From positions 653,001 through 717,000 of the forward strand of contig OY282373.1 in the NCBI GenBank assembly GCA_958295805.1: a stretch of 64,000 bases of DNA. Reading direction: 5' to 3'. The stretch is from an uncultured Nitrospirales bacterium. GTDB taxonomy: Bacteria; Nitrospirota; Nitrospiria; Nitrospirales; UBA8639. The notes under the pieces are model-generated. The model worked only from the letters and a program-made list of their open reading frames with translations. It did no database searches and had not been told where the DNA came from. Numbering within the stretch: position 1 is the first letter of the stretch; each line of letters begins with the position of its first letter. Made by a program: the position numbers and the translations under genes. Shown piece after piece: positions 1-64,000 of this stretch.

Positions 1-3000
1 ACGGACTTGACCTTCACGGCGACCCTGAGCGCCGCCTCCGGACGCGAGGTGACCGTGGACTACGCCGATGCCGGCACCGGCACCGCGACTTCCGGGACGG
101 ACTACACGGCGCTCACCGCCGGCACGCTGACCTTCGCCGCGGGGACGACCAGCCAGACCTTCGACGTGGCGGTGACGGGCGACGTTCTGGACGAAGCGGA
201 CGAGACGGTGAACGTGCGGCTGAAGGATCCGGTGAACGCGGCGGTCTCGACCACGGCGGGCACCGGCACCGGGACGATCACGGACAACGACGCGACGCCG
301 AGGCTGTTGATCAGCTCGCCGAGCGTGACGGAGGGCAACAGTGGCTCGACGGCGCTGACCTATACGGTGACCCTGAGCGCCGCCTCCGGACGCGAGGTGA
401 CGGTGCAGTATGCGGACGCGGGCACGGGGACGGCCACGTCCGGGACGGACTACACGGCCATCACCAGCGGCACGCTGACCTTCGCGGTGGGGACGACCAG
501 GCAGACCTTCAGCGTATCGGTGACGGGCGACACGGTGAACGAGTCGAACGAGACGGTGGAGGTGACCTTTAGCGGTGCGACGAACGCGACGATCTCGACG
601 CGCGCCGGGCTCATCACCAATGAGCTAAGGGTTGATGGGACGATCACGGACGACGACGACGCGCCGGACACGATCACGCTGACGGTGGACGACGCCGACG
701 TGGGCGAGGGCGACAGCGCCACCACGATCACGGTGACCGCCACGGTGGACGGCACGACCCGGTTCGCCGAGGCCACGACGGTGAGCGTGAGCGTGGCGGC
801 CAGCGGCACGACGGGGGCGGTGGACTTCGCCGCGGTGTCGGATTTCAACATCTCTATCGCCGCCGGGGCGGCGAGCGCCACCGGAACCTTCACGCTGACG
901 CCGACGGACGACTCGGACGACGAGACCGACGAGACCATCACCGTCAGCGGCACGTCGACCGGCCTGACGGTGAACCCGGACACGATCAGCCTGACGGACA
1001 ACGACGGGGTGCCGACCTCGATCACGCTGACGGTGAACGACAACAGCGTGGGCGAGGTCGACGGGGCGACCACGATCACGGTGACGGCCACGTTGGACGG
1101 CTCGACGACGCTCGGCTCAGCCACGACGGTGCGGGTGAACGTGGCGGGCAGCGGCGCCGCGACGGCGGTGGATTTCAACACGGTGTCGGCGTTCGACATC
1201 ACGATCGCCGCGGGCGACGCGAGCGGTACCGCGAACTTCACGCTGACGCCAATGAACGACGTAGTGGACGAGACCGACGAGACCATCACCGTGCGCGGCA
1301 CGGCCTCCGGCCTGACGGTGAACTCGGCGACGATCAGCCTGACGGACGACGACGCAGCCCCGACCGCGATCACGCTGACGGTGAGTGACAGCAGCGTGGG
1401 CGAGGGCGACGGGGCGACCTCGATCACGGTGACCGCCACGGTGGACGGGACCACCCGGTTCGCCGAGGCGAAGACGGTGCGGGTGAGCGTGGCGGGGACC
1501 GGCACGGCGGGCGCGGTGGACTTCGCGGCGGTGGAGGCGTTCGACATCGAGATCGCGGCGGGAGCGGCGAGCGACACCGCGGGCTTCACGCTGACGCCGA
1601 CGGACGACGCGGTGGACGAGACCAACGAGACGGTGACGGTGAGCGGCATGTCGGGCAGCCTGACGGTGAACGCGGCCACGATCACGTTGACGGACGACGA
1701 CGCGGCCCCGACCGCGATCACGCTGACGGTGGACGACAGCAACGTGGGCGAGGGCGACGGGGCGGCGACGATCGCGGTGACGGCCACGGTGGACGGCACG
1801 ATGCGGTTCGCCGAGGACACGACGGTGACGGTGAGCGTGGCGGGCAGCGGCACGGCGACGGCGGTGGACTTCGCGGCGGTGACGGACTTCAACATGACGA
1901 TCCCCGCCGGGGCGGCGAGCCAGACCGGGAGCTTCACGCTGACGCCGACGGACGACGCGGTGGACGAGACCGACGAGACGGTGACGGTGAGTGGCATGTC
2001 GGGCAGCCTGACGGTGAACGCGGCCACGATCACGTTGACGGACGACGACGCGGCGCCGACCGCGATCACCTTGACGGTGAGCGACAACAGCGTGAGCGAG
2101 GGCGCCGGGGCCACCACCATCACGGTGACCGCGACGGTGGACGGGACGACCCGGTTCGCCGAGGCCACGACGGTGAGCGTGCTCGTGAGGTCGGACAGCG
2201 GGACGATGAACGCGGTGGACTTTGCGTCGGTGTCGGGGTTCGACATCGAGATCGCCGCGGGCGACGCGAGCGGTACCGAAACCTTCACGCTGACGCCGAC
2301 GAACGACGCGGTGGACGAGAACGACGAGACGATCTCGGTGTACGGCGCCTCAGGCAGCCTGACGGTGAGCTCGGCCACGATCACGTTGACGGACGACGAC
2401 GCGACGCCGACCGCGATCACGCTGACGGTGAACGACAACAGCGTGGCCGAGGACGACGGGGCGACGACGATCACGGTGACCGCCACGGTGGACGGCGGGA
2501 CGCGGTTCGCCACGGCTAAGACGGTGACGGTGAGCGTGGCGGGGAGCGGGATGGCGTCGGCGGTGGACTTCGGGGCGGTGACGGACTTCGACGTCGAGAT
2601 CCCCGCGGCCGACGCGAGCGGCACTGGCACCTTCACGCTGACGCCGACGAACGACGCGTTCGACGAGACGAACGAGACGATCACGGTGAGCGGCACGTCA
2701 GGCAGCCTGACGGTGAGCTCGGCCACGATCACGTTGACGGACGACGACGATGCCCCGACCGCGATCACGCTGACGGTGGACGACAACAGCGTGGCCGAGG
2801 CCGACGGGGCGACCACGATCACGGTGACGGCCACGGTGGATGGCACGAGCCGGTTCGTTGATGCCACGACCGTGACCGTGAGCGTGGCGGGCAGCGGCAC
2901 GGCGACGGCGGTGGACTTCGGGGCGGTGTCGGACTTCGACATCACGATCGCCGCGGGGGCGGCGAGCAAGACCGGCACCTTCACGCTGACGCCGACGAAC

Positions 3001-6000
3001 GACGCGGTGGACGAGACCAACGAGACGGTGACGGTGAGCGGCTCGTCGGGCAGCCTGACGGTGAACTCGGCCACGATCACGATCACGGACGACGAAGATA
3101 CGCCGACCGTGACGCTGGCGTTGTCGTCGATGTCGATCACGGAGAGTAGCGGCGTCACGACGGTGACGGCGACGCTGTCGGGTACGTCGAGCGAGGCGGT
3201 CGTGGTGACGGTGGGGGCGGTGGGCGCGACCGCGGCGGCCGGCGACTTCAGTCTGTCAAGCGACAAGACATTGACCATCGCGGCGGCGTCGACGACGAGC
3301 ACCGGCACGGTGACGGTGACGGCGATAGGCGACGCGACGGACGAGCCGGACGAGACGGTGACGGTCTCGGGCACGGTCTCGGGCGGCAACGGCGTGGCGG
3401 CGCCGTCGGACGTGACGCTGACGATCACGGACGACGACGACAAGCCCACCGTGACGCTGGCCTTGTCGCCGACGTCGATCACGGAGAGTAGCGGCGTCAC
3501 GACGGTGACGGCGACGCTGTCGGGGACGTCGAGCGAGGCGGTCGTGGTGACGGTGGGGGCGACGGCGGGCACGGGCGCGGCGGCCGGCGACTTCAGTCTG
3601 TCAAGCGACAAGACGCTGACCATCGCGGCGGGGGCGACGACGAGCGCGGGCGCGGTGACGGTGACGGCGAACGGGAACGCGGTGGATGCGCCGGACAAGG
3701 AGGTGACGGTGTCCGGCACGGTCTCGGGCGGCAACGGCGTGGCGGCGCCGTCCGCCGTGACGCTGACGCTGACCGACGACGACGACAAGCCGACCGTGAC
3801 GCTGGTCCTGTCGCCGACGTCGATCACGGAGAGTAGCGGCATCTCGACGGTGACGGCGACGCTGTCGGGGGCGTCGAGCGAGGCGGTCGTGGTGACGGTG
3901 GGGGCGACGGCGGTGGCCCCGGCGGTGGCGGGCGACTTCACGCGGAGTGGCACGACGCTGACCATCGCGGCGGGGGCTCTGACGAGCACCGGCACCGTGA
4001 CGCTCACGGCGAACGACAACACGGTCCCTTCAGCCCACAAGGCGGTGACGGTGACGGGCACGGCCGCGGGCGGCAACAACGTGGGGAATCCGGCGGCCGT
4101 CACGCTCACCATCTTGGACGACGATGCGCCGGTCGTGGCGCTGGTGCTGTCTCCGTCGTCGATCACGGAGGACGGCGGGGTCGCCACGGTGACCGCGACG
4201 CTGGACCGGATGGCGAGCGAGGCGACGACGGTGACGGTGTCGGCGGCGGCGGTGGCCCCGGCGGTGGGGGGCGACTTCACGCGGAGTGGCACGACGCTGA
4301 CCATCGCGGCGGGGCAGACGGCCAGCACCGGCACGGTGACGCTCACGGCGGTGAACAACGCGACGTATGCGCTGGCCAAACAGGTGACGGTCTCGGGCAC
4401 GGTGACGGGCGGCCACGGGGCGGCGAACCCGGCCGCCGCGACGCTGACGATCACGGAGGACGAGCCGGTGCCGAGGGTGACGCTGGCCCTGTCGCCGACG
4501 TCGATTACGGAGAGTAGCGGCGTCTCCACGGTGACGGCGACGCTGTCGGGGACGTCCAGCGAAGCGGTGACGGTGACGGTGGGTGCCGCGGCGGGCACGG
4601 GCGCGGCGGCCAACGACTTCACGCTGTCAAGCGACAAGACGCTGACCATCGCGGCGGGGGCCACGACGAGTGCGGGCGCGGTGACGGTGACGGCGAACGG
4701 GAACGCGGTGGATTCGCCGGACAAGGAGGTGACGGTCTCAGGCACGGTCTCGGGCGGCAACGGGGTGACGTCGCCGTCCGCCGTGACGCTGACGCTGACC
4801 GACGACGACGACAAGCCGACCGTGACGCTGGTGCTGTCGCCGACGTCGATTTCGGAGAGTAGCGGCATCTCGACGGTGACGGCGACGCTGTCGGGGGCGT
4901 CGAGCGAGGCGGTCGTGGTGACGGTGGGGGCGACGGCGGGCACGGGCGCGGTGATCGGGGACTTCGATCTGAGCGCGACGACGACGCTGACGATCGCGGC
5001 GGGGGCCACGACGAGTTCGGGCGCGGTGACGGTGACGGCGAACGGGAACGCGGTGGATTCGCCGGACAAGGCGGTGACGGTCTCCGGCACGGTCTTGGGC
5101 GGCAACGGCGTGGCGGCGCCGTCCGCCGTGACGCTGACGCTGACGGACGACGACGACAAGCCGACCGTGACGCTGGTGCTGTCGCCGACGTCGATCATGG
5201 AGAGTAGCGGCATCTCGACGGTGACGGCGACGCTGTCGGGGGCGTCGAGCGAAGCCGTGACGGTGACGGTGGACGTGGCGGCGGGCACGGGGGCGGTGGG
5301 GACGGACTTCACGCTGTCGAACGACAAGACGCTGACCATCGCGGCGGGGGGGACGACGAGTTCGGGCGCGGTGACGGTGACGGCGCACGACAACGACGTG
5401 GACGCGCCGGACAAGTCGGTGACGGTCTCGGGGACGGCGACGGGCGGCAACGGCGTGGCGATGCCGTCGAGCCAGACGCTGACGCTGACGGACGACGAGG
5501 CGGCGCCGGGGGTGACGCTGTCGGTGGCGTCATCGTCGATCCCGGAGAACGGCGGTTCGACGACGGTGAGCGCGACGCTGTCGCACCCGTCGAGCGCGAC
5601 GACGACGGTGACGGTGACCGTGGCGGCGGGCTACACGGTGGGGTCGGACGCGACCATCGTGATCACGGCGGGGCAGACGGCGAACGCGACGGACACGGCG
5701 ACGATCTTGGCGGTGAATAACGACGTGGACGCCGCTGACAACGATGTGACGGTGACGGGCACGGCCGCGAACGACCAGGGCGCGGGCACGGTCGCCGGGG
5801 CGATGCTGACCATCACCGACGACGACGTGGCGGGGTTCGCGGTGTCGCCTACGACGTCGGCGTCGTTGCGGCTGCGGACGACGGAGAATGGCGGGCTGGA
5901 CACCTTCACGGTGAAGCTGGCGAGCGAGCCGACGGGGAACGTGGTGCTTGACGTGGCGAGTTCGGACACGGGCGAAGGCAGGGTGTCGGCCTCGTCGCTG

Positions 6001-9000
6001 ACCTTCACGGACTCGAACTGGAACACGGCGCAGACGGTGACGCTGGCCGGCGTGGACGATGGCCCTGCCGACGGCGACCAGGCCTACACCGTCACCCTGA
6101 CGGTGAACACGACGAGCACGGCGGACGACACGTATGACGGGGTCTCGGCAATCACCGTCTACGCGGTGAACGCGGACAACGAGTACGGGCTGAACGTAAG
6201 CTCGGTGACGGGGCAGGCGACGGAGGCGGGCGGGACGGCGACCTTCACGGTGAAGCTGGCGACGCGGCCGTCGCAGGCGGTGACGGTGTCGGTGTCGAGC
6301 CGGGATACGAGCGAGGGCGCGGCGTCCCCATCGTCGCTGACCTTCGCGACGACGGCCTGGACCACGGTGCAGACGGTGACGGTGACCGGGGTGGACGACG
6401 ACATCGACGACGGAGAGGTGACTTGGGCGGTGCGGCTCGATCCGTCGAGCGGCGACACCAACTATAACGGGCTGGCGAAGGTGGACGTGTCGGTGACGAC
6501 GACGGACGACGACGGGGCGCCTGGGGTGACGCTGGCGCTGGCGCCGGCGTCGATGGCGGAGAGTGGCGGCGTCTCGACGGTGACGGCGACGCTGTCGCAC
6601 CCGTCGGGCGCGGCGACGACGGTGACGGTGACCGTGGCGGCGGGCTACACGGTGGGGTCGGACGCGGTCATCGTGATCGCCGCTGGCGAGACGGCGAACG
6701 CCTCCGACACGGTGACGATCGCGGCGGTGAACGACAACGTTCACCAGGGCGTTGACGGGCGTTCGACGACGGTGACGGCGACGATCACGAACGATCGGGC
6801 CACGGCCGACGGGACGACCATGGCGGTGGGCGGCGGGGCGCTGACCCTGACGGACGACGAGCCGCTGCCGGAGGTGACGTTGGCGCTGTCATCGACGTCG
6901 ATCACGGAGAGTAGCGGCGTGTCCACGGTGACGGCGACGCTGTCGGGCGTGTCGAGCGAAGCGGTGACGGTGACGGTGGGGGCGACGGGCGTGACCGCGG
7001 CGGCGGGCGACGACTTCGCGCTGTCGAGCGCGACGACGCTGACGATCGCGGCGGGGTCGACGACGAGTTCGGGGACGGTGACGGTGTCGGCGGTGGGCGA
7101 CACGACGGACGAGCCGGACGAGACGGTGACGGTCTCGTGGACGGTCTCGGGCGGCAACGGGGTGGTGGCGCCGGTGAGCCAGACGCTGACGATCACGGAC
7201 GACGACGATACGCCCACCGTGACGCTGGCGCTGTCGTCGTCGTCGATTTTGGAGAGTAGCGGGGTCTCGACGGTGACGGCGACGCTGTCGGGGACGTCGA
7301 GCGAAGCGGTGACGGTGACGGTGGGGGCGACGGGCGTGACCGCGGCGGCCGGCGACTTCAGTCTGTCGAGCGCGACGACGCTGACGATCGCGGCGGGGTC
7401 GACGACGAGTTCGGGGACGGTGACGGTGTCGGCGGTGGGCGACACGACGGACGAGCCGGACGAGACGGTGTCGGTGTCGGGGACGGTCTCGGGCGGCAAC
7501 GGGGTGGCGAACCCGGACGGCGTGACGCTGACGATCACGGACGATGACGCGACGTCCATCGTGACGCTGGCGCTGTCGCCGCCGTCGATCTCGGAGACGG
7601 GCGGGGTGACGACGGTGACGGCGACACTCTCACATCCGTCAAGCGAAGCGGTGACGGTGGCGGTGGGGACGGCGGGCGTGACCGCGGGGGCGGACGACTT
7701 CAGTCTGTCGAGCGACCAGACGCTGACCATCGCGGCGGGGCAGACGACGAGCGCCGGCGCGGTGACGGTGTCGGCGGTGGGCGACACGACGGACGAGCCG
7801 GACGAGACGGTGACGGTGTCGGGGACGGCCACGGGCGGCAACGGGGTGGCGAACCCGGACGGCGTGACGCTGACGATCACGGACGACGACGCGACGCCCA
7901 CCGTGACGCTGGCGCTGTCGCCGCCGTCGATTTCGGAGAGTGGCGGGGTCTCGACGGTGACGGCGACACTCTCACATCCGTCGAGCGAAGCGGTGACGGT
8001 GACGGTGGGGGCGGCGGGCGTGACCGCGGGGACGGGCGACTTCAGTCTGTCGAGCGACCAGACGCTGACCATCGCGGCGGGGTCGACGGCGAGTTCGGGC
8101 GCGGTGACGGTGACGGCGGTGGACGACACGACGGACGAGCCGGACGAGACGGTGACGGTGACGGGCACGGCCACGGGCGGCAACGGGGTGGCGAACCCGG
8201 CGGCCGGCGTGACGCTGACGATCACGGACGACGACGCGACGCCCATCGTGACGCTGGCGCTGTCGCCGCCGTCGATTTTGGAGAGTAGCGGGGTCTCGAC
8301 GGTGACGGCGACGCTGTCGGGGACGTCGAGCGCGGCGACCACGATCACGGTGTCGGCGGCGCCGGGGGCGAACACGGTGGCGGAGGACTACACGCTGACG
8401 GGCACGACGCTGACCGTCGCGATGGGAGCCACGACCAGCACCGGCGCGGTGACGATCACGGCCAAGGACAACGACGTGGATGCGCCGAACAAGAGCGTGA
8501 CGATCTCGGGTTCGGCGTCCAACTCCCAGGGGGTCGTTCAGCCCGTCGACAAGATGCTGACCATCACGGACGACGAAGGTACGCCCACCGTGACGCTGGT
8601 GCTGTCGCCGCCGTCGATTTCGGAGAATGGCGGGGTGGCGACGGTCACCGCGACGCTGTCCGGCAAGTCGAGCGCGGCGGTGGCGATCACGGTGTCGGCG
8701 ACGGGCGTGACCGCGGGGGCGGGCGACTTCACGCTGACGGGCACGACGCTGACCATTGGGGCGGGGGCCACGACCAGCGCGGGTACGGTGACGGTGACGG
8801 GCGTCGACGACGTCACGGCGGAGGGGAGCGAGCAAGTCACGATTTCAGGGGTGGCCGCGGGCGGCAACGGCGTGGTGGCGCCGTCTCCCGTGACGCTGAC
8901 GCTGACCGACAACGACACGCCGCAGACGACGCTGCTGCTGTCGGCGGCGTCGATTTCGGAGAACGGCGGGGTGGCGACGGTCACCGCGACGCTGGACCGG

Positions 9001-12000
9001 CCGTCGACCGTGGCGGTGACGATCACGGTCTCGGCGGCGCCGGTGACGTCGACCGGCGCCGGGATGGGCGACTTCACGCTGAGCGCGGCGAAGACGCTGA
9101 CCTTCGCGGCGACCGCGACGACGAGTGCGGGCGTGGTGACGGTGACGGCGAGCAACAACGACACGGATGCGCCGGACAAGAGCGTGACGGTGTCGGGGAC
9201 GGCGTCCGAGAGCCTCGGCCTGACCAACCACCCGCCCAACGTGATCCTGACGATCACCGACGACGACGCGGCGCCGAACGCCACGCTGTCGCTGAACCCG
9301 GCGTCGATTTCCGAGAACGGCGGGACGTCGACGGTGAGCGCGACGCTCTCGCACCCGTCAAGCGCGGCGACGACGGTGACGGTGACGGCGGTGACGGGCT
9401 TCTACACGGTGGGGTCGGACGCGACGATCGTGATTGCAGCAGGGTCGACCACTGCGGCGTCGGACACGGTGACGATCACGGCGGTGAACAACAACACGGA
9501 CGAGCCGCCCCGGACGGCGACCGTGACGGCGACGCTGACCAACAGCCAGGGCGCGGGGAGTGTGGCCGCGGTGACGCTGAGGCTGACGGACGACGACGCG
9601 ACGCCGGGGGTGACGCTGACGGCATCGCCGGCGTCGGTTTCCGAGAACGGCGGCGTCTCGACGGTGAGCGCGACGCTGACGCACCCGTCAAGCGCGGTGA
9701 CGACGGTGACGGTGACACCGGTGGCGAACGTCTATTCGGTGGCGTCGGGTTCGGGCGCGACCATCGTGGTCGCGGCGGGTTCGACGACGAGCACGGACAC
9801 GGCGACCATCACCGCGGTGGACAACGACGTGGACGCGGCGAACAATGCGGTGACGGTGACGGGCACGGCCGCGAACGCCCAGGCTACCGCCGAATCGGCG
9901 ACGATGACCGTGACCGGGGCGTTGCTGACCATCACCGACGACGACGTGGCGGGGTTGGTGGTATCGCCGGCAACGTCGTCGTCGTCCCGGCTGCGGACGA
10001 CGGAGGGTGGCGGGACGGATACCTTCACGGTGAAGCTGGCGACCAAGCCGACGGGGGACGTGGTGCTCGGCGTGGCGAGTTCGAACACCGCGGAAGGCAC
10101 GGTGTCGGCGTCGTCGCTGACCTTCACGGCGACGACCTGGAACACGGCGCAGACGGTGACGCTGACCGGGGTAGACGATGCGCCCACTCCCTCCGATCCC
10201 AACCCCGCCACCGGCACCCGGCCCTACACGGTCACCCTGACGGTGAACCAGATGAGCACGGCGGACACCAACTACGACGCGGTCAACGCGGTCACGGTCC
10301 ATGCGGTGAACGCGGACAACGAGTACGGGCTGGACGTGAGTTCGATGATGGTTCAGGTGACGGAGGGTGACGGGACGGCGACCTTCACGGTGGCGTTGAA
10401 TACGCAGCCGTCGGCGGCCGTGACGGTGACGGTGACGAGCGAGAATACGGCCGAGGGCACGGTGTCGCCGTCCTTGCTGGTGTTCACCATGGGGACCTGG
10501 AACACGGCCCAGCCGGTGGTGGTGACGGCCGTGGACGACGACGTGCATGGCGGGAATGTGCCCTATAACGTCGTGCTCGCCTCGTCAAGCACCGACTCTA
10601 ACTACAACACCCTCACGGACGAGACCGTGGAAGTGACGACGACGGACAACGACGCGAAGCCGACGGTGACGCTGGCGGTGACGCCGGCGACGATCACGGA
10701 GAACGGCGGCGTGGCGACGGTGACGGCCACGCTCTCGGGCAAATCGAGCCAAGCGGTGACGCTGACGGTGACGACGGCGGCGGTGTCCCCGGCGGTGGCG
10801 GGCGACTTCACAAAGACCGGGGAGACGCTGACCATTACGGCGGAGCAGACGACGAGCACGGGGCTGGTGACGGTCACGGCGAAGAACAACGACGTGGACG
10901 CGGCGGACAAGGAGGTGACGGTCTTGGCCACGGCGCCGGGCAACACCGTGACCGACCCGGACCCCGTGACGCTGACGATCACGGACGACGACACCCCGAA
11001 GCTGGTGATCGACGAGACCGCACTGGCGCTGAAGGAGGAGCCGACGGACCCGGCGCACATGAGGTCGTACATGGTGAAGCTGGCGACGCAGCCGACGGCG
11101 GACGTCATGGTGACGGTGACGATGACGGTGGTGATCGGCGACACCGGCGTGGAGGTTGACCCGACCACCCTGACGTTCACGACGACCGACTGGGCCACGG
11201 CGCAGACGGTGACGGTGAAGGCGGTCGTGGACGCGGGCGACTACCAGAACGAGACGGTCACGTTGACGCACACGGTCAGCAGTCTCGATACCAGTTATGC
11301 GTCGCTGTCCGCCGCCGTGGACGTGACCGTGGAAGACAAGGATACGCTGCCCACGCTACGGCCGGGTGATGACCCCACCACGATCAATGGGCACACGGTG
11401 ACGGTGCCGGCGACGAGTGCGGGGGAGACGCCGGCGGTGACGGTGACCCCGCCGCGCAACTTGAAGGGGGCCATTACGGTGAAGATTACCCCGCCGGACG
11501 CGACCGTGCCGCAGGGGGCGGTTGAGGTGATGGAGTCGGCGGACGGCACCAGACAGGCTGCGCGGTACTCCCTGGGGATGGTGGTGAATATTGAGGTGAC
11601 GACCGAGGCCGAGGAGTCGCTCACGACGGTGCTGGGCGCGGGGGGCGAGGGTGGGGGGCTGAAAATTTGCCTGTCGAGTGCGGCGTTGCAGGACAAGGCG
11701 CGTGAGGTAGATCAGCCGTTGGCACTCCTGCATTACAAGAACGGCGCGTGGACGGTCGTGGCGGAGGCAAAGCCACAGGGAGAGATGGTCTGCGCCCGGG
11801 TGACGGACTTCTCGCCGTTTGTGTTGGCATTTAAGAACCCGAAGCCGATGTTTTCTGAGGAGCATGAGGGTCTTAAGAAGGAGTACCCGACGGGGCAGGC
11901 GGTGACCGAGGGCGAGGGCGCCCTGCCGCGGGCGGCGGGCGGGGATCTGCCGATCCGCTACAGGTTGGAGCCTCCGGCGCTGCCCGCCGGGTTGACCTAC

Positions 12001-13896
12001 AAGGCCTCGGAGGAGGGAGACAATCCCGGTCTCACGATCATCGGGACGCCGACGACACCCACGGCCGCGCAGCCGTACATGCTGATCGCGACGGACAAGA
12101 ACGACGATGAGGCGAAACTGCCGTTCACCATCGAAATCAAGCCCGGCATTCAAAGCCGCGACTTAGGCCTGGTCCTGGCGGGCGTCGGCCGGACCCTGGC
12201 CAGCGACGCCGTCGAGATTCTGGGCGGCCGCTTCGGCTCTGCCCCGGCGTCTCGCCTCCAAGTCACCCTAGGCGGCCAAGTCCTCCGCCTCACTACTCCC
12301 CCGGCGTCGCCCGCCCCCTCTTCTTCTCCCTCTCCCCTTGCGGGAGAGGGCCAGGGTGAGGGGGGAGTCCTCCGGAGTGAGGGGTCTCTCCTCCAAGGTG
12401 AGGGGAGTTTGCTCCAAGGTGAGGCCACCCGCGCCGTCCCCGTCGGCTCCAGCCCCTGGCAACAAGCCACCGGCCTGGCCCTCGGCGTCGCCCGCGCCCT
12501 AGGCGTCACCATCAACACCCCTTCTCCTCATTCCCCCTCTCCCCTCGCGGGAGAGGGCCGGGGTGAGGGGGGTGTTCTCCGGGGTGAGGGGGGCGTTCTC
12601 CGGGGTCAAGGGGGCTTCCTCCAAAATGAGCCCAACCTCCCGGGGCGCCTTCCCACCGACCTCAGACGAGGGACCACCACCTCAAGCCTCTTGGGCCTCC
12701 AGCCCGTCTCAGGCCGAGACCTCCTGGCCCGCAGCGCCTTCGAGTTGCCCTTGACCCGCACCGGCGACGCCGGCGTCCCCGCCTGGACCCTCTGGGGTCG
12801 CGGCTCCGCCGCGGGCTTCTCCGGCCAGCCCGAGGAAGGGTTCAAGATGGACGGCACGCTGTATAGCGGCTACTTGGGCCTGGACTACCGGCCTCAAGCC
12901 ACAGTGCTCCTGGGCTTGGCCGTGGCGCACAGCACCGGCGACGTGAGCTATGAGCGCACCGGAGCCACCAAGGCCGGGGCGGACGTGAAGCTGACGAGCG
13001 TGCTGCCGTATGCGCACTGGCAGCCGCGTCCCGGGTTGGGGGTGTGGGGCCTGGCAGGCGTGGGCTGGGGCGAGATGGACCTGAAGCTGGTGGGAGACCC
13101 GCAGACGTACACCACGGGGTTGACCTCGTGGCTGGGAGCCGTGGGCGGGCGGCAAGCCCTGACCACGTGGCAGGGGATTGATCTGGCGGCGAAGACGGAT
13201 GCGTTCCTGACGACGGTGCGGTCGGCGGGTAAGACGAATCTGCCGGCGGCGCGGGGGCACGCGCAGCGGGTACGGCTCGTGGTGGAAGGCCGGACCGCGG
13301 TAGACCTCTCCCCGGTGTCGCGGCTGGAGCCGCGCCTGGAGCTAGGCGGCCGGTGGGATAACGGCACCGCGGAGCAGGGCCTCGGCTCAGAGCTGGGTGG
13401 TGGCGTCGCGTACACGCGGACGGACTGGGGGTTGAGCGTGGACGCGCAAGGGCGGTATCTGCTGCTGCACGAGGACGGGGCGTTTGAGGACTGGGGAGCG
13501 AGTATGAGTGTGCGGCTGGATCCGGGAGTGGCGGGCGAAGGGGCCTATCTGACGGTGGCGCCGGTGTGGGGGCAGGCGAGCAGCGGAGTGGAGCAACTTT
13601 GGGGCACGGCGGCGGTGCTGCCGCAAGCCCGCGGCCCCTCGCAACCCGCCACGGGCTGGCAGCCGGGCAGTTTGGAAGTAGACATAGGCTACGGCGTGGC
13701 TCTGGCCGACGGGCGCGGCTTGGTGACTCCGTATGGCGGCCTGGCTCTGTCCGGCCCCGGCTCCTCCCGCTACCGGCTGGGGAGCCGGTTGGCCTTGAGT
13801 TCGTCACTGGACGTGACGCTTGAGGGCGAACGAGCGGAACAACGCGGGCAGAAACCCGCGCACGGCGCCTCGGTTCGCCTGGGCTGGCAGTGGTAG
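1..13896 (+). CDS. Giant Calx-beta repeat protein with C-terminal autotransporter-like barrel (5' end outside window)
   Basis: The reading frame is open from base 1, so the gene starts upstream; about 4,631 residues lie in the window. I count roughly 33 units of about 100-115 residues, each ending in an acidic linker such as LTITDDD, which is the Calx-beta pattern. Around residues 3950-4050 there is a putative Ig-like segment (LPAGLTY). From about residue 4245 to the end, alternating beta strands finish in GWQW, as expected of an outer-membrane barrel with a terminal aromatic residue. Inference: a surface-exposed or self-secreted adhesin that may bind calcium. The repeats are also near-identical at DNA level, so copy number may vary between strains or be misassembled. 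Two palindromic elements lie in frame near residues 4109 and 4178. The signal peptide cannot be seen. Confidence 0.85.
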   Translation, partial: TDLTFTATLSAASGREVTVDYADAGTGTATSGTDYTALTAGTLTFAAGTTSQTFDVAVTGDVLDEADETVNVRLKDPVNAAVSTTAGTGTGTITDNDATPRLLISSPSVTEGNSGSTALTYTVTLSAASGREVTVQYADAGTGTATSGTDYTAITSGTLTFAVGTTRQTFSVSVTGDTVNESNETVEVTFSGATNATISTRAGLITNELRVDGTITDDDDAPDTITLTVDDADVGEGDSATTITVTATVDGTTRFAEATTVSVSVAASGTTGAVDFAAVSDFNISIAAGAASATGTFTLTPTDDSDDETDETITVSGTSTGLTVNPDTISLTDNDGVPTSITLTVNDNSVGEVDGATTITVTATLDGSTTLGSATTVRVNVAGSGAATAVDFNTVSAFDITIAAGDASGTANFTLTPMNDVVDETDETITVRGTASGLTVNSATISLTDDDAAPTAITLTVSDSSVGEGDGATSITVTATVDGTTRFAEAKTVRVSVAGTGTAGAVDFAAVEAFDIEIAAGAASDTAGFTLTPTDDAVDETNETVTVSGMSGSLTVNAATITLTDDDAAPTAITLTVDDSNVGEGDGAATIAVTATVDGTMRFAEDTTVTVSVAGSGTATAVDFAAVTDFNMTIPAGAASQTGSFTLTPTDDAVDETDETVTVSGMSGSLTVNAATITLTDDDAAPTAITLTVSDNSVSEGAGATTITVTATVDGTTRFAEATTVSVLVRSDSGTMNAVDFASVSGFDIEIAAGDASGTETFTLTPTNDAVDENDETISVYGASGSLTVSSATITLTDDDATPTAITLTVNDNSVAEDDGATTITVTATVDGGTRFATAKTVTVSVAGSGMASAVDFGAVTDFDVEIPAADASGTGTFTLTPTNDAFDETNETITVSGTSGSLTVSSATITLTDDDDAPTAITLTVDDNSVAEADGATTITVTATVDGTSRFVDATTVTVSVAGSGTATAVDFGAVSDFDITIAAGAASKTGTFTLTPTNDAVDETNETVTVSGSSGSLTVNSATITITDDEDTPTVTLALSSMSITESSGVTTVTATLSGTSSEAVVVTVGAVGATAAAGDFSLSSDKTLTIAAASTTSTGTVTVTAIGDATDEPDETVTVSGTVSGGNGVAAPSDVTLTITDDDDKPTVTLALSPTSITESSGVTTVTATLSGTSSEAVVVTVGATAGTGAAAGDFSLSSDKTLTIAAGATTSAGAVTVTANGNAVDAPDKEVTVSGTVSGGNGVAAPSAVTLTLTDDDDKPTVTLVLSPTSITESSGISTVTATLSGASSEAVVVTVGATAVAPAVAGDFTRSGTTLTIAAGALTSTGTVTLTANDNTVPSAHKAVTVTGTAAGGNNVGNPAAVTLTILDDDAPVVALVLSPSSITEDGGVATVTATLDRMASEATTVTVSAAAVAPAVGGDFTRSGTTLTIAAGQTASTGTVTLTAVNNATYALAKQVTVSGTVTGGHGAANPAAATLTITEDEPVPRVTLALSPTSITESSGVSTVTATLSGTSSEAVTVTVGAAAGTGAAANDFTLSSDKTLTIAAGATTSAGAVTVTANGNAVDSPDKEVTVSGTVSGGNGVTSPSAVTLTLTDDDDKPTVTLVLSPTSISESSGISTVTATLSGASSEAVVVTVGATAGTGAVIGDFDLSATTTLTIAAGATTSSGAVTVTANGNAVDSPDKAVTVSGTVLGGNGVAAPSAVTLTLTDDDDKPTVTLVLSPTSIMESSGISTVTATLSGASSEAVTVTVDVAAGTGAVGTDFTLSNDKTLTIAAGGTTSSGAVTVTAHDNDVDAPDKSVTVSGTATGGNGVAMPSSQTLTLTDDEAAPGVTLSVASSSIPENGGSTTVSATLSHPSSATTTVTVTVAAGYTVGSDATIVITAGQTANATDTATILAVNNDVDAADNDVTVTGTAANDQGAGTVAGAMLTITDDDVAGFAVSPTTSASLRLRTTENGGLDTFTVKLASEPTGNVVLDVASSDTGEGRVSASSLTFTDSNWNTAQTVTLAGVDDGPADGDQAYTVTLTVNTTSTADDTYDGVSAITVYAVNADNEYGLNVSSVTGQATEAGGTATFTVKLATRPSQAVTVSVSSRDTSEGAASPSSLTFATTAWTTVQTVTVTGVDDDIDDGEVTWAVRLDPSSGDTNYNGLAKVDVSVTTTDDDGAPGVTLALAPASMAESGGVSTVTATLSHPSGAATTVTVTVAAGYTVGSDAVIVIAAGETANASDTVTIAAVNDNVHQGVDGRSTTVTATITNDRATADGTTMAVGGGALTLTDDEPLPEVTLALSSTSITESSGVSTVTATLSGVSSEAVTVTVGATGVTAAAGDDFALSSATTLTIAAGSTTSSGTVTVSAVGDTTDEPDETVTVSWTVSGGNGVVAPVSQTLTITDDDDTPTVTLALSSSSILESSGVSTVTATLSGTSSEAVTVTVGATGVTAAAGDFSLSSATTLTIAAGSTTSSGTVTVSAVGDTTDEPDETVSVSGTVSGGNGVANPDGVTLTITDDDATSIVTLALSPPSISETGGVTTVTATLSHPSSEAVTVAVGTAGVTAGADDFSLSSDQTLTIAAGQTTSAGAVTVSAVGDTTDEPDETVTVSGTATGGNGVANPDGVTLTITDDDATPTVTLALSPPSISESGGVSTVTATLSHPSSEAVTVTVGAAGVTAGTGDFSLSSDQTLTIAAGSTASSGAVTVTAVDDTTDEPDETVTVTGTATGGNGVANPAAGVTLTITDDDATPIVTLALSPPSILESSGVSTVTATLSGTSSAATTITVSAAPGANTVAEDYTLTGTTLTVAMGATTSTGAVTITAKDNDVDAPNKSVTISGSASNSQGVVQPVDKMLTITDDEGTPTVTLVLSPPSISENGGVATVTATLSGKSSAAVAITVSATGVTAGAGDFTLTGTTLTIGAGATTSAGTVTVTGVDDVTAEGSEQVTISGVAAGGNGVVAPSPVTLTLTDNDTPQTTLLLSAASISENGGVATVTATLDRPSTVAVTITVSAAPVTSTGAGMGDFTLSAAKTLTFAATATTSAGVVTVTASNNDTDAPDKSVTVSGTASESLGLTNHPPNVILTITDDDAAPNATLSLNPASISENGGTSTVSATLSHPSSAATTVTVTAVTGFYTVGSDATIVIAAGSTTAASDTVTITAVNNNTDEPPRTATVTATLTNSQGAGSVAAVTLRLTDDDATPGVTLTASPASVSENGGVSTVSATLTHPSSAVTTVTVTPVANVYSVASGSGATIVVAAGSTTSTDTATITAVDNDVDAANNAVTVTGTAANAQATAESATMTVTGALLTITDDDVAGLVVSPATSSSSRLRTTEGGGTDTFTVKLATKPTGDVVLGVASSNTAEGTVSASSLTFTATTWNTAQTVTLTGVDDAPTPSDPNPATGTRPYTVTLTVNQMSTADTNYDAVNAVTVHAVNADNEYGLDVSSMMVQVTEGDGTATFTVALNTQPSAAVTVTVTSENTAEGTVSPSLLVFTMGTWNTAQPVVVTAVDDDVHGGNVPYNVVLASSSTDSNYNTLTDETVEVTTTDNDAKPTVTLAVTPATITENGGVATVTATLSGKSSQAVTLTVTTAAVSPAVAGDFTKTGETLTITAEQTTSTGLVTVTAKNNDVDAADKEVTVLATAPGNTVTDPDPVTLTITDDDTPKLVIDETALALKEEPTDPAHMRSYMVKLATQPTADVMVTVTMTVVIGDTGVEVDPTTLTFTTTDWATAQTVTVKAVVDAGDYQNETVTLTHTVSSLDTSYASLSAAVDVTVEDKDTLPTLRPGDDPTTINGHTVTVPATSAGETPAVTVTPPRNLKGAITVKITPPDATVPQGAVEVMESADGTRQAARYSLGMVVNIEVTTEAEESLTTVLGAGGEGGGLKICLSSAALQDKAREVDQPLALLHYKNGAWTVVAEAKPQGEMVCARVTDFSPFVLAFKNPKPMFSEEHEGLKKEYPTGQAVTEGEGALPRAAGGDLPIRYRLEPPALPAGLTYKASEEGDNPGLTIIGTPTTPTAAQPYMLIATDKNDDEAKLPFTIEIKPGIQSRDLGLVLAGVGRTLASDAVEILGGRFGSAPASRLQVTLGGQVLRLTTPPASPAPSSSPSPLAGEGQGEGGVLRSEGSLLQGEGSLLQGEATRAVPVGSSPWQQATGLALGVARALGVTINTPSPHSPSPLAGEGRGEGGVLRGEGGVLRGQGGFLQNEPNLPGRLPTDLRRGTTTSSLLGLQPVSGRDLLARSAFELPLTRTGDAGVPAWTLWGRGSAAGFSGQPEEGFKMDGTLYSGYLGLDYRPQATVLLGLAVAHSTGDVSYERTGATKAGADVKLTSVLPYAHWQPRPGLGVWGLAGVGWGEMDLKLVGDPQTYTTGLTSWLGAVGGRQALTTWQGIDLAAKTDAFLTTVRSAGKTNLPAARGHAQRVRLVVEGRTAVDLSPVSRLEPRLELGGRWDNGTAEQGLGSELGGGVAYTRTDWGLSVDAQGRYLLLHEDGAFEDWGASMSVRLDPGVAGEGAYLTVAPVWGQASSGVEQLWGTAAVLPQARGPSQPATGWQPGSLEVDIGYGVALADGRGLVTPYGGLALSGPGSSRYRLGSRLALSSSLDVTLEGERAEQRGQKPAHGASVRLGWQW
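12327..12425. repeat. In-frame CTCTCCC/GGGAGAG palindromic element plus 21-bp tandem array
   Basis: A hairpin element (12327-12365; arms TCTCCC and GGGAGA, outer GGTGAG) lies inside the giant gene. It is followed by three units of exactly 21 bp starting at 12356, 12377 and 12398, each beginning GTGAGG, or GTGAGGGG in the last two. The array is translated as seven-residue repeats (EGSLLQG type). The unit resembles the outer 3' arm of the hairpin. Confidence 0.85.
12533..12640. repeat. Second in-frame palindromic element plus 21-bp tandem array
   Basis: A second hairpin copy (12533-12572) in the giant gene is followed by three 21-bp units starting at 12563, 12584 and 12605, encoding GEGGVLR, GEGGVLR and GQGGFLQ. 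The arrangement repeats the one 200 bp upstream, but the unit sequences differ, so the two arrays probably formed separately. Confidence 0.85.
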
Positions 13897-13919
13897 TTGG
13901 AACATCCGGGGAGTAGAGA

Positions 13920-13956
13920 CCCCTCACCCCGGCCCTCTCCCTCAAGGGGAGAGGGA
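13920..13956. repeat. CTCTCCC-type palindromic element
   Basis: Begins CCCTCACCCC, with arms CCCTCTCC and GGAGAGGG around a short loop (CTCAAG region). It lies 24 bases after the giant gene's stop codon, where it could act as a transcript-end hairpin. Same family as the in-gene copies. Confidence 0.85.
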
Positions 13957-14151
13957 GTACTCTCCCTCCGCCATTCCGCCCTCCTTCGCCATTTCGCCAT
14001 CCGCCGCCCTCCCGCCTTCCTTCGTCATTCCGCGCTCCTCTGCCATTCTCCCCCCTCTGTTATTCTGAACGAAGTGAAGAATCTGGCTTTCCGTTTGCCC
14101 TGAGCATGACGCCGGGGGCGTGGGACAGCGGATCAAGTGCGGGCAGTTTTT

Positions 14152-14190
14152 CCCCTCACCCTAGCCCTCTCCTGCAAGGGGAGAGGGGGA
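14152..14190. repeat. CTCTCCC-type palindromic element
   Basis: Same family and orientation as the copy at 13920-13956: an outer CCCCTCACCC block followed by arms CCCTCTCC and GGAGAGGG. Confidence 0.85.
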
Positions 14191-14591
14191 AAGCGGGGAG
14201 GAGTGGGACTCCCCCCATTGACTCCCCTCCCGACATTCCTGCCTTCCCCTCGTCATTCCTGCGAAACCTGTCCCCGACATTTGTTATCGGGGAGCAGGAA
14301 TCCAGCGTCTTTTCCCTTTTGCCCCGCGGTGGAGGGCTGCCTCGCACCGGGTATCCGGTTCGTGCCCGCGGGTGTCTAGAATGGCCGCCGTTTCGCTCAC
14401 GAAGGCACTGAGTTCGGCGACTTTCGTCATGGAGTTTTTCTCGTAGGCGTCGGCCGTGGACGTCAACCGTTCTTGATTCCATGTCCACTACGCGTGAACG
14501 TGCGGTCTCCAGTTGGTGCGCACTCCACGTTTGTGATAGAGATACGGCGTTGAAAGGCTCATCGTCGGAGTGAGCCCGGGAGGAAGAGCAC

Positions 14592-15122
14592 GTGGCCGGA
14601 AAAAAGCCGTCATTTCAGTTGAATACAGAGACGTTCGTCATCATGAGCGTCATGTGCATTGTGCTTGTGTGGACCGTGAACCGCATTCTCTCGGCTCATG
14701 ATCCGAAGGCCGACGTGGAGGACACACCGCGGGTTGAACAAGCTGCGAACGGGGATCAGGTGAAAGAGGTTGAACAAGCGAACGTTCCGTTGGCCACGGG
14801 CAAGGAGCCCATTGATAAAATTTTTATTCAATCGGGGTGTACGGTCTGCCATACCATTCCAGGCATTCGGGCCGCCAAGGGCCGAGAAGGGCCGAAACTG
14901 GAATTGGGTACCAATGCCCTCAAACGTCTGGCTGATCCCAATTATCACGGAAAGGCCCAAACCGACTGGGAGTACGTACAGGAATCCATCCTGAATCCCG
15001 GCGCCTACGTCGTAGACGGCTATTCCGACCACGTCATGCCGCGCTGGTACGGCCAAAAACTCAGCGCCGGCGCCCTGGACAAGATCATCACCTACCTCCT
15101 GAAGATTGAAGAAGTGCCGTAA
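14592..15122 (+). CDS. Membrane-anchored monoheme cytochrome c
   Basis: 176 residues from a GTG start preceded by a purine-rich GGGAGGAAG ribosome site. Residues 15-33 form one hydrophobic segment, probably an uncleaved N-terminal anchor, followed by a charged linker. One CTVCH haem-c motif lies at about residues 83-87, and VMPRW near residue 148 offers a likely methionine axial ligand. The protein should face the periplasm and carry electrons between respiratory complexes. It stands alone between repeat-rich regions with no respiratory neighbour, so its partner is unknown. Confidence 0.85.
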   Translation: MAGKKPSFQLNTETFVIMSVMCIVLVWTVNRILSAHDPKADVEDTPRVEQAANGDQVKEVEQANVPLATGKEPIDKIFIQSGCTVCHTIPGIRAAKGREGPKLELGTNALKRLADPNYHGKAQTDWEYVQESILNPGAYVVDGYSDHVMPRWYGQKLSAGALDKIITYLLKIEEVP

Positions 15123-15762
15123 ACTCCCGTCCATCTTTCTTGTTTCGTGGTTTCTTTTGCAGCATTGTCATGTTGTGACATTAAACACATGCTAAATGTC
15201 TCGCACTGTCATTCAATCCAAAATCAGAAGTCAGCAATCCGGAACCCACGCCCTGTCATACCCGAATGTCCGCTTCCGTGCTCGACGGTCCCTCTGTCAT
15301 ACCCCGACGGTCCCCCTGTCATACCTGAAGGTCCCACTGTCATACCCCGAAGGTCCCACTGTCATACCAGACGGTCCAACTGTCATACCTGAAGGTCCCC
15401 CTGTCACACCCGAAGGTCCCTCTGTCATACCCGACGGTTTTTATCGGGTATCCAGAAAACAAGGCTTCAACACGCTTTGTCGGATTGCAGAATTGAGTGG
15501 TAAAAAAATGAGGAATATCGCGCCTCCAAGCTTGGCATGCAGACGGGTCGGCGAGATTGTGTCTCATCCCACGCCGGGGCGCCATGAGATGGCGCAGCTA
15601 CGGAGAGGGTGGCGTTAGCAAGAACGGCTTGATTGATGAGTTCGGAGATCGTTCAATCGCTTTCCGTCATGCCCGTGCAAACGGGAATTTAGTCTTATGA
15701 ACAACAAGCACGCAGGTACGTTGGCTGCTTCACGGGGGCTTGGGCTTTTCTGGATTCTCTAA
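15123..15762. other. Intergenic region with a minisatellite and a shared short motif
   Basis: No gene recognised. It contains the tandem array at 15253-15455. Near 15590-15615 the words GCGCAGCTACG and GTGGCG also occur, in the same order, near 18280-18300, which hints at a further dispersed repeat. Confidence 0.6.
15253..15455. repeat. Tandem array of about eight 21-22 bp units derived from one palindrome arm
   Basis: Units begin CTGTCATACC and continue GAAGGTCCC or GACGGTCCC, with a period of 21-22 bp (the first unit is longer). The last unit runs into a complete palindrome, with CATACCCGA and TCGGGTATCCAG around TTTTTA. The array thus looks like repeated copying of the palindrome's left arm. 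There are no spacers, so it is not a CRISPR array. Confidence 0.85.
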
Positions 15763-16783
15763 ATTCACAAACGAAGTGCAACACCTTGCTAAGGTGTTGT
15801 CATGGGCACCCACTATCACCACCTCACCCTGGAAGACCGATGTGACATGGCCCGACTATACGCCGCCGGGCGCTCGCTCCGGCAAATCGCGGCAGCTTTG
15901 GATCGCCCGCCATCAACCGTGGCTCGCGAAATGAAGCGCAATCGCTCCCGCACCGAGGGCTACCAGCCCCGCTATGCCGAGCAGCAGGCCCGCGCCCGCC
16001 GGTGGCGCGGGGCCAAGCTGGATCGCGATGCCCCCCTCCGCACCACAGTCCTCACCCACCTCCAACAGGGCTGGACCCCCGAGCAAGTCGCAGGCCGCCT
16101 CGCCCGCGACGCCGGGCGCCCCGTCCTCTCGCACGAAACCATCTACCGCTTCCTCTACGCTCAGATCACCCGGACGAAAACCTATGCCTGGCGCCACTAT
16201 CTCCCTCACGCCAAAGCCACCCGCGGCCGCCGACGCACACGTCGCAGCCCCGCCGCCTTGATGGCTCACCGCCGCCCCCTCGCCGACCGCCCCGCCGCCG
16301 CCGCTGACCGCCAGACCCCGGGCCACTGGGAAGCCGATCTGATGCTCTTCCGCACCTACGGCCAAGCCGTCCTCACTCTCCACGAACGCACCTCCCGCCT
16401 TCTCCTCGCCGTGCGCCCCCCGGGCAAAGCCGCCGCTCCCATCGCCCATGCCCTCACCCACCTCCTCACGCCCGTGCCCCCTCACGGCCGCCAGACCGTC
16501 ACCTTCGACAATGGGACGGAATTCGCCTATCATCACCGCCTCCATGCTCTCGGCATCGAGACCTTCTTCTGTGACCTTTACGCCCCCTGGCAGAAAGGCG
16601 GCGTCGAGAACGCCATCGGCCGCCTGCGTCGCACCCTGCCCCGTAAAACCGACTTGGCGACTCTGTCCGACCAGCGGTTTCATCACCTAGTCCACGCTTA
16701 CAACCACACCCCGCGGAAATGCCTCGGGTATGCCACCCCCGCGGAGATTTTTATCCACCAAGTGTTGCACTTGAAATGTGAAT
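15763..16783 (+). mobile_element. IS30-family insertion sequence
   Basis: Imperfect terminal inverted repeats of 22 bp (15763-15784 and 16762-16783) match at about 18 positions, sharing ATTCACA and AAGTGCAACAC. They enclose an IS30-type DDE transposase. The right end lies a few bases from a palindrome (ATTCCCGC/GCGGGAAT), and the left flank holds CTGGATT, which resembles the other end of the same repeat. Insertion into that repeat is likely. No clear target duplication was identified beyond a possible ATT. Confidence 0.85.
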
Positions 16784-16809
16784 CCACATTCCCGCCTTCG
16801 CGGGAATGA
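15802..16809 (+). CDS. IS30-family transposase
   Basis: 335 residues. The N-terminus has a helix-turn-helix (LRQIAAALDRPPSTVAREM), as in IS30 transposases. The DDE catalytic triad is visible: D179 in HWEADLM, D236 in FDNGTEF and E269 in KGGVENAIGR. Length is normal for the family, so the element may be active. The last residues and the stop codon come from sequence beyond the right inverted repeat, where the TGA is supplied by an adjacent palindromic repeat. The protein's C-terminus therefore depends on the insertion site. Codon use is very C-rich, unlike the single-copy genes nearby. Confidence 0.93.
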   Translation: MGTHYHHLTLEDRCDMARLYAAGRSLRQIAAALDRPPSTVAREMKRNRSRTEGYQPRYAEQQARARRWRGAKLDRDAPLRTTVLTHLQQGWTPEQVAGRLARDAGRPVLSHETIYRFLYAQITRTKTYAWRHYLPHAKATRGRRRTRRSPAALMAHRRPLADRPAAAADRQTPGHWEADLMLFRTYGQAVLTLHERTSRLLLAVRPPGKAAAPIAHALTHLLTPVPPHGRQTVTFDNGTEFAYHHRLHALGIETFFCDLYAPWQKGGVENAIGRLRRTLPRKTDLATLSDQRFHHLVHAYNHTPRKCLGYATPAEIFIHQVLHLKCESTFPPSRE

Positions 16810-16890
16810 CAAAAGGGGACGCGGGACGACAAAGGGGACGCGGGCGACAATAGGGATGCGGGGCGACAAAGGGGAATGCAGGAATAACAT
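16786..16890. repeat. GTCATTCCCGC-type palindrome followed by a degenerate short tandem array
   Basis: Arms ATTCCCGC (16788-16795) and GCGGGAAT (16800-16807) form a hairpin at the IS30 right flank. Four degenerate units of about 17-20 bp follow, each an AAAGGGGA-like word then a GCGGG and CGAC-like word. As in the array at 15253, one arm seems to have been repeated. Confidence 0.7.
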
Positions 16891-16939
16891 TTTGCAAGGG
16901 TCTTTTGCATGGGTGACTCATAATGAGTATCTTTTTCGC

Positions 16940-17143
16940 ATGGCCGTGATGCTCGCCAAAACCTATGAGGCATTCAAAGAAGCTGGCGCGTCTGACGAGA
17001 AAGCGCGCGAGGCCGCGGAAGAAATCGCTGCATTCGAGAGCCGCTTGGCGAGCATTGAGAACCGACTCATCCGCGTCGAAGTTCTGCTCACCGTTGTCCT
17101 GGCCGGCGTGGTCAGCCTAGTCGTTAAAACCTTCTTTGCCTGA
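16940..17143 (+). CDS. Small coiled-coil protein with C-terminal membrane segment
   Basis: 67 residues from ATG. A charged helical stretch (about residues 7-45; heptad-like, with ASIENRLIRVEVLL) leads into one hydrophobic segment (about 46-67, LTVVLAGVVSLVVKTFFA). This is the layout of the DUF1640/CCDC90-like small coiled-coil proteins common in bacteria, whose function is unclear. The frame is open further upstream, but the ATG at 16940 is where the protein-like composition begins. No clear operon partner; vapBC downstream runs the other way. Confidence 0.6.
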   Translation: MAVMLAKTYEAFKEAGASDEKAREAAEEIAAFESRLASIENRLIRVEVLLTVVLAGVVSLVVKTFFA

Positions 17144-17195
17144 ATGGTCGCCATGCTTACCGGGTTCGAGAACCTGGCTGGCCACCACTGCATAG

Positions 17196-17219
17196 GCTTA
17201 CCCTGAAGGGGGAAAACGA
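17196..17219 (+). repeat. Direct repeat flanking vapBC (copy 1)
   Basis: Contains GCTTACCCTGAAG followed by GGAAAACGA. A near copy lies at 18087-18109, in the same orientation, on the other side of vapBC. About ten bases upstream of each are also alike. Confidence 0.6.
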
Positions 17220-17304
17220 CTGGGGTCATTTCTCAACCTGGGCATGACGGCTCACACCGACCCCCGCCTCCGAAACGCCTTCATTACTTGAATGAAAACC
17301 TTCA

Positions 17305-17709
17305 TCAGGCACCATGCAGCCAGTTTTCGCAGGAAAGTTCGTTGATCCTGGCAAACTCGCGTTCATTGTCGGTGACGAGAGTATGGCCGAGGGTCACGAT
17401 TTGAGCAGCGATGAGCAGATCGTTGCCGCCGATCGACTGGCCGGCCCGTTCGAGGCGGGCGCGGAGCAGGCCATAGGTTTCGTCGGCGGGCGCCTCGAAG
17501 GGCAACACTTCAAGGGTGCCGAGCACGGCTTCAAGTTGTGCCGTCAGCCGCGGCGATTTCTTCTTGGCAGCCCCATAGCGGAGTTCTGCCGCGACGATGA
17601 CGCTGGTACAGACCTGCGCTTGACCAACCTCGCGGATGCGTTGTGTTACCCGTCCTTGCGGATTGCGGACCAGGTCCGAGAGGATGTTGGTGTCAAGCAG
17701 GTAGCGCAT
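17305..17709 (-). CDS. vapC: VapC-type PIN-domain ribonuclease toxin
   Basis: 134 residues. The N-terminal YLLDTNILSDL and the acidic residues in AAELRYG, GGNDLLIAAQ and VTDNEREF are the conserved metal-binding positions of the PIN domain. Family members cleave RNA, often initiator tRNA or rRNA, and are held inactive by VapB. The chosen ATG overlaps the antitoxin stop (TGATG), indicating translational coupling; an ATG six bases earlier is also possible. All catalytic residues are present, so the toxin is probably functional. Confidence 0.9.
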   Translation of the reverse strand: MRYLLDTNILSDLVRNPQGRVTQRIREVGQAQVCTSVIVAAELRYGAAKKKSPRLTAQLEAVLGTLEVLPFEAPADETYGLLRARLERAGQSIGGNDLLIAAQIVTLGHTLVTDNEREFARINELSCENWLHGA

Positions 17710-17954
17710 CACCATTCGACGGAATCGACGGGTAACTCGGGGATCGGGGAGAACTCTTCATCAAGGGGTCGGAGTGTTGACAGTACCGTCAGCAGGGATT
17801 TCGGCTGAGTTGGTTCTATGATCAACCGTGTGCCTTCCTTGCGCATGATGGCATCCTCACCGGGAAGCTCGAATTCGTGAGGAATCTGCACCGCTTGGTT
17901 CCGTCCGTTCTTGAACAGCTTCACGTGTCGTTCAGGAATCACCGTTCCCTCCAT
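17709..17954 (-). CDS. vapB: VapB-type antitoxin (AbrB/SpoVT fold)
   Basis: 81 residues from the ATG inside the upstream palindrome. The N-terminal half, with VKLFKNGRNQAVQIP, is the swapped-hairpin AbrB/MazE DNA-binding domain of VapB antitoxins. The C-terminal half (PLDEEFSPIPELP) is acidic and should block the VapC active site. A TTG five codons earlier would lengthen the protein, but the ATG fits family starts better. VapB-VapC complexes normally repress their own promoter, and the 34-bp palindrome here fits that. Confidence 0.88.
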   Translation of the reverse strand: MEGTVIPERHVKLFKNGRNQAVQIPHEFELPGEDAIMRKEGTRLIIEPTQPKSLLTVLSTLRPLDEEFSPIPELPVDSVEW

Positions 17955-17984
17955 TTGGTATAGGTTCAAACCTATGTCAAATGG
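17951..17984 (-). promoter_or_regulatory. Palindromic operator covering the vapB start
   Basis: Nested inverted repeats: outer arms CCATTTG (17951-17957) and CAAATGG (17978-17984), inner arms ATAGGTT (17960-17966) and AACCTAT (17969-17975). The two 17-bp halves match at 14 positions. The start codon of vapB lies inside the outer arm, and a TTGACA hexamer (minus strand, 17980-17975) overlaps it. Bound VapBC would cover both the promoter and the start. Confidence 0.75.
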
Positions 17985-18086
17985 TAAAAGCTGTCAACAC
18001 GTGCAGAGGAATTGATGCTTGAACCCTTCAAGGCTCGGGTGTCCCTCAATGCGGCGTCGAGAATCGGCCCGGCTACTATTGCTCGC

Positions 18087-18109
18087 GCTTACCCTGAAGT
18101 GGAAAACGA
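18087..18109 (+). repeat. Direct repeat flanking vapBC (copy 2)
   Basis: GCTTACCCTGAAG then GGAAAACGA, matching the copy at 17196-17219 apart from a one-base length difference in the G run and one substitution. Confidence 0.6.
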
Positions 18110-18173
18110 TTTAATCGAAAGTGCTTTCTGTGGTTTCTGAAACGCAGTCGCTACTGGTTCGATCTTTCTTTCC

Positions 18174-18209
18174 CCCTCACCCTAGCCCTCTCCCGCCAGG
18201 GGAGAGGGA
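18174..18209. repeat. CTCTCCC-type palindromic element
   Basis: CCCCTCACCC block followed by arms CCCTCTCCC and GGGAGAGGG. Same family as the elements at 13920 and 14152. Confidence 0.85.
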
Positions 18210-18400
18210 AGAGGAAGGTAGCTGCGTCGTCGTATGGCGCTTCGGCTAGCCCCGGGGCCGGGAGGTGCGATACGATCGCGCAGCTACGAACGACGTGGCG
18301 AATTCAGGAACGCCAAGCCTTGGCCATACCCTTTTCGTTTGAGAGGTCAAGCCCATCCGTTTTCGAATTGGGGATTCACTCCTGCTGACCAAGGGTTCGA

Positions 18401-19567
18401 CTACTGCTCTATCGTTTTTCTTGCTTTTCGAAATCCCTCAACGACTGTTTCCAATTCGGCTTTCGTGTGCTCCGAACTCACGGTGAGTCGGAGGCGGCTG
18501 CCGTGTTTGGGGACGGTGGGGGGACGGATGGCGGGGACGTAGACGCCGGCGGCGAACAGGGCTTCCGATGTTTTCAACGCCGTCTCCGGGGCTCTGACGA
18601 TGATCGGGAGGATTGGGCTTTGGGTGTCGGGTACGTGAAAGCCCATGCGGTTGAGTGCGGCATGGAGGTACGCGCGATTGTCCCAGAGCCGCGTTCGACG
18701 TTCGGGTTCTTGTTGAATGATCCGAATGGCCGCGGACGCGGCGGCGGCCATGGCCGGCGGCGGGGCGGTGGTGTAGATAAAGGCTTTCGAGGTGTTGATG
18801 AGATAGTCTCGTAAGGCCGCCGTGCCCGCGACGTAGCCTCCGCTCGTTCCTATGGCTTTGCTCAACGTGCCCATTTGAATCAGGTCTCCGGGATTCAAGC
18901 CGAAGTGTTCAACCGTCCCACGCCCGTGCTCTCCCATGACGCCCGTGCCGTGGGCGTCGTCAATGAGCAGTGTGGCCTCATAATGTTGGCAACACGTCAG
19001 TAACTCGGGGAGCGGGGCAAGGTCGCCGTCCATGCTGAACACGCCTTCGGTGACCACCAGGGTCGGGCCGGCGTGCTTCCGTTTGTTGAGGAGCGTTTCC
19101 AGATGTTCGACGTCGTTGTGGTGAAACACGCGAAACGTGGCGTGCGACAGCCGGCAGGCTTGCACCAGGCTGGCATGACAGGAGCGGTCGGCAAGGATGA
19201 GGCCGTTGCGGTCAATGAGCGAAGGAAGGAGGCCGACGTTCGTCGTGTAGCCGGTCCCGAAGGTCAAAGTGGCTTCGGTTTGCTTGAATCTCGCCAGGTC
19301 GTCTTCCAGTTGCGCGTGGGGGGACATGGTCCCGGAAATCAGGCGAGAGGCACCGGCGCCGACTCCCCACGTTTCTATGGCTTCAACCGCGGCGCGTTTG
19401 ATTGCCGGATGGTTCGCCAGTCCCAGGTAATTATTCGAGGCCATGGAAATGAATCGGCGGCCGTCGATGGTGATGGTGGTGTCTGCCGGTGACTGCACGA
19501 TGCGCGGCTGCCGGCGAAGGTGTTGCGCGTCTAATGTTTTCAGTTCGTTGTCAAAGTCGCGCAACAT
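18401..19567 (-). CDS. bioF: 8-amino-7-oxononanoate synthase (alpha-oxoamine synthase family)
   Basis: 388 residues from ATG, the usual length. A PLP enzyme of the alpha-oxoamine synthase family: BioF joins pimeloyl-ACP/CoA and alanine in biotin synthesis. Visible landmarks are SNNYLGLANHP near the N-terminus, GSRLISG-like GASRLISGT, the cofactor aspartate in LLIDDAHGTGVMGEHGRG, and the PLP lysine in TLSKAIGTSGGYV. The frame is open 34 codons further upstream, but that part lacks family similarity. The related glycine C-acetyltransferase (Kbl) cannot be fully excluded, since no other biotin gene is nearby. Confidence 0.88.
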   Translation of the reverse strand: MLRDFDNELKTLDAQHLRRQPRIVQSPADTTITIDGRRFISMASNNYLGLANHPAIKRAAVEAIETWGVGAGASRLISGTMSPHAQLEDDLARFKQTEATLTFGTGYTTNVGLLPSLIDRNGLILADRSCHASLVQACRLSHATFRVFHHNDVEHLETLLNKRKHAGPTLVVTEGVFSMDGDLAPLPELLTCCQHYEATLLIDDAHGTGVMGEHGRGTVEHFGLNPGDLIQMGTLSKAIGTSGGYVAGTAALRDYLINTSKAFIYTTAPPPAMAAAASAAIRIIQQEPERRTRLWDNRAYLHAALNRMGFHVPDTQSPILPIIVRAPETALKTSEALFAAGVYVPAIRPPTVPKHGSRLRLTVSSEHTKAELETVVEGFRKARKTIEQ

Positions 19568-19657
19568 GCGTGCAGAATCAGGCGTAAGGAGGCGTGGTGG
19601 GTGAGACAAGCCTGACTTATACCATTTCGACCGAACGCCACCAAGCAGCCGGATGTC

Positions 19658-19694
19658 CTTCCCGCGCACGCGGGAATCTAGCGAAGCTGGAATA
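19658..19694. repeat. CCCGCG-type palindromic repeat
   Basis: Arms TTCCCGCG and CGCGGGAA separated by two bases, followed by TCTAGCGAAGCTGGAAT. It is a member of the widespread bacterial repeat type in which a CCCGC hairpin precedes a TCCAG-like word, here diverged. Confidence 0.65.
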
Positions 19695-19734
19695 TCGGCC
19701 TGCCTTGACGATAACGGGAAGACGCGGGTCTACG

Positions 19735-20346
19735 TCATCCGTGATTCTTGAACGTTCGGTGATGGGGGTTGACGTATGAGACCCATTCAATGGAGACCTC
19801 CACGTCGAGTTGCTTGAAATGATCGGCTATTGAAAAGACCGGATAGTGGAGGATGCGCGCGTATTGCCGGTCGGAAAACGCCGGCCTGTTTTTGACGTAG
19901 GCGTAATAGAGTTCTTTGTCGTCGGTTTCAAATACGATCAGCACCCTTTCTCGATTTTTCAAGATCAATTCGGCTTGTCTGGCGACAGTTCCGCCTTCAG
20001 GCTCGACCCTGGATTCTTCGACGACCACGTCTGTAATGGAGTCCGGCAGTTCTGATCGGGTGTTTTCGAGAACGTGTCGCAGGAGGTTTTCGGTGAGTTC
20101 GAGATCTGATTGGCTTGCCCACCCGATACGGGGTTTCTCTACGAGGGCTAACGCATACCGGCTGACGTTGGCTTCAATTCCAGGTTTCATGCTGAGCAGG
20201 TAGTCGTCGCTCGAAAGGCTTTGCAACTCCAGGACGAACACCGACGTGATGATCATGTTGACCGGAAATACCAGGGCGATGAAAACGTAGTTGTTCATTC
20301 TGAGCAGATCGATCTTTGGGGCGCGTCTGAGGAACGCAGCCGGCAT
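19735..20346 (-). CDS. Conserved-looking protein with one N-terminal membrane segment
   Basis: 203 residues from the ATG at 20346. A TTG four codons earlier would overlap the ggt stop (TTGA), and an ATG 16 codons later would put the membrane segment at the very N-terminus. Hydrophobic residues about 20-42 (YVFIALVFPVNMIITSVFVL) form a single transmembrane helix. The rest is soluble, mixed alpha/beta in character, with no motif I recognise. It follows ggt so closely that the two are probably cotranscribed. Function unknown. Confidence 0.65.
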   Translation of the reverse strand: MPAAFLRRAPKIDLLRMNNYVFIALVFPVNMIITSVFVLELQSLSSDDYLLSMKPGIEANVSRYALALVEKPRIGWASQSDLELTENLLRHVLENTRSELPDSITDVVVEESRVEPEGGTVARQAELILKNRERVLIVFETDDKELYYAYVKNRPAFSDRQYARILHYPVFSIADHFKQLDVEVSIEWVSYVNPHHRTFKNHG

Positions 20347-20354
20347 TTCGTGAA

Positions 20355-22121
20355 TCAAGGCGTGGCCGGAGCCTGACGAGCCGGGACGTTCAACGGCGTC
20401 GGCGCGACTCGCGCTTGTCCTGCTCCCCGTGGGTCGGACGCGGCTTGCAGCGCGTGACTGCGGTTGTCGCGGATGATCACGTGCATGTTGCCGTAGGGTT
20501 GGTCATTCGGGTTCAGGGTGTGTCCGAAATTTTGCAGTTGCTGCTGTACGTGCGGCGTCAGCGCGCCGGGCTCAAAACTGATTGCATCGGGCAGATATTG
20601 GTGGTGGTAACGCGGCGCGCGCACGATTTCTTCGGCGCTTGCGCCTTCGAGAACGTGGAACGTGCCAAGCAGGACCATCGTGATGATGCGGCTGCCGCCG
20701 GGCGTGCCGAGAATGGCGAGCCGGTCGCCGTCTTCCACGAACGTCGGCGACATGCTTGACAGCATTCGCTTGCCGGGCGCAATGGCGTTGGCGTCGGCCC
20801 CGACGAGGCCGTAGAGATTCGGCACGCCGGGCTTGGCGACGAAGTCGTCCATCTCGTCGTTCAGCAACACGCCGGTTCCCTCGACCATGAATCCCGACCC
20901 GAAGGCATAGTTGATGGAAAGCGTTGTGCCGACCCGGTTGCCTTCGGCGTCGATGATGGAGTAATGCGTCGTGTCGGCGCCTTGCGGTGCTACGTCAAGC
21001 GGGTTCGTGGCGTCGGGCGTGGCTCGGTCGGGTACGATCGTCGCGGCCAGAGCCGCGGCGTAGTCGGTGCTCAACAGCCGCTCGGTTGGCATCTCAACGT
21101 GGTCGGGGTCGCCCATGTATTCGGCGCGTTCGCGGTAAGCGCGACGCATGGCCTCGACCACGTGGTGGACGCGGACGGCCTCGCTCATTGCGGCCAGATC
21201 GAAATGGGAAAGCTGGTTCAGGATGATCCCCAGCACGAGGCCGCCAGACGACGGCGGTGCGGCGCTGACGATCTCGGCGCCGTGATACCGGATGCGCACC
21301 GGCTCGCGCTCAACCACGCGGTATTGTTCGAGGTCTTCGGTCCTCCAGATGCCGCCGTTGCGACGCACGCCTTCCACCAGTCGGGCGGCCGGTGCGCCGC
21401 GATAGAATCCGCGCGCGCCATGCTCGGCAATCCGCTCCAGTGTCGCTGCAAGGTCGGGCTGGACGATCTGGTATCCCGGCTCTGGAACCTGGCCGTCTTG
21501 CAGGAACACGGCAGCCGCGGCGGGTGAAGCCTTGAGCGCGTCGAGACGCAGTGTTGCCTGGACGCGATAGAGTTCATTGACGGCAAATCCTTCGCGCGCA
21601 AGGCGAATCGCGGGCGCAAGACTGCGGGCCAGCGGCAGTCTGCCGTAGTGGCGCGCGAGGTGTTCAAGTGCAGCCGGCGTTCCCGGAATACCGGCGGCGA
21701 GCGCGCCGTTAATTGAGGCGTTCTTGATGACGTTGCCGTCGTCGTCCAGGTACAAGTCGCGGTGGGCGTCAAGCGGCGCGCGTTCGCGTCCGTCAAGCAT
21801 CACGGTTTTGCCGTCGTCGGCGCGGTACAACAACCAGAAGCCGCCTCCGCCCATGCCCGATGAATACGGCTCAACGACGGCGAGTGCCCCAGCCGCTGCG
21901 ACTGCCGCGTCGAAAGCGTTCCCGCCCCGTTCGAGGATTTCAAACGCGGCGTCTGTGGCGAGAGGGTGCGCCGTGGCCACGGCCGCGTTGCGGGCTCTCT
22001 CCTCCGCCCCCGCCGGTATCGGTGCGGCGAGACAACAAAAAACCAGCAGAGCGACGCGGGGAAGCGTTGTGAAGGACGTGCCCGGGAAAGGTGTTGTGGT
22101 ATTGAACTGGAACTTGTTCAT
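20355..22121 (-). CDS. ggt: Gamma-glutamyltranspeptidase (glutathione hydrolase)
   Basis: 588 residues with an N-terminal signal sequence ending about residue 38 (LLVFCCLAAPIPAGA). Periplasmic Ggt cleaves the gamma-glutamyl bond of glutathione. The precursor cuts itself before a threonine, here T384 in GADTTHYSIID, which becomes the N-terminal nucleophile of the small subunit. Other conserved stretches are SSGMGGGGFWLL, PPSSGG and the SSMSP region. Length and motifs are typical, so it should be active. A small membrane protein gene follows immediately, perhaps in the same operon. Confidence 0.93.
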   Translation of the reverse strand: MNKFQFNTTTPFPGTSFTTLPRVALLVFCCLAAPIPAGAEERARNAAVATAHPLATDAAFEILERGGNAFDAAVAAAGALAVVEPYSSGMGGGGFWLLYRADDGKTVMLDGRERAPLDAHRDLYLDDDGNVIKNASINGALAAGIPGTPAALEHLARHYGRLPLARSLAPAIRLAREGFAVNELYRVQATLRLDALKASPAAAAVFLQDGQVPEPGYQIVQPDLAATLERIAEHGARGFYRGAPAARLVEGVRRNGGIWRTEDLEQYRVVEREPVRIRYHGAEIVSAAPPSSGGLVLGIILNQLSHFDLAAMSEAVRVHHVVEAMRRAYRERAEYMGDPDHVEMPTERLLSTDYAAALAATIVPDRATPDATNPLDVAPQGADTTHYSIIDAEGNRVGTTLSINYAFGSGFMVEGTGVLLNDEMDDFVAKPGVPNLYGLVGADANAIAPGKRMLSSMSPTFVEDGDRLAILGTPGGSRIITMVLLGTFHVLEGASAEEIVRAPRYHHQYLPDAISFEPGALTPHVQQQLQNFGHTLNPNDQPYGNMHVIIRDNRSHALQAASDPRGAGQARVAPTPLNVPARQAPATP

Positions 22122-22208
22122 TTCAGAGGCTTGCCTTATGAGGGGTGTTGTTCTCGTTATTTATCTATATGGACCTGGGCGTTCTGGCAGTGTCTCAGTT
22201 TGAGAATG

Positions 22209-22266
22209 TCCCTCACCCCCGGATCATGTCCGGGGCAAGCTCTGGCCCTCTCCCGCCGGGAGAGGG
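22209..22266. repeat. CTCTCCC-type palindromic element with internal hairpin
   Basis: CCCTCACC and arms CCCTCTCCC/GGGAGAGGG are separated by an extra segment with CCCCGGA/TCCGGGG arms, so the element appears to be a composite copy. Confidence 0.75.
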
Positions 22267-22382
22267 AAGAACCACCAACTCCCCTCTCCTTTTGGGACAG
22301 GGGGGTGGGGGGAGGGGCCAGGCCGCAGCGATGAATCCATCAGAGAATTTCAAGCTGAGACACGACCAGCATTCTGCCTAAG

Positions 22383-22411
22383 TTGACTTGTGGATAACGC
22401 AGGTCTATCAT
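22383..22411 (+). promoter_or_regulatory. Candidate sigma-70-type promoter for the ilv operon
   Basis: TTGACT (22383-22388) and TATCAT (22406-22411) are separated by 17 bases. A transcript would start near 22418 and have a leader of about 110 bases before ilvB. The leader contains the GAACCGGTTC palindrome, a possible regulator site. Confidence 0.6.
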
Positions 22412-22529
22412 AAAGAGTTTAAGGGTACAACCCATCGAAACGATTAGGTTTCTTGGGCAGCGAACGTTGTCAATCATGGGGAGACATTCTTAACCGAACC
22501 GGTTCCGGTTCAAACGGGTGAGGGACACC

Positions 22530-24308
22530 ATGGCACAGCTTACAGGAGCCGAAATTTTTTTGGAAGCCTTGAAACGCGAGGGCGTGAAAACTATTTTTGC
22601 CCTTCCTGGAGGGGTGGTCCTTAAAATTTTCGACGTCCTGCATCAACAGAACGACGTGGAAGTGATTCTGACTCGACACGAACAAGGTGCCGGACACATG
22701 GCGGAAGGGTATGCCAAAGCCACGGGGAAACCCGGCGTGGCGTTGATTACCTCAGGTCCCGGCATGACCAACGTGGTCACCGCGTTGGCCGATGCGTACA
22801 TGGATTCCGTGCCCCTCGTGTGCTTTTCCGGCCAGGTCCCGACTGCGCTCATTGGGAACGACGCTTTTCAAGAAGCGGACAACATCGGATTGAGTCGCCC
22901 CTGCACGAAGTACAACTTTCTCGTCAGAGACGTGAACGACTTGGCGCAGACGATCAAAGAAGCGTTTTATATCGCCTCCACCGGCAGGCCGGGCCCCGTG
23001 TTGGTGGACATTCCCAAAGATATTTCGATGAACAAGACCGACGTGACGTTTCCCGACTCCGTGTCCATTCGCGGATATAATCCGACCTATGAAGGCAGCA
23101 AATGGAAAATTAAACAGGCGGCTGACGCCATCATGAAGTCTCGTCGGCCGATCTTATACCTTGGCGGCGGCGTGCAGTTGTCCAAGGCCTCCCCTGAGGT
23201 CCTCGAATTGGCTGAAATGACGCAGATTCCCGTGGATCAAACCTTGATGGCGTTGGGGTCGTTTCCGGGACAACATCCCTTGTCGTTGGGGATGCTCGGC
23301 ATGCACGGTACTTACGTGGCCAACATGGCCATGCACTATTCGGATCTGGTAATTGCCGTGGGTGCCCGGTTCGATGATCGCGTCACCGGGAAGGTTTCTG
23401 AGTTTTGTCCGACTGCCAAAATCATCCACGTTGACATTGATCCCACATCAATTCGGAAGAACATTCACGTGGATATCCCCATCGTGGGCGATTGTAAACG
23501 TGTGCTTCAGGAATTGAACAGCGTGTTGCGCGCCACGGTGAACGGCGATCAGAAAGAATGGCGGAAACCGTGGTGGGATCAACTGAACGAATGGAAAAAC
23601 GACCATCCGCTGAGTTACCGGCAAGAGCCCGACCAAGCGGTGAAGCCGCAGTATTTCATTGACCGCCTCTATCACTTGACCAAAGATCGTGATCCGATTT
23701 TGTCCACCGACGTGGGTCAGCATCAGATGTGGGCCGCCCAATACTTCCATCTGGCCAAACCGAATGCCTGGCTCACCTCAGGCGGGTTGGGAACGATGGG
23801 ATTCGGGTTCCCCGCGGCACTCGGAGCCCAGGCGGCGTTTCGTCAACGACTGGTCCTGTGCATTGCCGGTGACGGGAGCGTGCAAATGAATTCCCAGGAA
23901 TTGGCCACGGCGGTGGTGGAGAAACTGCCGGTCAAGGTGTTTATCATCAATAACCGGTTCCACGGCATGGTGCGACAGTGGCAGGACCTCTTCTATGAAG
24001 GACGTTATGCGTGCAGCTATCTGGACCAGACGCCGGATTTCGTGAAACTCGCGGAAGCCTACGGTGCCGCCGGGCTTCGCATCCAGACGGTCAGTGACGT
24101 GGATGACGGCATTCGTGAGGCGGTCGCCATTGACAAACCGGTCTTCGTGGAGGTTCCGGTTGATCAGTTTGAAAATTGTTATCCCATGATTCCCGCCGGT
24201 GGGTGCAATCATGAAATGATTTTGGAAGATCCGCCGGAGTTGCAAAAGCGTCAACCGGTCGAGGCAATGGGGCAACGAGACGGGAAGGACACGATTTTGA
24301 CGGCGTAG
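22530..24308 (+). CDS. ilvB: Acetolactate synthase large subunit
   Basis: 592 residues. Catalyses the first common step of valine, leucine and isoleucine synthesis using thiamine diphosphate. The catalytic glutamate is E51 in TRHEQGAGHMAEGYA, and the C-terminal cofactor motif runs from GDGSVQMNSQEL to IINNRFHGM. The ATG at 22530 is preceded by a GGGTGAGGG ribosome site. ilvN follows after 71 bases, giving the normal catalytic-regulatory pair. Confidence 0.97.
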   Translation: MAQLTGAEIFLEALKREGVKTIFALPGGVVLKIFDVLHQQNDVEVILTRHEQGAGHMAEGYAKATGKPGVALITSGPGMTNVVTALADAYMDSVPLVCFSGQVPTALIGNDAFQEADNIGLSRPCTKYNFLVRDVNDLAQTIKEAFYIASTGRPGPVLVDIPKDISMNKTDVTFPDSVSIRGYNPTYEGSKWKIKQAADAIMKSRRPILYLGGGVQLSKASPEVLELAEMTQIPVDQTLMALGSFPGQHPLSLGMLGMHGTYVANMAMHYSDLVIAVGARFDDRVTGKVSEFCPTAKIIHVDIDPTSIRKNIHVDIPIVGDCKRVLQELNSVLRATVNGDQKEWRKPWWDQLNEWKNDHPLSYRQEPDQAVKPQYFIDRLYHLTKDRDPILSTDVGQHQMWAAQYFHLAKPNAWLTSGGLGTMGFGFPAALGAQAAFRQRLVLCIAGDGSVQMNSQELATAVVEKLPVKVFIINNRFHGMVRQWQDLFYEGRYACSYLDQTPDFVKLAEAYGAAGLRIQTVSDVDDGIREAVAIDKPVFVEVPVDQFENCYPMIPAGGCNHEMILEDPPELQKRQPVEAMGQRDGKDTILTA

Positions 24309-24379
24309 GTCGTCGGTGAGAACGGCGTTCCCTTCTTCGAGTCCCGGGTCAACCCGCCACACGAGAGAAGAGAAAAATC

Positions 24380-24901
24380 ATGGAACACGTTATTTCCGTG
24401 ACGTTGGAAAATAAGGCAGGCTCGCTGTCCCGCGTGGCCGGGTTGTTCAGCGGGAGAGGCTTCAACATCGAAAGTCTGGCGGTGGCGACGACCCTCGACC
24501 CGACGGTGTCGATGATGACCATCGTGACGAGCGGCGACGACCGGATTATTGAACAAATTCTCAAACAGTTGAACAAAATTATTGACGTCATCAAAGTCGT
24601 CGATCTGAGCGAAAGTGACGCGGTGAGCCGGGAAACCGCGTTGATTAAAGTGTCCACCCGGCCGGAAGATCGGGCTGAAACCCTCCGCATTGTCGATATT
24701 TTTCGAGCGAACGTGGTTGATTCATCACCTGCGTCGTATACGATTGAAGTCACGGGTGCCGTCCAGAAGATTCAAGCCATCATTCAGTTGCTCCAACCCC
24801 TTGGCATTAAAGAAATTGTCAGGACTGGACGGATTGCCATTGCGCGTGAACCCGTTCGCACGGAGGCGACTCAGCCGCGTCCACTCGCCAAAGCCAATTA
24901 G
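24380..24901 (+). CDS. ilvN: Acetolactate synthase regulatory subunit
   Basis: 173 residues, the long (IlvH-like) form. An N-terminal ACT domain starts at once (HVISVTLENKAGSLSRVAGLFSGRGFN, described here as residues 3-29) and binds valine for feedback control. The C-terminal half is the usual ALS small-subunit domain. A strong GAGAGAAGAG ribosome site precedes the ATG. It activates IlvB and confers feedback sensitivity. Confidence 0.96.
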   Translation: MEHVISVTLENKAGSLSRVAGLFSGRGFNIESLAVATTLDPTVSMMTIVTSGDDRIIEQILKQLNKIIDVIKVVDLSESDAVSRETALIKVSTRPEDRAETLRIVDIFRANVVDSSPASYTIEVTGAVQKIQAIIQLLQPLGIKEIVRTGRIAIAREPVRTEATQPRPLAKAN

Positions 24902-24956
24902 GTGAGGGCCCGCGGCCGCGCCGGACGGAACGCGTTGAACGTTCTGGACGGAATGA

Positions 24957-26020
<1,064 letters not shown>

Positions 26021-26049
26021 ACGGATGTTCACGATAGAAACGAGTCGAA

Positions 26050-26700
26050 ATGGCTGATCGGGCAAAAGGGATTCCCATTGCGAGAGAGGGTGTTCCCTTC
26101 GTCATGGGCGCGCTGGCTCCCGCTGTGCTCGCGTGGCTGTGGGGGTGTAGAAAAACGTCGATGGCCTTTGGCGTCTTGGCGTGCGGAACCGGGTGGTTTT
26201 TCCGAAATCCTGCCCGCACGATCCCCCGAGGCGACAACCTTGTTCTGGCTTCCGGCGACGGGAAGGTCATTGCCGTGCAAGAGGAATTTGAACCGAGGTA
26301 TTTGAAAGACCAAAGTATACGAATCAGCATTTTTCTCAATCTCTTCGACGTACACATCAATCGTATGCCGTGTGCCGGCAGCGTCGTCGACGTTGCCTAT
26401 CAGCCCGGCCGGTTCACCAACGCGGACGATCCTGAAGCAACGGTACACAATGAACAGAATGCCGTGATGATTGAAACTCCCTCGAAGAAAAAAGTGCTTT
26501 GCGTGCAGATTGCCGGGCTTCTGGCGCGGCGGATTGCGTGCTGGGTAGGGCCCGGGGACGTGGCCGTTCCCGGTGAACGCTTCGGCCTCATTCGATTCGG
26601 CTCCAGGATGGATACCTTTTTCCCCGTTGACAGCCGAGTTCGCGTCAGAGTGGGGGATCGCGTCAGAGGGGGAGAATCCATACTCGCGGAGGTTGCATGA
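26050..26700 (+). CDS. psd: Phosphatidylserine decarboxylase (short form)
   Basis: 216 residues. The proenzyme cleaves itself to make a pyruvoyl group from a serine, here S185 in RFGSRMD. FRNPAR, DVHINRMP and GLLARRI are other conserved stretches of the short, non-mitochondrial-type enzymes. Two hydrophobic stretches lie near the N-terminus (about 16-50). It converts phosphatidylserine to phosphatidylethanolamine, and its stop overlaps the pssA start (ATGA), so the two steps are coupled. Confidence 0.95.
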   Translation: MADRAKGIPIAREGVPFVMGALAPAVLAWLWGCRKTSMAFGVLACGTGWFFRNPARTIPRGDNLVLASGDGKVIAVQEEFEPRYLKDQSIRISIFLNLFDVHINRMPCAGSVVDVAYQPGRFTNADDPEATVHNEQNAVMIETPSKKKVLCVQIAGLLARRIACWVGPGDVAVPGERFGLIRFGSRMDTFFPVDSRVRVRVGDRVRGGESILAEVA

Positions 26701-27512
26701 AGGGCCGGATCTTCAACAATCGCGTGAAGGGTCGGATCGTCAACAATAAAGAGGGGAAGCGCCGTCGCGGGATCCATCTTATTCCGAACGTCCTCACGAC
26801 CGGCAATCTGTTCAGCGGATTGGCCGCGGTGGTGCTGGTGTTTCACGGCCGGTTGGAAGCGGCGGCCATTGCGATTTTGATTGCCATGGTGTTCGACGTG
26901 CTGGACGGCACGTCCGCCCGGTTGACCGACAGCACGAGTGCGTTTGGGGTTGAATACGATTCGTTGTCGGATCTTATTTCTTTTGGGCTGGCCCCGGGGT
27001 TTTTGATCTACGCGTGGGCCTTGAAATCTCCCGGGATGTTAGGGGCGGCCGTGATGTTTGCCTACGTGGCCTGCGGCGCGCTTCGGTTGGCCAGGTTCAA
27101 CGTCATGGGGAGCAGCGAGGACAATCGATTTTTTACCGGATTGCCCATCCCCGCCGCGGCTGGGGTCATCTCGACGTTTTATATTTTCGATCACCACATC
27201 GGACATCTGTCGAAAGACGTCCTGCCCTATCTGGCGATCGCCTTGAGTCTGATGATGTCGTTCCTGATGGTGAGCACGGTCAAGTATCGCAGCGTGAAAC
27301 AGTTGAAGTTTGAAGGACACCATCATTTTATGTCTTTAGTGTGGGCCGTCTTGCTTCTGGTGTCCGTCACGGCTTATCCTCAACTGATGTTGTTCGTGCT
27401 GTGCGTGGGATACGCCGGTTCCGGGTTGGTGGAAAAGGGTTGGGGAGTCGTCAACACGATTGGAAAACCGGAACCTCTTATGAGAACACCGGTGTCGGAT
27501 TCGAAGGACTGA
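26697..27512 (+). CDS. pssA: CDP-diacylglycerol-serine O-phosphatidyltransferase
   Basis: 271 residues, multi-pass membrane protein. The CDP-alcohol phosphotransferase signature D-x2-D-G-x2-A-R is seen as DVLDGTSARLT followed by GVEYDSLSD. It makes phosphatidylserine, the substrate of Psd encoded just upstream. The N-terminus has a tandem duplication of about 27 bp (26700-26753) encoding KGRIFNNRV and KGRIVNNKE. An ATG-initiated start overlapping psd is preferred. The conserved domain starts only after this duplicated basic segment. Confidence 0.95.
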   Translation: MKGRIFNNRVKGRIVNNKEGKRRRGIHLIPNVLTTGNLFSGLAAVVLVFHGRLEAAAIAILIAMVFDVLDGTSARLTDSTSAFGVEYDSLSDLISFGLAPGFLIYAWALKSPGMLGAAVMFAYVACGALRLARFNVMGSSEDNRFFTGLPIPAAAGVISTFYIFDHHIGHLSKDVLPYLAIALSLMMSFLMVSTVKYRSVKQLKFEGHHHFMSLVWAVLLLVSVTAYPQLMLFVLCVGYAGSGLVEKGWGVVNTIGKPEPLMRTPVSDSKD

Positions 27513-27627
27513 GCGAATGGGGAAACGTCAGGGAAATGGGCGGAACGCGATCTTCTTACGTGAAGCACGAAGATTGTTCGGTCTTCTTGAACCGTCAGGA
27601 CGCTAATGACCCCGAAACAGGTGGGCG

Positions 27628-27660
27628 GCCTTCACCTCAACGGGGTGAAGGCTTTTTTAT
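27628..27660 (+). terminator. Rho-independent terminator between pssA and leuA
   Basis: Perfect 9-bp arms GCCTTCACC (27628-27636) and GGTGAAGGC (27644-27652) followed by six T. It lies only about 20 bases before leuA, so it either ends the ilv-psd-pssA transcript or acts as an attenuator in a leuA leader. Confidence 0.85.
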
Positions 27661-27679
27661 TGCGTGAGGAGTGTGAATC

Positions 27680-29227
27680 ATGACGCGACACGTTCGAATT
27701 TTTGATACGACCCTGCGGGACGGAGAACAGTCTCCGGGAGCCAGCATGAACGTTGAAGAAAAAGTGTTGGTGGCGAAACAACTGGCTCGATTGAACGTTG
27801 ACGTTATCGAAGCCGGGTTTGCCATGAGTTCGCCCGGTGATTTTGAGGCGGTCCAACGCATTGGCCGTGAGGTTGAAGGCCCTACAATTTGCAGTCTGGC
27901 CCGCGCCAGACCCGAAGACGTTGACGCGGCTGCGAACGCCTTGAAGGGAGCGCCGAAACCGCGCATTCACACCTTTCTCTCCGCGTCGGATATCCATCTC
28001 GTTCATCAGTTTCACATGACGCGGGATCAAGCCCTCACGCGAGCCGTGGAAATGGTACGGCACGCGCGGGGCTACGTCGACGACGTCGAGTATTCCCCCA
28101 TGGATGCCACGCGATCGGACGTGTCCTATCTGTGCGAAGTCGTGGAAGCGGTCATCGACGCCGGCGCGGGAACGGTGAATATTCCGGACACGGTGGGGTA
28201 CACGACGCCGCAGGAATTCGGAGAAATCATTCGTACCCTCCGGTCCCGCGTCCGTGACTGCGATCGAGCGATCATTTCGGTCCATTGCCACAATGATCTT
28301 GGGTTGGCCGTGGCCAATTCGATGGCGGCGATTCACGCGGGGGCCGGACAAGTGGAATGTACCATCAATGGAATCGGCGAACGGGCGGGCAATGCGTCAT
28401 TGGAGGAAATCGTGATGGGGCTGCGCACCCGTAAAGATTTTTATCAGGCGGAGACCTGCGTTCGCACGGAAGAAATTTCCAAGGCGAGCCGTCTGGTCAG
28501 CAAGATCACCGGCATGGTGGTCCAACCCAATAAAGCCATCGTCGGGGCCAATGCGTTCGCCCATACGTCGGGTATTCATCAGGACGGTCTGCTGAAAGAG
28601 AAACGCACGTATGAAATTATGCGGCCTGAGTCCATCGGATTAACGCAGAGTCGTCTCGTGATGGGAAAGTTGTCGGGTCGTCACGCCTTCCGGGAAGAAT
28701 TGACGAAATTGGGATATTCTCTGACCGATGAAGAAATCAACGCCGCCTTTGATCGATTCAAACGCCTGGCGGATCAGAAAAAGGAATTGTTTGAAGAGGA
28801 TTTGGAGGCCATCGTGTCGGAGGCCGCCACCAAAGTTCCTGAACGGTACTCCTTGAAAGCCATGAGTACGCAAAGCGGGATGAATCAGCTTCCCACCGCA
28901 ACCGTGGAATTGCAGGTGGACGGACGGATTGAAAAGGAAACGGGGACCGGTGATGGGCCGGTCGATGCCGTGTATCGAACGATTGCCCACGTCACGCAAA
29001 CCAGAAGTACCCTGTTGTCCTACGTGGTCAAGGCGATTACCGGCGGGACGGACGCACAAGGCGAGGTGTCCGTGCGTTTGGAACAAGACGGCGAAACCGT
29101 GACCGGCAATGGAGCCGATACCGACATTATCGTGGCCTCGGCCCAAGCATATTTGAACGCGCTGAATAAATTGGCTTTGCAGTTGGAACGTCGGTCCGAT
29201 ACGGGACACAAAATCGGGCTGTGTTAA
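27680..29227 (+). CDS. leuA: 2-isopropylmalate synthase
   Basis: 515 residues. The first committed enzyme of leucine synthesis; it condenses acetyl-CoA with 2-oxoisovalerate. Early motif FDTTLRDGEQSPGASM and the metal-binding HCHNDLGLAVANS mark the HMGL-like TIM barrel. The C-terminal LeuA dimer regulatory domain (about residues 390-510, with TATVELQVDGRIE) gives leucine feedback. A TGAGGAG ribosome site precedes the ATG. Confidence 0.97.
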   Translation: MTRHVRIFDTTLRDGEQSPGASMNVEEKVLVAKQLARLNVDVIEAGFAMSSPGDFEAVQRIGREVEGPTICSLARARPEDVDAAANALKGAPKPRIHTFLSASDIHLVHQFHMTRDQALTRAVEMVRHARGYVDDVEYSPMDATRSDVSYLCEVVEAVIDAGAGTVNIPDTVGYTTPQEFGEIIRTLRSRVRDCDRAIISVHCHNDLGLAVANSMAAIHAGAGQVECTINGIGERAGNASLEEIVMGLRTRKDFYQAETCVRTEEISKASRLVSKITGMVVQPNKAIVGANAFAHTSGIHQDGLLKEKRTYEIMRPESIGLTQSRLVMGKLSGRHAFREELTKLGYSLTDEEINAAFDRFKRLADQKKELFEEDLEAIVSEAATKVPERYSLKAMSTQSGMNQLPTATVELQVDGRIEKETGTGDGPVDAVYRTIAHVTQTRSTLLSYVVKAITGGTDAQGEVSVRLEQDGETVTGNGADTDIIVASAQAYLNALNKLALQLERRSDTGHKIGLC

Positions 29228-29266
29228 ACCTTACGAATTCTCACGAAAAACAGTGAAGGACCCATT

Positions 29267-30379
29267 ATGAAAAAGACGATTACCGTGTTGGCGGGGGACG
29301 GCATTGGCCCAGAGATTATTCCCCCGGCTCTCAACGTTTTACAGGCCGTCGGCACGCGATGCGGGCATTCGTTCGAGTTTGTCCCCGCGGTGGTGGGTGG
29401 GCAGGCCGTTGACGAGACGGGATGGCCGTTGCCGAACGAGACGTTGAAGGTCGCCGGATCCAGTGACGCGGTGTTGTTGGGGGCGGTGGGTGGACCCAAA
29501 TGGGAAGGGCTTGAGTATGAACGACGACCGGAACGAGCGTTGCTCGGCCTGCGAGCGCAACTCGGATTGTTTGCGAATCTCCGTCCGGCCAAACTGTACG
29601 CGGAATTAGCCGATGCGTCCACTCTCAAGCGTGAGGTCATTGACGGAATCGACGTCCTCGTCGTGAGGGAATTGACGGGCGGTATTTATTTCGGTACGCC
29701 CAAAGGCGTCGAGGCCACGCCGACCGGCCACCGAGGATTTAATACCGAAGTCTACACCACTGAAGAAATTACGCGAATTGCGACGATTGCATTTGAAACG
29801 GCCCGTAAGCGACGTCGGCTCGTGACCTCGGTTGATAAAGCCAACGTGCTGGAATCCTCGGAGTTGTGGCGGAAGGTGGTCACGGAGGTTCATCAAACCT
29901 ATCAAGATGTGGAACTGCGGCACATGTACGTCGATAACTGTGCGATGCAATTGATTCGAAATCCCCGGCAGTTTGACGTGCTGGTGACGACCAATTTATT
30001 CGGAGACATTTTGAGTGATGAAGCCGCCATGTTGACGGGATCGATTGGGATGTTGCCGTCGGCCAGCGTTGGCGCGAACGTGGGCATGTATGAACCCATT
30101 CACGGCAGTGCCCCGGATATTGCAGGGCACGACGTTGCCAACCCCATCGGCATGATTGCCTCCGGCGCCATGATGCTGCGACATTCGTTTGACTTAGGGA
30201 AAGAAGCGGACCTCATCGAACGGGCCATTCAACGCGTGCTGGCTCAAGGTTATCGAACCAAAGACATTGAATCTCCGGGCACGAAGCTCGTCGGGACGCA
30301 AGAAATGGGCAGGCTGATTCAGTCCGTTATCCTGAACGACCCCTCCGTCATTCTGAGCGAAGCGAAGGATCTCGGCTGA
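29267..30379 (+). CDS. leuB: 3-isopropylmalate dehydrogenase with repeat-derived C-terminus
   Basis: 370 residues. Motifs AGDGIGPEI at the N-terminus, [24 protein letters not shown] and [12 protein letters not shown] are those of the NAD-dependent leuB family. It oxidatively decarboxylates 3-isopropylmalate. The last roughly 16 residues ([16 protein letters not shown]) are encoded by a dispersed DNA repeat (30347-30372), not by family-conserved sequence, so the native end was probably near GRLIQSV. The active site is complete. Confidence 0.96.
30347..30372 (+). repeat. ATTCTGAGCGAAGCGAA-type dispersed repeat at the 3' end of leuB
   Basis: Contains ATTCTGAGCGAAGCGAAGGA. A related copy is at 14059-14084 and a partial copy (TTATCCTGAAC) lies just upstream at 30326-30337. 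This short repeat type is known to be scattered in many bacterial genomes. Here it overlaps coding sequence. Confidence 0.8.
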
Positions 30380-30380
30380 G

Positions 30381-31583
30381 ATGCTGCAATCCATTCAAGT
30401 TGGGACCATCGGCACCATAGCCGGTGCAGGAGAGCCCGGATGGACCGGAGACGCGGGACCGGCCACTGCGGCATTGTTGAACGAGCCCAAAAACATTGCC
30501 CTTGACGCGGCCGGCAATCTCTACGTTGCCGATTCCGAAAATCACGTCATCCGAAAGGTTGACGCCCACACGGGGATTATTCAGACGATAGCGGGAACCG
30601 TCGCGGCCGATGCCGTGTCGAGTGCCGCCGAGCCGATGGTCGATCTCGTGGACGACGAGGATCCATTGGCCGACCCCGTGGCCCACCCGGGTGCAGTCTA
30701 CACGCAACAGTCGGACCTGAGCGGCATGGTTCGCTACGTGAGTGGGACGAAATCCGTTGATCGTCGGTTTTCCGGAGACGGCGGTCCGGCGACGCACGCG
30801 ACGCTCAATTTCCCCTCGGCCGTGGCCGTGGCTGATGATGGAACTGTGTATATCGCCGATACGTGGAATCATTGTATTCGCCGGGTGGATCCGCACACTG
30901 CGGTCATCTCCACGATAGCCGGGACCGGTCAGGCGAAATGGTCCGGCGATGGTGGCCCGGCTGAGAACGCCGCGTTGAATGAACCCGTCGCCTTGGCTCT
31001 TGACGGACGGGGTCGGTTGTACGTCGCGGATCAAAGCAATAACCGAGTCCGCCGGATCGATCTGACTTCGGGACTGATTACCACAGTCGTCGGGACTGGC
31101 GAATCAGGCTATAACGGTGATGGATCCCCGGGCACGGAAACCGCGCTGGCCGGCCCGAGTGGTCTCGCCGTTGATCGAGACGGGTCTCTGTACATTGCCG
31201 ATACGTTCAGCAGCCGGATTCGCAAATTCGATGGACGGACCGGGACGATGGAGACGGTGATCGGAGGAACCGGCGAGTTTCAATTCGTGCCGGGGGAGAA
31301 TGAAGCCTCTCCCAATGTGTCTCGACCCTATGCCATTGCCCTCCATCCGGACGGTCGCCTGTTCATCACGGATACGGATCATCACTTGATTCGGATTTGG
31401 GATTTTCAGAAACACGAAATGTCCCTGTTGGCCGGAAACGGGAGAGCAGAGTTTTCCGGTGACGGTCAGAACCCTCTGAACAGTAGCTTGAATTACCCGT
31501 TCGGGGTGGCGTTGGACTCTCACGGGCACGTGTACATCGCGGACACCTTCAGCCATCGGATCCGCGTCATTGTTCATGCGTAG
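30381..31583 (+). CDS. NHL-repeat beta-propeller protein
   Basis: 400 residues. Five to six repeats follow the pattern GT-x-AGTG-x-GDGGPA then L-N-P-x-A-x-D, with blade ends such as LYVADSENHVIRKVD and VYIADTWNHCIRRVD. This is the NHL six-bladed propeller. No signal peptide is seen, so it is probably cytoplasmic. It starts two bases after the leuB stop, which suggests cotranscription, but I know of no biochemical link to leucine synthesis. Function unknown. Confidence 0.8.
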   Translation: MLQSIQVGTIGTIAGAGEPGWTGDAGPATAALLNEPKNIALDAAGNLYVADSENHVIRKVDAHTGIIQTIAGTVAADAVSSAAEPMVDLVDDEDPLADPVAHPGAVYTQQSDLSGMVRYVSGTKSVDRRFSGDGGPATHATLNFPSAVAVADDGTVYIADTWNHCIRRVDPHTAVISTIAGTGQAKWSGDGGPAENAALNEPVALALDGRGRLYVADQSNNRVRRIDLTSGLITTVVGTGESGYNGDGSPGTETALAGPSGLAVDRDGSLYIADTFSSRIRKFDGRTGTMETVIGGTGEFQFVPGENEASPNVSRPYAIALHPDGRLFITDTDHHLIRIWDFQKHEMSLLAGNGRAEFSGDGQNPLNSSLNYPFGVALDSHGHVYIADTFSHRIRVIVHA

Positions 31584-31609
31584 GCGAGCAGGGAGACCAA
31601 CGAAACGCG

Positions 31610-32620
31610 ATGAAGAAAAAATCGGCCTATACCGTTGCCGTCGTGGGGGCCACCGGCGCCGTGGGAGCGGAGATGCTGGCGACCTTGGAAGCGCGAACGT
31701 TTCCCGTTGACCGCCTGCTTCCGTTCGCGTCATCCAAATCCGCCGGTGGACACGTGAGATTTCGCGGCGCCGAGGTCAACGTTCACGTGCTCACCAAAGA
31801 CTCGTTTCGCGGGGTTGACGTCGCGTTGTTTTCAGCCGGAACCGACGTGAGTAAAGAATACGCGCCGATTGCAGCCAAGGCCGGCGCCGTGGTCATCGAC
31901 AATAGTTCGGCTTGGCGCATGGATCCGCGGGTCCCGTTGGTGGTCCCCGAAGTGAACCGCCACGATCTTGAGAACCATCAAGGCCTGATTGCTAATCCCA
32001 ACTGCTCCACCATCCAGATGGTCGTTGCGCTCAAACCGTTGCACGACCATGGGACGATCACGCGGGTCGTGGTCTCGACGTATCAATCGGTTTCAGGCAC
32101 GGGAAAAGAAGCCATGGATGAACTGGCGGAACAATGTCGCCGTCTGATGAATTTCGACGACGTTCACCCAACCGTGTATCCCCATCAAATCGCTTTTAAC
32201 TGTTTGCCTCACATTGATGACTTTCTGCCGTCGGGTTCTACCAAAGAAGAAGTGAAGATGGTGAATGAAACGAAAAAGATTCTGGGTGACCCGTCGATTG
32301 GGATTTCCGCGACGACCGTCCGAGTGCCGGTGTTTATCAGTCACGCGGAATCCATCAACGTTGAAACGAAGAAGAAGTTGTCCGTGCAGGAGGCGCGTGC
32401 GATTCTCTCAACGGCTCCGGGCGTGCAACTGTATGATGACCCCTCGCGGCGTTTGTATCCCATGCCGATTGACGCGGTGGGAACCGATGCGGTGTTTGTC
32501 GGACGGATTCGAGAAGATGAGTCGATTCCCAACGGGCTGAATCTGTGGGTGGTGGCGGATAATTTACGAAAAGGAGCCGCCCTCAATGCGGTACAGATTG
32601 CCGAGGCCGTGGTGAGGTGA
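31610..32620 (+). CDS. asd: Aspartate-semialdehyde dehydrogenase
   Basis: 336 residues. N-terminal nucleotide-binding motif GATGAVGAEML and catalytic cysteine C132 in ANPNCSTIQMV identify the enzyme, which makes the branch-point aldehyde for lysine, threonine, methionine and diaminopimelate. ISHAESINVE near residue 245 carries the usual catalytic histidine region. A DUF2905 gene follows three bases later. Confidence 0.96.
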   Translation: MKKKSAYTVAVVGATGAVGAEMLATLEARTFPVDRLLPFASSKSAGGHVRFRGAEVNVHVLTKDSFRGVDVALFSAGTDVSKEYAPIAAKAGAVVIDNSSAWRMDPRVPLVVPEVNRHDLENHQGLIANPNCSTIQMVVALKPLHDHGTITRVVVSTYQSVSGTGKEAMDELAEQCRRLMNFDDVHPTVYPHQIAFNCLPHIDDFLPSGSTKEEVKMVNETKKILGDPSIGISATTVRVPVFISHAESINVETKKKLSVQEARAILSTAPGVQLYDDPSRRLYPMPIDAVGTDAVFVGRIREDESIPNGLNLWVVADNLRKGAALNAVQIAEAVVR

Positions 32621-32623
32621 GCC

Positions 32624-32869
32624 GTGCCTGACTTCAGCGGGCTTGGAAAACTGATCATCGTCATGGGTTTCGGGCTTGTGATCCTCGGCCTTCTGATTTC
32701 ACTGCTCGGCAAGTTGCCGAGTGAAGGCAACGGGCTTGGCTGGCTGGGAAAGCTGCCCGGCGATCTGTTCATCAAACGTGATCAGTTCACGTTCTACTTT
32801 CCTCTGACCACCAGTATCATCATCAGTATCGTAGGCAGTCTCCTTCTTTATTTCTTCATGAAACGGTGA
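32624..32869 (+). CDS. DUF2905 small membrane protein
   Basis: 81 residues with two hydrophobic helices (about 6-28 and 55-77) and the family-typical LGKLPGDLFIKRDQFTFYFPL between them. GTG start closely follows asd, and the stop overlaps the start region of the SpoIID-like gene. DUF2905 proteins have no assigned function. Confidence 0.88.
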   Translation: MPDFSGLGKLIIVMGFGLVILGLLISLLGKLPSEGNGLGWLGKLPGDLFIKRDQFTFYFPLTTSIIISIVGSLLLYFFMKR

Positions 32870-32871
32870 GC

Positions 32872-34050
32872 ATGTCGATCTCCTGCACGGTCCGCGTTCT
32901 TCTGCTCGTCGTCAGTACCGGCCTCTGGTCTGATCCGACTCAAGTGTACGGGGCGGATCGCGTTCGCGTTGCCCTTTCTGAACGTGCCGATCGCGTCACG
33001 GTCACGTCTGCGCGTGGACTTCGTCTCAGCCTGCCTTCCGGAGATCGGGTCGATTCCTCCGTAATGGTCAGTCGGCAGGGACGTGAATTATCCGTCAACA
33101 ACGCGCGCGTTCAAGGAAAACGGATTCGGATTCAGGGGAATGGTGAAGCCTTGTACCTTATTCTGAAAGAATCGTCTCCTGAATCGAAGCGTCGTCATTG
33201 GGTGGTGAACGGAGGTCTGGAGATTGCCGTGCAGGGTGCCGCGCTCTTGGTCGTGAATCGCGTGCCCCTCGAAGAGTACGTCGAGGGAGTGGTGGGTTCA
33301 GAAGTCAACCCCGAATGGCATGAAGAAGTCCTGAAAACCCAGGCCGTTGCCGCACGGACTTACGTGTTGCACAAAAAACTTGAAAACAAGGATCGACCGT
33401 TTGACGTGTATGCGGGCGTTCAGGATCAGGTATATGCCGGTCGACGCCGCGTCAACGATGCTGTCCATCATGCCGTCAAGGCAACGCGTGGCCAAGTGAT
33501 CACCTACGAAGGTCGCCCCATTTTCGCGGCGTATTCCTCAACGGCCGCAGGGCACACGGAAGATGCCGTGAACGTCTGGGCCAAAGATTTTCCCTATTTA
33601 CGAGGCGTGGAATGTCCGTTTGATCAGGAGTCGCCTCGTTACGAGTGGCACGTTGCCATCGCGTTCGACGTGATCGAATTTCGACTCCGAGAAGAAGGCT
33701 ACGCCATGGGGTGGCTCGCGACGCTCACGCCGTACAGCATGACCAAGGCCGGTCGGGTCAATGAGGTGCGGATTCTGCACTCCGGCGGTGAACTCATCGT
33801 CACGGGACAAGACTTTCGTCGTATCCTTGGGTATGCCACGTTGTTCAGTACGCAGTTTCATATTGACCGTATCGGGCGAGACGTGGCGTTTTCAGGCAAG
33901 GGCGCCGGGCACGGCGTCGGCCTGTGCCAGTGGGGCGCCAAGGAGATGGCGGAATTGGGGTACCGCTATCAATCCATCCTGCACTATTACTATCCGGGAA
34001 CGGAGATCGTCCCGCGTGATCGGGTGCTCATGACCTCGCCTTCGTTCTAG
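32872..34050 (+). CDS. SpoIID/LytB-domain protein
   Basis: 392 residues from ATG; a GTG two codons earlier (32866) would overlap the DUF2905 stop. An N-terminal signal sequence (VRVLLLVVSTGLWS) precedes the SpoIID domain: VPLEEYVEGVVGSEVNPEWHEEVL, here spanning about residues 128-150, then AVAARTYVL, and near the C-terminus GHGVGLCQWGAKEMA. In sporulators SpoIID is a lytic transglycosylase; in Gram-negative non-sporulators the domain is thought to act on peptidoglycan. It is followed by queA. Confidence 0.9.
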   Translation: MSISCTVRVLLLVVSTGLWSDPTQVYGADRVRVALSERADRVTVTSARGLRLSLPSGDRVDSSVMVSRQGRELSVNNARVQGKRIRIQGNGEALYLILKESSPESKRRHWVVNGGLEIAVQGAALLVVNRVPLEEYVEGVVGSEVNPEWHEEVLKTQAVAARTYVLHKKLENKDRPFDVYAGVQDQVYAGRRRVNDAVHHAVKATRGQVITYEGRPIFAAYSSTAAGHTEDAVNVWAKDFPYLRGVECPFDQESPRYEWHVAIAFDVIEFRLREEGYAMGWLATLTPYSMTKAGRVNEVRILHSGGELIVTGQDFRRILGYATLFSTQFHIDRIGRDVAFSGKGAGHGVGLCQWGAKEMAELGYRYQSILHYYYPGTEIVPRDRVLMTSPSF

Positions 34051-34116
34051 CCCGTTCTCTTCGCCGTCCTGGTTCTTCGTAATTGGTCAACTTCCCCTTG
34101 TGCGGTGATCGACGCC

Positions 34117-35139
34117 ATGCGGCTCTCCGACTTTGACTTTCCTTTTGATGAATCGTTGATTGCCCCGTATCCGGTGAATCCAAGGGATCACGCACGCTTG
34201 TTGATCGTGCCGCGAAACCGTGACGCGGCCTTTCGGCACGCGCAGGTGAAAGACTTGCCGACCTTGCTGCAATCCGGTGACGTTGTCGTGCTGAACGACA
34301 CGAAAGTCATGCCCGCCAGATTGTCGGGCATGAAGCGGTCCGGTGGCGGGAAGGTCGAAGCGTTATTGGTTCGGCCCATAGAAGACACAACGTGGGAAGT
34401 CTTGTTGAAAGGCCACGTTCGCGTTGGGCAGATCATCCAGTTTCAAGATGAGGCAACGGCCGAGGTCATCGAACGCAGCCGGGAACGAACGGTTGTGCGT
34501 ATCCAGACGCGAGGAACCGTCAAGGATCTCCTTGACTCCATCGGGGAAATGCCGCTGCCTCCGTATATCAAACGACCCGCGGATGAGCGGGACAACACGT
34601 CCTATCAAACGGTCTTCGCCCGAACGGAGGGTGCCGTTGCCGCGCCCACGGCCGGACTGCATTTTACCGAGGCCCTACTTGAGACACTCCAACGGAAGCG
34701 CATTCAACTCACGACGATCACGCTCCACGTCGGTCCCGGGACCTTTCGGCCCGTGATCGTTGACAACGTCCATGACCACCGCATGGACGCCGAGTGGTTT
34801 GAGATTTCTGAGGAAACGGCGACGTGCCTCAATGCGGCAAAAGCCGAGGGCCGGAGAATTATCGCGGTCGGCACGACGTCCGTTCGGACGCTGGAATCCG
34901 CGGTGCGCGAAGCAGGAGCTATTCAGCCGGGTCACGGCGAAACCCGCCTCTTCATTACTCCCGGGTTTCAATTTCAAATGGTTGACGCGCTCCTGACCAA
35001 TTTTCATCTGCCGCGCACCACGCTGCTCATGCTGGTCTCGGCCTTCGCCGGTCTCGACCACGTGCGCGCCGCTTACGAAGAAGCCGTCAAAACCCGATAC
35101 CGGTTGTACAGCTACGGCGACGCCATGCTGATTCAATAA
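34117..35139 (+). CDS. queA: S-adenosylmethionine:tRNA ribosyltransferase-isomerase
   Basis: 340 residues. Makes epoxyqueuosine at tRNA wobble guanosine 34. Family landmarks: LSDFDFPFDESLIAPYP at the start, VLNDTKVMPARL, GTVAAPTAGLHFT as EGAVAAPTAGLHFT, TLHVGPGTFRPV and LLTNFHLPRTTLLMLVSAF near the end. The ATG at 34117 matches family starts better than the GTG four codons upstream. Confidence 0.96.
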   Translation: MRLSDFDFPFDESLIAPYPVNPRDHARLLIVPRNRDAAFRHAQVKDLPTLLQSGDVVVLNDTKVMPARLSGMKRSGGGKVEALLVRPIEDTTWEVLLKGHVRVGQIIQFQDEATAEVIERSRERTVVRIQTRGTVKDLLDSIGEMPLPPYIKRPADERDNTSYQTVFARTEGAVAAPTAGLHFTEALLETLQRKRIQLTTITLHVGPGTFRPVIVDNVHDHRMDAEWFEISEETATCLNAAKAEGRRIIAVGTTSVRTLESAVREAGAIQPGHGETRLFITPGFQFQMVDALLTNFHLPRTTLLMLVSAFAGLDHVRAAYEEAVKTRYRLYSYGDAMLIQ

Positions 35140-35508
35140 CCCAACGCTTCAATCAACTTGATTACGAAAACCAGAACCCTCTGAGAGAGGAGAAACAAGA
35201 TGAAGGGGGACGACCTCCTAGCCTACCGGATCCTGCAAAGAGAAAGCGACGACTTACTGTTGGAAGCAGAACAACGATTCGTTTCCCTGGTCCACGATTT
35301 TCGCCTGTTTTCGCACGACGGAGGTGCGGTAGGTTTTCCGAGGTTGAATCGAAAAGACATACTTGGATACAGCGGTGGCTAGGGGGATGCGTCCCTCTCC
35401 AGGTCGCCAACCGCATCACGATCCGGATCGCTGCCGTTGCAGGGGGACCTCTCTTCCTGTCTTCTTCTTGCCTTGATCCCAAAATGGGACTATGCTAGAG
35501 TTCCGGTG
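35140..35508. other. Intergenic region with a possible 60-codon ORF and the higBA promoter
   Basis: An ORF at 35200-35382 (60 residues, MKGDDLLAYRIL onward) has a good GAGAGGAG ribosome site eight bases before its ATG, but its product resembles nothing I know and it may be spurious. The end of the region carries the higBA promoter. Confidence 0.4.
35468..35496 (+). promoter_or_regulatory. higBA promoter with operator between -35 and -10
   Basis: TTGCCT (35468-35473) and TATGCT (35491-35496) are 17 bases apart. Inside the spacer is an inverted repeat TCCCA-AAA-TGGGA (35477-35489), well placed for the HigA antitoxin or the HigBA complex to block RNA polymerase. Confidence 0.6.
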
Positions 35509-35811
35509 ATGAGGATTATCGCGGTGGCGACCCTGAAGGCTTTCTTCGACGTTAGGCTCGCTCACGCCGATGCTCGTGAGCCGGTGATGGCTTGGTATCG
35601 ACAGGTCAAAGCCGCAGATTGGGCGAACCCAGCCGACGTCAAACGGGACATTCGCAGCGCAAGCATCCTCAAGGACGGCCGCGTGGTGTTCAACGTCGCG
35701 GGCAACACGTACCGCATCGTGGTGTGGATCAACTATCCCTACCGGGTCGTCTACATCCGTTTCATCGGCACCCATCGGATGTACAACGCCATTGATGCTC
35801 AGACGATTTGA
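35509..35811 (+). CDS. higB: HigB-family mRNA interferase toxin
   Basis: 100 residues. The pattern LKAFFDVRLAHADAREPVMAWYRQV, at about residues 9-33, then WANPADVKRDIRSASILKDGRVVFNVAGNTYRI (35-67) and RVVYIRFIGTHRMYNAID is the HigB (PF09907-type) toxin, a ribosome-associated endoribonuclease. It precedes its antitoxin, as usual for hig loci. The ATG at 35509 lies shortly after a good promoter. The protein looks intact. Confidence 0.9.
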   Translation: MRIIAVATLKAFFDVRLAHADAREPVMAWYRQVKAADWANPADVKRDIRSASILKDGRVVFNVAGNTYRIVVWINYPYRVVYIRFIGTHRMYNAIDAQTI

Positions 35812-35821
35812 GGGTCGAACC

Positions 35822-36202
35822 ATGGAAATCGCACCGATCAAGACCAAACGGGACTACCGCCGCACGCTTAAGGAGATTGAGGGTCTGATGGCGGCCCGCC
35901 GCAACACACCGGAAGGTGACCGTCTCGACGTCCTGGTCACGCTGGTGGAAGCCTGGGAAGCCAAGCACTACCCGCTCAATCTGCCGGACCCAGTCGCCGC
36001 GATCCGCCACCACATGGAGCAGAACGGCTTGGCGGCGAAGAACATGATTCCTTACTTGGGCAGCCGCAACCGGGTCTACGAAGTGTTGAACCGCAAGCGG
36101 CCGCTGAGCCTAAAGATGATCTGGCGACTGCACAAGGGCTTGGGAATCCCAGCCGAATCCCTGATCAAAGTCGACGATGGCGCGTCGGTCCAACGTGCCT
36201 GA
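35822..36202 (+). CDS. higA: HigA-family antitoxin with helix-turn-helix
   Basis: 126 residues, starting 10 bases after higB. A helical N-terminal part (MEIAPIKTKRDYRRTLKEIE) is followed by a C-terminal XRE-type helix-turn-helix (AIRHHMEQNGLAAKNMIPYLG, RNRVYEVLNRKRPLSLKMIWRL, about residues 60-105). This is the usual partner of the HigB type seen upstream. It should neutralise the toxin and repress the operon through the spacer palindrome. Confidence 0.9.
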   Translation: MEIAPIKTKRDYRRTLKEIEGLMAARRNTPEGDRLDVLVTLVEAWEAKHYPLNLPDPVAAIRHHMEQNGLAAKNMIPYLGSRNRVYEVLNRKRPLSLKMIWRLHKGLGIPAESLIKVDDGASVQRA

Positions 36203-36268
36203 CTCGCTATTCAAATGCACCATGTCGCATAGCTCTTGATCGAGTTCACAAGACAATGTTTCGGCGTT

Positions 36269-36454
36269 ATGAAAAACAAAATCACATATACGGATGAGCC
36301 CCTTGGCAAAGTAAGCGTGATTAAAGATTTTCTCCCACCGCCGGACAAATTGGTGTTTCGCCGGGACCATGTCAAGGTCACGATGTCTTTGAGCAAATCG
36401 AGCGTTGATTTTTTCAAGAGGATCAATGATGAGAATCATCGTTCCTCCGATTAA
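36269..36454 (+). pseudogene. Truncated ribbon-helix-helix (CopG-like) antitoxin
   Basis: 61 residues. The start (MKNKITYTDEPLGKVSVIKDFLP) and VKVTMSLSKSSVDFFK match a family of CopG-like antitoxins as I remember it. Those normally continue with a helix such as HNTQYQKMIRRLLD. Here the frame instead runs into ENHRSSD and stops inside the start of the methylase gene. The second helix of the DNA-binding fold is lost, so it is probably non-functional. No toxin partner is seen. Confidence 0.6.
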
Positions 36455-37355
36455 GAGCCAAGGAATCAAGACCAAGCTCGTTCCTTGGATTCAAGCCCTT
36501 GTTCCGGACGTCAGCGGAAAGTGGATTGAACCGTTTCTGGGGACGGGTGTCGTGGCGTTTAACTCCGGGTTTCGGAAGGCACTGTTGAACGATACGAATC
36601 CCCACGTTATTTGTTTTTACCAGGGCGTGAAAAATCGTGAAATTACGCCCCAAGGCGTTCGAGCGTATTTGGAAAAAGAGGGAGAGCAACTGAAGAAAGC
36701 ACCTGAGCAGGGGTATGCACATTTTCGAGCCATTAGGGATCGATTTAACGTGACCCATGATCCATTGGATTTTCTCTTTCTTTCTCGTGCGGGCTTTAAC
36801 GGCATGATGCGCTTCAATCGCAATGGGGAATGGAATATCCCTTTTTGTAAAAAGCCGGCACGTTTTTCGCGCAGCTACATCACGAAGATTGTGAATCAAG
36901 TCCATGACGTTGCCTGCCTCATTCAACCTTCCTGGAAGTTCACCGTAGGAAATTTTGAGGCCACCATCGAACAAGCAGAAAAGGACGACGTGATCTACTG
37001 TGATCCGCCGTACATCGGGAGATACGTTGACTATTACGGTGGATGGACGGAGGAATCCGAACGAAAGCTCTTCGACCTTCTGTCAACGACGCCTGCCAAG
37101 TTCATTCTCTCCACGTGGCATCACAATGATTTCCGTCGCAACCCGTTTATCGATTCGCTGTGGAGCAGATTTAATCTCGTGACCCGGGATCATTTCTATC
37201 ACTCCGGCGGAAAGATCGAAAACAGACAATCGATTGTTGAGGCATTGGCATTCAATTTTGAGACAAACGTTGGGCAACACAACTATGGTCTATGCCTAAA
37301 GCCTGAGCAATTGTTGCTGTGCGAGAACGGGGCTGAATCTATCACGCAACAATGA
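36426..37355 (+). CDS. D12-class adenine-N6 DNA methyltransferase (Dam-like, orphan)
   Basis: 309 residues from ATG ATG. The N-terminal VPPIKSQGIKTKLVPWI and EPFLGTGVVAFNS form the AdoMet-binding region (motifs X and I), and VIYCDPPYIGRY is catalytic motif IV (DPPY). All are intact. There is no cognate restriction enzyme nearby, so it is an orphan regulator-type or remnant methylase. Its start overlaps the truncated antitoxin by 29 bases, suggesting it arrived by recombination at that spot. Confidence 0.9.
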   Translation: MMRIIVPPIKSQGIKTKLVPWIQALVPDVSGKWIEPFLGTGVVAFNSGFRKALLNDTNPHVICFYQGVKNREITPQGVRAYLEKEGEQLKKAPEQGYAHFRAIRDRFNVTHDPLDFLFLSRAGFNGMMRFNRNGEWNIPFCKKPARFSRSYITKIVNQVHDVACLIQPSWKFTVGNFEATIEQAEKDDVIYCDPPYIGRYVDYYGGWTEESERKLFDLLSTTPAKFILSTWHHNDFRRNPFIDSLWSRFNLVTRDHFYHSGGKIENRQSIVEALAFNFETNVGQHNYGLCLKPEQLLLCENGAESITQQ

Positions 37356-37427
37356 GGCCAATACACGTGTGATACGTGAAAATCACACAGCGTTGACATC
37401 AGATGCCCTTCATCTCATCATCACATC

Positions 37428-37667
37428 ATGTCGAGAATAACCGTTGACATTGATGGAACTCTTTTGAAGGAACTCAAAGCCCTTCAAAAGAAAGAAAAGC
37501 AATCACTGGGGCAGATTATGTCTCAACTGCTGGCGGAAGCTCTTTTTCAAAAGAGAAAGACCCCGCGAGTATCCAAACTGCATTGGGTGTCTCGACCCAT
37601 GAAGGCCCGCGTTGATTTTTTTGACAAGGAGACCCTCTATACCCTTCCTGATGAGCGCGCAAAGTGA
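37428..37667 (+). CDS. RHH-type VapB-like antitoxin
   Basis: 79 residues. SRITVDIDGTLLKELKALQ, then KEKQSLGQIMSQLLAEAL, is a ribbon-helix-helix DNA-binding fold, followed by a toxin-binding tail. Its stop overlaps a GTG start (GTGA) of what should be the cognate PIN toxin, but only a stub of that toxin remains. An antitoxin without its toxin may still act as a repressor or as an anti-addiction factor. Confidence 0.75.
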   Translation: MSRITVDIDGTLLKELKALQKKEKQSLGQIMSQLLAEALFQKRKTPRVSKLHWVSRPMKARVDFFDKETLYTLPDERAK

Positions 37668-37703
37668 GTGAGGCCGTCGATGCGAACATCTTTGAGGACA
37701 AGA
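37664..37703 (+). pseudogene. N-terminal stub of a PIN-domain (VapC) toxin
   Basis: GTG overlapping the antitoxin stop begins SEAVDANIF. The VDANI motif is the first catalytic strand of PIN toxins. Similarity ends after about ten codons and no other PIN motif follows in any frame, so the toxin gene has been deleted almost entirely. Confidence 0.6.
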
Positions 37704-37883
37704 CACGTTCTCATCCATCAGCCATAGAGTGTCCACAAAATCTGTACCATCCGTTCAGGTGGCTTGGCGTGACACAATATTGGCGGTTCGCAGTTTTTCC
37801 AGAATCGTGGTGCCTGTTTTTCTGGTATCCGTTGCGGGGGGGAAAGGATTGCCTGATGGAAGAAGGTGGGAGGGACGGCCGAC

Positions 37884-38600
37884 TTACAGAAATTCCTTGT
37901 ATATCTCGACGTCAGCGGTATGGTGCCGGCGCATGGCGGCTTGAAAGGCTTCGAGGGCGAGTTGTCTCTTTTGCATCAGGAATTCAAGCCGGATGCCGGC
38001 GGTGAGGGTTTCGATTTCTTTTTCGTCGTCCATCCCCACGGTTTGTCGGGCGATCAGTTCATTCACTTCTTCCATCTCCGCTGGATTGAGGGTCGCCACG
38101 TCTTGGACAATGAGTCGCACCTTTTGCGCAATCAGGTCTTCGGTCAGCCCTCTTTCGAACGCCGCCGGAGAAGTCCTGTTCGCCGCCATGAGACGATGAT
38201 AGACTTTTGGGTCAAAGATTCCGTCCTTTTGAAACTCTTCGCGCTCCATGATGATTTCTCGCAGTTCATCGGGATGCACGGCTATATTGAGCTCTTCGGC
38301 AACCACGAGCCACAACTTCCGGGCCACTAACGAATTGACAACGCCCAGTTTCAGGTCGTCTTCGGTCATCTCTTCTTGTTCGATTTGATCTTTATAGGCG
38401 TCATACGTTCTGTTGTAGACGTCGCGGAATTCCCGTGCGTCCACGGTGTATGGCCCAACTGCGGCGACGACGTTGGGTTGTTGGGCATTGTCAAATCCAA
38501 ACCAGCCCATCCCGATGACAAAGGTGACGCCGATGACCAACATGATGATCTTCAATATCCAAGGGTATTTCTTTGAGCCTTCCCGAATCAGTTTAATCAT
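37884..38600 (-). CDS. SurA N-terminal (PpiD-like) membrane-anchored chaperone without PPIase domain
   Basis: 238 residues from an ATG with a strong AAAGGAGAG ribosome site. Residues 15-37 form one membrane anchor (ILKIIMLVIGVTFVIGMGWF), followed by a SurA-N type helical domain (VAAVGPYTVDAREFRDVYNRT; ARKLWLVVAEELNIAVHPDEL). The C-terminal parvulin domain usual in PpiD and SurA is missing, so it may be a chaperone only. It presumably helps outer-membrane proteins fold in the periplasm. It is transcribed towards the toxin-antitoxin remnants, with no operon partner. Confidence 0.8.
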   Translation of the reverse strand: MIKLIREGSKKYPWILKIIMLVIGVTFVIGMGWFGFDNAQQPNVVAAVGPYTVDAREFRDVYNRTYDAYKDQIEQEEMTEDDLKLGVVNSLVARKLWLVVAEELNIAVHPDELREIIMEREEFQKDGIFDPKVYHRLMAANRTSPAAFERGLTEDLIAQKVRLIVQDVATLNPAEMEEVNELIARQTVGMDDEKEIETLTAGIRLEFLMQKRQLALEAFQAAMRRHHTADVEIYKEFL

Positions 38601-38688
38601 GTTCTCTCCTTTATCGATTGTGAGTGAAATTCTACGCAGGGTTGGCGGTGGATGCAAGACGTTCAAACACGATTCCACGTTGACCTTT

Positions 38689-38757
38689 GACGTTAGCGTG
38701 TGTTTTCGTTGGACTGCGCAGGGTGCCATGGATATTGAAATTATCGACTATCACTGA
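38689..38757 (+). pseudogene. C-terminal remnant of a HigB (RelE-like) toxin
   Basis: The frame DVSVCFRWTAQGAMDIEIIDYH ends in a stop ten bases before the following higA-type gene. CFRW and IEIIDYH match the conserved last strands of RelE-type HigB killer proteins. The first two thirds of the toxin are absent; the flanking gene surA-like starts at 38600 in the opposite direction. Confidence 0.7.
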
Positions 38758-38767
38758 GGTAAAAACC

Positions 38768-39052
38768 ATGACCGACAATGATCCCGTCCATCCTGGAGAA
38801 CACTTGGCGGAGATTCTTGACGAACTCGGGATCAGCCAGTACCGCTTGGCCAAGACCATTGGCACACCGCCGCGCCGCATCAACGAAATTGTCCACGGCC
38901 GTCGGTCCATCACGGCGGATACAGCCCTGCGTATTGGACAAGCTCTTGATATGACGCCGGAATTCTGGCTTAACCTGCAAGCGTTGTACGACCTTGACGT
39001 GGCCCGCGCTTCGGCCGACGTGGGTACGATCAAGTCGCTTGTCACGGCATGA
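38768..39052 (+). CDS. HigA-type (VapI-like) antitoxin, orphaned
   Basis: 94 residues. PVHPGEHLAEILDELGISQYRLA followed by RRINEIVHGRRSITADTALRI is the XRE helix-turn-helix of the HigA/VapI family (residues about 6-50), and MTPEFWLNLQALYDLDVAR is the usual C-terminal end. A TGAGGTAAAAACC spacer after the toxin remnant is typical of hig operons. The toxin is only a stub, so this is an antitoxin without a target. Confidence 0.88.
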   Translation: MTDNDPVHPGEHLAEILDELGISQYRLAKTIGTPPRRINEIVHGRRSITADTALRIGQALDMTPEFWLNLQALYDLDVARASADVGTIKSLVTA

Positions 39053-39190
39053 CGTTGTTCGTACCGATCCAAGCCTGAGTCCTCCTCTGAAGCGTCGGTG
39101 CCTGTTTATTTGTACGAGCTTTTTGCCCCTTGTTACACTTGAGTCAGTGCTCGGGGTTATTGGTGGGAGAGCAGAGACGGCATTTGACCG

Positions 39191-39658
39191 ATGAAGACGT
39201 GCCAGCGCAACGGGGTTCTTCTGTTGTTCGTCCTGATGGCGTGGTTGTGGGGTGAGCATTCGGGCGGCGACGTGGTTCAGCCCGTCAACGCCAAAATCCT
39301 TGGGCAGGCGGATGATATTGCGAGGACGATTCACATCCAAAACCGCCGGTTTGTTCCGCATCTGGTCAACTTTCGGGTAGGGCAACACGTCCGGTTGATT
39401 CTGAAGAATCAAGACGTTGAACTCCACGCCTTTGTTCCCGTGGATCTTCTGGCTCGGACGAACGTCCAGGTCAGCGGCAATGGAGCGCCGGAGTTCGGCA
39501 AAGATGGATTTCGTCGAGTCTTGATTCCCTCACGTGGCCAAGTCGAGTTGGTGTTTGTGCCGAAGGAAGAGGGTGCCTTCACCTTTTTCTGTGATCTGCC
39601 CGGGCACGTGATGAACGGGACGATCGTCGTGAATAGCCGGGAGAATATGCTAGAGTGA
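39191..39658 (+). CDS. Periplasmic cupredoxin-like copper protein
   Basis: 155 residues with an N-terminal signal (VLLLFVLMAWLWG). The cupredoxin fold is indicated by VNFRVGQHVRLILKNQDVELHAF and by the ligand cluster TFFCDLPGHVM: H79, C134, H139 and M141 fit a type 1 copper site. Such proteins shuttle electrons to or from oxidases or nitrite-oxidising systems. It is followed by a large secreted protein gene and the sigma-54 cluster, which fits a periplasmic electron-transfer module. Confidence 0.83.
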   Translation: MKTCQRNGVLLLFVLMAWLWGEHSGGDVVQPVNAKILGQADDIARTIHIQNRRFVPHLVNFRVGQHVRLILKNQDVELHAFVPVDLLARTNVQVSGNGAPEFGKDGFRRVLIPSRGQVELVFVPKEEGAFTFFCDLPGHVMNGTIVVNSRENMLE

Positions 39659-39710
39659 GAGCAAGTTGTTGAGTTCTCTTCATTATGATTTCTGTAAAGG
39701 AGAAGGACGC

Positions 39711-41468
39711 ATGAAGGAGCACAGGGTTTCTTTTCGATACCGTCAACGCACCCATATGGATCACCTTGATCGATTGCGGGGCTTCGGGATGCTTTGGAGT
39801 TGGGTTGGGGCGTTGATGGTCGGGTTGTGTCTGTTCGGGGTGAGTGACCATTCCTATGCCGCCGACGTCGCGGACCCTCTCCCTGCCGTACCAAATCAAG
39901 CCGCGGTACAGGCGGTCCGCAACTACGTCAACGCGATAGCCGGCCGCGATTCAATCCGCGTGGCCCAAAACGATTTTGTCTGTTTGCTGAAAATGGTCGA
40001 AGCCGGTGCCCGAGGGGAAGGACGCTTTCTGCCTGACTCGGATCCGGTGTATGCCTGGTGTCGGGATCGGATTGCCCAAGCCCACGCCGACGTGATCGAG
40101 AGCCGCGACCGGGGTCTGGATGAGCTGTGGCCCGGGCATGGAAAGTTGGTGAATTTTCGAGATTTCAAGCGGTTCGAAATCGCAGAGACCCGCGCCCGCC
40201 AGCGTGCTCCCTCTTTTTTCGTGATGCCCGAAATCGGCGATGCGTCGGATCCCCCGGGATTCACCCTGGAAGTCCTGGGCACCGTGCCCTTTCCTCATGC
40301 GTCCTTTCAGCCGCCCGGGTCGGATCAGGTGGTTGCTGTGCCGACCACCTTGGTACGGGTACGGATGACGTATCCGAATCCGATGAACTCGCCCGCGGCC
40401 AATGGCCCGGGGCAACAAGATTGGGTGGTGCCGTATAAGAAACCCATCCATCCGGTCAAGGCCGTGGTCGTGAAATGGGTTGTCTTGTCAGGGTTGCTGG
40501 CCCATGGATTCCCCACGGATACCGCCGTTTTGAATATTCCGATGGAGTCTTCCCTGGGGACGTCGATTCCCTTTGTTGTCGATGCCGGCGGGTTTGAGCA
40601 GCAGTCCACGGAATTTTGGAACCCGAAAGAAGCCCATGCCGCCCTGGATGCCGGAGTGAAACGAGCGAAGACGTTCTCAACCCGCCGGGAGCGGATCTCG
40701 ATGCTCAACCGCGTGTTGGCGGTGAACCCGTCGCACGCGGAGGGACTGCGGGCCATTACCGCGGAACTGTATGACGGCTTAATGGACTTTGCGACACAAA
40801 CGCATGGCGTGAAGGTGGATGGCGCGGCGCTTCATCAAGCGTTCAATGAATTATATTGGACCGTCCAGTCGCAAACTGACCGGATGGATATTTCTCTCCA
40901 CATGGAAATGGGTGGAAAATCCGCCCCGACGCCTGCCGATTACTTGTACCGATTGATTCCCGCGATGGAAGCCCTCGTTGACTTACACCCTGAGGACGTT
41001 GACACGCGCTTGAAACTGAGTCTGGCGTATCGGTGGACGAACGATCAGCTCCCGGCCATCGCGGTTCCGCAACGCTTACTGTCCGAAGTGCCGGCGGATC
41101 AGACGCGCCTGCGGGCACGAGTCTTGATGACCATTGCCTGGTCACGCATCAGTAAGGTTGCCTGGAATCGAAATTTTGACGATCCTGATATTGTCCGAGG
41201 CTATGAGGACGCTGATGAGGCCTTCAAACTGTCGTCGGATCCATTGCTCAAATTCTCCGCGGCCTATGCCAAAGCCTACAGTTTAGCCTTTCGCCCCAAA
41301 CGGGATAACCAAGCCATGTTGAAGTTATTGACGGAGGCCCGACGATGGTATCAGCAGATTCCAGGAGCCACGAACCAGTCCTGGGTCTATCTCCTCCACA
41401 ATGACACCTTGAAAGGGTTGGTGGAAACCGATCCCACGTTTCAATCGTTGGTGGCGGCCAATTCGTAG
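39711..41468 (+). CDS. Large secreted protein with helical C-terminal half, function unknown
   Basis: 585 residues. ATG follows a strong AAAGGAGAAGG site. A long positively charged N-terminus precedes a hydrophobic signal (MLWSWVGALMVGLCLFGVS, cut near SYAAD). The middle part is beta-rich, the last 250 residues are helical and TPR-like (LNRVLAVNPSHAEGLRAI; DTRLKLSLAYRW). No enzyme motif is recognised. Its position directly before a sigma-54 activator gene suggests a shared pathway. Confidence 0.75.
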   Translation: MKEHRVSFRYRQRTHMDHLDRLRGFGMLWSWVGALMVGLCLFGVSDHSYAADVADPLPAVPNQAAVQAVRNYVNAIAGRDSIRVAQNDFVCLLKMVEAGARGEGRFLPDSDPVYAWCRDRIAQAHADVIESRDRGLDELWPGHGKLVNFRDFKRFEIAETRARQRAPSFFVMPEIGDASDPPGFTLEVLGTVPFPHASFQPPGSDQVVAVPTTLVRVRMTYPNPMNSPAANGPGQQDWVVPYKKPIHPVKAVVVKWVVLSGLLAHGFPTDTAVLNIPMESSLGTSIPFVVDAGGFEQQSTEFWNPKEAHAALDAGVKRAKTFSTRRERISMLNRVLAVNPSHAEGLRAITAELYDGLMDFATQTHGVKVDGAALHQAFNELYWTVQSQTDRMDISLHMEMGGKSAPTPADYLYRLIPAMEALVDLHPEDVDTRLKLSLAYRWTNDQLPAIAVPQRLLSEVPADQTRLRARVLMTIAWSRISKVAWNRNFDDPDIVRGYEDADEAFKLSSDPLLKFSAAYAKAYSLAFRPKRDNQAMLKLLTEARRWYQQIPGATNQSWVYLLHNDTLKGLVETDPTFQSLVAANS

Positions 41469-41492
41469 AACCGACCAAGCCTGCAAGAAGAC

Positions 41493-42887
41493 GTGGAGCT
41501 TGATTTTCGCAAAAATCCGCAGGTGCTCAGTACCATGATTGATGCCATGGCTGATGGCGTCTTCACCGTGGATGTTGAGGGTACCATTGTCGCCTGGAGC
41601 GTCGGGGCAGCACGCATTACCGGTTATTCCGGCGATGAAGTGATGGGCAAATCCTGCCATATCCTCGAAGGACAAAATTGTAAAGGATTCAGCAAACTCA
41701 CCGAGTTTCTAGAGAACCCGATGCCCTATCCGTGGGGAATCTGTCATCAAGAATGTAAGGTGCGGGCAAAGGACGGGCGGGAACTCTATCTCTATGGGAA
41801 CGTGTCGGTCTTACGAGATGCGCGCGGGGCGGTTGTTGGAGCCGTGGGTACGTTCACGGACCTCACGTCGTTTATTTTAGCCAAAGAAAAAATTCAGGTG
41901 TTGGAAGAACAGACGCGGTCAAGGAACTCGTTTCAGCAAATGGTCGGGAACAGCCCGGTGATGCAGGAAGTGTTTCGACGATTGCGATTGGCGGCGCAGG
42001 GGGACGTGCCCGTCTTGCTCACGGGAGAGTCAGGCACCGGCAAAGAGTTAGCCGCCCGGGCCATTCACGCCCTTAGTCCCAGAAAGGACCGACCGTTTCT
42101 GGCGATCAATTGTTCGGCCATTCCGGAGACCTTATTGGAAAGCGAATTATTCGGTCACGTGAAGGGAGCCTTTACCGGAGCGGTCCGCGACAAAATAGGC
42201 GTGTTTCAAGCGGCTGATGGGGGCACCCTGTTTCTTGATGAAATCGGTGATACCAGTCCCGTGCTTCAACTCAAACTGCTCCGCGTGTTGCAAGAAGGCG
42301 AAATTCGGCGCGTCGGCGATGAAAAAGAGATGAAGGTCAACGTGCGATTCCTCACCGCCACGAATAAGGACGTCAAGCACTTATTGACCACGGGTGCGAT
42401 GCGGGAAGATTTCTATTATCGGATTCGCGTGTTTGAAATCGCCCTGCCGCCCCTCAGAGAACGGCGCGAAGACTTGCCCTTATTGGTCAAGCACTTTATT
42501 GCCGAAGGATCCACGTTCCACGCCCACTCCATCAATGACATTGACCAGGATGCCATGCAGCAGCTCATAAAGTATCCATGGCCAGGCAATATTCGGGAAT
42601 TACGAAACGCGATTCAACATGCCTTTGTCACGGCCGAAGAAGGCTGTTTGACCGTCTTTGATCTTCCCCCGGAGGTGCGCGCGCCCACATCCCATTTGAC
42701 CCAAGGTTCACGAAGCAACCCCTTGAACCCTGAGCAACGGGCCGAACGCGATCAAATTCTTGAGGCCCTTCACAAAACGAAGGGTGGGAAAACCAAGGCT
42801 GCCGAATTGTTGGGATACAGCCGGGTGACTCTCTGGAAAAAATTGCAAAAGTTCGGCATCCAAGAACCTTCCTCTCAAATTCGTTAA
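41493..42887 (+). CDS. Sigma-54-dependent activator with Cys-containing PAS domain
   Basis: 464 residues, GTG start. Residues about 8-130 are a PAS domain with four cysteines (C55, C63, C84, C88; the last pair in GICHQECK). The AAA+ domain has Walker A GESGTGKE, the sigma-54 contact loop GAFTGA and LFLDEIGD. The C-terminal Fis-type helix-turn-helix reads KTKAAELLGYSRVTLWKKL. There is no receiver domain, so it senses a signal itself, perhaps redox, metal or oxygen through the cysteines. It very likely acts on the sigma-54 promoter at 43013. Confidence 0.93.
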   Translation: MELDFRKNPQVLSTMIDAMADGVFTVDVEGTIVAWSVGAARITGYSGDEVMGKSCHILEGQNCKGFSKLTEFLENPMPYPWGICHQECKVRAKDGRELYLYGNVSVLRDARGAVVGAVGTFTDLTSFILAKEKIQVLEEQTRSRNSFQQMVGNSPVMQEVFRRLRLAAQGDVPVLLTGESGTGKELAARAIHALSPRKDRPFLAINCSAIPETLLESELFGHVKGAFTGAVRDKIGVFQAADGGTLFLDEIGDTSPVLQLKLLRVLQEGEIRRVGDEKEMKVNVRFLTATNKDVKHLLTTGAMREDFYYRIRVFEIALPPLRERREDLPLLVKHFIAEGSTFHAHSINDIDQDAMQQLIKYPWPGNIRELRNAIQHAFVTAEEGCLTVFDLPPEVRAPTSHLTQGSRSNPLNPEQRAERDQILEALHKTKGGKTKAAELLGYSRVTLWKKLQKFGIQEPSSQIR

Positions 42888-43012
42888 CGTGTCAACTTAA
42901 CGCATTAACGTCCTACGTTGACAGTCCCGTCCTTCTTTCGCCTTTCAAATGCAGTCAAATGGCAAGCCATTGAAATTCAAGGACAATTTTTCTCCGATTC
43001 AGATTCAAACGC
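42888..43012 (+). promoter_or_regulatory. Candidate activator-binding sites upstream of the sigma-54 promoter
   Basis: Two inverted repeats: TGTCAAC (42890-42896) and GTTGACA (42917-42923) with 20 bases between, and AATGGC-AA-GCCATT (42958-42971). The first is about 100-120 bases upstream of the sigma-54 promoter, the usual distance for an enhancer-binding protein. The regulator gene ends just before it. Confidence 0.55.
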
Positions 43013-43028
43013 TGGCACGGCCTTTGCA
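43013..43028 (+). promoter_or_regulatory. Sigma-54 promoter
   Basis: TGGCACGGCCTTTGCA matches the consensus TGGCAC-N5-TTGCA exactly. Transcription would begin near 43040, leaving a leader of about 165 bases before the DUF1264 gene. It should drive that gene and probably the cytochrome genes after it. Confidence 0.88.
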
Positions 43029-43203
43029 TTATAGCATTTGTGCGAATGTTGACCAGGGAGATGACGGGATGACAAAGACCCCCCTGGCTTGCGCATGGTC
43101 TCGAAGTAGCATAGAGTTTTTATGAGCCAGTGGTGACGGTTCAGTGCTGGCCGTCAATCGGCAACGTGACCCAGAAAATCATTCAACCACAAGGAGGTCG
43201 GCA

Positions 43204-43722
43204 ATGTCTGATTCGGTTCGTTCAGGAAGCTTTATCGTGCTTGTCAGTTTCTTCTTCATTGGATGGATGTGCACTCCCGCACTCAGCGACGGCGGCAGCC
43301 CGGCGGATGGCTTTGGTCTTCACGTCCAGGCCCCGCACATGATGACTGACGGCAACGTCGGGGGACCCTTCCATCACTATTGCAAAGGCATTTCGGATGA
43401 AATCATCCAATGTCTTCTTTTTCCATCCACCGATCCCAAGGCCCCTTTGATCGGCGTGGAATATTTCGTGGCTAAAGACCTGGCACGCAAGGAAGTGCCC
43501 TTGATCACGTGGAACAGAAATTTCCATGACCATGAGGTAGAAATTGCGACGGGTCGCGTGAAGATTTTAGATATTGAAGATAAAGAGAAGGTCGCGGAAA
43601 TTGCCGCAGCGGCCGCGATGACCGACGGCGTCATTTACCATCTCTGGCAACCTGGCCTGAAAGTTCCTGACGGAACGGTGACGATTCCAAATTCGGTCGG
43701 TCACAAATTTCGAACCGAGTAG
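43204..43722 (+). CDS. Secreted DUF1264 (OBAP-like) protein
   Basis: 172 residues with an N-terminal signal sequence (FIVLVSFFFIGWMCTPALS). HHYCKGISDEIIQCLLF and LIGVEYFVAK are the hallmark of DUF1264, a family named from plant oil-body associated proteins and also found in bacteria, with no established bacterial role. The AAGGAGGT ribosome site is near perfect, so it should be translated strongly. It lies first after the sigma-54 promoter, in front of two cytochromes c. Confidence 0.88.
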   Translation: MSDSVRSGSFIVLVSFFFIGWMCTPALSDGGSPADGFGLHVQAPHMMTDGNVGGPFHHYCKGISDEIIQCLLFPSTDPKAPLIGVEYFVAKDLARKEVPLITWNRNFHDHEVEIATGRVKILDIEDKEKVAEIAAAAAMTDGVIYHLWQPGLKVPDGTVTIPNSVGHKFRTE

Positions 43723-43731
43723 CGTCGAGCC

Positions 43732-43758
43732 GGTGCGGGAGCGTATCACTCCCGCACC
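43732..43758 (+). other. Perfect 10-bp intercistronic hairpin
   Basis: Arms GGTGCGGGAG (43732-43741) and CTCCCGCACC (43749-43758) with a seven-base loop and no T run. It may protect the upstream mRNA or set the ratio of DUF1264 protein to cytochromes. Confidence 0.7.
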
Positions 43759-43793
43759 CGTTCACGTCCACGCGATTGTTTCAACGAACGCGT

Positions 43794-44243
43794 ATGTCCC
43801 TGATGCTTGGCAAGCCGTGGGTCCGTCATCTTCTGATGCTCTTCGTGGTCGGAAACTCGGCGGTCCTGGCGGCTGATTCGTCGGTTCTCAAGCCGCGCGT
43901 ACCACCCGATCAAATCGAAAAAGCGAAAACGTGGCGCAATCCGTTTCCCGCGACGCCTGACAATATCGAAAAAGGCAGAAAGATTTTTCACGGCAAGGCC
44001 TTTTGCGTGACGTGCCATGGACGGGACGGGAAAGGCTTGGGAAATATCCCGGGTCTTCGCGGACAGCTCCCTAGAAATTTTACGGATCAAGCGTGGCAGG
44101 CCGCACGAACCGACGGGGAACTGTTCTGGATTTTGAAAAACGGCAGCCCGGGCACGGACATGGCCTCCTTTATCCCGCTCGTGTTGACGGAAGAAGAAGC
44201 GTGGCAGGTTCTCCTGTACGTGCGTTCATTCGGACGCAGGTAA
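43794..44243 (+). CDS. Secreted monoheme cytochrome c
   Basis: 149 residues from ATG with a signal peptide (LLMLFVVGNSAVLAAD). One haem-c motif CVTCHGRDGKGLG follows EKGRKIFHGKAF in the class I cytochrome layout, and a methionine in GTDMASF is a possible axial ligand. The C-terminal half (DGELFWILKNG) resembles the fourth haem domain of the next gene. No obvious ribosome site. Periplasmic electron carrier. Confidence 0.88.
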   Translation: MSLMLGKPWVRHLLMLFVVGNSAVLAADSSVLKPRVPPDQIEKAKTWRNPFPATPDNIEKGRKIFHGKAFCVTCHGRDGKGLGNIPGLRGQLPRNFTDQAWQAARTDGELFWILKNGSPGTDMASFIPLVLTEEEAWQVLLYVRSFGRR

Positions 44244-44279
44244 TCCATTGTTGGAGAGAGTCGCGGGGAGGGCGTCATC

Positions 44280-45686
44280 ATGAATGTTGAAAATGTGAAA
44301 ACGCAGCTTGCGATGGTCGGTGTATACGTGAGCCTGTTGGCATCCTCGCCGCTTTGGGCTGCGGATGACCGGTATGCTGAAATGGTGGTGAAAAACATCT
44401 GTTCAGCCTGTCACAAATTTCAAGGCCAACCAGGAAGCCGGTTCAATTTGAACGCTCCGGATTTGATGTGGGCTGGGAGCAAATATCAACACACGTGGCT
44501 GATCGGGTTTCTGACCGGCACGGAGAAAAGGTTGTATGCCAAAAGCTATCGGTGGGATCAGGGATGGGAACCGGACGTGCATAGAAGGCTTTCTGAAGAT
44601 CAAGCCGAGGCGGTCGCGACCTATTTGGAAAAGCAGTACGTGGACCCCCGCGTGACCGTCGGCGCGTTCGACGTTTCAAAGGTAACCAGAAAAGAAGCGG
44701 AGTTCGGTGCCCAGGCGTACAAGGAACACGCCTGCATCGGATGTCACACCATTGAAGAAAATGGGCAACCGGTCGGTGGGCCGCAAAGCGTCGACTTGGC
44801 GGAGGCAGGGCGCCGCTACAACCCGGATTGGCTCTTTCGTTTTGCGATCAATCCTCAAGATTTTACGCCGCACAGCGGAGAATTTCTGGCGGACGCCACG
44901 GAATTCGGCTTGCGGGCAGTGGTTGGGTATCTCATGACGTTGGGCGTCCCGGATTTCGAATACGACGAGCCATGGACCAGCCCGGAGTTTTCTCAGGCAA
45001 ACGTGGATCGTGGAAAGGTGGTCTATAAAGAGTATTGTTCACAATGTCACGGCGCGACGGGACAAGGTGATGGTCCGGCTGCCTCGGGGTTGAGTCCCAA
45101 ACCGGCGGTTCATGCCAACATGGCCTTTGACAAGTTGCCGATGGAATACCTCTACAACGTGATCTATCATGGTGGGCGAAGCGTGGGAAAATCCCCCGCC
45201 ATGCCGTATTGGAGTCTCACGATTGGTCAGCAGGGGGTGGCGGACGTTATTGCGTACCTGAAAGCCACGTTCAAGGGAGTGCCGGAGATGGCTGCGGCGA
45301 CAGCAGAAGGCGGTCCCTCGGGTGTCTGCCCGCAACCACGAAAGACCAAGCGGGCTCCAGGAAATTTCCGAAAACGGACGAATCCTTTGCCGGCGAATCA
45401 GGCCAACGTGAAAGCCGGTGAAACATTGTTCCAACAAACGGCGCAACCCTTGGCGTGCGTGAACTGTCATGGGGCCAAAGGTGATGGACAAGGACCGATG
45501 GGGGCGGCCTTGAATCCACCTCCACGGAACTTCACGTGTGGTGAGACCATGCAGGATATTTCTGATGGTCAGATGTTCTGGATCATTAAAAAAGGTTCCG
45601 AAGGCACGGGCATGATGGCCTTTTCTGCTATGCCTGATAACCAGATATGGCAATTAATTCATTACATTAGGACTCTGGCGAAGTAA
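44280..45686 (+). CDS. Secreted tetraheme cytochrome c
   Basis: 468 residues with a signal peptide (LLASSPLWAAD). Four haem motifs: CSACH at 41, CIGCH at 152, CSQCH at 253 and CVNCH at 393, each in its own class I-like domain, so it is a concatenated cytochrome. It is 36 bases after the monoheme gene with a GGGGAGGG ribosome site, and its last domain resembles that protein. Probably accepts electrons in the periplasm from a dehydrogenase or oxidoreductase not in this window. Confidence 0.92.
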   Translation: MNVENVKTQLAMVGVYVSLLASSPLWAADDRYAEMVVKNICSACHKFQGQPGSRFNLNAPDLMWAGSKYQHTWLIGFLTGTEKRLYAKSYRWDQGWEPDVHRRLSEDQAEAVATYLEKQYVDPRVTVGAFDVSKVTRKEAEFGAQAYKEHACIGCHTIEENGQPVGGPQSVDLAEAGRRYNPDWLFRFAINPQDFTPHSGEFLADATEFGLRAVVGYLMTLGVPDFEYDEPWTSPEFSQANVDRGKVVYKEYCSQCHGATGQGDGPAASGLSPKPAVHANMAFDKLPMEYLYNVIYHGGRSVGKSPAMPYWSLTIGQQGVADVIAYLKATFKGVPEMAAATAEGGPSGVCPQPRKTKRAPGNFRKRTNPLPANQANVKAGETLFQQTAQPLACVNCHGAKGDGQGPMGAALNPPPRNFTCGETMQDISDGQMFWIIKKGSEGTGMMAFSAMPDNQIWQLIHYIRTLAK

Positions 45687-45789
45687 AAACAGACGAGGTG
45701 CGAGCAGCGGCGTCCTCTGAAGAAAATTGACATCATCGGCGTAGAGGGGCACAATTCGTCGTCATTGTTCAATCGACGAGGTGAGAAGC

Positions 45790-46269
45790 GTGCTGAACAA
45801 TCCGTGGGTCGTGGGATTCCTTTGCGTCATGGTGTTGATCACACTGTCCGTCCAGTGGCTTGGTTCGACGGACCATCCCGAATTTCCCGTGCCTCCGTTG
45901 GCAGCTCAAGCCGTTTCGGTAAGTACGTCCGAGTCATTACCCCCCTCCGTGGCGTTCACTCCGACGATTCAGAAACAACCAAAGCCATTTGACTGGTCAA
46001 GCGTTCCGGCGCGAGACCCATTCCAACCTCCCCGTGCCGTTTCCGGAATGACCCAAGATCGTGCCGACGGCGAAGAACCCGGAGATCGTGTGGACTTCCA
46101 CCTTCAGGCCATCCTGAGGCAGGGTTCGACGCGAGTCGCGATGATTGACCGGCGACTTGTGAAAGAGGGCGAAACCATTGCCGGCTATCTCGTTGCCAGC
46201 ATTCAGGAAGAAGGTGTTCTGCTTCAAGGGCCTCACGACCGCCGGTGGTTACGATTTCGAGAGTCATGA
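45790..46269 (+). CDS. PilP/GspC-like inner-membrane pilus or secretion protein
   Basis: 159 residues from a GTG with GAGGTGAG seven bases upstream; another GTG is three codons earlier. One N-terminal membrane helix (VVGFLCVMVLITLSVQWL), a Pro/Ser linker, then SVPARDPFQPP and a small beta domain (LQAILRQGSTRVAMID; GETIAGYLVASI). This layout is typical of PilP and MshK-like proteins that link the inner membrane to the secretin. The stop overlaps the secretin start (ATGA). Confidence 0.78.
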   Translation: MLNNPWVVGFLCVMVLITLSVQWLGSTDHPEFPVPPLAAQAVSVSTSESLPPSVAFTPTIQKQPKPFDWSSVPARDPFQPPRAVSGMTQDRADGEEPGDRVDFHLQAILRQGSTRVAMIDRRLVKEGETIAGYLVASIQEEGVLLQGPHDRRWLRFRES

Positions 46270-47867
46270 AAGCGAGGGACACCCACGTGATACTCAGGAA
46301 ACTCCCCATTCATTCGCGTGACCACGTGGGTGGCGGTGCGCCGGGACGATCGGGCGGCATGGGCGCGTTGCTCCTTTTTTTGACGTGGATGGTCGGGTGC
46401 TCCATGCTTCCCGAGTATTCCCCTTCCCCAATCTTCAAGGATCGGAGCGAGCGACGATTCCCCATGCCGTCGGAGATGCAGCCTGATGCTGGTTCGACGG
46501 CAGCGGCCTCCCGGGAAACGCTTTCCTCTGATCTGGACCATCCCTTTTCTCTTGAAGAACGCATGTCGTTTGGACGGCCGTCTGACAAACATCCAAGCGA
46601 CGCCGAGTCTTCCCGGGTGTTCAGCTTTCGCGCGCAGGACATGCCCTTAGCCGATGCCTTACGTCTGTTCTCTCGCGTGAACAAACTCAATATCATCGTG
46701 GAGCCTGGGGTTGAAGGCGTGGTGACGGTCGATTTTCAGGGTTTCGGTCTTGAAAAAGCCTTGGCGGCCTTGTTGGAGACGCAGGGATACTACTGGGAAC
46801 GGGATGAAGAATTGATTGTGGTGCGGCGTCTGGAAACGCGAATTTTCACGCTGGACTACATTCGGATGGAACGTTCCGGCACGGGACGCAATAAAGCGCA
46901 AGTCACGTCAGGATCAGGTCGAGGCGGAAGCGGTGGGCAGGACGCGGGAGAAGTGATCCTGAGCCAACAGGATCAGATCAAGTTCTGGGAAGAAATGGAG
47001 ACACAAATCCAAGCACTCCTTTCGACCGAAGGACGCTTCGTCGTCAATCGGTTGTCGGGCACCATTCACGTGACGGATCTGCACCGTCGGGTCAACGACG
47101 TGGCGAAGTTTCTGGCCAACGTCCGCAACTCACTCTATCGACAGGTTGAGATTCAGGCCAAAATCTATGAAGTCGCGCTGAGAGACGACGCCAGTCTGGG
47201 ATTGAATTGGGATCGGATCAATCTCAGCGACCCCGCCAGCAGTTTTAAGCTGGCGAATATCATCACGTCGCCGGCCGGTGGGTTTGTCGCACGAGCCGCC
47301 ACCGCCACCTTCAACTTTAACGACGGCAAATTCAGAGGGGTCATCCAAGCCTTACAGGAGCAGGGTGAAGTGCAAGTGGTGTCTCAACCTCGGATTCTGA
47401 CGCTGAATAACCAACCGGCGCTGATTAAGGTGGGGACGGATCAATCCTTTTTTACGTCAACGACTTCCCAAGGAGTCGGAGGTGCCGGCAACGTGATTAC
47501 GGAGCAAGTGCGGACCGTGACGTCGGGTCTCGTCCTCTCCGTGACGCCGCAGATTTCGCAGGATGGGTGGATCATGATGGACGTGTCTCCCATTCTCACC
47601 CGATTGACCGATACCGCGACGTCGGACAATGGCTCCACCGCTCCCATCATGGAGGTGAAGCAATCCGGCGGACTGGTCCGCGTGCGGGATGGACAGATGG
47701 TGGTGATCGGCGGGCTTATCCAAGAGCAACTCACGGATACCGAACGGAAGGTGCCCTTCCTTGGCGATCTTCCCGGACTTGGTTGGTTGTTCAGGGGCAC
47801 CTATCAGGCCGAAAGAAAAACGGAACTCATCATCTTCCTCATGCCTCGCCTTCTGAACGTGACGTGA
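46266..47867 (+). CDS. mshL: MshL/PilQ-type secretin lipoprotein
   Basis: 533 residues. A signal with lipobox LTWMVGC predicts an outer-membrane lipoprotein. Secretin N-domains (FSFRAQDMPLADALRLFSRV-like at about residue 120) precede the secretin core, with VVSQPRILTLNNQPALIKVG, GLVLSVTPQIS and FLGDLPGLGWLF at the C-terminus. It forms the outer-membrane pore of MSHA-type pili or type II secretion. ATGA and TGATG overlaps with both neighbours show tight coupling. Confidence 0.9.
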   Translation: MKARDTHVILRKLPIHSRDHVGGGAPGRSGGMGALLLFLTWMVGCSMLPEYSPSPIFKDRSERRFPMPSEMQPDAGSTAAASRETLSSDLDHPFSLEERMSFGRPSDKHPSDAESSRVFSFRAQDMPLADALRLFSRVNKLNIIVEPGVEGVVTVDFQGFGLEKALAALLETQGYYWERDEELIVVRRLETRIFTLDYIRMERSGTGRNKAQVTSGSGRGGSGGQDAGEVILSQQDQIKFWEEMETQIQALLSTEGRFVVNRLSGTIHVTDLHRRVNDVAKFLANVRNSLYRQVEIQAKIYEVALRDDASLGLNWDRINLSDPASSFKLANIITSPAGGFVARAATATFNFNDGKFRGVIQALQEQGEVQVVSQPRILTLNNQPALIKVGTDQSFFTSTTSQGVGGAGNVITEQVRTVTSGLVLSVTPQISQDGWIMMDVSPILTRLTDTATSDNGSTAPIMEVKQSGGLVRVRDGQMVVIGGLIQEQLTDTERKVPFLGDLPGLGWLFRGTYQAERKTELIIFLMPRLLNVT

Positions 47868-48697
47868 TGGATGGGCGCGATCTGAGTGCGTGCTACGCGC
47901 AATTGGGGTTTACCGAGGCACCGTTTCAGATTACCCCGGATACCGACTATTTTTTCCCCGCGCAGCAGCATCTGCAAGCTTTGGCTCATCTGCAATTCGG
48001 CGTGGCCAGCGGTGGGTTGACGATGGTGACCGGTGACGTGGGGGTCGGGAAAACCCTGTTGTGCCGGTATCTGTTGCGACATCCGCCGAAAGGCGTGCGA
48101 TTTGCCTACCTCTTGAATCCTGACCAATCGTATGCCGATCTTCTGTGCGCCATTTATCAGGATCTGACCGGGCAGGTTCCAGAAGATCGCAGCATTGGGT
48201 CGCTGCAACGGACGTTGTGGCGCCGATTGTTGGAATTAGCCGGACAAGGCGAACGCGTGGCGGTCTTGGTGGATGAAGCGCATCGGGTGAGTGGAAAAGT
48301 CTTGGAAGGACTCAGGCTGTTATCTAACCTGGATACCGAAAAAGAAAAACTCCTGTGCCTCTTGTTGGTCGGTCAACCCGAACTTGAGCAGACGCTGTCA
48401 CGGCCGCTTCTTCGTCCCCTGTCGCAACGTATCGGCATTCGCTTCACGCTCAAGCCGTTTCGCCGGCAAGAAACCATGCGGTACATCCGGTATCGCCTGC
48501 GGGTGGCAGGCCCACGGATCCGGTTTCGTTTTTCTCCCGGCGTCATGATGCTCACGCACTACGTGAGTGGAGGGGTGCCGCGGCGGATCAACCAGATTTG
48601 CGATCGTTCCCTGCTTGCGGCCTATGCCAGTCGGCGGTTCGAGGTCAGCCCCCACATGATCCTGCGCGCAAGGCGGGAAATCACCGGCTTGACGTAA
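47867..48697 (+). CDS. mshM: ExeA/MshM-type AAA ATPase
   Basis: 276 residues, start overlapping the secretin stop (TGATG). YAQLGFTEAPFQITPDTDYFF at the start, Walker A GDVGVGKTLLCRYLL, Walker B AVLVDEAHRV and the PRRINQICDRSL C-terminal helix identify the ExeA/MshM family. These cytoplasmic ATPases help assemble the secretin through peptidoglycan. No peptidoglycan-binding domain is attached, as in MshM rather than ExeA. Confidence 0.9.
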   Translation: MDGRDLSACYAQLGFTEAPFQITPDTDYFFPAQQHLQALAHLQFGVASGGLTMVTGDVGVGKTLLCRYLLRHPPKGVRFAYLLNPDQSYADLLCAIYQDLTGQVPEDRSIGSLQRTLWRRLLELAGQGERVAVLVDEAHRVSGKVLEGLRLLSNLDTEKEKLLCLLLVGQPELEQTLSRPLLRPLSQRIGIRFTLKPFRRQETMRYIRYRLRVAGPRIRFRFSPGVMMLTHYVSGGVPRRINQICDRSLLAAYASRRFEVSPHMILRARREITGLT

Positions 48698-48749
48698 GCC
48701 GTCAAACCAACAACGTCTTCGAGAAAAGGGAGGCACGAGAAGACGAGGA

Positions 48750-49790
48750 ATGAGTATTATCACTGAGGCACTGAATCGTTTGCAGACTGAACGGGCCAGG
48801 CGCGCACGTCATCCCGAGGCTTCGACCGTCCCGGAGAGTTCGGAAGCCTCCGATTCTCCACCCCAAACCGTTTTCTCGCCGTACTCTCCCGTCCCGACTT
48901 CTCGACGGAGTTTGCGTCGGTCAGTGGGCATTGTCCTGCTTGGAAGCGTGGGCGTCGGTGTCTATCTTTGGGGGCTACCCTTTGGGCCTGACGGCGATAC
49001 GGAACCCTCGGCGCACAAGACGGCCGCAGCAAAGGAATTGAATCCGGCGGGACGGTCTCAGGTGGGGGAGAGCATTCCCGGTCAACGGCCGGTTGTGAAA
49101 ACAACACGTGAAGCCCGTGACGTGCCGAAGCCGTCATCACAACAATCGGCAGCTTCACAAACGTCGCGGCCCAAGGTCTCCGAAAAATCAACACGCCAGC
49201 TCGCGCAAACCAAACCCACGCCCGCGGCAACGGCGAAACAACCATCAAGGGGGACAGTCAACGCGCCATCGTCCCGTCAACAGAAAAAAGACGTCACTCG
49301 TCCTCGGAATGCCACACCCAGTGAAGTCAAACTGGCCCGCGCACGACACTTGATTCAAACGCGGCGATATGCAAGGGCCGTGACCATCTTGCGCACTTTG
49401 TTTGTCACGCCTCCCAAAACCGCGGAACCCTGGTTCTGGTTGGGAACGGCACAATTGGGATTAGGGCAATGGGAGGAGGCTCGGAACTCGTTGGTTGAAG
49501 GGCTGGCTCGGGATGCCACGGTCCCGCAATTATGGGTGCAACGTGCGCTGGTCAGTCAACAACAGGGCCGATTCGGCGAAGCGTTGGACGCCCTCCGGCA
49601 AGCAGAATTATTGGCGCCGAAGCTTCCCGAAGTACAACTGAACTTGGCGTATTCTCTCGAAGCACTGGGAGAAAGGCAGGTCGCCGTCACCCATTACCGG
49701 ATTTTCCTGACCTTGACCGAAGGCAAACACGCCTACCACGCCACCCGCAAAAAAGTTCTGGACCGCATCATTCGATTAGAGAAAACCTGA
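48750..49790 (+). CDS. MshN-like membrane-anchored TPR protein
   Basis: 346 residues. MSIITEALNRLQTERARRA at the N-terminus is typical of MshN/GspB-like proteins. A membrane helix follows at about residues 54-72 (VGIVLLGSVGVGVYLWGL), then a Lys/Pro/Ser-rich linker, then TPR repeats (about 195-330: ARHLIQTRRYARAVTILRTL; WFWLGTAQLGLGQWEEA). It completes the msh-like set, but no pilin, prepilin peptidase or motor ATPase gene follows; the cluster ends against the restriction-locus remnant. Confidence 0.83.
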   Translation: MSIITEALNRLQTERARRARHPEASTVPESSEASDSPPQTVFSPYSPVPTSRRSLRRSVGIVLLGSVGVGVYLWGLPFGPDGDTEPSAHKTAAAKELNPAGRSQVGESIPGQRPVVKTTREARDVPKPSSQQSAASQTSRPKVSEKSTRQLAQTKPTPAATAKQPSRGTVNAPSSRQQKKDVTRPRNATPSEVKLARARHLIQTRRYARAVTILRTLFVTPPKTAEPWFWLGTAQLGLGQWEEARNSLVEGLARDATVPQLWVQRALVSQQQGRFGEALDALRQAELLAPKLPEVQLNLAYSLEALGERQVAVTHYRIFLTLTEGKHAYHATRKKVLDRIIRLEKT

Positions 49791-49893
49791 GTGCTTTGGC
49801 GAAGTACAGAGTCGGTCAAAGCGCCGAACGTTTTCGGTCGGATTGGTGAACGCGAAATCAAGGGTTGACGGCCCTTGTCCTTTGTTCACGTCT

Positions 49894-50560
49894 TCACGCC
49901 ACGTCGAGTTTGTCGAGCAGGGACGACGGCACGATGGGGAACGCTTCATAATAGTTCTCCGGGTTGGACGGTTCGAGCACGGCAAGACGACTTCTCACCG
50001 TCAGTCCCGGGGCGATGACTAGGACGTTTTTGGCGAAGCGAGTATCCTGCGGATAGGTAACTTTGTTGAGAACGTACCAGGCGATGACCATGGCCATGAC
50101 GACGGTCTTGCCCGACCCCGTCGCGATTTTTGCGCACAACCGTGTGAACGTCCCGCCGTCGGAGGTACCGTCCAGACCGGTCTTTTCGGCCGCCGGCGCT
50201 TCCGCGAGCCAGATCAGCGTTTCCGCGGCCTCCAGTTGGCAGAAGAAGAACCGCCGGTTGTCGAACTCCTCCGCGTTCGTCCAGTGCTCCAGCAGCCGTT
50301 TCGTGATGCCGGTCACACCCGGCATACCCTGCCTCGCGCCACGCCTTGACACGCGGTCGAATCCGGTTGACCAGCGGAATCTCGACAAACTGCCCCGGGT
50401 CATCGAATGATCGAGAGCCTTCCGAGGCGACGACGTATCCGGCGGGACGGCGCCCTTCCATCAACGAGAACGTTCGCCGCTCACGATCATAGCTCCAATA
50501 TTTCGCCGGTTCCTCGTAAGGCGAGTTGACAATCAGACGGTCGATGGTCTTCTGGGACAT
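49894..50560 (-). pseudogene. Frameshifted and truncated type III restriction (Res) helicase subunit
   Basis: The N-terminal part (MSQKTIDRLIVNSPYEEPAKYW to WREAGY, one frame) continues in another frame from VTGITKRLLEHW through Walker A KIATGSGKTVVMAM to SSLLDKL. A one-base indel at about 50315-50325 separates the frames. After SSLLDKL the similarity stops and the remaining three quarters of a Res protein is missing. The remnant abuts the MshN-like gene tail to tail. Confidence 0.8.
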
Positions 50561-50727
50561 TATTCCCTTTCCACGGCCTTCAGATTTTCAATTCTTTCGC
50601 GGAGTCAGTCGTCAAGTATCTCGTCGTCCCTGCATTGTGAGAAGGTTTTGGTCTCGAACTGATAGAGCCATTCTTGGGGGTCTTCGTATGATGGAGAGTT
50701 GAAGATGCGGTGGTGGTATTGTCAGAT
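50560..50727 (-). pseudogene. Remnant of an unknown coding sequence coupled to res
   Basis: Reading towards res, a frame gives HHRIFNSPSYEDPQEWLYQF, one in-frame TGA, then LRERIENLKAVERE and a stop that overlaps the res ATG (TAATG). The overlap and protein-like composition suggest the 3' end of a gene once in the same operon. I do not recognise it. Confidence 0.4.
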
Positions 50728-50753
50728 ATGGCGACTTGGGGATTGCAGCTTTA

Positions 50754-51296
50754 TCAATTCGTCAATTTGTCGACAGCAAACTCCGTGCCTATGAGTTTCC
50801 TAAGAGTTATTTTTTCATATTTTTCGTCAGTCTCTTCTGGTGGTTTTACTTTAATTGGTTGTTTATCGAACTTGTCGCTGATTTTATTGGCAATAAGAAC
50901 ATATTTTATTGAAGGAGTTTGTTGGCTAATATCACATTCAATTTTGCAGACCGAGAGAAGATAGTCCAAAATAGGTAATGAGCGCATAAGTTGCTCTTTG
51001 CCCTTAATCTTTTCAGTCAGGGATCGTTTTAGCTCGATCAGTACTGCGTAATACCTCACGTCTGATTGATAAATAAGCAGATAATCGCAAATTTTCCTCC
51101 ATTTTCCCTCTTTTTTCAGACCAGGAAGATGGCCACTCATGCGAATTGCTAAGACAGGAGAAAGTATTCCCGTGATTTTAACCGCCATGCCTGACTGGTT
51201 ATCTCTTAACTCAATGGCTTGAGCTCTGTTACATGAACGTTCACTTGCTAGAACCTTATCGTCCAGAACTTCTTTTAGGCAATCTATGAGTGCCAC
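50754..51296 (-). CDS. Partner of AAA ATPase, PD-(D/E)XK-like protein
   Basis: 180 residues from a GTG with GAAAGGAAG just upstream. The gene overlaps the AAA gene by about 41 bases. The segment KICDYLLIYQSDVRYYAVLI followed by ELKRS fits the PD-(D/E)XK nuclease core (an aspartate, then E-x-K about 16 residues later), and the helix KGKEQLMRSLPILDYLL follows as in that fold. Base composition is clearly AT-richer than flanking genes. Inference: an effector nuclease controlled by the ATPase. A catalytically dead fold remains possible. Confidence 0.6.
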   Translation of the reverse strand: MALIDCLKEVLDDKVLASERSCNRAQAIELRDNQSGMAVKITGILSPVLAIRMSGHLPGLKKEGKWRKICDYLLIYQSDVRYYAVLIELKRSLTEKIKGKEQLMRSLPILDYLLSVCKIECDISQQTPSIKYVLIANKISDKFDKQPIKVKPPEETDEKYEKITLRKLIGTEFAVDKLTN

Positions 51297-52701
51297 TTTC
51301 TTCCTTTCTCGTATCTTCTGGTTGAGAGGCAAGTTTGTTTGCAAGTTTGTTTGATACCATATTGATCGCATCAATTGTTTCATCAAAAACCGGCATATCG
51401 ACCCCAAATCTATCGACGTTGCAGCGAGTCAACTGTCCATTTTCTGCCACATAACATCGTAGCGATTCGGGAGATAAACATTCATCCTTTTTGTATTTCA
51501 GGCTTTTAAGTACCTCATCGTTATCTTCAAAAGAATTCAGCATCACAAGGTTGTTGATTTCTTTAAGGACATAGTCGCTGTGCGTGGTGATTAACACTTT
51601 GATTCCGGAGCGTATAAAGTGAGCCAACATGCGAGCCAGCATAATCTGGTTTTTTGTGTCAAGATGGCTTTCGGGTTCATCAATGATGAGCAATTGATTT
51701 GGCTTTGCTTTGTGACGCAGGTAGAAGTAAAGGTCCGACAGGCCACGTGCTGATGACGAGGCAAGATACAACGGTATATCAAAGCGACGGTCCTTACGTG
51801 ATTTGGATACAAAGCGTATCTCATTTTCATCACTTTTATAATATCCATCCATGATGTTTTTCACGTCATCATAGAGTTTTTCATCTTCTAAGTTGCCTTT
51901 TTTGTTGACAAAATCCGATATGCTTCTTGTGTAGTCGATATTGTCCTTAATGGGCAACGCATAGCGGCTTGCCCCTTTCTCTATGAGCATAAACGGAGAA
52001 ATACGATCCTTACCTTTCTTACCTCTCATTTCCTGGAGCAGTTCGACTAAACGATTTTTTGTAAAATCTAACTCCTTATAGAACAAGGAAATACCGAAAC
52101 GTTCAGTCGAGAGAATAAAAGGATCGGGAAGTTCCGCCAACAAGAACTGCATGTAACCAAATGAGATCAGCGACGTGATGTCGTCTTCCTCCAAACGATG
52201 TTTTCCAAGTTGTTTTATGGAAAAAATTAAATGCTCTCCGTTATATTCGATTAGAACAGATGTCTCTTTTAGGTAACTCAACTCGTATCTAAAGGAAGTC
52301 TTTGGAAAATCACTCTCAAAGCTGACGCGAATAGACGCGTTTTCAAAATTTCTGCGTGAAGAACTGAATACGTTAGAAAGCTGTCGATCCGAGAATTCGG
52401 GTGCCAGCTTCGAAATCACTGCACGACGCTCTTCATTAAGCCTATCGTGGCTTATTTCGCATCTATACTGGCCCTCTTCTATCAGTTTCATGCCAGCTTG
52501 CTTGATATTGATTGAGGCGTTTGCCTGATCTAGGAAATAGCCTTCAATACCAGGCCAACCCATCCAGTTTTGTAGAAATCCATACAAGGTATACACTAAA
52601 TACGTCTTGCCGGTGTTATTTCGTCCCGCAATGATAGTCAAATTACCGAGTTCCAATTCGGCTTTTTTAATAGGACCGATATTTGAAAAATGAAATTTCA
52701 T
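51256..52701 (-). CDS. AAA family ATPase (SMC/OLD-like, AAA15-type) of a putative defence cassette
   Basis: 481 residues. N-terminal Walker A GRNNTGKTYLVYTLYG, a long helical insert, ABC-type signature SSSARGLSDLYFYLRH, Walker B LLIIDEPESHLD and the H-loop TTHSDYVLKEI. This is the OLD/AAA15 type found in many two-gene phage-defence systems. The ATG overlaps the mod remnant stop (ATGA) and has GGAGGTG upstream, so it is coupled to mod. The low G+C content against its surroundings indicates horizontal transfer. No TOPRIM domain is present at its C-terminus. Confidence 0.85.
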   Translation of the reverse strand: MKFHFSNIGPIKKAELELGNLTIIAGRNNTGKTYLVYTLYGFLQNWMGWPGIEGYFLDQANASINIKQAGMKLIEEGQYRCEISHDRLNEERRAVISKLAPEFSDRQLSNVFSSSRRNFENASIRVSFESDFPKTSFRYELSYLKETSVLIEYNGEHLIFSIKQLGKHRLEEDDITSLISFGYMQFLLAELPDPFILSTERFGISLFYKELDFTKNRLVELLQEMRGKKGKDRISPFMLIEKGASRYALPIKDNIDYTRSISDFVNKKGNLEDEKLYDDVKNIMDGYYKSDENEIRFVSKSRKDRRFDIPLYLASSSARGLSDLYFYLRHKAKPNQLLIIDEPESHLDTKNQIMLARMLAHFIRSGIKVLITTHSDYVLKEINNLVMLNSFEDNDEVLKSLKYKKDECLSPESLRCYVAENGQLTRCNVDRFGVDMPVFDETIDAINMVSNKLANKLASQPEDTRKEESGTHRLPKRSSGR

Positions 52702-53810
52702 TGTTGCACCTCCAAAACCCGCAAACTCTCCACCCCGCGGTCGTCTACGATCTTGACTGCGACGCGCCTATGCTCGCCTGGCTCAAACGGCAGGGAGACG
52801 GTGCCGCGATAGGCTTCAATCAGGTCCGTGTCGATCTCGGCCTTGAGATGGCGTGCCAGTTTCGTCCAGCCGTCTTTGGCGCTGGCCATGGGGAAGAAGA
52901 CTTGGCGGGGGAACAGGCTGCAGCCGTCGTAGTCCGGGTCCAGCATCCAGGTGGCGATGTTGTCGTCGCCGCCGGATTCGACGGCGCCGGTTTTGGTGTT
53001 GAAATAGTCGAAGCCGTGGACGGAGACGCGGAACTTGCCCGCATGGTCGCCTTCGGCGATTTTTTCCAGTTGCACGTCAGGTTGGCCGATGAGCCAGAAA
53101 CTCTCGTTGGTGGCACGCTTCTTTTTGAGGTCGTCCGTCAGCAGGTCGGCGTTCATCTGCACTTTGAGCAAAGTCATGCCGGGCCAGTTGGTTTCGTCAA
53201 CATCCTTGGCGGCTTCGGGGTCAAACTGGAAAGCGGCGAAGACGACGATCCGGGGTTTGGGCACGAGGGTGTGGGCTTCCTCAAGGGCGAGAGCCACCTG
53301 GCGTTGCTCCAGCGGCGCATGGTCAGGGCCGAAACAGATGACGGCGCGTTGGGGTGTGAATGCGGTGGCGAGATTTTCGCGTACCCTGTCCGCGCCGCTG
53401 TCGTCGGGGCTGGTTTCGGCTTCAGCGTGGCGGGAGCGGCCGGGAAATGGCTCCACTCGGGAGAACATGATTCGTTGTCCTTGTTTGCCGCGGATACCGG
53501 CTTGTTGCAGTTCGTCGCGCCATTCTTCCTGGCGTAGCGTTTCGCCGGAACGGGCGACGGACTCATCGGCGATGACCTCATTGCCCTCACCCGGCCTTTG
53601 GCCACCCTCTCCCGGGGGAGAGGGGAAGATGGGGGCATACCTTTGCCCAAAGGGGGAGGGGCAGATGCACCCTCTCCTTCTAGGAGAGGGTGGTGGTGAG
53701 GGTCAACGATCTCATCAACCGACTTCACTGTCGGCGCCGGCACGGCTTCTACGGTGAAGGGGCCGGTGACGCGGGCTTTGCTCCGGTCGATGTCCGGTTG
53801 GTCGTAGAGA
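52698..53810 (-). pseudogene. 3' part of a type III modification methylase, broken by a palindromic element
   Basis: About 330 C-terminal residues remain: ARVTGPFTVEAVPAPTVKSV, then VSVHGFDYFNTKTG, YDGCSLFPRQVFFPMA and VAVKIVDDRGVESL at the end. This is the C-terminal region I associate with type III-like Mod proteins; the methylase motifs (DPPY and FxGxG) are gone. A 119-bp insertion at 53584-53702 shifts the frame, and removing it joins SVDEIVD to NEVIADESVA in one frame. The 5' edge is fused near 53810 to a hepT fragment. Confidence 0.75.
53584..53702. repeat. 119-bp compound palindromic element inserted in mod
   Basis: Ends are inverted: CCCTCACC at the left and GGTGAGGG at the right. 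Inside are two hairpins of the CTCTCCC type (CCCTCTCCC/GGGGGAGAGGG and CCCTCTCC/GGAGAGGG). The flanks join seamlessly (CATTG + TCAACG) to restore the mod frame, with no obvious target duplication. It resembles a MITE-like unit of two copies in opposite orientation. Confidence 0.85.
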
Positions 53811-54060
53811 TAAGCGTGAACAAGGTGATTGCGCATTCCCATGATTTTTGTCCAAGAAATGTCCGGATGCTTGAACTTCGTTTCCTCGCTTACTTGTGAC
53901 GCTGCCTCGCCAATGATTTCGATGGCCTTTAGCCTTTAGAATTGCGTTTTGATGCAAGCGGCTATCCTCGAATTCAGAGAACGATCAGTGGGGGTGCAAA
54001 CTCTACCGCGTCGCGGGCTGCTAACAACATATCGAGTAAATAGGCGTCGTCACGCCGCAT
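53811..54060 (-). pseudogene. hepT: Broken HepT (DUF86) ribonuclease toxin
   Basis: Three frames together give MRRDDAYLLDMLLAARDAVEF, then EFEDSRLHQNAILKA, then IEIIGEAASQVSEETKFKHP and MGMRNHLVHAY, which is HepT including the catalytic R-x4-H-x-Y motif. Frames change near 53988 and at a 7-bp tandem duplication (GCCTTTA at 53925-53931 and 53932-53938). The 3' end runs into the mod remnant. The start overlaps the mntA stop, the usual arrangement. Confidence 0.8.
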
Positions 54061-54361
54061 AGATGGTCTCCGCTGACTCGAGAATTGCCGTCCGGCGTAT
54101 GTAATTCCGACTTTGCTCAACGGCGGGACGTTCGACCAGATCCACATTTCTCTCAAATAGGTCGGAAAACTCCTGTTCCATCCCTACAATGCCCAAAAGT
54201 CCAGGTGTCCGGCCAGACTCGAACTCCACCAGAAGGTCGATATCGCTTGCTGGCCCGAAATCCGAACGCAACGCGGAGCCGAAGATAGCCAGCCGCGCGA
54301 TCCCTCGGGCGCGGCAGTATTCCGCGAGTCGATCCATTGGAATTGATAATTCTGGATTCAT
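54050..54361 (-). CDS. mntA: MntA-type nucleotidyltransferase antitoxin
   Basis: 103 residues. IARLAIFGSALRSDFGPASD followed by IDLLVEF is the minimal nucleotidyltransferase motif (GSxRxD-x-SDID). In characterised MntA-HepT pairs the enzyme adds AMP to a HepT tyrosine and so inactivates the toxin. The reading frame is intact here although its HepT partner is broken, leaving the antitoxin alone. It overlaps the hepT start by about 11 bases. Confidence 0.88.
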   Translation of the reverse strand: MNPELSIPMDRLAEYCRARGIARLAIFGSALRSDFGPASDIDLLVEFESGRTPGLLGIVGMEQEFSDLFERNVDLVERPAVEQSRNYIRRTAILESAETIYAA

Positions 54362-54456
54362 CGGGTGAATTCTCTGGATTTCGGCATCCTTTTCTGGAAG
54401 GGGAAGATTGCGGAGTCACCATAACGAATCTATCATCCGGTTATCAATTGAACGAG

Positions 54457-54816
54457 TTACTCAGAACGCTGGTCTCCGCGGCCAAGGCGTCGGAGTGCGT
54501 GCCAGAGTCGGGCCAGTCGGCCCGTTGGTTTCGGGTCCGGGTGGTCGTCCCAGCGTTCTTGATTGCCCAGATACGTTGCTCCGCGAAATTGGAGACGGCT
54601 GCGGAGTTGGGTATAGCCTCGGTTCTGTAATTGGTGAATGATCTCGGCGACCGCGGCGTATTCCGTGCCTTGCGGGTCCGTTTCAAGAAGGAAACGTTCA
54701 TACCGGAAGACGGCTTGAAACGTTTCCTTGACGGCTTTCATTTCGATCCGTCGATTGAAGCCTCGGCCTGAGTCATCGAGTCCGGCGAGTTGATAGACGT
54801 TGGTTGGGGGTTCCAT
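54457..54816 (-). CDS. Hypothetical protein, 119 residues
   Basis: ATG start, begins MEPPTNVYQLAGLDDSGRGF. The middle is helical and charged (MKAVKETFQAVFRYERFLLE; YAAVAEIIHQLQNRGYTQL), with LQFRGATYLGNQERWDDH towards the end. No signal peptide, membrane segment or motif I recognise. The composition looks protein-like and there is no better frame over this stretch. No operon partner. Confidence 0.55.
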   Translation of the reverse strand: MEPPTNVYQLAGLDDSGRGFNRRIEMKAVKETFQAVFRYERFLLETDPQGTEYAAVAEIIHQLQNRGYTQLRSRLQFRGATYLGNQERWDDHPDPKPTGRLARLWHALRRLGRGDQRSE

Positions 54817-55060
54817 TTCGGCGGCCGGGGGGCGTGGTGCGCTTTTCGGCGATGCGTCCGATTTCGAGTGGATGGTGATTGTATCACGTTGAGCGGCGGC
54901 CCGAAATGAAGAGATATTGTTTCATCATGGAGTGATTTTTCTAAGGCTGGGACTTGTCAGCATGTAAATTTCTTATAAAATGTGATGGTGAATTGTTGAA
55001 AAACATACCGCGGGGCTTTTACCGTCTACACCGATTATCCATTTTGATTGGAGTTCTGAA

Positions 55061-56506
55061 GTGGTTATTCGTCCGTCTCTTCCCATTTTGCTTGTGTCTG
55101 GTTTGGGCAGTCTTGCCGTCGCGTTGGTCTCGCCTGACCTCTGTCGGGCTTCAGGAAACAACTCCGCGCCTTTGGACCTCACAACCTCCGCGGTCGGGTA
55201 TTTTGCGCTGGGCATTTTTGTGTTGGCGTATGCGTTGGTCATGGCCGAGGAGTTTACGCATCTCCGAAAATCCAAACCCGTCATTTTGGCCGCGGGGATC
55301 ATCTGGGCGTTGGTGGCTCTGTCGTATCCCGGCAGTGACCCTCACGTCGTTGAACGCGCGCTGCGTCATAATCTTCTCGAATATGCGGAGTTGATGTTAT
55401 TTCTGCTTGCCGCCATGACGTACATCAACGCCATGGAAGAGCGCCTGGTCTTTGAGAGTTTGCGGGCGTGGCTCGTGCGGAAGGGGTTTACCTACCGGCA
55501 ACTGTTCTGGATCACGGGCATCCTGGCGTTTTTTATTTCGCCGGTCGCCGATAATCTGACGACCGCGTTGCTGATGTGCGCCGTGGTCCTGGCGGTCGGG
55601 GCGGAGAATCCCCGGTTCGTGAGTCTGGCGTGCGTCAACATTGTGGTGGCGGCCAACGCCGGAGGGGCGTTCAGTCCCTTTGGCGACATCACGACGTTGA
55701 TGGTGTGGCAAAAGGGAATCGTGGAGTTCTTCACGTTTTTCCTGCTGTTTCTTCCGTCGGTGGTCAACTATGTCGTGCCGGCCGGGTTGATGCACTTTGC
55801 CGTGCCTCGGGTGTCGCCAACTCCGTCGGACGAGGTGGTGGTCATGAAGCGAGGGGCAAAAATTATTATGCTCTTGTTCTTCTTCACCATTTGTACAGCG
55901 GTGAGTTTTCACAATTTTCTTCACCTGCCGCCGACGATAGGAATGATGACCGGCCTGGCCTACTTGCAGCTTTTCGGGTTTTACCTGAAAAAAACCCACA
56001 ACCGGTACGCGGAGCCGGGAACGTGGAGTGAGGAGAAAGCTCAGGGAACCATCGGCGACGTGGTGGCGTTCGATGTTTTTAGAAACATTGCCCGGGCGGA
56101 ATGGGATACGTTGCTGTTTTTTTACGGCGTCGTTCTGTGCGTGGGAGGGTTGGGTTTTCTCGGCTACCTCGCGGTGGTGGCGCAGGTGATGTATATTGAC
56201 TGGGGCCCCACGTTTGCGAATACGATGGTTGGCATCCTGTCCGCCATTGTGGACAATATTCCGGTGATGTTTGCCGTGTTGACCATGTCTCCCGACATGT
56301 CTCAGGGACAATGGCTGTTGGTGACCTTAACGGCCGGGGTCGGGGGAAGCCTGTTGTCGATCGGGTCGGCCGCGGGCGTGGCCCTGATGGGGCAGGCGCG
56401 AGGCAAGTATACGTTCTTCGGCCATCTCAAATGGACGCCGGTGATTGCTCTGGGGTACGCTGCGAGCATCCTGGTCCATCTGTGGGTGAACGCGAGTGAA
56501 TTCTGA
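55061..56506 (+). CDS. nhaD: NhaD-type Na+/H+ antiporter
   Basis: 481 residues from GTG. An N-terminal signal-like segment is followed by about a dozen membrane helices. SPVADNLTTALLMCAVV, GGAFSPFGDITTLMVW and VDNIPVMFAVLTMSPDM are the conserved stretches of the NhaD/ArsB-like ion transporters. NhaD exports Na+ in exchange for protons and is typical of marine or alkaliphilic bacteria. Its closeness to SulP and DabA-Mrp genes suggests that it maintains the Na+ gradient for carbon uptake. Confidence 0.93.
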   Translation: MVIRPSLPILLVSGLGSLAVALVSPDLCRASGNNSAPLDLTTSAVGYFALGIFVLAYALVMAEEFTHLRKSKPVILAAGIIWALVALSYPGSDPHVVERALRHNLLEYAELMLFLLAAMTYINAMEERLVFESLRAWLVRKGFTYRQLFWITGILAFFISPVADNLTTALLMCAVVLAVGAENPRFVSLACVNIVVAANAGGAFSPFGDITTLMVWQKGIVEFFTFFLLFLPSVVNYVVPAGLMHFAVPRVSPTPSDEVVVMKRGAKIIMLLFFFTICTAVSFHNFLHLPPTIGMMTGLAYLQLFGFYLKKTHNRYAEPGTWSEEKAQGTIGDVVAFDVFRNIARAEWDTLLFFYGVVLCVGGLGFLGYLAVVAQVMYIDWGPTFANTMVGILSAIVDNIPVMFAVLTMSPDMSQGQWLLVTLTAGVGGSLLSIGSAAGVALMGQARGKYTFFGHLKWTPVIALGYAASILVHLWVNASEF

Positions 56507-56752
56507 GTGAGCGGCACGCGTGCATGTGAATCGGACGGCATTTCTGGATTCCCGATTAAAGATGTCGGGAATGACAGGGGTGGATGTCGGGAATGGCAGC
56601 GGGATGTCACTGGTCACGAGCCACTGGTCACGAGACTAGCCATGAGCTACTGGTCGCTGGTAAAACATGTTGCTCCCTGGAAATTCTCAAGATAAAATTC
56701 CTTTTGTCGAACAAGATTTTTTTGCATGGCTCTGATCTTAAGGGGGAAGGCC
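56507..56752. other. Intergenic region with degenerate repeats
   Basis: Between nhaD and the SulP gene: a diverged palindrome (TTCCCGA/TCGGGAA) with two more GTCGGGAATG words in tandem (56543-56590), then a 15-bp direct repeat carrying CACTGGTCACGAG twice (around 56608-56636). No gene. It matches the pattern of arm duplication seen at 15.3 and 16.8 kb. Confidence 0.6.
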
Positions 56753-58402
56753 ATGAACGTTGATGGAATAGAGGTTCCGAGAGGTACGCTTGCCGGGTTT
56801 CGGCAAACCTGGAAGGCCGACCTGCTTTCCGGGTTTCTGGTGTTTCTGATTGCGTTGCCGTTGTGTCTTGGCATTGCCCTGGCATGTGGATATCCCGCCA
56901 TTGCCGGCATTTTTACCGCCATTATCGGCGGTCTGTTCGCCACGCTCTTCAGTAATTCAGAACTCACGATCAAAGGCCCGGCCGCGGGACTCATCGTGGT
57001 CGCCATCGGCTGCGTGACGGAATTCGGATTTACCGGCGGGCAGGATCCCGCTGCCGACTTCCAGGCCTATCGATTGGCGCTCGGCGTCGGGGTGGCGGCA
57101 GGCATCATTCAAATTCTGTTCGGGCTCTTCCGTGCAGGGATCCTCGGCGAATTTTTTCCGCCGACGGCGGTCCATGGATTATTGGCGGCCATCGGGGTCA
57201 TTATCATCGCCAAGCAGTTTCCGATTGTGATGGGGCTCAGCCCCGAAGGCAAGCCGTTGGAATTGCTGGCGAAGATTCCCACGTTCGTCATGGAGATGAA
57301 TCCCCTTATTGGATTGATCGGGCTCGTCAGCCTGCTCATCATGTTCGGGTATCCCCTGGTCACGCACCCCACGTTGAAAATGATTCCGTCGCCGATGATC
57401 GTGTTGTTCGTCTCGGTCCCCATGGGAATGTATTTCAACGTCGGCCGGGAAGGCACTTACACCTTCAACGAGCAGACCTACGCCTTAGGCGCGAAGTTTC
57501 TGGTAGACGTGCCGATGGACATGTTCAGTGCGCTGACCTTTCCTGATTTTTCCGGGTTGGCGACGACGACCGGCGTCAAATACGTCGTCATGTTTGCCTT
57601 GATCGGGAGTCTGGAGTCGTTGCTCAGCGCGAAGGCCGTTGATCAGATCGATCCATATCGGCGAAAGACCAATATGGATCGGGACATGCTGGCCGTCGGG
57701 GTCGGCAATACCTTATCGGCGTTTGTGGGGGGGCTCCCCATGATCTCGGAAATCGTGCGAAGTCGGGCCAACATCGACAATGGAGGAAAGACGCGGTTTG
57801 CCAACGTGTTTCATGGATTCTTTTTGCTGGTCTTCGTGGCACTGGTCCCGGGCCTGATTAATCAGATTCCGCTGGCTGCGTTGGGGGCGATGCTGGTCTT
57901 TACGGGTTACCGGCTGGCTTCCCCCCACGAGTTCATCCACGTGTATCATTTGGGCAAGGACCAGCTTCTTGTGTTCGTGTCCACGATCGTGGGTGTGCTC
58001 GCCACGGACCTCCTGATGGGCATTGCAATCGGCATCGGAGTCAAAATCATCATTCACGTCATCAATGGCGTTCCGATCCCCTCGTTTTTCACGTTGCAGG
58101 CTCAGGTCACGCAGGAGAACGTCGACTCTGCGACCATTGTGGTGCGAGAATCGGCGATCTTCAGCACGTGGATTCTTTTGCGCGGACATCTCCATCGCCT
58201 GCTTCACGAAGGGAAACGAGTCACCCTGAATCTCGATGAGACGAGATTCGTCGATCACACCGTGATGGCGAAGCTTGATGAATGGAAAACGGAATTCGAC
58301 GAAAAGAAGAGTACCTTGTCGATTGAGGGATTAGATCAGCATCAGCCCATGGCGGATTCGAGTCTGTCCGCCAGGAAAAAGCCGAAAAGCCGGCAGGCGT
58401 GA
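56753..58402 (+). CDS. SulP-family anion transporter (likely bicarbonate or sulfate)
   Basis: 549 residues from the ATG with a strong AAGGGGGAAGG site; an ATG nine codons earlier lacks one. [23 protein letters not shown] at the start and GPAAGLIVV are SulP landmarks, with about 10-12 helices and a short STAS-like C-terminal domain (about 455-530; [21 protein letters not shown]). BicA in cyanobacteria is a Na+-dependent bicarbonate SulP, and the neighbours here favour that role, but substrate cannot be read from sequence alone. Confidence 0.88.
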
Positions 58403-58410
58403 CGTGAGGC

Positions 58411-58779
58411 TCAGCGTGACGGTTCGAGGTCTTTGGCGAGGGTAAAGACGATCATTCGCTCACTGATGTGCGTTTCAACGTCGGTAAACAACCCGGTGAC
58501 TTCGGCTCCGGTAATGGCGGTAATCTGGTTGCAAAGTCGTTCACGACCTTGGACGATGAGGTTCTGCCTCATGCGTTTGACCATGTCGATCCCTTCGGAA
58601 TTTTTGGCAAGCTGGCGTTCCGCGGGAGTCAAGACGCCTTTGAGCCTGACCAGGACCATGTCACGAAGGATGAACGCCTTGACTTCCGTTGGCCCACGCC
58701 CCATAAATTCTTGTTCAAATTTGATGACGGCATTGCGGATGGCCGTCTCAGACTCGCCTTTGGTGGGGAAGTTTTGCAT
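58411..58779 (-). CDS. mpsC: MpsC-like protein (DUF2294)
   Basis: 122 residues. FEQEFMGRGPTEVKAFILRD, MVLVRLKGVLTPAERQLAK and ITGAEVTGLFTDVETHISER are characteristic of DUF2294, named MpsC after the membrane-potential-generating system MpsABC of Staphylococcus aureus. In that system MpsB is a DUF2309 protein like the one encoded 294 bases away and MpsA is an NuoL-like subunit. It converges with the SulP gene and diverges from dabA, so the dabA leader lies between their starts. Its role is not settled. Confidence 0.85.
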   Translation of the reverse strand: MQNFPTKGESETAIRNAVIKFEQEFMGRGPTEVKAFILRDMVLVRLKGVLTPAERQLAKNSEGIDMVKRMRQNLIVQGRERLCNQITAITGAEVTGLFTDVETHISERMIVFTLAKDLEPSR

Positions 58780-58859
58780 GGGACGGACTCGTTGAGGGAA
58801 CAGAAATTTCTTGAGCCTGCTGAGAACCCTTGATATAAATGATATAAGCGATTGCCTTT

Positions 58860-58992
58860 TGAGAGGTCAAGGATAGGCACCTGCTTCCTGATGATGTCCC
58901 GCGGGCGGGCAGGAGTTCCGAGTGTACGCCTAACCTGAGATGAAGGCTGTGGGGTGGCTGACTCCCCGAGATACGGGTCAGCCACAGTACAA
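58860..58992 (+). promoter_or_regulatory. Structured leader or small RNA upstream of dabA
   Basis: Several nested inverted repeats: GGATAGGC with GCCTAACC (one mismatch), enclosing CCTGC/GCAGG and CCCGC/CGGG stems, then a perfect 9-bp stem GTGGCTGAC (58954-58962) with GTCAGCCAC (58977-58985). A terminator follows at once. This is the layout of a riboswitch or attenuator, but I recognise no known class. Confidence 0.5.
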
Positions 58993-58993
58993 G

Positions 58994-59043
58994 CCAACCG
59001 CGTTTCCCTGAGGTGGAGAGAACGGAAGCGGTTGGTTTTTTTT
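58994..59043 (+). terminator. Rho-independent terminator before dabA
   Basis: Arms CCAACCGC (58994-59001) and GCGGTTGG (59028-59035), extended by TTCC/GGAA, followed by eight T. It ends 30 bases before the dabA start, so either a short RNA ends here or dabA expression needs read-through. Confidence 0.88.
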
Positions 59044-59072
59044 GTCCTCTTTCCCGGCGCGATACGCGAAGC

Positions 59073-62000
59073 ATGGTGAGTCTCACGTCAATGCAGACGA
59101 TTTCCCAGGAAGAACGCGAACAACTCCGGCAGATTGTTGCCCGGGCCAGCGAACCGATTCCGCCCTTTTGGCCCATGCAGATCATGGTGGCCCAGAATCC
59201 CATGCACGGCCTGGAATATCTTCCCTTTGACCAGGCCGTTCGGAAAGGCCAACGTCTGCTGGGTGGGAACGGCTATCTGCCTCTTGATAAATATCGTCAG
59301 TTGTATCGAGAAGGACGCATTCCAGCCGAAAGCCTCAACCGGGCGTTCGCGCGCGTGGGGCCTCAACGCGAACAACGTGAGTCTCTCAGGGTCGGGAATC
59401 GTGAGATCACCGCACGGGACGTATGGCACTGGCACGTGGTGTCCGGGTTTGAGGCGCTGGACCCTGCCTTGTTGCAATGGGAACTCGGCGATGAGGGAAC
59501 TGCTTGGCGATTTCGTCGGGACCTTTCAGACGAATCCAGAACACGAATCATCGACCGAACGATCAGGGAATGTGAGCAATGTCGGGCGCATCCCGAGGAG
59601 GCGTATCTCTCGAAGCTGTGGACGGGCACGTTGGCGGCGTTAGGGCTGTCTGATTTTTTTCCCGAGGGACCAACGGCCGGGCATCCGAACTCAACCGTTG
59701 CGGCGGCACCCCGCGGCTCCATCGACGTTGCTCTGCCGGCCCAACGAACAATCAGCGATTGGCTGGACGCCTTGGCCGGCGCTGAACTGGTCGAACGGAT
59801 CAACAACGAACTCATCAAATGGTTGGCGGCGTTTGCTGATGAAGGATTAGCAGGATGGGCGATGCCCTCCAGAGACTCGGGATTCTATGCGGCGTGGCGA
59901 GATCTGGCCCAACGTGATCACGCCGGTCGCTTGTTGGGCATTCCCGATTTTCGGCAGACCGTTCGGGATCTTCCACCTGAACCCGAGGCCGCGATGACGT
60001 GGAGTTTGCAGCGTCTCGGCGTGCCTCAGGAACAATGGAGCGAGTACCTGTCACGGCACTTGTCCCAATTGCCGGGTTGGACGCGGTTCATTCGTTGGCT
60101 TGAGGTCAATCCCGCGTATCACGCGCAACGCAACCATCCCGTTGATCCGATTCAATATCTGGCGGTGCGCTTGTTGTATGAGTCTGAATTGACGCGAGTC
60201 GTCTGTCGACGGGAATGGGGAATTGATGGAACTCTGCCCGCGTTGATTGCGTATTGGCAGGACCGACCTGATGACTATCAACATCGGCTCGGAGGCGGCG
60301 CTCACGCGGTTGATCCCGTGACGCATGCCGTCTGCCGGGACGCCTGGCGATTGTTTCACTTGGCCCAATGTCTGGAATTATCGCCTCTCGACCTGCAAGA
60401 CCTTTCCGTGGCCGAGGCGCGAACGTTACTGGAGTGGCTGGATGCTTTTCCTCAGGATCAGCATGGCCCGGTGTGGCTTGAGGCGTATGAAGATGTCTTT
60501 CGGACCGACGTCGTCAGCAAACTCGCGGCTCATCAAGGGACGGTGCCGCCCCTGGAAACGCGGCCGCGAGCGCAACTCGTGTTCTGTATTGACGTGAGAT
60601 CGGAATCGTTCCGTCGGCACGTCGAAGCGCAAGGCCCGTATGAAACGTTCGGGTTTGCCGGGTTCTTCGGTATTCCCATCAGTCATCAAGCCTTTGATTG
60701 TGAGGACCGGTCCGCCTTGTGTCCGGTGTTGCTGTCTCCCAACCACGCGGTAACGGAGATGCCTCGACTCGGAGCCGAACGCGCGTTGCAGCACTATTCG
60801 ACGGCCACGCGATGGCATCAACTGAGTCATCACGTGTTTCACGATCTGAAGCATCATCCCGTGGGGTCAATGATGCTGGTTGACGTGCTGGGGTTCTTCT
60901 TCAGCCTCGGGCTAATCGGCAAAACGCTGATTCCCAACTCGTTTCACGCGATGAAGTCATTCATCCAACGATGGTGGACGCATCCGGTTCCGACGCGGGT
61001 CTCAGTGTCCTCACCGTGTGATCCGCGCAATCCACAGTGGAGCGATGTCAAGGCCGAGGGGATTCCCTCGGGGCTCGCCCAAGGATTCTCTCTTGCCGAA
61101 CGAGCCACCTTCATCGAGACCGGACTGCGGGTGATGGGGCTCACGGGAAACTTCAGCCGGTTGGTGGTACTCTGCGGCCATGGAAGTGAGACGGACAACA
61201 ATCCGTATTTCGCGGCCTTGGATTGCGGGGCTTGCGGGGGGAATCCCGGGGACGCCAACGCGCGGGTGTTTGCCGCCATGGCCAACGAGCCGGCGGTTCG
61301 GCAAATCCTCAAGGGCAACGGACTCGTCATTCCCGAGGATACGTGGTTTCTTCCGGCCAAGCACAATACCACCACGGACCGGGTGACGTTCTATGATCTG
61401 GAAGATTTCCCCGAGAGTCACGCGGAAGATTTACGGACGTTGCGGCAGGATTTGGAACACGCGGGGATGACTCAAGCATTGGAACGCTGTCGTCGCATGC
61501 CCGGCGCGCCGAAAAAGATTGCCCCCCACAAGGCGTTGGCGCACGTTGAGGAACGCAGCCGTGATTGGGCCAATCCTCGACCGGAATGGGGGCTGGCCGG
61601 GAACGCGGCCTTTTTAATCGGGAGACGACGGCTGACCAAAGGCCTGGATTTAGGCGGTCGGGTTTTCCTGCACTCCTATGATCCCACGTCAGACGCCGAA
61701 GGGACTCTTCTCGAAAAAATCATGACGGCCCCCTTGATCGTCGGGGAGTGGATCAACACGGGCTATTATTTCTCCGCGGTTGATCCTTGGCACTACGGAA
61801 GCGGAAGCAAGGTGATCCACAACGTCGTGTCGGGCGTGGGCGTGATGCTGGGCAGCCAAAGCGATTTGCAAATCGGCTTTCCCTTGCAGACGGTGAACGA
61901 CGGCGACGTGCATTATCACGAGCCGATGCGGCTCCTGGGGATCATTGAGGCGACACCGTCCGTCGTCTCGTCCATCATTCAGAAACATGCGATTCTTCAA

Positions 62001-62138
62001 CGCCTGTTCCATAATCAATGGCTCAATCTGTTGGCCCTCGATCCGAACACGTTTGCGTTTCATCGCTATCGTCCTGACGCGACGTGGGAGCCCATGGTTC
62101 ACTGCCGTGAACGGGTTGTGACTTCTGGCGAGGCATAA
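59073..62138 (+). CDS. dabA: DabA/MpsB (DUF2309) inorganic-carbon uptake subunit
   Basis: 1,021 residues from ATG 59073; an ATG six codons later is the alternative, and neither has a strong ribosome site. The zinc site of DabA, related to beta-carbonic anhydrases, is complete: C505 and D507 in VFCIDVRSE, H703 in CGHGSETDN, C718 in LDCGACGG. The H-to-C spacing of 15 equals that in the characterised Halothiobacillus protein as I recall it. DabA is thought to hydrate CO2 in one direction with energy from a NuoL-like membrane partner. Here Mrp-type membrane subunits follow at once. Confidence 0.95.
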   Translation: MVSLTSMQTISQEEREQLRQIVARASEPIPPFWPMQIMVAQNPMHGLEYLPFDQAVRKGQRLLGGNGYLPLDKYRQLYREGRIPAESLNRAFARVGPQREQRESLRVGNREITARDVWHWHVVSGFEALDPALLQWELGDEGTAWRFRRDLSDESRTRIIDRTIRECEQCRAHPEEAYLSKLWTGTLAALGLSDFFPEGPTAGHPNSTVAAAPRGSIDVALPAQRTISDWLDALAGAELVERINNELIKWLAAFADEGLAGWAMPSRDSGFYAAWRDLAQRDHAGRLLGIPDFRQTVRDLPPEPEAAMTWSLQRLGVPQEQWSEYLSRHLSQLPGWTRFIRWLEVNPAYHAQRNHPVDPIQYLAVRLLYESELTRVVCRREWGIDGTLPALIAYWQDRPDDYQHRLGGGAHAVDPVTHAVCRDAWRLFHLAQCLELSPLDLQDLSVAEARTLLEWLDAFPQDQHGPVWLEAYEDVFRTDVVSKLAAHQGTVPPLETRPRAQLVFCIDVRSESFRRHVEAQGPYETFGFAGFFGIPISHQAFDCEDRSALCPVLLSPNHAVTEMPRLGAERALQHYSTATRWHQLSHHVFHDLKHHPVGSMMLVDVLGFFFSLGLIGKTLIPNSFHAMKSFIQRWWTHPVPTRVSVSSPCDPRNPQWSDVKAEGIPSGLAQGFSLAERATFIETGLRVMGLTGNFSRLVVLCGHGSETDNNPYFAALDCGACGGNPGDANARVFAAMANEPAVRQILKGNGLVIPEDTWFLPAKHNTTTDRVTFYDLEDFPESHAEDLRTLRQDLEHAGMTQALERCRRMPGAPKKIAPHKALAHVEERSRDWANPRPEWGLAGNAAFLIGRRRLTKGLDLGGRVFLHSYDPTSDAEGTLLEKIMTAPLIVGEWINTGYYFSAVDPWHYGSGSKVIHNVVSGVGVMLGSQSDLQIGFPLQTVNDGDVHYHEPMRLLGIIEATPSVVSSIIQKHAILQRLFHNQWLNLLALDPNTFAFHRYRPDATWEPMVHCRERVVTSGEA

Positions 62139-62141
62139 GCG

Positions 62142-62633
62142 ATGCTGAAGGTTACGATGGAGATGCTTCTCAAAACGGCCGCGTTGTTTATCATCTGGCT
62201 CATTTTGTCGGGAACGTCTCATCCGTTTAACGTGGGTCTGGGGCTGGTGGCGTCTTTTGTCGTGGCATGGTTGAATTCCGGCCACGCCGATTCGCCGTTC
62301 CGACTCGTCCCCGCGTTACGAATGCTCTGGTATCTGCCCTGGCTCTTTGGGCGAATCGTTCAAAGCAGTCTTCATCTGACGGCACTCATTCTTCATCCCG
62401 CTTTGCCGATTGCGCCGACACTCATTTATTATCGAACCAGGTTGCAGAGTCAGGCGGCCATCGTTCTGTTGGGAAATTCCATCACGCTAACTCCGGGCAC
62501 GATCACGGGTGAAGTCAATGAGCAGGAACTTGTCGTCCACGCTCTGGATGAGGAATCGGGCCACGATCTGACCACGCGCCGCCTTGAACAAAAGATTGCC
62601 CACGTGTTCCAGGAACAGACGAGTTCAGAATGA
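62142..62633 (+). CDS. mnhE: Mrp-type antiporter subunit E
   Basis: 163 residues, three bases after dabA. Two N-terminal membrane helices (TAALFIIWLILSGTSHPFNVG onward) and the soluble tail with LLGNSITLTPGTITGE and VHALDE are typical of MrpE/MnhE. Its stop overlaps the next start (ATGA). MrpE helps assemble the multi-subunit Na+/H+ antiporter and is a good marker for Mrp rather than Nuo. Confidence 0.93.
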   Translation: MLKVTMEMLLKTAALFIIWLILSGTSHPFNVGLGLVASFVVAWLNSGHADSPFRLVPALRMLWYLPWLFGRIVQSSLHLTALILHPALPIAPTLIYYRTRLQSQAAIVLLGNSITLTPGTITGEVNEQELVVHALDEESGHDLTTRRLEQKIAHVFQEQTSSE

Positions 62634-62896
62634 AATTCTTTTTTCTGTTCGTGTTGATCGCTCTCGCCGTCCTTATTCTGGTCTATTTGTATCGCGTGGT
62701 CCAAGGGCCGACGATCTATGATCGCGTGTTAGGTCTGAACGGGATTTCAACGAAAGCCATTATTCTGTTGGTCCTGATCGGGACCGTCTACGAACGAGTC
62801 GATATGTTCGTGGATATCTCCACGGGGTATGCCCTGTTGAATTTGGTCGGGGCCTTGGCCATTGCGAAATTTCTTGAACAGCGAGGGAGCGTGTAA
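62630..62896 (+). CDS. mnhF: Mrp-type antiporter subunit F
   Basis: 88 residues, three membrane helices, with YRVVQGPTIYDRVLGLNGIS and the conserved DISTGYALLNLVGALAIAKF. This is the MrpF/MnhF pattern. It begins by ATGA overlap with mnhE and abuts mnhG directly. Confidence 0.93.
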   Translation: MKFFFLFVLIALAVLILVYLYRVVQGPTIYDRVLGLNGISTKAIILLVLIGTVYERVDMFVDISTGYALLNLVGALAIAKFLEQRGSV

Positions 62897-63196
62897 ATGT
62901 CCGCGTTGGCCATTGCGCTCATTCTCGCGGGATTGTTTTTTCTGGTCGTCGCGGCAATCGGAATGCTGCGCTTGCCGGACGTGTTTACCCGTTGCCATGC
63001 CCTGTCACTGACTGATTCCCTGGGAGCGTTTCTGGTCTTGGCCGGGTTGGCCGTTTATCAGGGATTCAGCCTGAACCTGCTCAAAATTCTGGTGGTCCTC
63101 ATGCTGATTTATCTGCTCAATCCCGTTATTGCCCACGCCACCATTCGAGCGGCTCTTCGCTCGGGACTCAGACCGTGGAGGAGAGAATCGCCATGA
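62897..63196 (+). CDS. mnhG: Mrp-type antiporter subunit G
   Basis: 99 residues with three membrane helices. AAIGMLRLPDVFTRCHALSLTDSLG is the MrpG/MnhG/PhaG signature (FYxRxHAxTK-like). It starts immediately after mnhF and overlaps the following gene (ATGA). With E and F it forms the small membrane part of the Mrp complex. Confidence 0.93.
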   Translation: MSALAIALILAGLFFLVVAAIGMLRLPDVFTRCHALSLTDSLGAFLVLAGLAVYQGFSLNLLKILVVLMLIYLLNPVIAHATIRAALRSGLRPWRRESP

Positions 63197-63723
63197 CGTT
63201 TTCATTTGAAGTTCCTCTTCTGATTCTCCTGATTCTGACGGCGGCGGGAGCCATTCTGGTCAAAGACCTGGTGCCGGCGGTGTTTATTTTGGGGTCCTAC
63301 AGTTTCTTTTTAGCGTTGGTGTGGGCGTGTCTTGGCGCCGTGGACGTGGCGTTTGTTGAAGCGGTCGTGGGCGCCGGCTTGGCCACGGTGTTTTTTCTGT
63401 TGACGCTCTTCAGGACGGCTCAAAAGGATACCCGCCTGTATCCCTCTTCCTATCGCGGGGCCGCGCTGATCGGATTGCCGCTCCTGGGTTTCCTCATTTT
63501 GTATGCAGCCAATGACCTTCCCAAGTTTGGCGATCCTGCGTCTCCCGCAAGCGTTCACGTTTCTCCCGTTTACCTGGAAAACAGTCTGCACGACACCCGG
63601 ACGCCCAACGTCGTCACCTCGGTGCTCATGGATTATCGGGCTCTGGACACGTTGATTGAAACCGTTGTGATTTTTACGGCCGGGATTGCCTGTGCCTTGT
63701 TGCTGGGGAGGAGCCGGGAATGA
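63193..63723 (+). CDS. DUF4040/MbhD-like subunit joined to an MnhB N-terminal-like domain
   Basis: 176 residues, mostly hydrophobic. The first part (ILVKDLVPAVFILGSYSFFL; VDVAFVEAVVGAGLATVFFL) is the DUF4040 type that forms the C-terminal end of MrpA in other bacteria and MbhD in membrane hydrogenases. The last part (TPNVVTSVLMDYRALDTLIETVV) resembles the MbhE or MrpA tail. Thus the MrpA C-terminal segment is a separate protein here, before mnhB. Starts by ATGA overlap. Confidence 0.85.
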   Translation: MTFSFEVPLLILLILTAAGAILVKDLVPAVFILGSYSFFLALVWACLGAVDVAFVEAVVGAGLATVFFLLTLFRTAQKDTRLYPSSYRGAALIGLPLLGFLILYAANDLPKFGDPASPASVHVSPVYLENSLHDTRTPNVVTSVLMDYRALDTLIETVVIFTAGIACALLLGRSRE

Positions 63724-64000
63724 TCCACGCGCACGATAGTCTGATCGTGCTGATGTTGGGACGGATCCTGATTCCCTTGGTGCAATTGTATGGACTGTAC
63801 GTGTTGTTCTTCGGACAGTATGGCCCGGGTGGGGGATTCGTGGGTGGGGTTATTTTTGGCACGAGTATGATTTTATCCGTCCTCATTTTTGGTCACGGCG
63901 CTTCGTACAGCACCATGGCGAGGACGGTGCGCCACGGTGATGGAGTGGGGTTGCTGATTTTTGCCGGAGTCGGCGGATTGTGTCTGATCGGGGGAGGGGA
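63720..64000 (+). CDS. mnhB: Mrp-type antiporter subunit B (3' end outside window)
   Basis: ATG overlaps the upstream stop (ATGA) and the frame stays open to the window end (about 93 codons). LGRILIPLVQLYGLYVLFFG, then QYGPGGGFVGGVIFGTSMIL, is the conserved start of MrpB/MnhB. By analogy mrpC and NuoL-like subunits (MrpD or DabB/MpsA) should follow. Confidence 0.9.
   Translation, partial: MIHAHDSLIVLMLGRILIPLVQLYGLYVLFFGQYGPGGGFVGGVIFGTSMILSVLIFGHGASYSTMARTVRHGDGVGLLIFAGVGGLCLIGGG

Follow-up and report, generated by a model that had tools for sequence, protein, structure and literature searches.

The gene for an exported DUF1264 protein and the gene for a monoheme cytochrome c directly behind it form a two-gene unit that is maintained by selection in Nitrospirales and Nitrospinota, as seen from their synteny and from their linked presence and absence. 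In the family of the organism analysed here the pair appears to be controlled by a sigma-54 circuit of its own, and we tentatively read it as a regulated periplasmic redox pair, probably serving reactive sulfur, a reading that in our judgment falls just short of an even chance. The pair under its predicted switch points to an inducible redox branch, concrete enough to be tested, in bacteria of central ecological importance, provides a widespread family without known function with a physiological setting, and comes with a set of regulator, sites and promoter that is open to direct testing with sulfur compounds.

Results and Discussion

Gene Layout and Encoded Proteins

The analysed stretch of Nitrospirales DNA (64,000 nucleotides, hereafter the window) carries all genes discussed in this section on the forward strand. 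The DUF1264 gene (43204..43722) encodes 172 residues matching Pfam PF06884 at 55.2 bits (cut-off 25, E 8.5e-15), with profile positions 3-131 of 171 covered and thus not the full length of the plant-type OBAP profile; a full-length match (2-170) was seen in the second DUF1264 copy of genome G274. Its N-terminus, judged by eye, is a hydrophobic stretch resembling a signal peptide, in agreement with the original prediction of a secreted DUF1264 protein, and the near-perfect ribosome site then claimed is found as the Shine-Dalgarno sequence AAGGAGGT (43191..43198) just 5' of the ATG. As also predicted, a mono- and a tetraheme cytochrome c follow, after intergenic gaps of 71 and 36 nt: an exported protein of 149 residues (43794..44243) with one CxxCH and Pfam matches to Cytochrom_C (40.3 bits) and Cytochrome_CBB3 (39.1 bits), both above cut-off, and an exported protein of 468 residues (44280..45686) with four CxxCH and a Cytochrom_C match of 117.9 bits. 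With CxxCH motifs and Cytochrom_C scores above cut-off, both are class I cytochromes c. Further upstream lie two conserved neighbours, genes for a cupredoxin-like protein of 155 residues (39191..39658; Cupredoxin_1 39.2 bits; homologues in 31 loci, duplicates counted) and for an exported protein of unassigned family of about 585 residues (39711..41468; homologues in 39 loci, duplicates counted), the latter giving no match in Pfam, NCBIfam or PADLOC.

The conserved residues of DUF1264 comprise H45, H58, E86, H108, H110 and E113 together with the pair C60/C70. H58, E86, H108, H110 and E113 are kept in 115/115 sequences and H45 in 114, and C60 and C70 are jointly missing from two of seven plant-type bacterial homologues. 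The window protein contains no CxxCH heme attachment site, so that the heme binding earlier considered for DUF1264 is, by sequence, excluded as far as the CxxCH route is concerned. We infer a redox or metal role, in which the conserved His/Glu set would hold a metal and C60-C70 would form a disulfide. Two predicted structure models (pLDDT 73.8 and 80.0) gave no Foldseek match at E <= 0.001 and best Z scores of 3.6 and 3.3 in VIA-align; two sheet-type cytochromes c' near the bottom of the fold lists (Z 2.4 and 2.1) were at noise level and were discarded. PDB sequence searches with DUF1264 returned either nothing or two immune receptors at E 0.5, a PADLOC search gave no match, the viral collection searched held no relative, and a plasmid search with the window protein returned one matching record. 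No bacterial role of DUF1264/OBAP was found in the literature searched, the search being not exhaustive. Plant members of the family act at oil bodies.

Between DUF1264 and the cytochromes lies the perfect 10-bp hairpin described in the original prediction, GGTGCGGGAG-CGTATCA-CTCCCGCACC (43732..43758, forward strand), which has no T-rich tail; for the 86 nt from 43715 to 43800 the folding energy is -39.2 kcal/mol (z -4.1), a value that 0/200 shuffles reached. The idea that it raises expression gains from its recurrence, with a perfect stem of at least 9 bp 3' of DUF1264 in 40/109 loci vs 11/256 control gene ends. Because a T-rich tail accompanies only one of these 40, the hairpin is not an ordinary terminator; it would instead stabilise the mRNA at its DUF1264 end and so yield more DUF1264 than cytochrome.

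Conservation of the DUF1264-Cytochrome Pair

The original prediction had been staked in advance on co-occurrence with cytochromes in other genomes, and such co-occurrence is what we found: a c-type cytochrome lies directly 3' of DUF1264 in 94 of 108 non-redundant loci, compared to 8 of 188 control gene pairs (Fisher 2e-51). These loci remained after near-duplicates (at least 97%) were collapsed, from 158 to 110, and loci without a downstream gene were removed, while three of 161 annotated loci (L061, L079 and L160), the DUF1264 of which was missed by the simple ORF picker, were left out. Linked presence and absence is seen across the order as well, with a cognate cytochrome (E <= 1e-50, a limit chosen after the table was seen) in 95/103 DUF1264-positive vs 1/14 negative genomes. 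The eight positives without a cognate match include G374, which has a cytochrome (55%) directly behind DUF1264, and three genomes (G386, G380 and G381) with DUF1264 at a contig end, facing outward. It is hardly credible that the adjacency stems from chance or from descent among near-identical genomes: many of the loci are related, but the ratio was obtained after the collapse at 97% identity, and the pairing recurs in numerous genera, in both phyla and in two DUF1264 subfamilies, with varying flanking genes. By inspection, L061 and L079 show DUF1264 and then a cytochrome, and at least one of the 14 non-cytochrome loci, L057, is a picking error, a cytochrome being present there.

The module of DUF1264 with two cytochromes that had been proposed stands for the monoheme partner only. 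A tetraheme orthologue lies within six genes in 5/10 loci of the window's genus and is rarer in related lineages, Nitrospinota excepted (22/31 loci with a match); the tetraheme cytochrome is outside the conserved core and lineage-specific. In the DUF1264 tree 15 Nitrospinota rows are nested within Nitrospirales, 10 in one group and 5 in another, and in the cytochrome tree, which is poorly resolved and has one bad row (L130, branch 9.6), the same 15 rows form one group; transfer of the pair between the two phyla is likely. DUF1264 and cytochrome protein distances correlate (Spearman 0.71 over 93 pairs, uncorrected for shared descent). This correlation, the linkage of DUF1264 to one particular cytochrome and the oil-body role of the plant members would all agree with a DUF1264 that helps the cytochrome, in its maturation or as a lipid binder, and is itself devoid of redox chemistry. 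We deem this quite improbable, for plant-type homologues keep the same His/Glu set, yet a cytochrome partner is annotated in none of the six plasmid neighbourhoods, which suggests a chemistry independent of the cytochrome.

Sigma-54 Circuit

The sigma-54 promoter already predicted upstream of DUF1264, CTGGCACGGCCTTTGCA (43012..43028, forward strand), is a perfect match to the -24/-12 consensus; TGGCAC-N5-TTGCA is expected 0.03 times per window. Three elements escaped the original prediction: the activator, the sites upstream and the sulfur-type genes carried by sister operons. The activator (41493..42887, forward strand) is a 464-residue protein of PAS, AAA+ and Fis-type HTH domains (Pfam Sigma54_activat 227.5 bits, PAS_9 and HTH_8), the PAS cysteines of which, Cys55, Cys63, Cys84 and Cys88, are kept in 21, 22, 22 and 22 of 22 orthologues. 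The promoter recurs at the same relative place in 38/40 activator-bearing loci (22/23 non-redundant), whatever gene follows. A candidate upstream activator site, CGTTAACGTGTCAACTTAACGCATTAACG (42882..42910, unstranded), overlaps the activator stop codon; in all 22 loci with activator and sigma-54 site, GTTAAC-type sites lie upstream, 86-160 nt from the -24 element, and CGTTAA/TTAACG words number 56 across 22 loci vs 2.1 in shuffles, a count that is post hoc because the words were first noticed in these same loci, while another palindrome was being tested, and were picked before counting. That other palindrome, TGTCAAC-N20-GTTGACA, proved conserved in just 1/22 loci and was rejected as activator site. 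Allowing one mismatch, TTAAC-N8-TTAACG matches the window three times, always at the upstream site (0.22 expected), and when 1.276 Mb of the own genome, 44% of its length, was scanned, this was the only one among 194 sigma-54-like sites to have at least three such words upstream. The conserved architecture argues strongly that the activator would bind the repeated GTTAAC-type sites and open the promoter, making the pair the likely target of a dedicated circuit in the window's family. Sigma-54 control outside this family finds no support, sites of at least 9/11 preceding DUF1264 in 5/84 activator-less non-redundant loci. One of these five (L036) belongs to the window's genus.

Sulfur Genes and the Likely Signal

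The same circuit occurs in sister genera, where activator and promoter are followed by genes for an MBL-rhodanese protein and a rhodanese and then by the DUF1264-cytochrome pair; in several of these loci SorA-like and SorB-like genes come after the pair. These sulfur-type genes were named by Pfam and NCBIfam, with SorA (588/600 bits) and SorB (87/93 bits) narrowly under the NCBIfam cut-offs, a CoA-disulfide-reductase-like protein also under, and the MBL-rhodanese protein reaching no NCBIfam cut-off. Sulfur-type genes lie within six genes in 7/9 and 8/8 loci from other genera of the window's family, in 0/10 loci of the window's own genus and in only 6/32 loci of family f2; overall they accompany 43/110 loci vs 14/149 control centres, a comparison that is partly circular because the query set came from the same neighbourhoods. 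An MBL-rhodanese-type gene is present in 7/8 other sampled genomes of the family, and no orthologue was found in the ten genomes of the window's genus, which would have lost this gene and retained activator, promoter, DUF1264 and cytochrome. On an Azospirillum plasmid a distant DUF1264 (27% identity) sits near genes for DsbD, DsbA, a sulfurtransferase, an MBL-fold protein, TauE and two YeeE/YedE proteins; no sulfur cluster was found near five plant-type homologues on plasmids.

Two of these five plant-type homologues have a general stress protein, ferritin-like proteins or manganese catalase encoded nearby, as might be expected if the pair served peroxide or redox-stress defence, with the monoheme cytochrome feeding a diheme peroxidase and DUF1264 protecting or repairing periplasmic proteins. 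A CCP/MauG-type diheme protein (CCP_MauG 203 bits) is encoded within six genes in 9/32 f2 and 6/31 Nitrospinota loci and in 0/20 control windows, yet near the pair such a gene occurs in 0/10 loci of the window's genus and 1/9 in the rest of the sampled family, and sister genera have a sulfur-type gene instead next to the activator they share. We thus consider stress defence unlikely.

A role in the nitrite-oxidation chain, in which the monoheme cytochrome would carry electrons from nitrite oxidoreductase (NXR) towards an oxidase with DUF1264 assisting, was the first explanation weighed, both phyla being nitrite oxidisers. The own genome holds an NxrA of 1147 residues, and NxrA (at least 73% identity) is present in 83/98 sampled genomes of the order; when the 15 apparent absences were re-searched, nine had fragments (78-98%, mostly at contig ends), G169 had weaker matches only, and five had none. 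In Nitrospinota NxrA (at least 50%) accompanies 19/37 DUF1264-positive vs 9/40 negative genomes (Fisher 0.01), a comparison weakened by broken assemblies, since 10/18 further positives, the only group re-searched, hold NxrA fragments. Cytochromes common to Nitrospina and Nitrospira next to NXR are described by Lucker et al. (PMC3578206). Against these points, NxrA is present in all nine DUF1264-negative genomes among the 98 and in nine Nitrospinota that have no DUF1264; DUF1264 is therefore dispensable for nitrite oxidation, and we lowered our estimate of a link at the level of the whole family. Moreover, the query set used detected no NXR gene beside the pair, and an inducible sigma-54 switch is ill-suited to a constitutive main pathway. 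Membership in the nitrite-oxidation chain accordingly appears improbable to us.

The reactive-sulfur reading draws on the circuit of the sister genera: as it precedes a persulfide-dioxygenase-type MBL-rhodanese gene and a rhodanese gene, sometimes with SorA/SorB, reactive sulfur, be it persulfide, sulfide or sulfite, is the most likely signal, one that the four PAS cysteines may sense. DUF1264 would then act on reactive sulfur in the periplasm and pass electrons via the cytochrome to an oxidase. In its strongest form the proposal makes DUF1264 a metal enzyme of the periplasm, so far unrecognised, that oxidises persulfide, sulfane sulfur or a related reactive sulfur species, with electrons going to its own cytochrome c and expression governed by a sulfur-sensing sigma-54 switch; this we regard as speculative and rather doubtful. 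If true, nitrite oxidisers of two phyla would share an inducible sulfur-oxidising or -detoxifying respiratory branch, handed from phylum to phylum as a pair, and the oil-body proteins of plants would be members of a metal-dependent redox enzyme family.

Comparison with Known Systems

Among named models the monoheme cytochrome comes closest to cytochrome 579 of Leptospirillum (NCBIfam NF033864), yet with 106.2 bits it is far under the cut-off of 280 and outside that family. The OBAP/DUF1264 proteins of plants and proteobacteria share the Pfam family and the conserved His/Glu set with the window protein; compared to these, the window type is shorter and exported, has a diverged second half of the profile, carries the Cys pair in all 108 compared sequences and has a cytochrome next to it, whereas six plasmid-borne OBAP-type homologues have no cytochrome annotated nearby in a gene table that is incomplete.

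The SorAB sulfite:cytochrome c oxidoreductase occurs in Nitrospirales and Nitrospina and is reported missing from most sponge-derived lineage IVb genomes, according to PMC12342949, PMC3578206 and PMC8115632. Nitrite oxidisers are known to carry sulfur genes such as sorAB and SQR, but no phenotype is reported to have been tied to SorAB (PMC10579370). SorAB resembles the proposed pair in coupling periplasmic sulfur chemistry to cytochrome c, and does so in the same organisms; SorA, however, is a molybdoenzyme and DUF1264 is not.

FisR is a sigma-54 activator beside the sigma-54 promoter of SQR/PDO genes in Cupriavidus and Acinetobacter, the Acinetobacter protein being without the Cupriavidus cysteines (PMC7315123). 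Measured against the FisR operons, the sensor here is a PAS domain with four cysteines, the conserved core is DUF1264 with the monoheme cytochrome, the operon of the window's genus has no persulfide-dioxygenase-type gene, the MBL-rhodanese orthologue being absent, and induction by sulfide is a prediction. What the two share is a dedicated AAA+ sigma-54 activator with a DNA-binding domain beside a sigma-54 promoter and, in the sister genera, a first gene for an MBL-fold protein with rhodanese domains.

Results and Discussion

The window derives from a 2.9 Mb, single-contig genome encoding an NxrA of 1147 amino acids, and the organism is therefore a nitrite oxidizer. The nearest named records in a collection scan are Nitrospirales MAGs, including Nitrospira sp. 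bin75, and the genus probably corresponds to the sponge-rich lineage IVb of PMC12342949. Among 295 genomes sampled from the phylum, 91 carry DUF1264 (89/98 within the order, 2/197 outside it), as do 37 of 77 Nitrospinota genomes; it is absent from all 14 named control genomes searched. Scanning the collection for DUF1264 gave 266 relatives, the best 80 of which are, by record title, from Nitrospirales and Nitrospinota.

The three genes of the original prediction, together with its ribosome site, sigma-54 site and hairpin, proved real and correctly placed: DUF1264 (43204–43722, + strand) is followed by genes for a monoheme cytochrome c of 149 aa (43794–44243, +) and a tetraheme cytochrome c of 468 aa (44280–45686, +). 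The survey covered 161 loci, including this one; genes were called with a simple ORF picker, and near-duplicate loci were merged. The predicted association recurs in other genomes: in 94 of the 108 nonredundant loci having a downstream gene, a same-strand CxxCH gene lies directly behind DUF1264, versus a CxxCH gene second in 8 of 188 adjacent same-strand pairs from 20 control windows out of 16 of the same genomes (Fisher 2e-51). Nitrospinota also have a second DUF1264 subfamily, likewise paired with a cytochrome. Of the two cytochromes put forward as partners, the monoheme belongs to the conserved core and the tetraheme lies outside it. Presence is linked as well, with a close cytochrome homologue (E ≤ 1e-50) in 95/103 DUF1264-positive versus 1/14 DUF1264-negative genomes among 117 of the order (Fisher 4e-11, a statistic that ignores shared descent), and the distances of the two proteins are correlated (Spearman 0.71, 93 pairs). 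Electrons would pass from DUF1264 to the cytochrome. Four loci of one genus (L059, L062, L080 and L081; family f2, genus g8) carry two tandem DUF1264 genes ahead of one cytochrome. Secretion-type genes (45781–47867) start directly downstream of the window's cytochromes, among them one for a 162-aa protein that has no Pfam match and, after it, one for a secretin (46245–47867; Pfam 149 bits).

A perfect stem of at least 9 bp (loop 3–10, within 90 nt after DUF1264) recurs in 40 of 109 nonredundant loci, its sequence differing between loci, compared to 11/256 control gene ends and 0/109 shuffles. The stem is followed by a T tail (at least six T within nine bases) in one of the 40, and a stabilizing or dosage-setting intercistronic element appears to fit better than a terminator.

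The DUF1264 product comprises 172 aa and, judging its N-terminus by eye, is predicted to be secreted via an apparent signal peptide; it contains no CxxCH. His58, Glu86, His108, His110 and Glu113 are invariant in 115/115 compared sequences and His45 is kept in 114, while Cys60 and Cys70 are present in all 108 exported-type sequences and jointly missing from 2 of 7 plant-type bacterial homologues. Because these residues are conserved and both cysteines are kept or lost together, the alignment suggests a Cys60–Cys70 disulfide next to a His/Glu metal site. Two predicted models (pLDDT 73.8 and 80.0) gave no convincing match to solved folds. Section 19 of PMC4679880 gives a cold-shock-DUF1264 architecture in 801 proteins. 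One genome (G274) has the paired type and, in addition, encodes a DUF1264 of plant type with 263 aa (L051:7669–8460; PF06884 233.8 bits) and without adjoining cytochrome. For the 801-protein architecture, we take a confusion with DUF1294 to be possible.

We then consider function. Sulfur-type genes, named on the basis of Pfam, comprised MBL-rhodanese, rhodanese with YgaP-like domain, SorA-like, SorB-like, CoA-disulfide-reductase-like, YeeE/YedE and DsrE, counted within six genes of the pair. They accompany it in 7/9 other sampled loci of the window's family, 8/8 named loci sharing the window's activator or upstream gene, 6/32 loci of family f2, 9/20 other named loci and 13/31 Nitrospinota loci, with 2/20 control windows holding one anywhere; these counts are descriptive because the query set was drawn from these same neighborhoods. 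By NCBIfam, SorA (588 vs 600) and SorB (87 vs 93) fall slightly below cut-off; the MBL-rhodanese protein scores far below every cut-off, so that persulfide dioxygenase is a putative label drawn from its architecture. An independent hint comes from an Azospirillum plasmid, where a distant DUF1264 lies inside a cluster of sulfur genes. Five plant-type homologues on other plasmids showed, in incomplete annotation, neither sulfur cluster nor cytochrome. Reactive sulfur may be both signal and substrate. Against this reading, however, the six-gene neighborhood of the pair contains no sulfur-type gene in any locus from the window's own genus (0/10), and the MBL-rhodanese orthologue, found in 7/8 sampled family genomes outside that genus, occurs in none of its 10 genomes; there, either the pair functions without the lost genes or the substrate differs. 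Alternatively, the pair could serve respiration of nitrite, or peroxide defense, the latter favored by a CCP/MauG-type gene near the pair in 9/32 f2 and 6/31 Nitrospinota loci. In part of f2 (L060, L061, L076 and others) a CCP/MauG-type diheme protein gene sits just upstream of DUF1264. In 18 loci, duplicates included, the cytochrome and the SorA-like gene are separated by a gene for a 135-aa protein (L102:8298–8705, L131:8343–8750) that matches nothing in Pfam or NCBIfam.

Directly upstream of DUF1264, and unmentioned in the original prediction, lies a gene (41493–42887, +) for a 464-aa PAS/AAA+/Fis activator of the sigma-54 type. Conserved upstream of it are an exported protein of ~585 aa (39711–41468; homologues in 39 loci, duplicates included) with no match in Pfam, NCBIfam or PADLOC, and a cupredoxin-like exported protein (39191–39658; 31 loci, duplicates included). 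Orthologues of the activator at ≥60% identity were present in 40 loci (23 of these nonredundant), and a sigma-54 site (score 9 or more of 11, within 450 nt of the activator stop codon) follows in 38/40 and 22/23, respectively. Which gene comes after the activator varies. In the window's genus, and in a few others, it is DUF1264 itself; elsewhere an MBL-rhodanese or rhodanese gene stands first, followed by DUF1264 and the cytochrome. CGTTAA/TTAACG words stand between activator and promoter in all 22 loci, from one to four per locus and 56 in total; mononucleotide shuffles averaged 2.1, and the word was picked post hoc from sites seen before counting. The words lie 86–160 nt upstream of the −24 element, the binding zone for activators of the sigma-54 class. 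Among 194 sigma-54-like sites in 1.276 Mb (44%) of the window's own genome, solely the DUF1264 site has at least three such words upstream. In the PAS domain, Cys63, Cys84 and Cys88 are kept in 22/22 orthologues and Cys55 in 21/22. The architecture is conserved, and activator, sites and promoter apparently constitute a dedicated switch, for which the FisR systems of Cupriavidus and Acinetobacter, as outlined in PMC7315123, are the nearest precedent.

Follow-up and report, generated by a model that had tools for sequence, protein, structure and literature searches.

The locus described here raises the question of what DabA, which in the DAB2 system works with one NuoL-type partner, does at the head of a whole set of Mrp antiporter genes. 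The window (the whole stretch of 64,000 nucleotides that was analysed) belongs to a complete, Nitrospirales-type genome of 2.9 Mb, and each gene of the locus in this 64-kb window was matched by Pfam families at the coordinates given below. An NhaD-type Na+/H+ antiporter gene (55061..56506, plus strand; NCBIfam NF038006, 649 bits; Pfam CitMHS) and a gene of the SulP anion transporter family (56726..58402, plus strand; PF00916, E=6.5e-57) are followed by mpsC (DUF2294; 58411..58779, minus strand; PF10057, E=3e-35), which diverges from dabA (59013..62138, plus strand; PF10070, E=1.3e-269; structure match to DabA2, 9rd0_A, E=2.4e-119). Behind dabA, all on the plus strand, lie mrpE (62142..62633; PF01899, E=1.5e-31), mrpF (62630..62896; PF04066), mrpG (62897..63196; PF03334), an mbhD/E-like gene, in which the C-terminal part of MrpA is encoded on its own (DUF4040; 63175..63723; PF13244 and PF20501) and mrpB (63720..64000; PF04039), which is cut by the window end and has its stop at 64169 in window numbering. 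The sequence-only reading had described the same order, with MpsC divergent from DabA, the Mrp E, F, G, DUF4040 and B genes downstream and NhaD and SulP upstream, and the Pfam and NCBIfam matches confirmed it. The dabA reading frame starts at GTG, and the ATG at 59073 is the likelier start; the listed start of the mbhD/E-like frame overlaps mrpG, its true start being probably slightly further on.

Only 3 nt separate the dabA stop from the mrpE start and several of the later genes overlap, thereby indicating one operon. Beyond position 64000 come the remainder of MrpB, MrpC, MrpD (489 aa), the NuoL-like protein (703 aa) and a NuoM-like protein (510 aa); mrpC, mrpD and a NuoL-like gene, which the sequence-only reading had looked ahead to, are all present, and the NuoM-like gene is additional. 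The operon has its 3' limit at L013:16711, the genes after the NuoM-like gene being unrelated, and no redox or quinone-binding subunits of complex I were found in the operon or directly downstream. The Mrp set A-G is complete, consisting of E, F, G, MbhD/E, B, C and D with the NuoL-like protein as the equivalent of the MrpA N-terminal part. DabA and the 703-aa NuoL-like gene are separated by seven Mrp-type genes, and the place beside DabA is not taken by a single short DabB. The genome holds one copy each of DabA and mpsC, and the mrpE of the cluster is its only MrpE; a classical dabB beside a second dabA, or an Mrp operon working without DabA, which would have spoken against the link, does not apply to it. 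The remaining PF00361 genes of the genome map to 742-749 kb and 1362-1367 kb.

A chance arrangement is excluded, since the order DabA-MrpE-F-G-MbhDE-B-C-D-NuoL-NuoM recurred in about 20 loci when other dabA-mrp loci were compared. These loci represent at least five phyla and come from Nitrospirota, Nitrospinota, Acidobacteriota (Bryobacterales), Myxococcota and Gammaproteobacteria. The DabA tree placed their type-M DabA, to which the present dabA belongs, in one clade separate from the DabA paired with classical DabB. Across 49 genomes of the family, type-M DabA and the NuoL-like protein were both present in 35 and both absent from 12; one genome had DabA only, with a contig end within mrpD, and one had the NuoL-like protein only, with a contig end adjoining mrpE. 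Among the family genomes having MrpE, this protein is almost confined to the DabA cluster. The genes also decay together, and L028 retains relics after loss, namely DabA residues 9-537, MrpE/F/G and a broken NuoM-like gene. The tie of DabA to a whole Mrp set, as first proposed, is borne out by this cross-phylum order, co-occurrence, joint decay and near-confinement of MrpE. An orphan DabA in the genome G081 was considered as a counter-example and rejected, as the mrp cluster was found elsewhere in the same genome, about 260 kb from dabA.

The catalytic residues of DabA were compared by alignment with DabA2. The active-site motif C525-I-D527-V-R529 (60585..60599, plus strand), which holds a Zn ligand Cys and the Asp-Arg dyad, corresponds to C351, D353 and R355 of DabA2, and the further Zn ligands H723 and C738 (61179..61226, plus strand) correspond to H524 and C539. 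The Zn site C525/H723/C738, the dyad D527-R529 and A549 are all conserved; the roles of the active-site residues in DabA2 have been described (PMC13144422). A membrane finger spans residues 613-655 (60849..60977, plus strand), and a profile alignment places its Asp624 at the position of DabA2 Glu444. In DAB2 Glu444 is essential and takes the place of NuoL Lys399/Asp400 (PMC13144422); by position, Asp624 may function likewise. The finger acid is Asp in all readable type-M DabA and Glu in DabB-paired DabA. The finger of L077 was left out as unreadable, its sister L155 having Asp, and the finger residue of L116 is Glu. As the Glu/Asp difference maps to one change on the DabA tree, it does not count as repeated evidence. 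An AlphaFold2 model of DabA (L019, 11 sequences) had a mean pLDDT of 57, with residues 617-638 and 641-655 as a helix pair, and that of the NuoL-like protein (L019, 7 sequences) a mean pLDDT of 56; both were rejected for fold searches because the pLDDT was too poor.

The ion-path residues of the NuoL-like subunit suggest a counterpart to this finger. Neither residue of the TM12 Lys-Asp pair is kept in any of 21 NuoL-like sequences; the pair is likewise lost from DabB (Lys/Asp in 0/31) and is present in complex I NuoL (7/7). The Mrp-type Lys-acid pair, which in MrpA of B. pseudofirmus is Lys408/Glu409 (PMC9568556), is thus absent in 21/21 from the subunit of MrpA/NuoL type, whereas the neighbouring subunits keep their TM12 residue, Lys in MrpD (7/7) and Glu in the NuoM-like protein (6/6). 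Because of this DabB-like loss, DabB is most likely not missing from the locus, its part being played by one antiporter subunit, the NuoL-like protein, on which DabA would most likely dock. The first proposal, that DabA is wired to Mrp and not to a single DabB, is supported for the Mrp tie and is modified as regards the absence of DabB. The TM5 Glu is kept in all 21 NuoL-like proteins and lost in DabB (Ile151 in DabB2), and Arg175 is lost from the NuoL-like subunit, so that its gating may differ from that of DabB. Of the marks of a DAB system, the alignments show the Zn ligands and dyad of DabA, the finger acid and a partner devoid of the TM12 pair; TM5 Glu loss in the partner and a single adjacent DabB were not found. 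In the NuoL-like tree the grouping with DabB had a support of 84-91, and the alternative grouping with complex I NuoL an AU p of 0.48, so that the tree is compatible with either placement. The lateral-helix region measures 134-190 aa in the NuoL-like subunit, 80-117 aa in complex I and about 30 aa in DabB. It is built of repeats in the NuoL-like subunit and falls into size classes of 134-139, 162-163 and 190 aa; the idea of it as a ruler, each added pump subunit accounting for one repeat, was not retained as a firm claim, since the repeat number varies while the set of antiporter-like genes is constant.

The locus fairly likely specifies a single membrane assembly that takes up inorganic carbon, and in it the DabA finger would complete the ion path of the NuoL-like subunit. 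DabA would sit as a beta-carbonic-anhydrase-like Zn protein on the cytoplasmic face of that subunit and insert its helical finger into it, and Asp624 would stand in for the lost TM12 Lys-Asp pair along the ion route, the part that Glu444 has in DAB2. The passage of ions along the route so composed would power a one-way hydration of CO2 to bicarbonate inside the cell. The long lateral helix would link the NuoL-like subunit to the NuoM-like protein, MrpD and the small Mrp subunits, and the overall shape would approximate the complex I membrane arm with its redox arm swapped for DabA. Because the NuoM-like protein and MrpD keep their ion-path residues, a larger arm that exchanges H+/Na+ probably feeds the CO2 step or is coupled to it. 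From these comparisons we infer the physical docking, the reaction direction, the identity of the coupled ion and any help that SulP and NhaD may give. A more far-reaching form is possible and is offered tentatively: DabA would be the catalytic head of a complex I-like arm that has several subunits, exchanges Na+ and H+ and moves several ions, Na+ included, per CO2. If true, this form would be a third energised architecture of CO2 uptake, beside the redox-driven NDH-1MS and the two-part, H+-driven DAB.

The lateral helix also bears on a narrower explanation, that DabA and the NuoL-like protein alone form a two-part DAB and that the Mrp proteins are a separate, merely co-expressed Na+/H+ antiporter, by which pH or Na+ homeostasis would be kept abreast of CO2 hydration and of the protons that it frees. 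In known complexes this helix braces adjacent antiporter subunits; in the NuoL-like protein it exceeds that of complex I, and it is absent from DabB. Such a division appears rather unlikely, although the DabB-type residue loss is restricted to the NuoL-like subunit, a two-part DAB suffices for activity elsewhere (PMC13144422), and the adjacent Mrp, NhaD and SulP genes match the Na+-circuit model for Ca. N. alkalitolerans (PMC7784846). It would leave the Mrp set without an MrpA core, whose N-terminal place the NuoL-like protein fills, and in the family genomes MrpE almost never occurs without type-M DabA. A plain group-3 Mrp Na+/H+ antiporter with dabA placed at its head by chance, the two having separate functions, would accord with the Ca. 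N. alkalitolerans locus as published, which was read purely as antiporter and bicarbonate symporter with DabA unmentioned (PMC7784846). This is very improbable in view of the order conserved in at least five phyla, the joint loss with relics and the loss of the MrpA TM12 ion pair from the NuoL-like subunit.

Little probability is likewise given to a DabA complex running in reverse, either releasing CO2 from imported bicarbonate for rTCA enzymes or exporting ions at the expense of the inorganic-carbon gradient. The ferredoxin-dependent carboxylases of the rTCA cycle consume CO2, bicarbonate may enter through SulP, and the NuoM-like protein and MrpD have intact ion-path residues. Ion export was moreover an early proposal for DUF2309 operons (PMC5700660). 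However, the known DabA is portrayed as unidirectional, an enzyme that hydrates CO2 while the back reaction is blocked (PMC13144422), and its active-site residues match those of the present DabA at the positions compared.

The favoured DabA-Mrp assembly was compared with known systems. With DAB2 (DabA2-DabB2 of Halothiobacillus neapolitanus; 9rd0/9rd8/9rd9) it shares the DabA family, the Zn ligands, the Asp-Arg dyad, the acid-bearing finger hairpin and a NuoL-type partner devoid of the TM12 Lys-Asp pair; DAB2 differs in its one 551-aa partner, which lacks the long lateral helix, in having no Mrp genes, in its finger acid (Glu, Asp here) and in the lost TM5 Glu, which is kept here. DAB2, the best-studied relative, runs on H+ and not on Na+ (PMC13144422). 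MpsAB(C) of Staphylococcus aureus also pairs a NuoL-like protein with MpsB, its DabA homologue, has mpsC nearby and a reported Na+ link, but it has a single membrane subunit and no Mrp genes; mpsC is reported as dispensable there and does not belong to the established working parts of MpsAB (PMC6689103). Group 1 and group 3 Mrp antiporters resemble the operon in E, F, G, the MrpA C-terminal part, B, C, D and the TM12 Lys kept in MrpD. Here, in contrast, DabA heads the operon, an extra NuoM-like subunit is present, and the MrpA N-terminal part gives way to a NuoL-like protein that lacks the TM12 pair. In cyanobacterial NDH-1MS the CO2-hydrating part sits on a NuoL-type subunit. Its CO2 hydration is joined to a membrane arm resembling that of complex I (PMC13144422), but NDH-1MS is redox-driven and uses Cup proteins instead of DabA, whereas the present operon has no redox genes. 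The nhaB-bicA-mrp-nuoM/nuoL locus of Ca. Nitrospira alkalitolerans, compared by its published description, is probably the same locus type, with the same gene kinds and two NuoL/NuoM-like genes after mrpD; the text names neither DabA nor MpsC, and by its account Na+/H+ antiport at the locus powers BicA (PMC7784846). Already in 2017 the COGNAT report noted, for its clade C of DUF2309 operons, that the DUF2309 gene precedes NuoL and has SulP and NuoM in its neighbourhood; the text consulted describes neither the Mrp genes E, F, G, B, C and D nor the residue logic (PMC5700660).

The genome encodes ATP-citrate lyase, and neither RuBisCO nor alpha- or beta-carbonic anhydrase was found in it. The suggested carbon concentrating module is accordingly retained as an inorganic-carbon supply and does not fit in the carboxysome sense, given ATP-citrate lyase and the absence of RuBisCO. 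In this genome the locus would rank among the main sources of bicarbonate in the cytoplasm, a plausible inorganic-carbon source for an autotroph with such enzymes. SulP is by family a putative anion transporter, and its identification as BicA was rejected (121 bits in the NCBI BicA model against a cut-off of 880). We likewise infer the Na+ coupling and the roles of SulP and NhaD at the locus; NhaD adjoins SulP in several relatives (L018, L019, L059, L062 and L150). The proposed assembly would give a function to a locus kind previously read as Na+/H+ antiport only. One antiporter subunit without Lys-Asp among neighbours that have their residues offers a sequence-based test of the model in which the DabA finger completes the NuoL path, and it suggests that complex I/Mrp arms can carry catalytic heads besides redox modules. 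The question of the ion, H+ in DAB2 and Na+ as claimed for MpsAB, would become testable within one complex. The dabA-headed antiporter operon occurs in nitrite oxidisers of marine type and, in a scattered manner, in bacteria belonging to other phyla.

The locus was analysed within the window, which comprises bases 653001-717000 of a complete genome of 2,904,372 bases. Pfam and NCBIfam matches were obtained for each gene named by the sequence-only reading: nhaD (55061-56506), a SulP transporter gene (56726-58402), mpsC (58411-58779, minus strand) and dabA (59013-62138), followed by mrpE, mrpF, mrpG, the MbhD/MbhE (DUF4040) gene and mrpB. The gap between dabA and mrpE is 3 bases, and several downstream genes overlap. 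The mrpC, mrpD and NuoL-like genes sought after position 64000 were all found, and the operon runs on in L013, the window's own locus extended past its end (L013 position + 53000 = window position), where mrpC and mrpD (489 aa) precede two further genes, one NuoL-like (703 aa, L013:13034-15145) and one NuoM-like (510 aa, L013:15179-16711); the genes beyond are unrelated to the operon. The locus is a full Mrp set with a separate gene for the C-terminal part of MrpA. The NuoL-like gene stands where the N-terminal part of MrpA would, and the NuoM-like gene is extra.

Operons of DUF2309 (DabA) that also carry SulP and NuoM had been recorded in 2017 (PMC5700660), and a Ca. N. alkalitolerans locus reported in 2020 holds NhaB, BicA, all mrp genes and NuoL/NuoM-like genes, with DabA not mentioned (PMC7784846). 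No description of DabA as a member of an Mrp operon was found in the literature searched, the original DAB paper being outside its scope.

DabA was present in 127 of 296 Nitrospirota genomes, and two types of locus were told apart by reading gene neighbourhoods. Type D has the classical NuoL-like partner DabB (~565 aa), often a second membrane protein of 437 aa, and DabA directly after. Type M runs DabA, mrpE-F-G-MbhDE-B-C-D, NuoL-like, NuoM-like, usually with SulP and often with MpsC and NhaD upstream; its DabA has about 1000-1040 aa, or 1240-1265 in one subclade. Comparison with other dabA-mrp loci, proposed in the earlier reading, revealed that the window's gene order is conserved as type M in several phyla. 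The closest DabA relatives were in Nitrospirales assemblies, and type M occurs in the window genome's own family, in a second Nitrospirota family (locus L090) and, by record name, in Bryobacterales (L022), Myxococcota (L023), Nitrospinota (L024) and Gammaproteobacteria (L025). Type M formed one group in the DabA tree (support 95), separate from type D (96). Both types reside together in several genomes, and in G133, G137 and G307 a type-D cassette separates dabA from mrpE within the type-M operon. At L066, L067 and L158/L159 such a dabB-dabA cassette, inserted at this point, is encoded on the strand opposite to the type-M genes. Type-D loci L082, L083, L086, L087 and L104 carry two consecutive DabB-like genes plus the ~437-aa membrane protein, which scores weakly as NuoM-like and lacks most ion-path residues in two examples (L088, L094).

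In the structure of DAB2 (DabA2-DabB2 of Halothiobacillus neapolitanus) a DabA finger goes into DabB, where Glu444 stands in for Lys399/Asp400 of NuoL TM12; the DabA2 changes E444A and E444Q abolished activity (PMC13144422). The antiporter-like subunits were compared to see which has lost the TM12 Lys-Asp pair. The pair was kept in 7/7 complex I NuoL; neither residue was present in 31/31 DabB or in 21/21 type-M NuoL-like subunits, all of which have Tyr in the Asp column. The TM12 Lys was kept in all seven type-M MrpD (one of them encoded by L090's second Mrp cluster, which has no DabA) and the TM12 Glu in 6/6 NuoM-like subunits; thus one of the three antiporter-like subunits, the NuoL-like one, has the DabB-type gap. 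Its other half-channel columns (Lys229, His254, Lys305, two His and Lys342) were kept in nearly all sequences. On the complementary side, DabA conserves the zinc ligands and the Asp-Arg dyad, and where DabA2 has Glu444 every readable type-M DabA has Asp and DabB-paired DabA has Glu, a single change on the tree. DabA probably docks on the NuoL-like subunit, which would serve as its DabB. The NuoL-like subunit differs from DabB in two respects, as it keeps the TM5 Glu lost in DabB and lacks Arg175, which DabB keeps; the tree gives no preference for either DabB or complex I NuoL as its origin.

The two genes are co-inherited. Among 49 family genomes, with the NuoL-like gene counted present at at least 50% identity, 35 had both it and type-M DabA, 12 had neither (several being close relatives or incomplete) and one each had DabA only (G312, contig stopping within mrpD) or the NuoL-like gene only (G310, contig stopping beside mrpE), giving a Fisher p of about 2e-9 with kinship of the genomes ignored. 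MrpE is missing in seven genomes of the window's genus without the set; where present in the family it lies almost always at the type-M locus, with an extra copy elsewhere in G300 and G308. At L028 (coordinates matching G227) a decayed set, L028:10001-15593, retains DabA's first half together with mrpE, F and G, and its NuoM-like gene is broken; an intact type-D dabB-dabA pair adjoins it. The same arrangement was seen at L059 and L078, and at all three loci one CO2-uptake system has apparently been replaced by the other. Half-DabA relics occur in G065 and G200. In G081 dabA and the mrp cluster are both intact at ~260 kb apart.

The lateral helix, counted from NKxYxDE to the C-terminal end, has 134-190 aa in the NuoL-like subunit, 80 or 111-117 in complex I NuoL of the same genomes and about 30 in DabB. 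The added length is built of a ~27-aa repeat, WLWRVVDLRGIDRVVVGIGQxSVGxA, and the lengths step by ~27-28 aa (134-139, 162-163, 190). This helix braces antiporter subunits in Mrp and complex I (PMC7419157), and in 2M complex I a 26-aa insertion in it was linked to one additional pump subunit (PMC9040806). By analogy, its length argues that the NuoL-like subunit would sit in a larger arm; NuoL-like, NuoM-like, MrpD and the small Mrp subunits may well form one arm. The repeats outnumber what the gene set accounts for. Copy number differs among genomes in whole steps at a constant antiporter-like gene set (L013:13034-15145 and relatives).

The window genome has one copy each of DabA and MpsC. It holds ten PF00361 genes, three at this locus and seven at 742-749 kb and 1362-1367 kb, which grouped with complex I NuoL, NuoM and NuoN types. 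ATP-citrate lyase is encoded, and RuBisCO large subunit, beta-carbonic anhydrase and alpha-carbonic anhydrase were not found in this genome; it therefore looks like an rTCA autotroph, with DabA seemingly the sole recognised CO2/bicarbonate enzyme among the classes tested (alpha and beta for the carbonic anhydrases). MpsC and DabA go together across Nitrospirota: of the 18 MpsC genes in 14 single-contig genomes, 16 are within 8 kb of a DabA, the chance being about 1% each. At L090 (genome G157) the type-M cluster adjoins, back to back, a second Mrp cluster that lacks DabA and might serve as a natural control.
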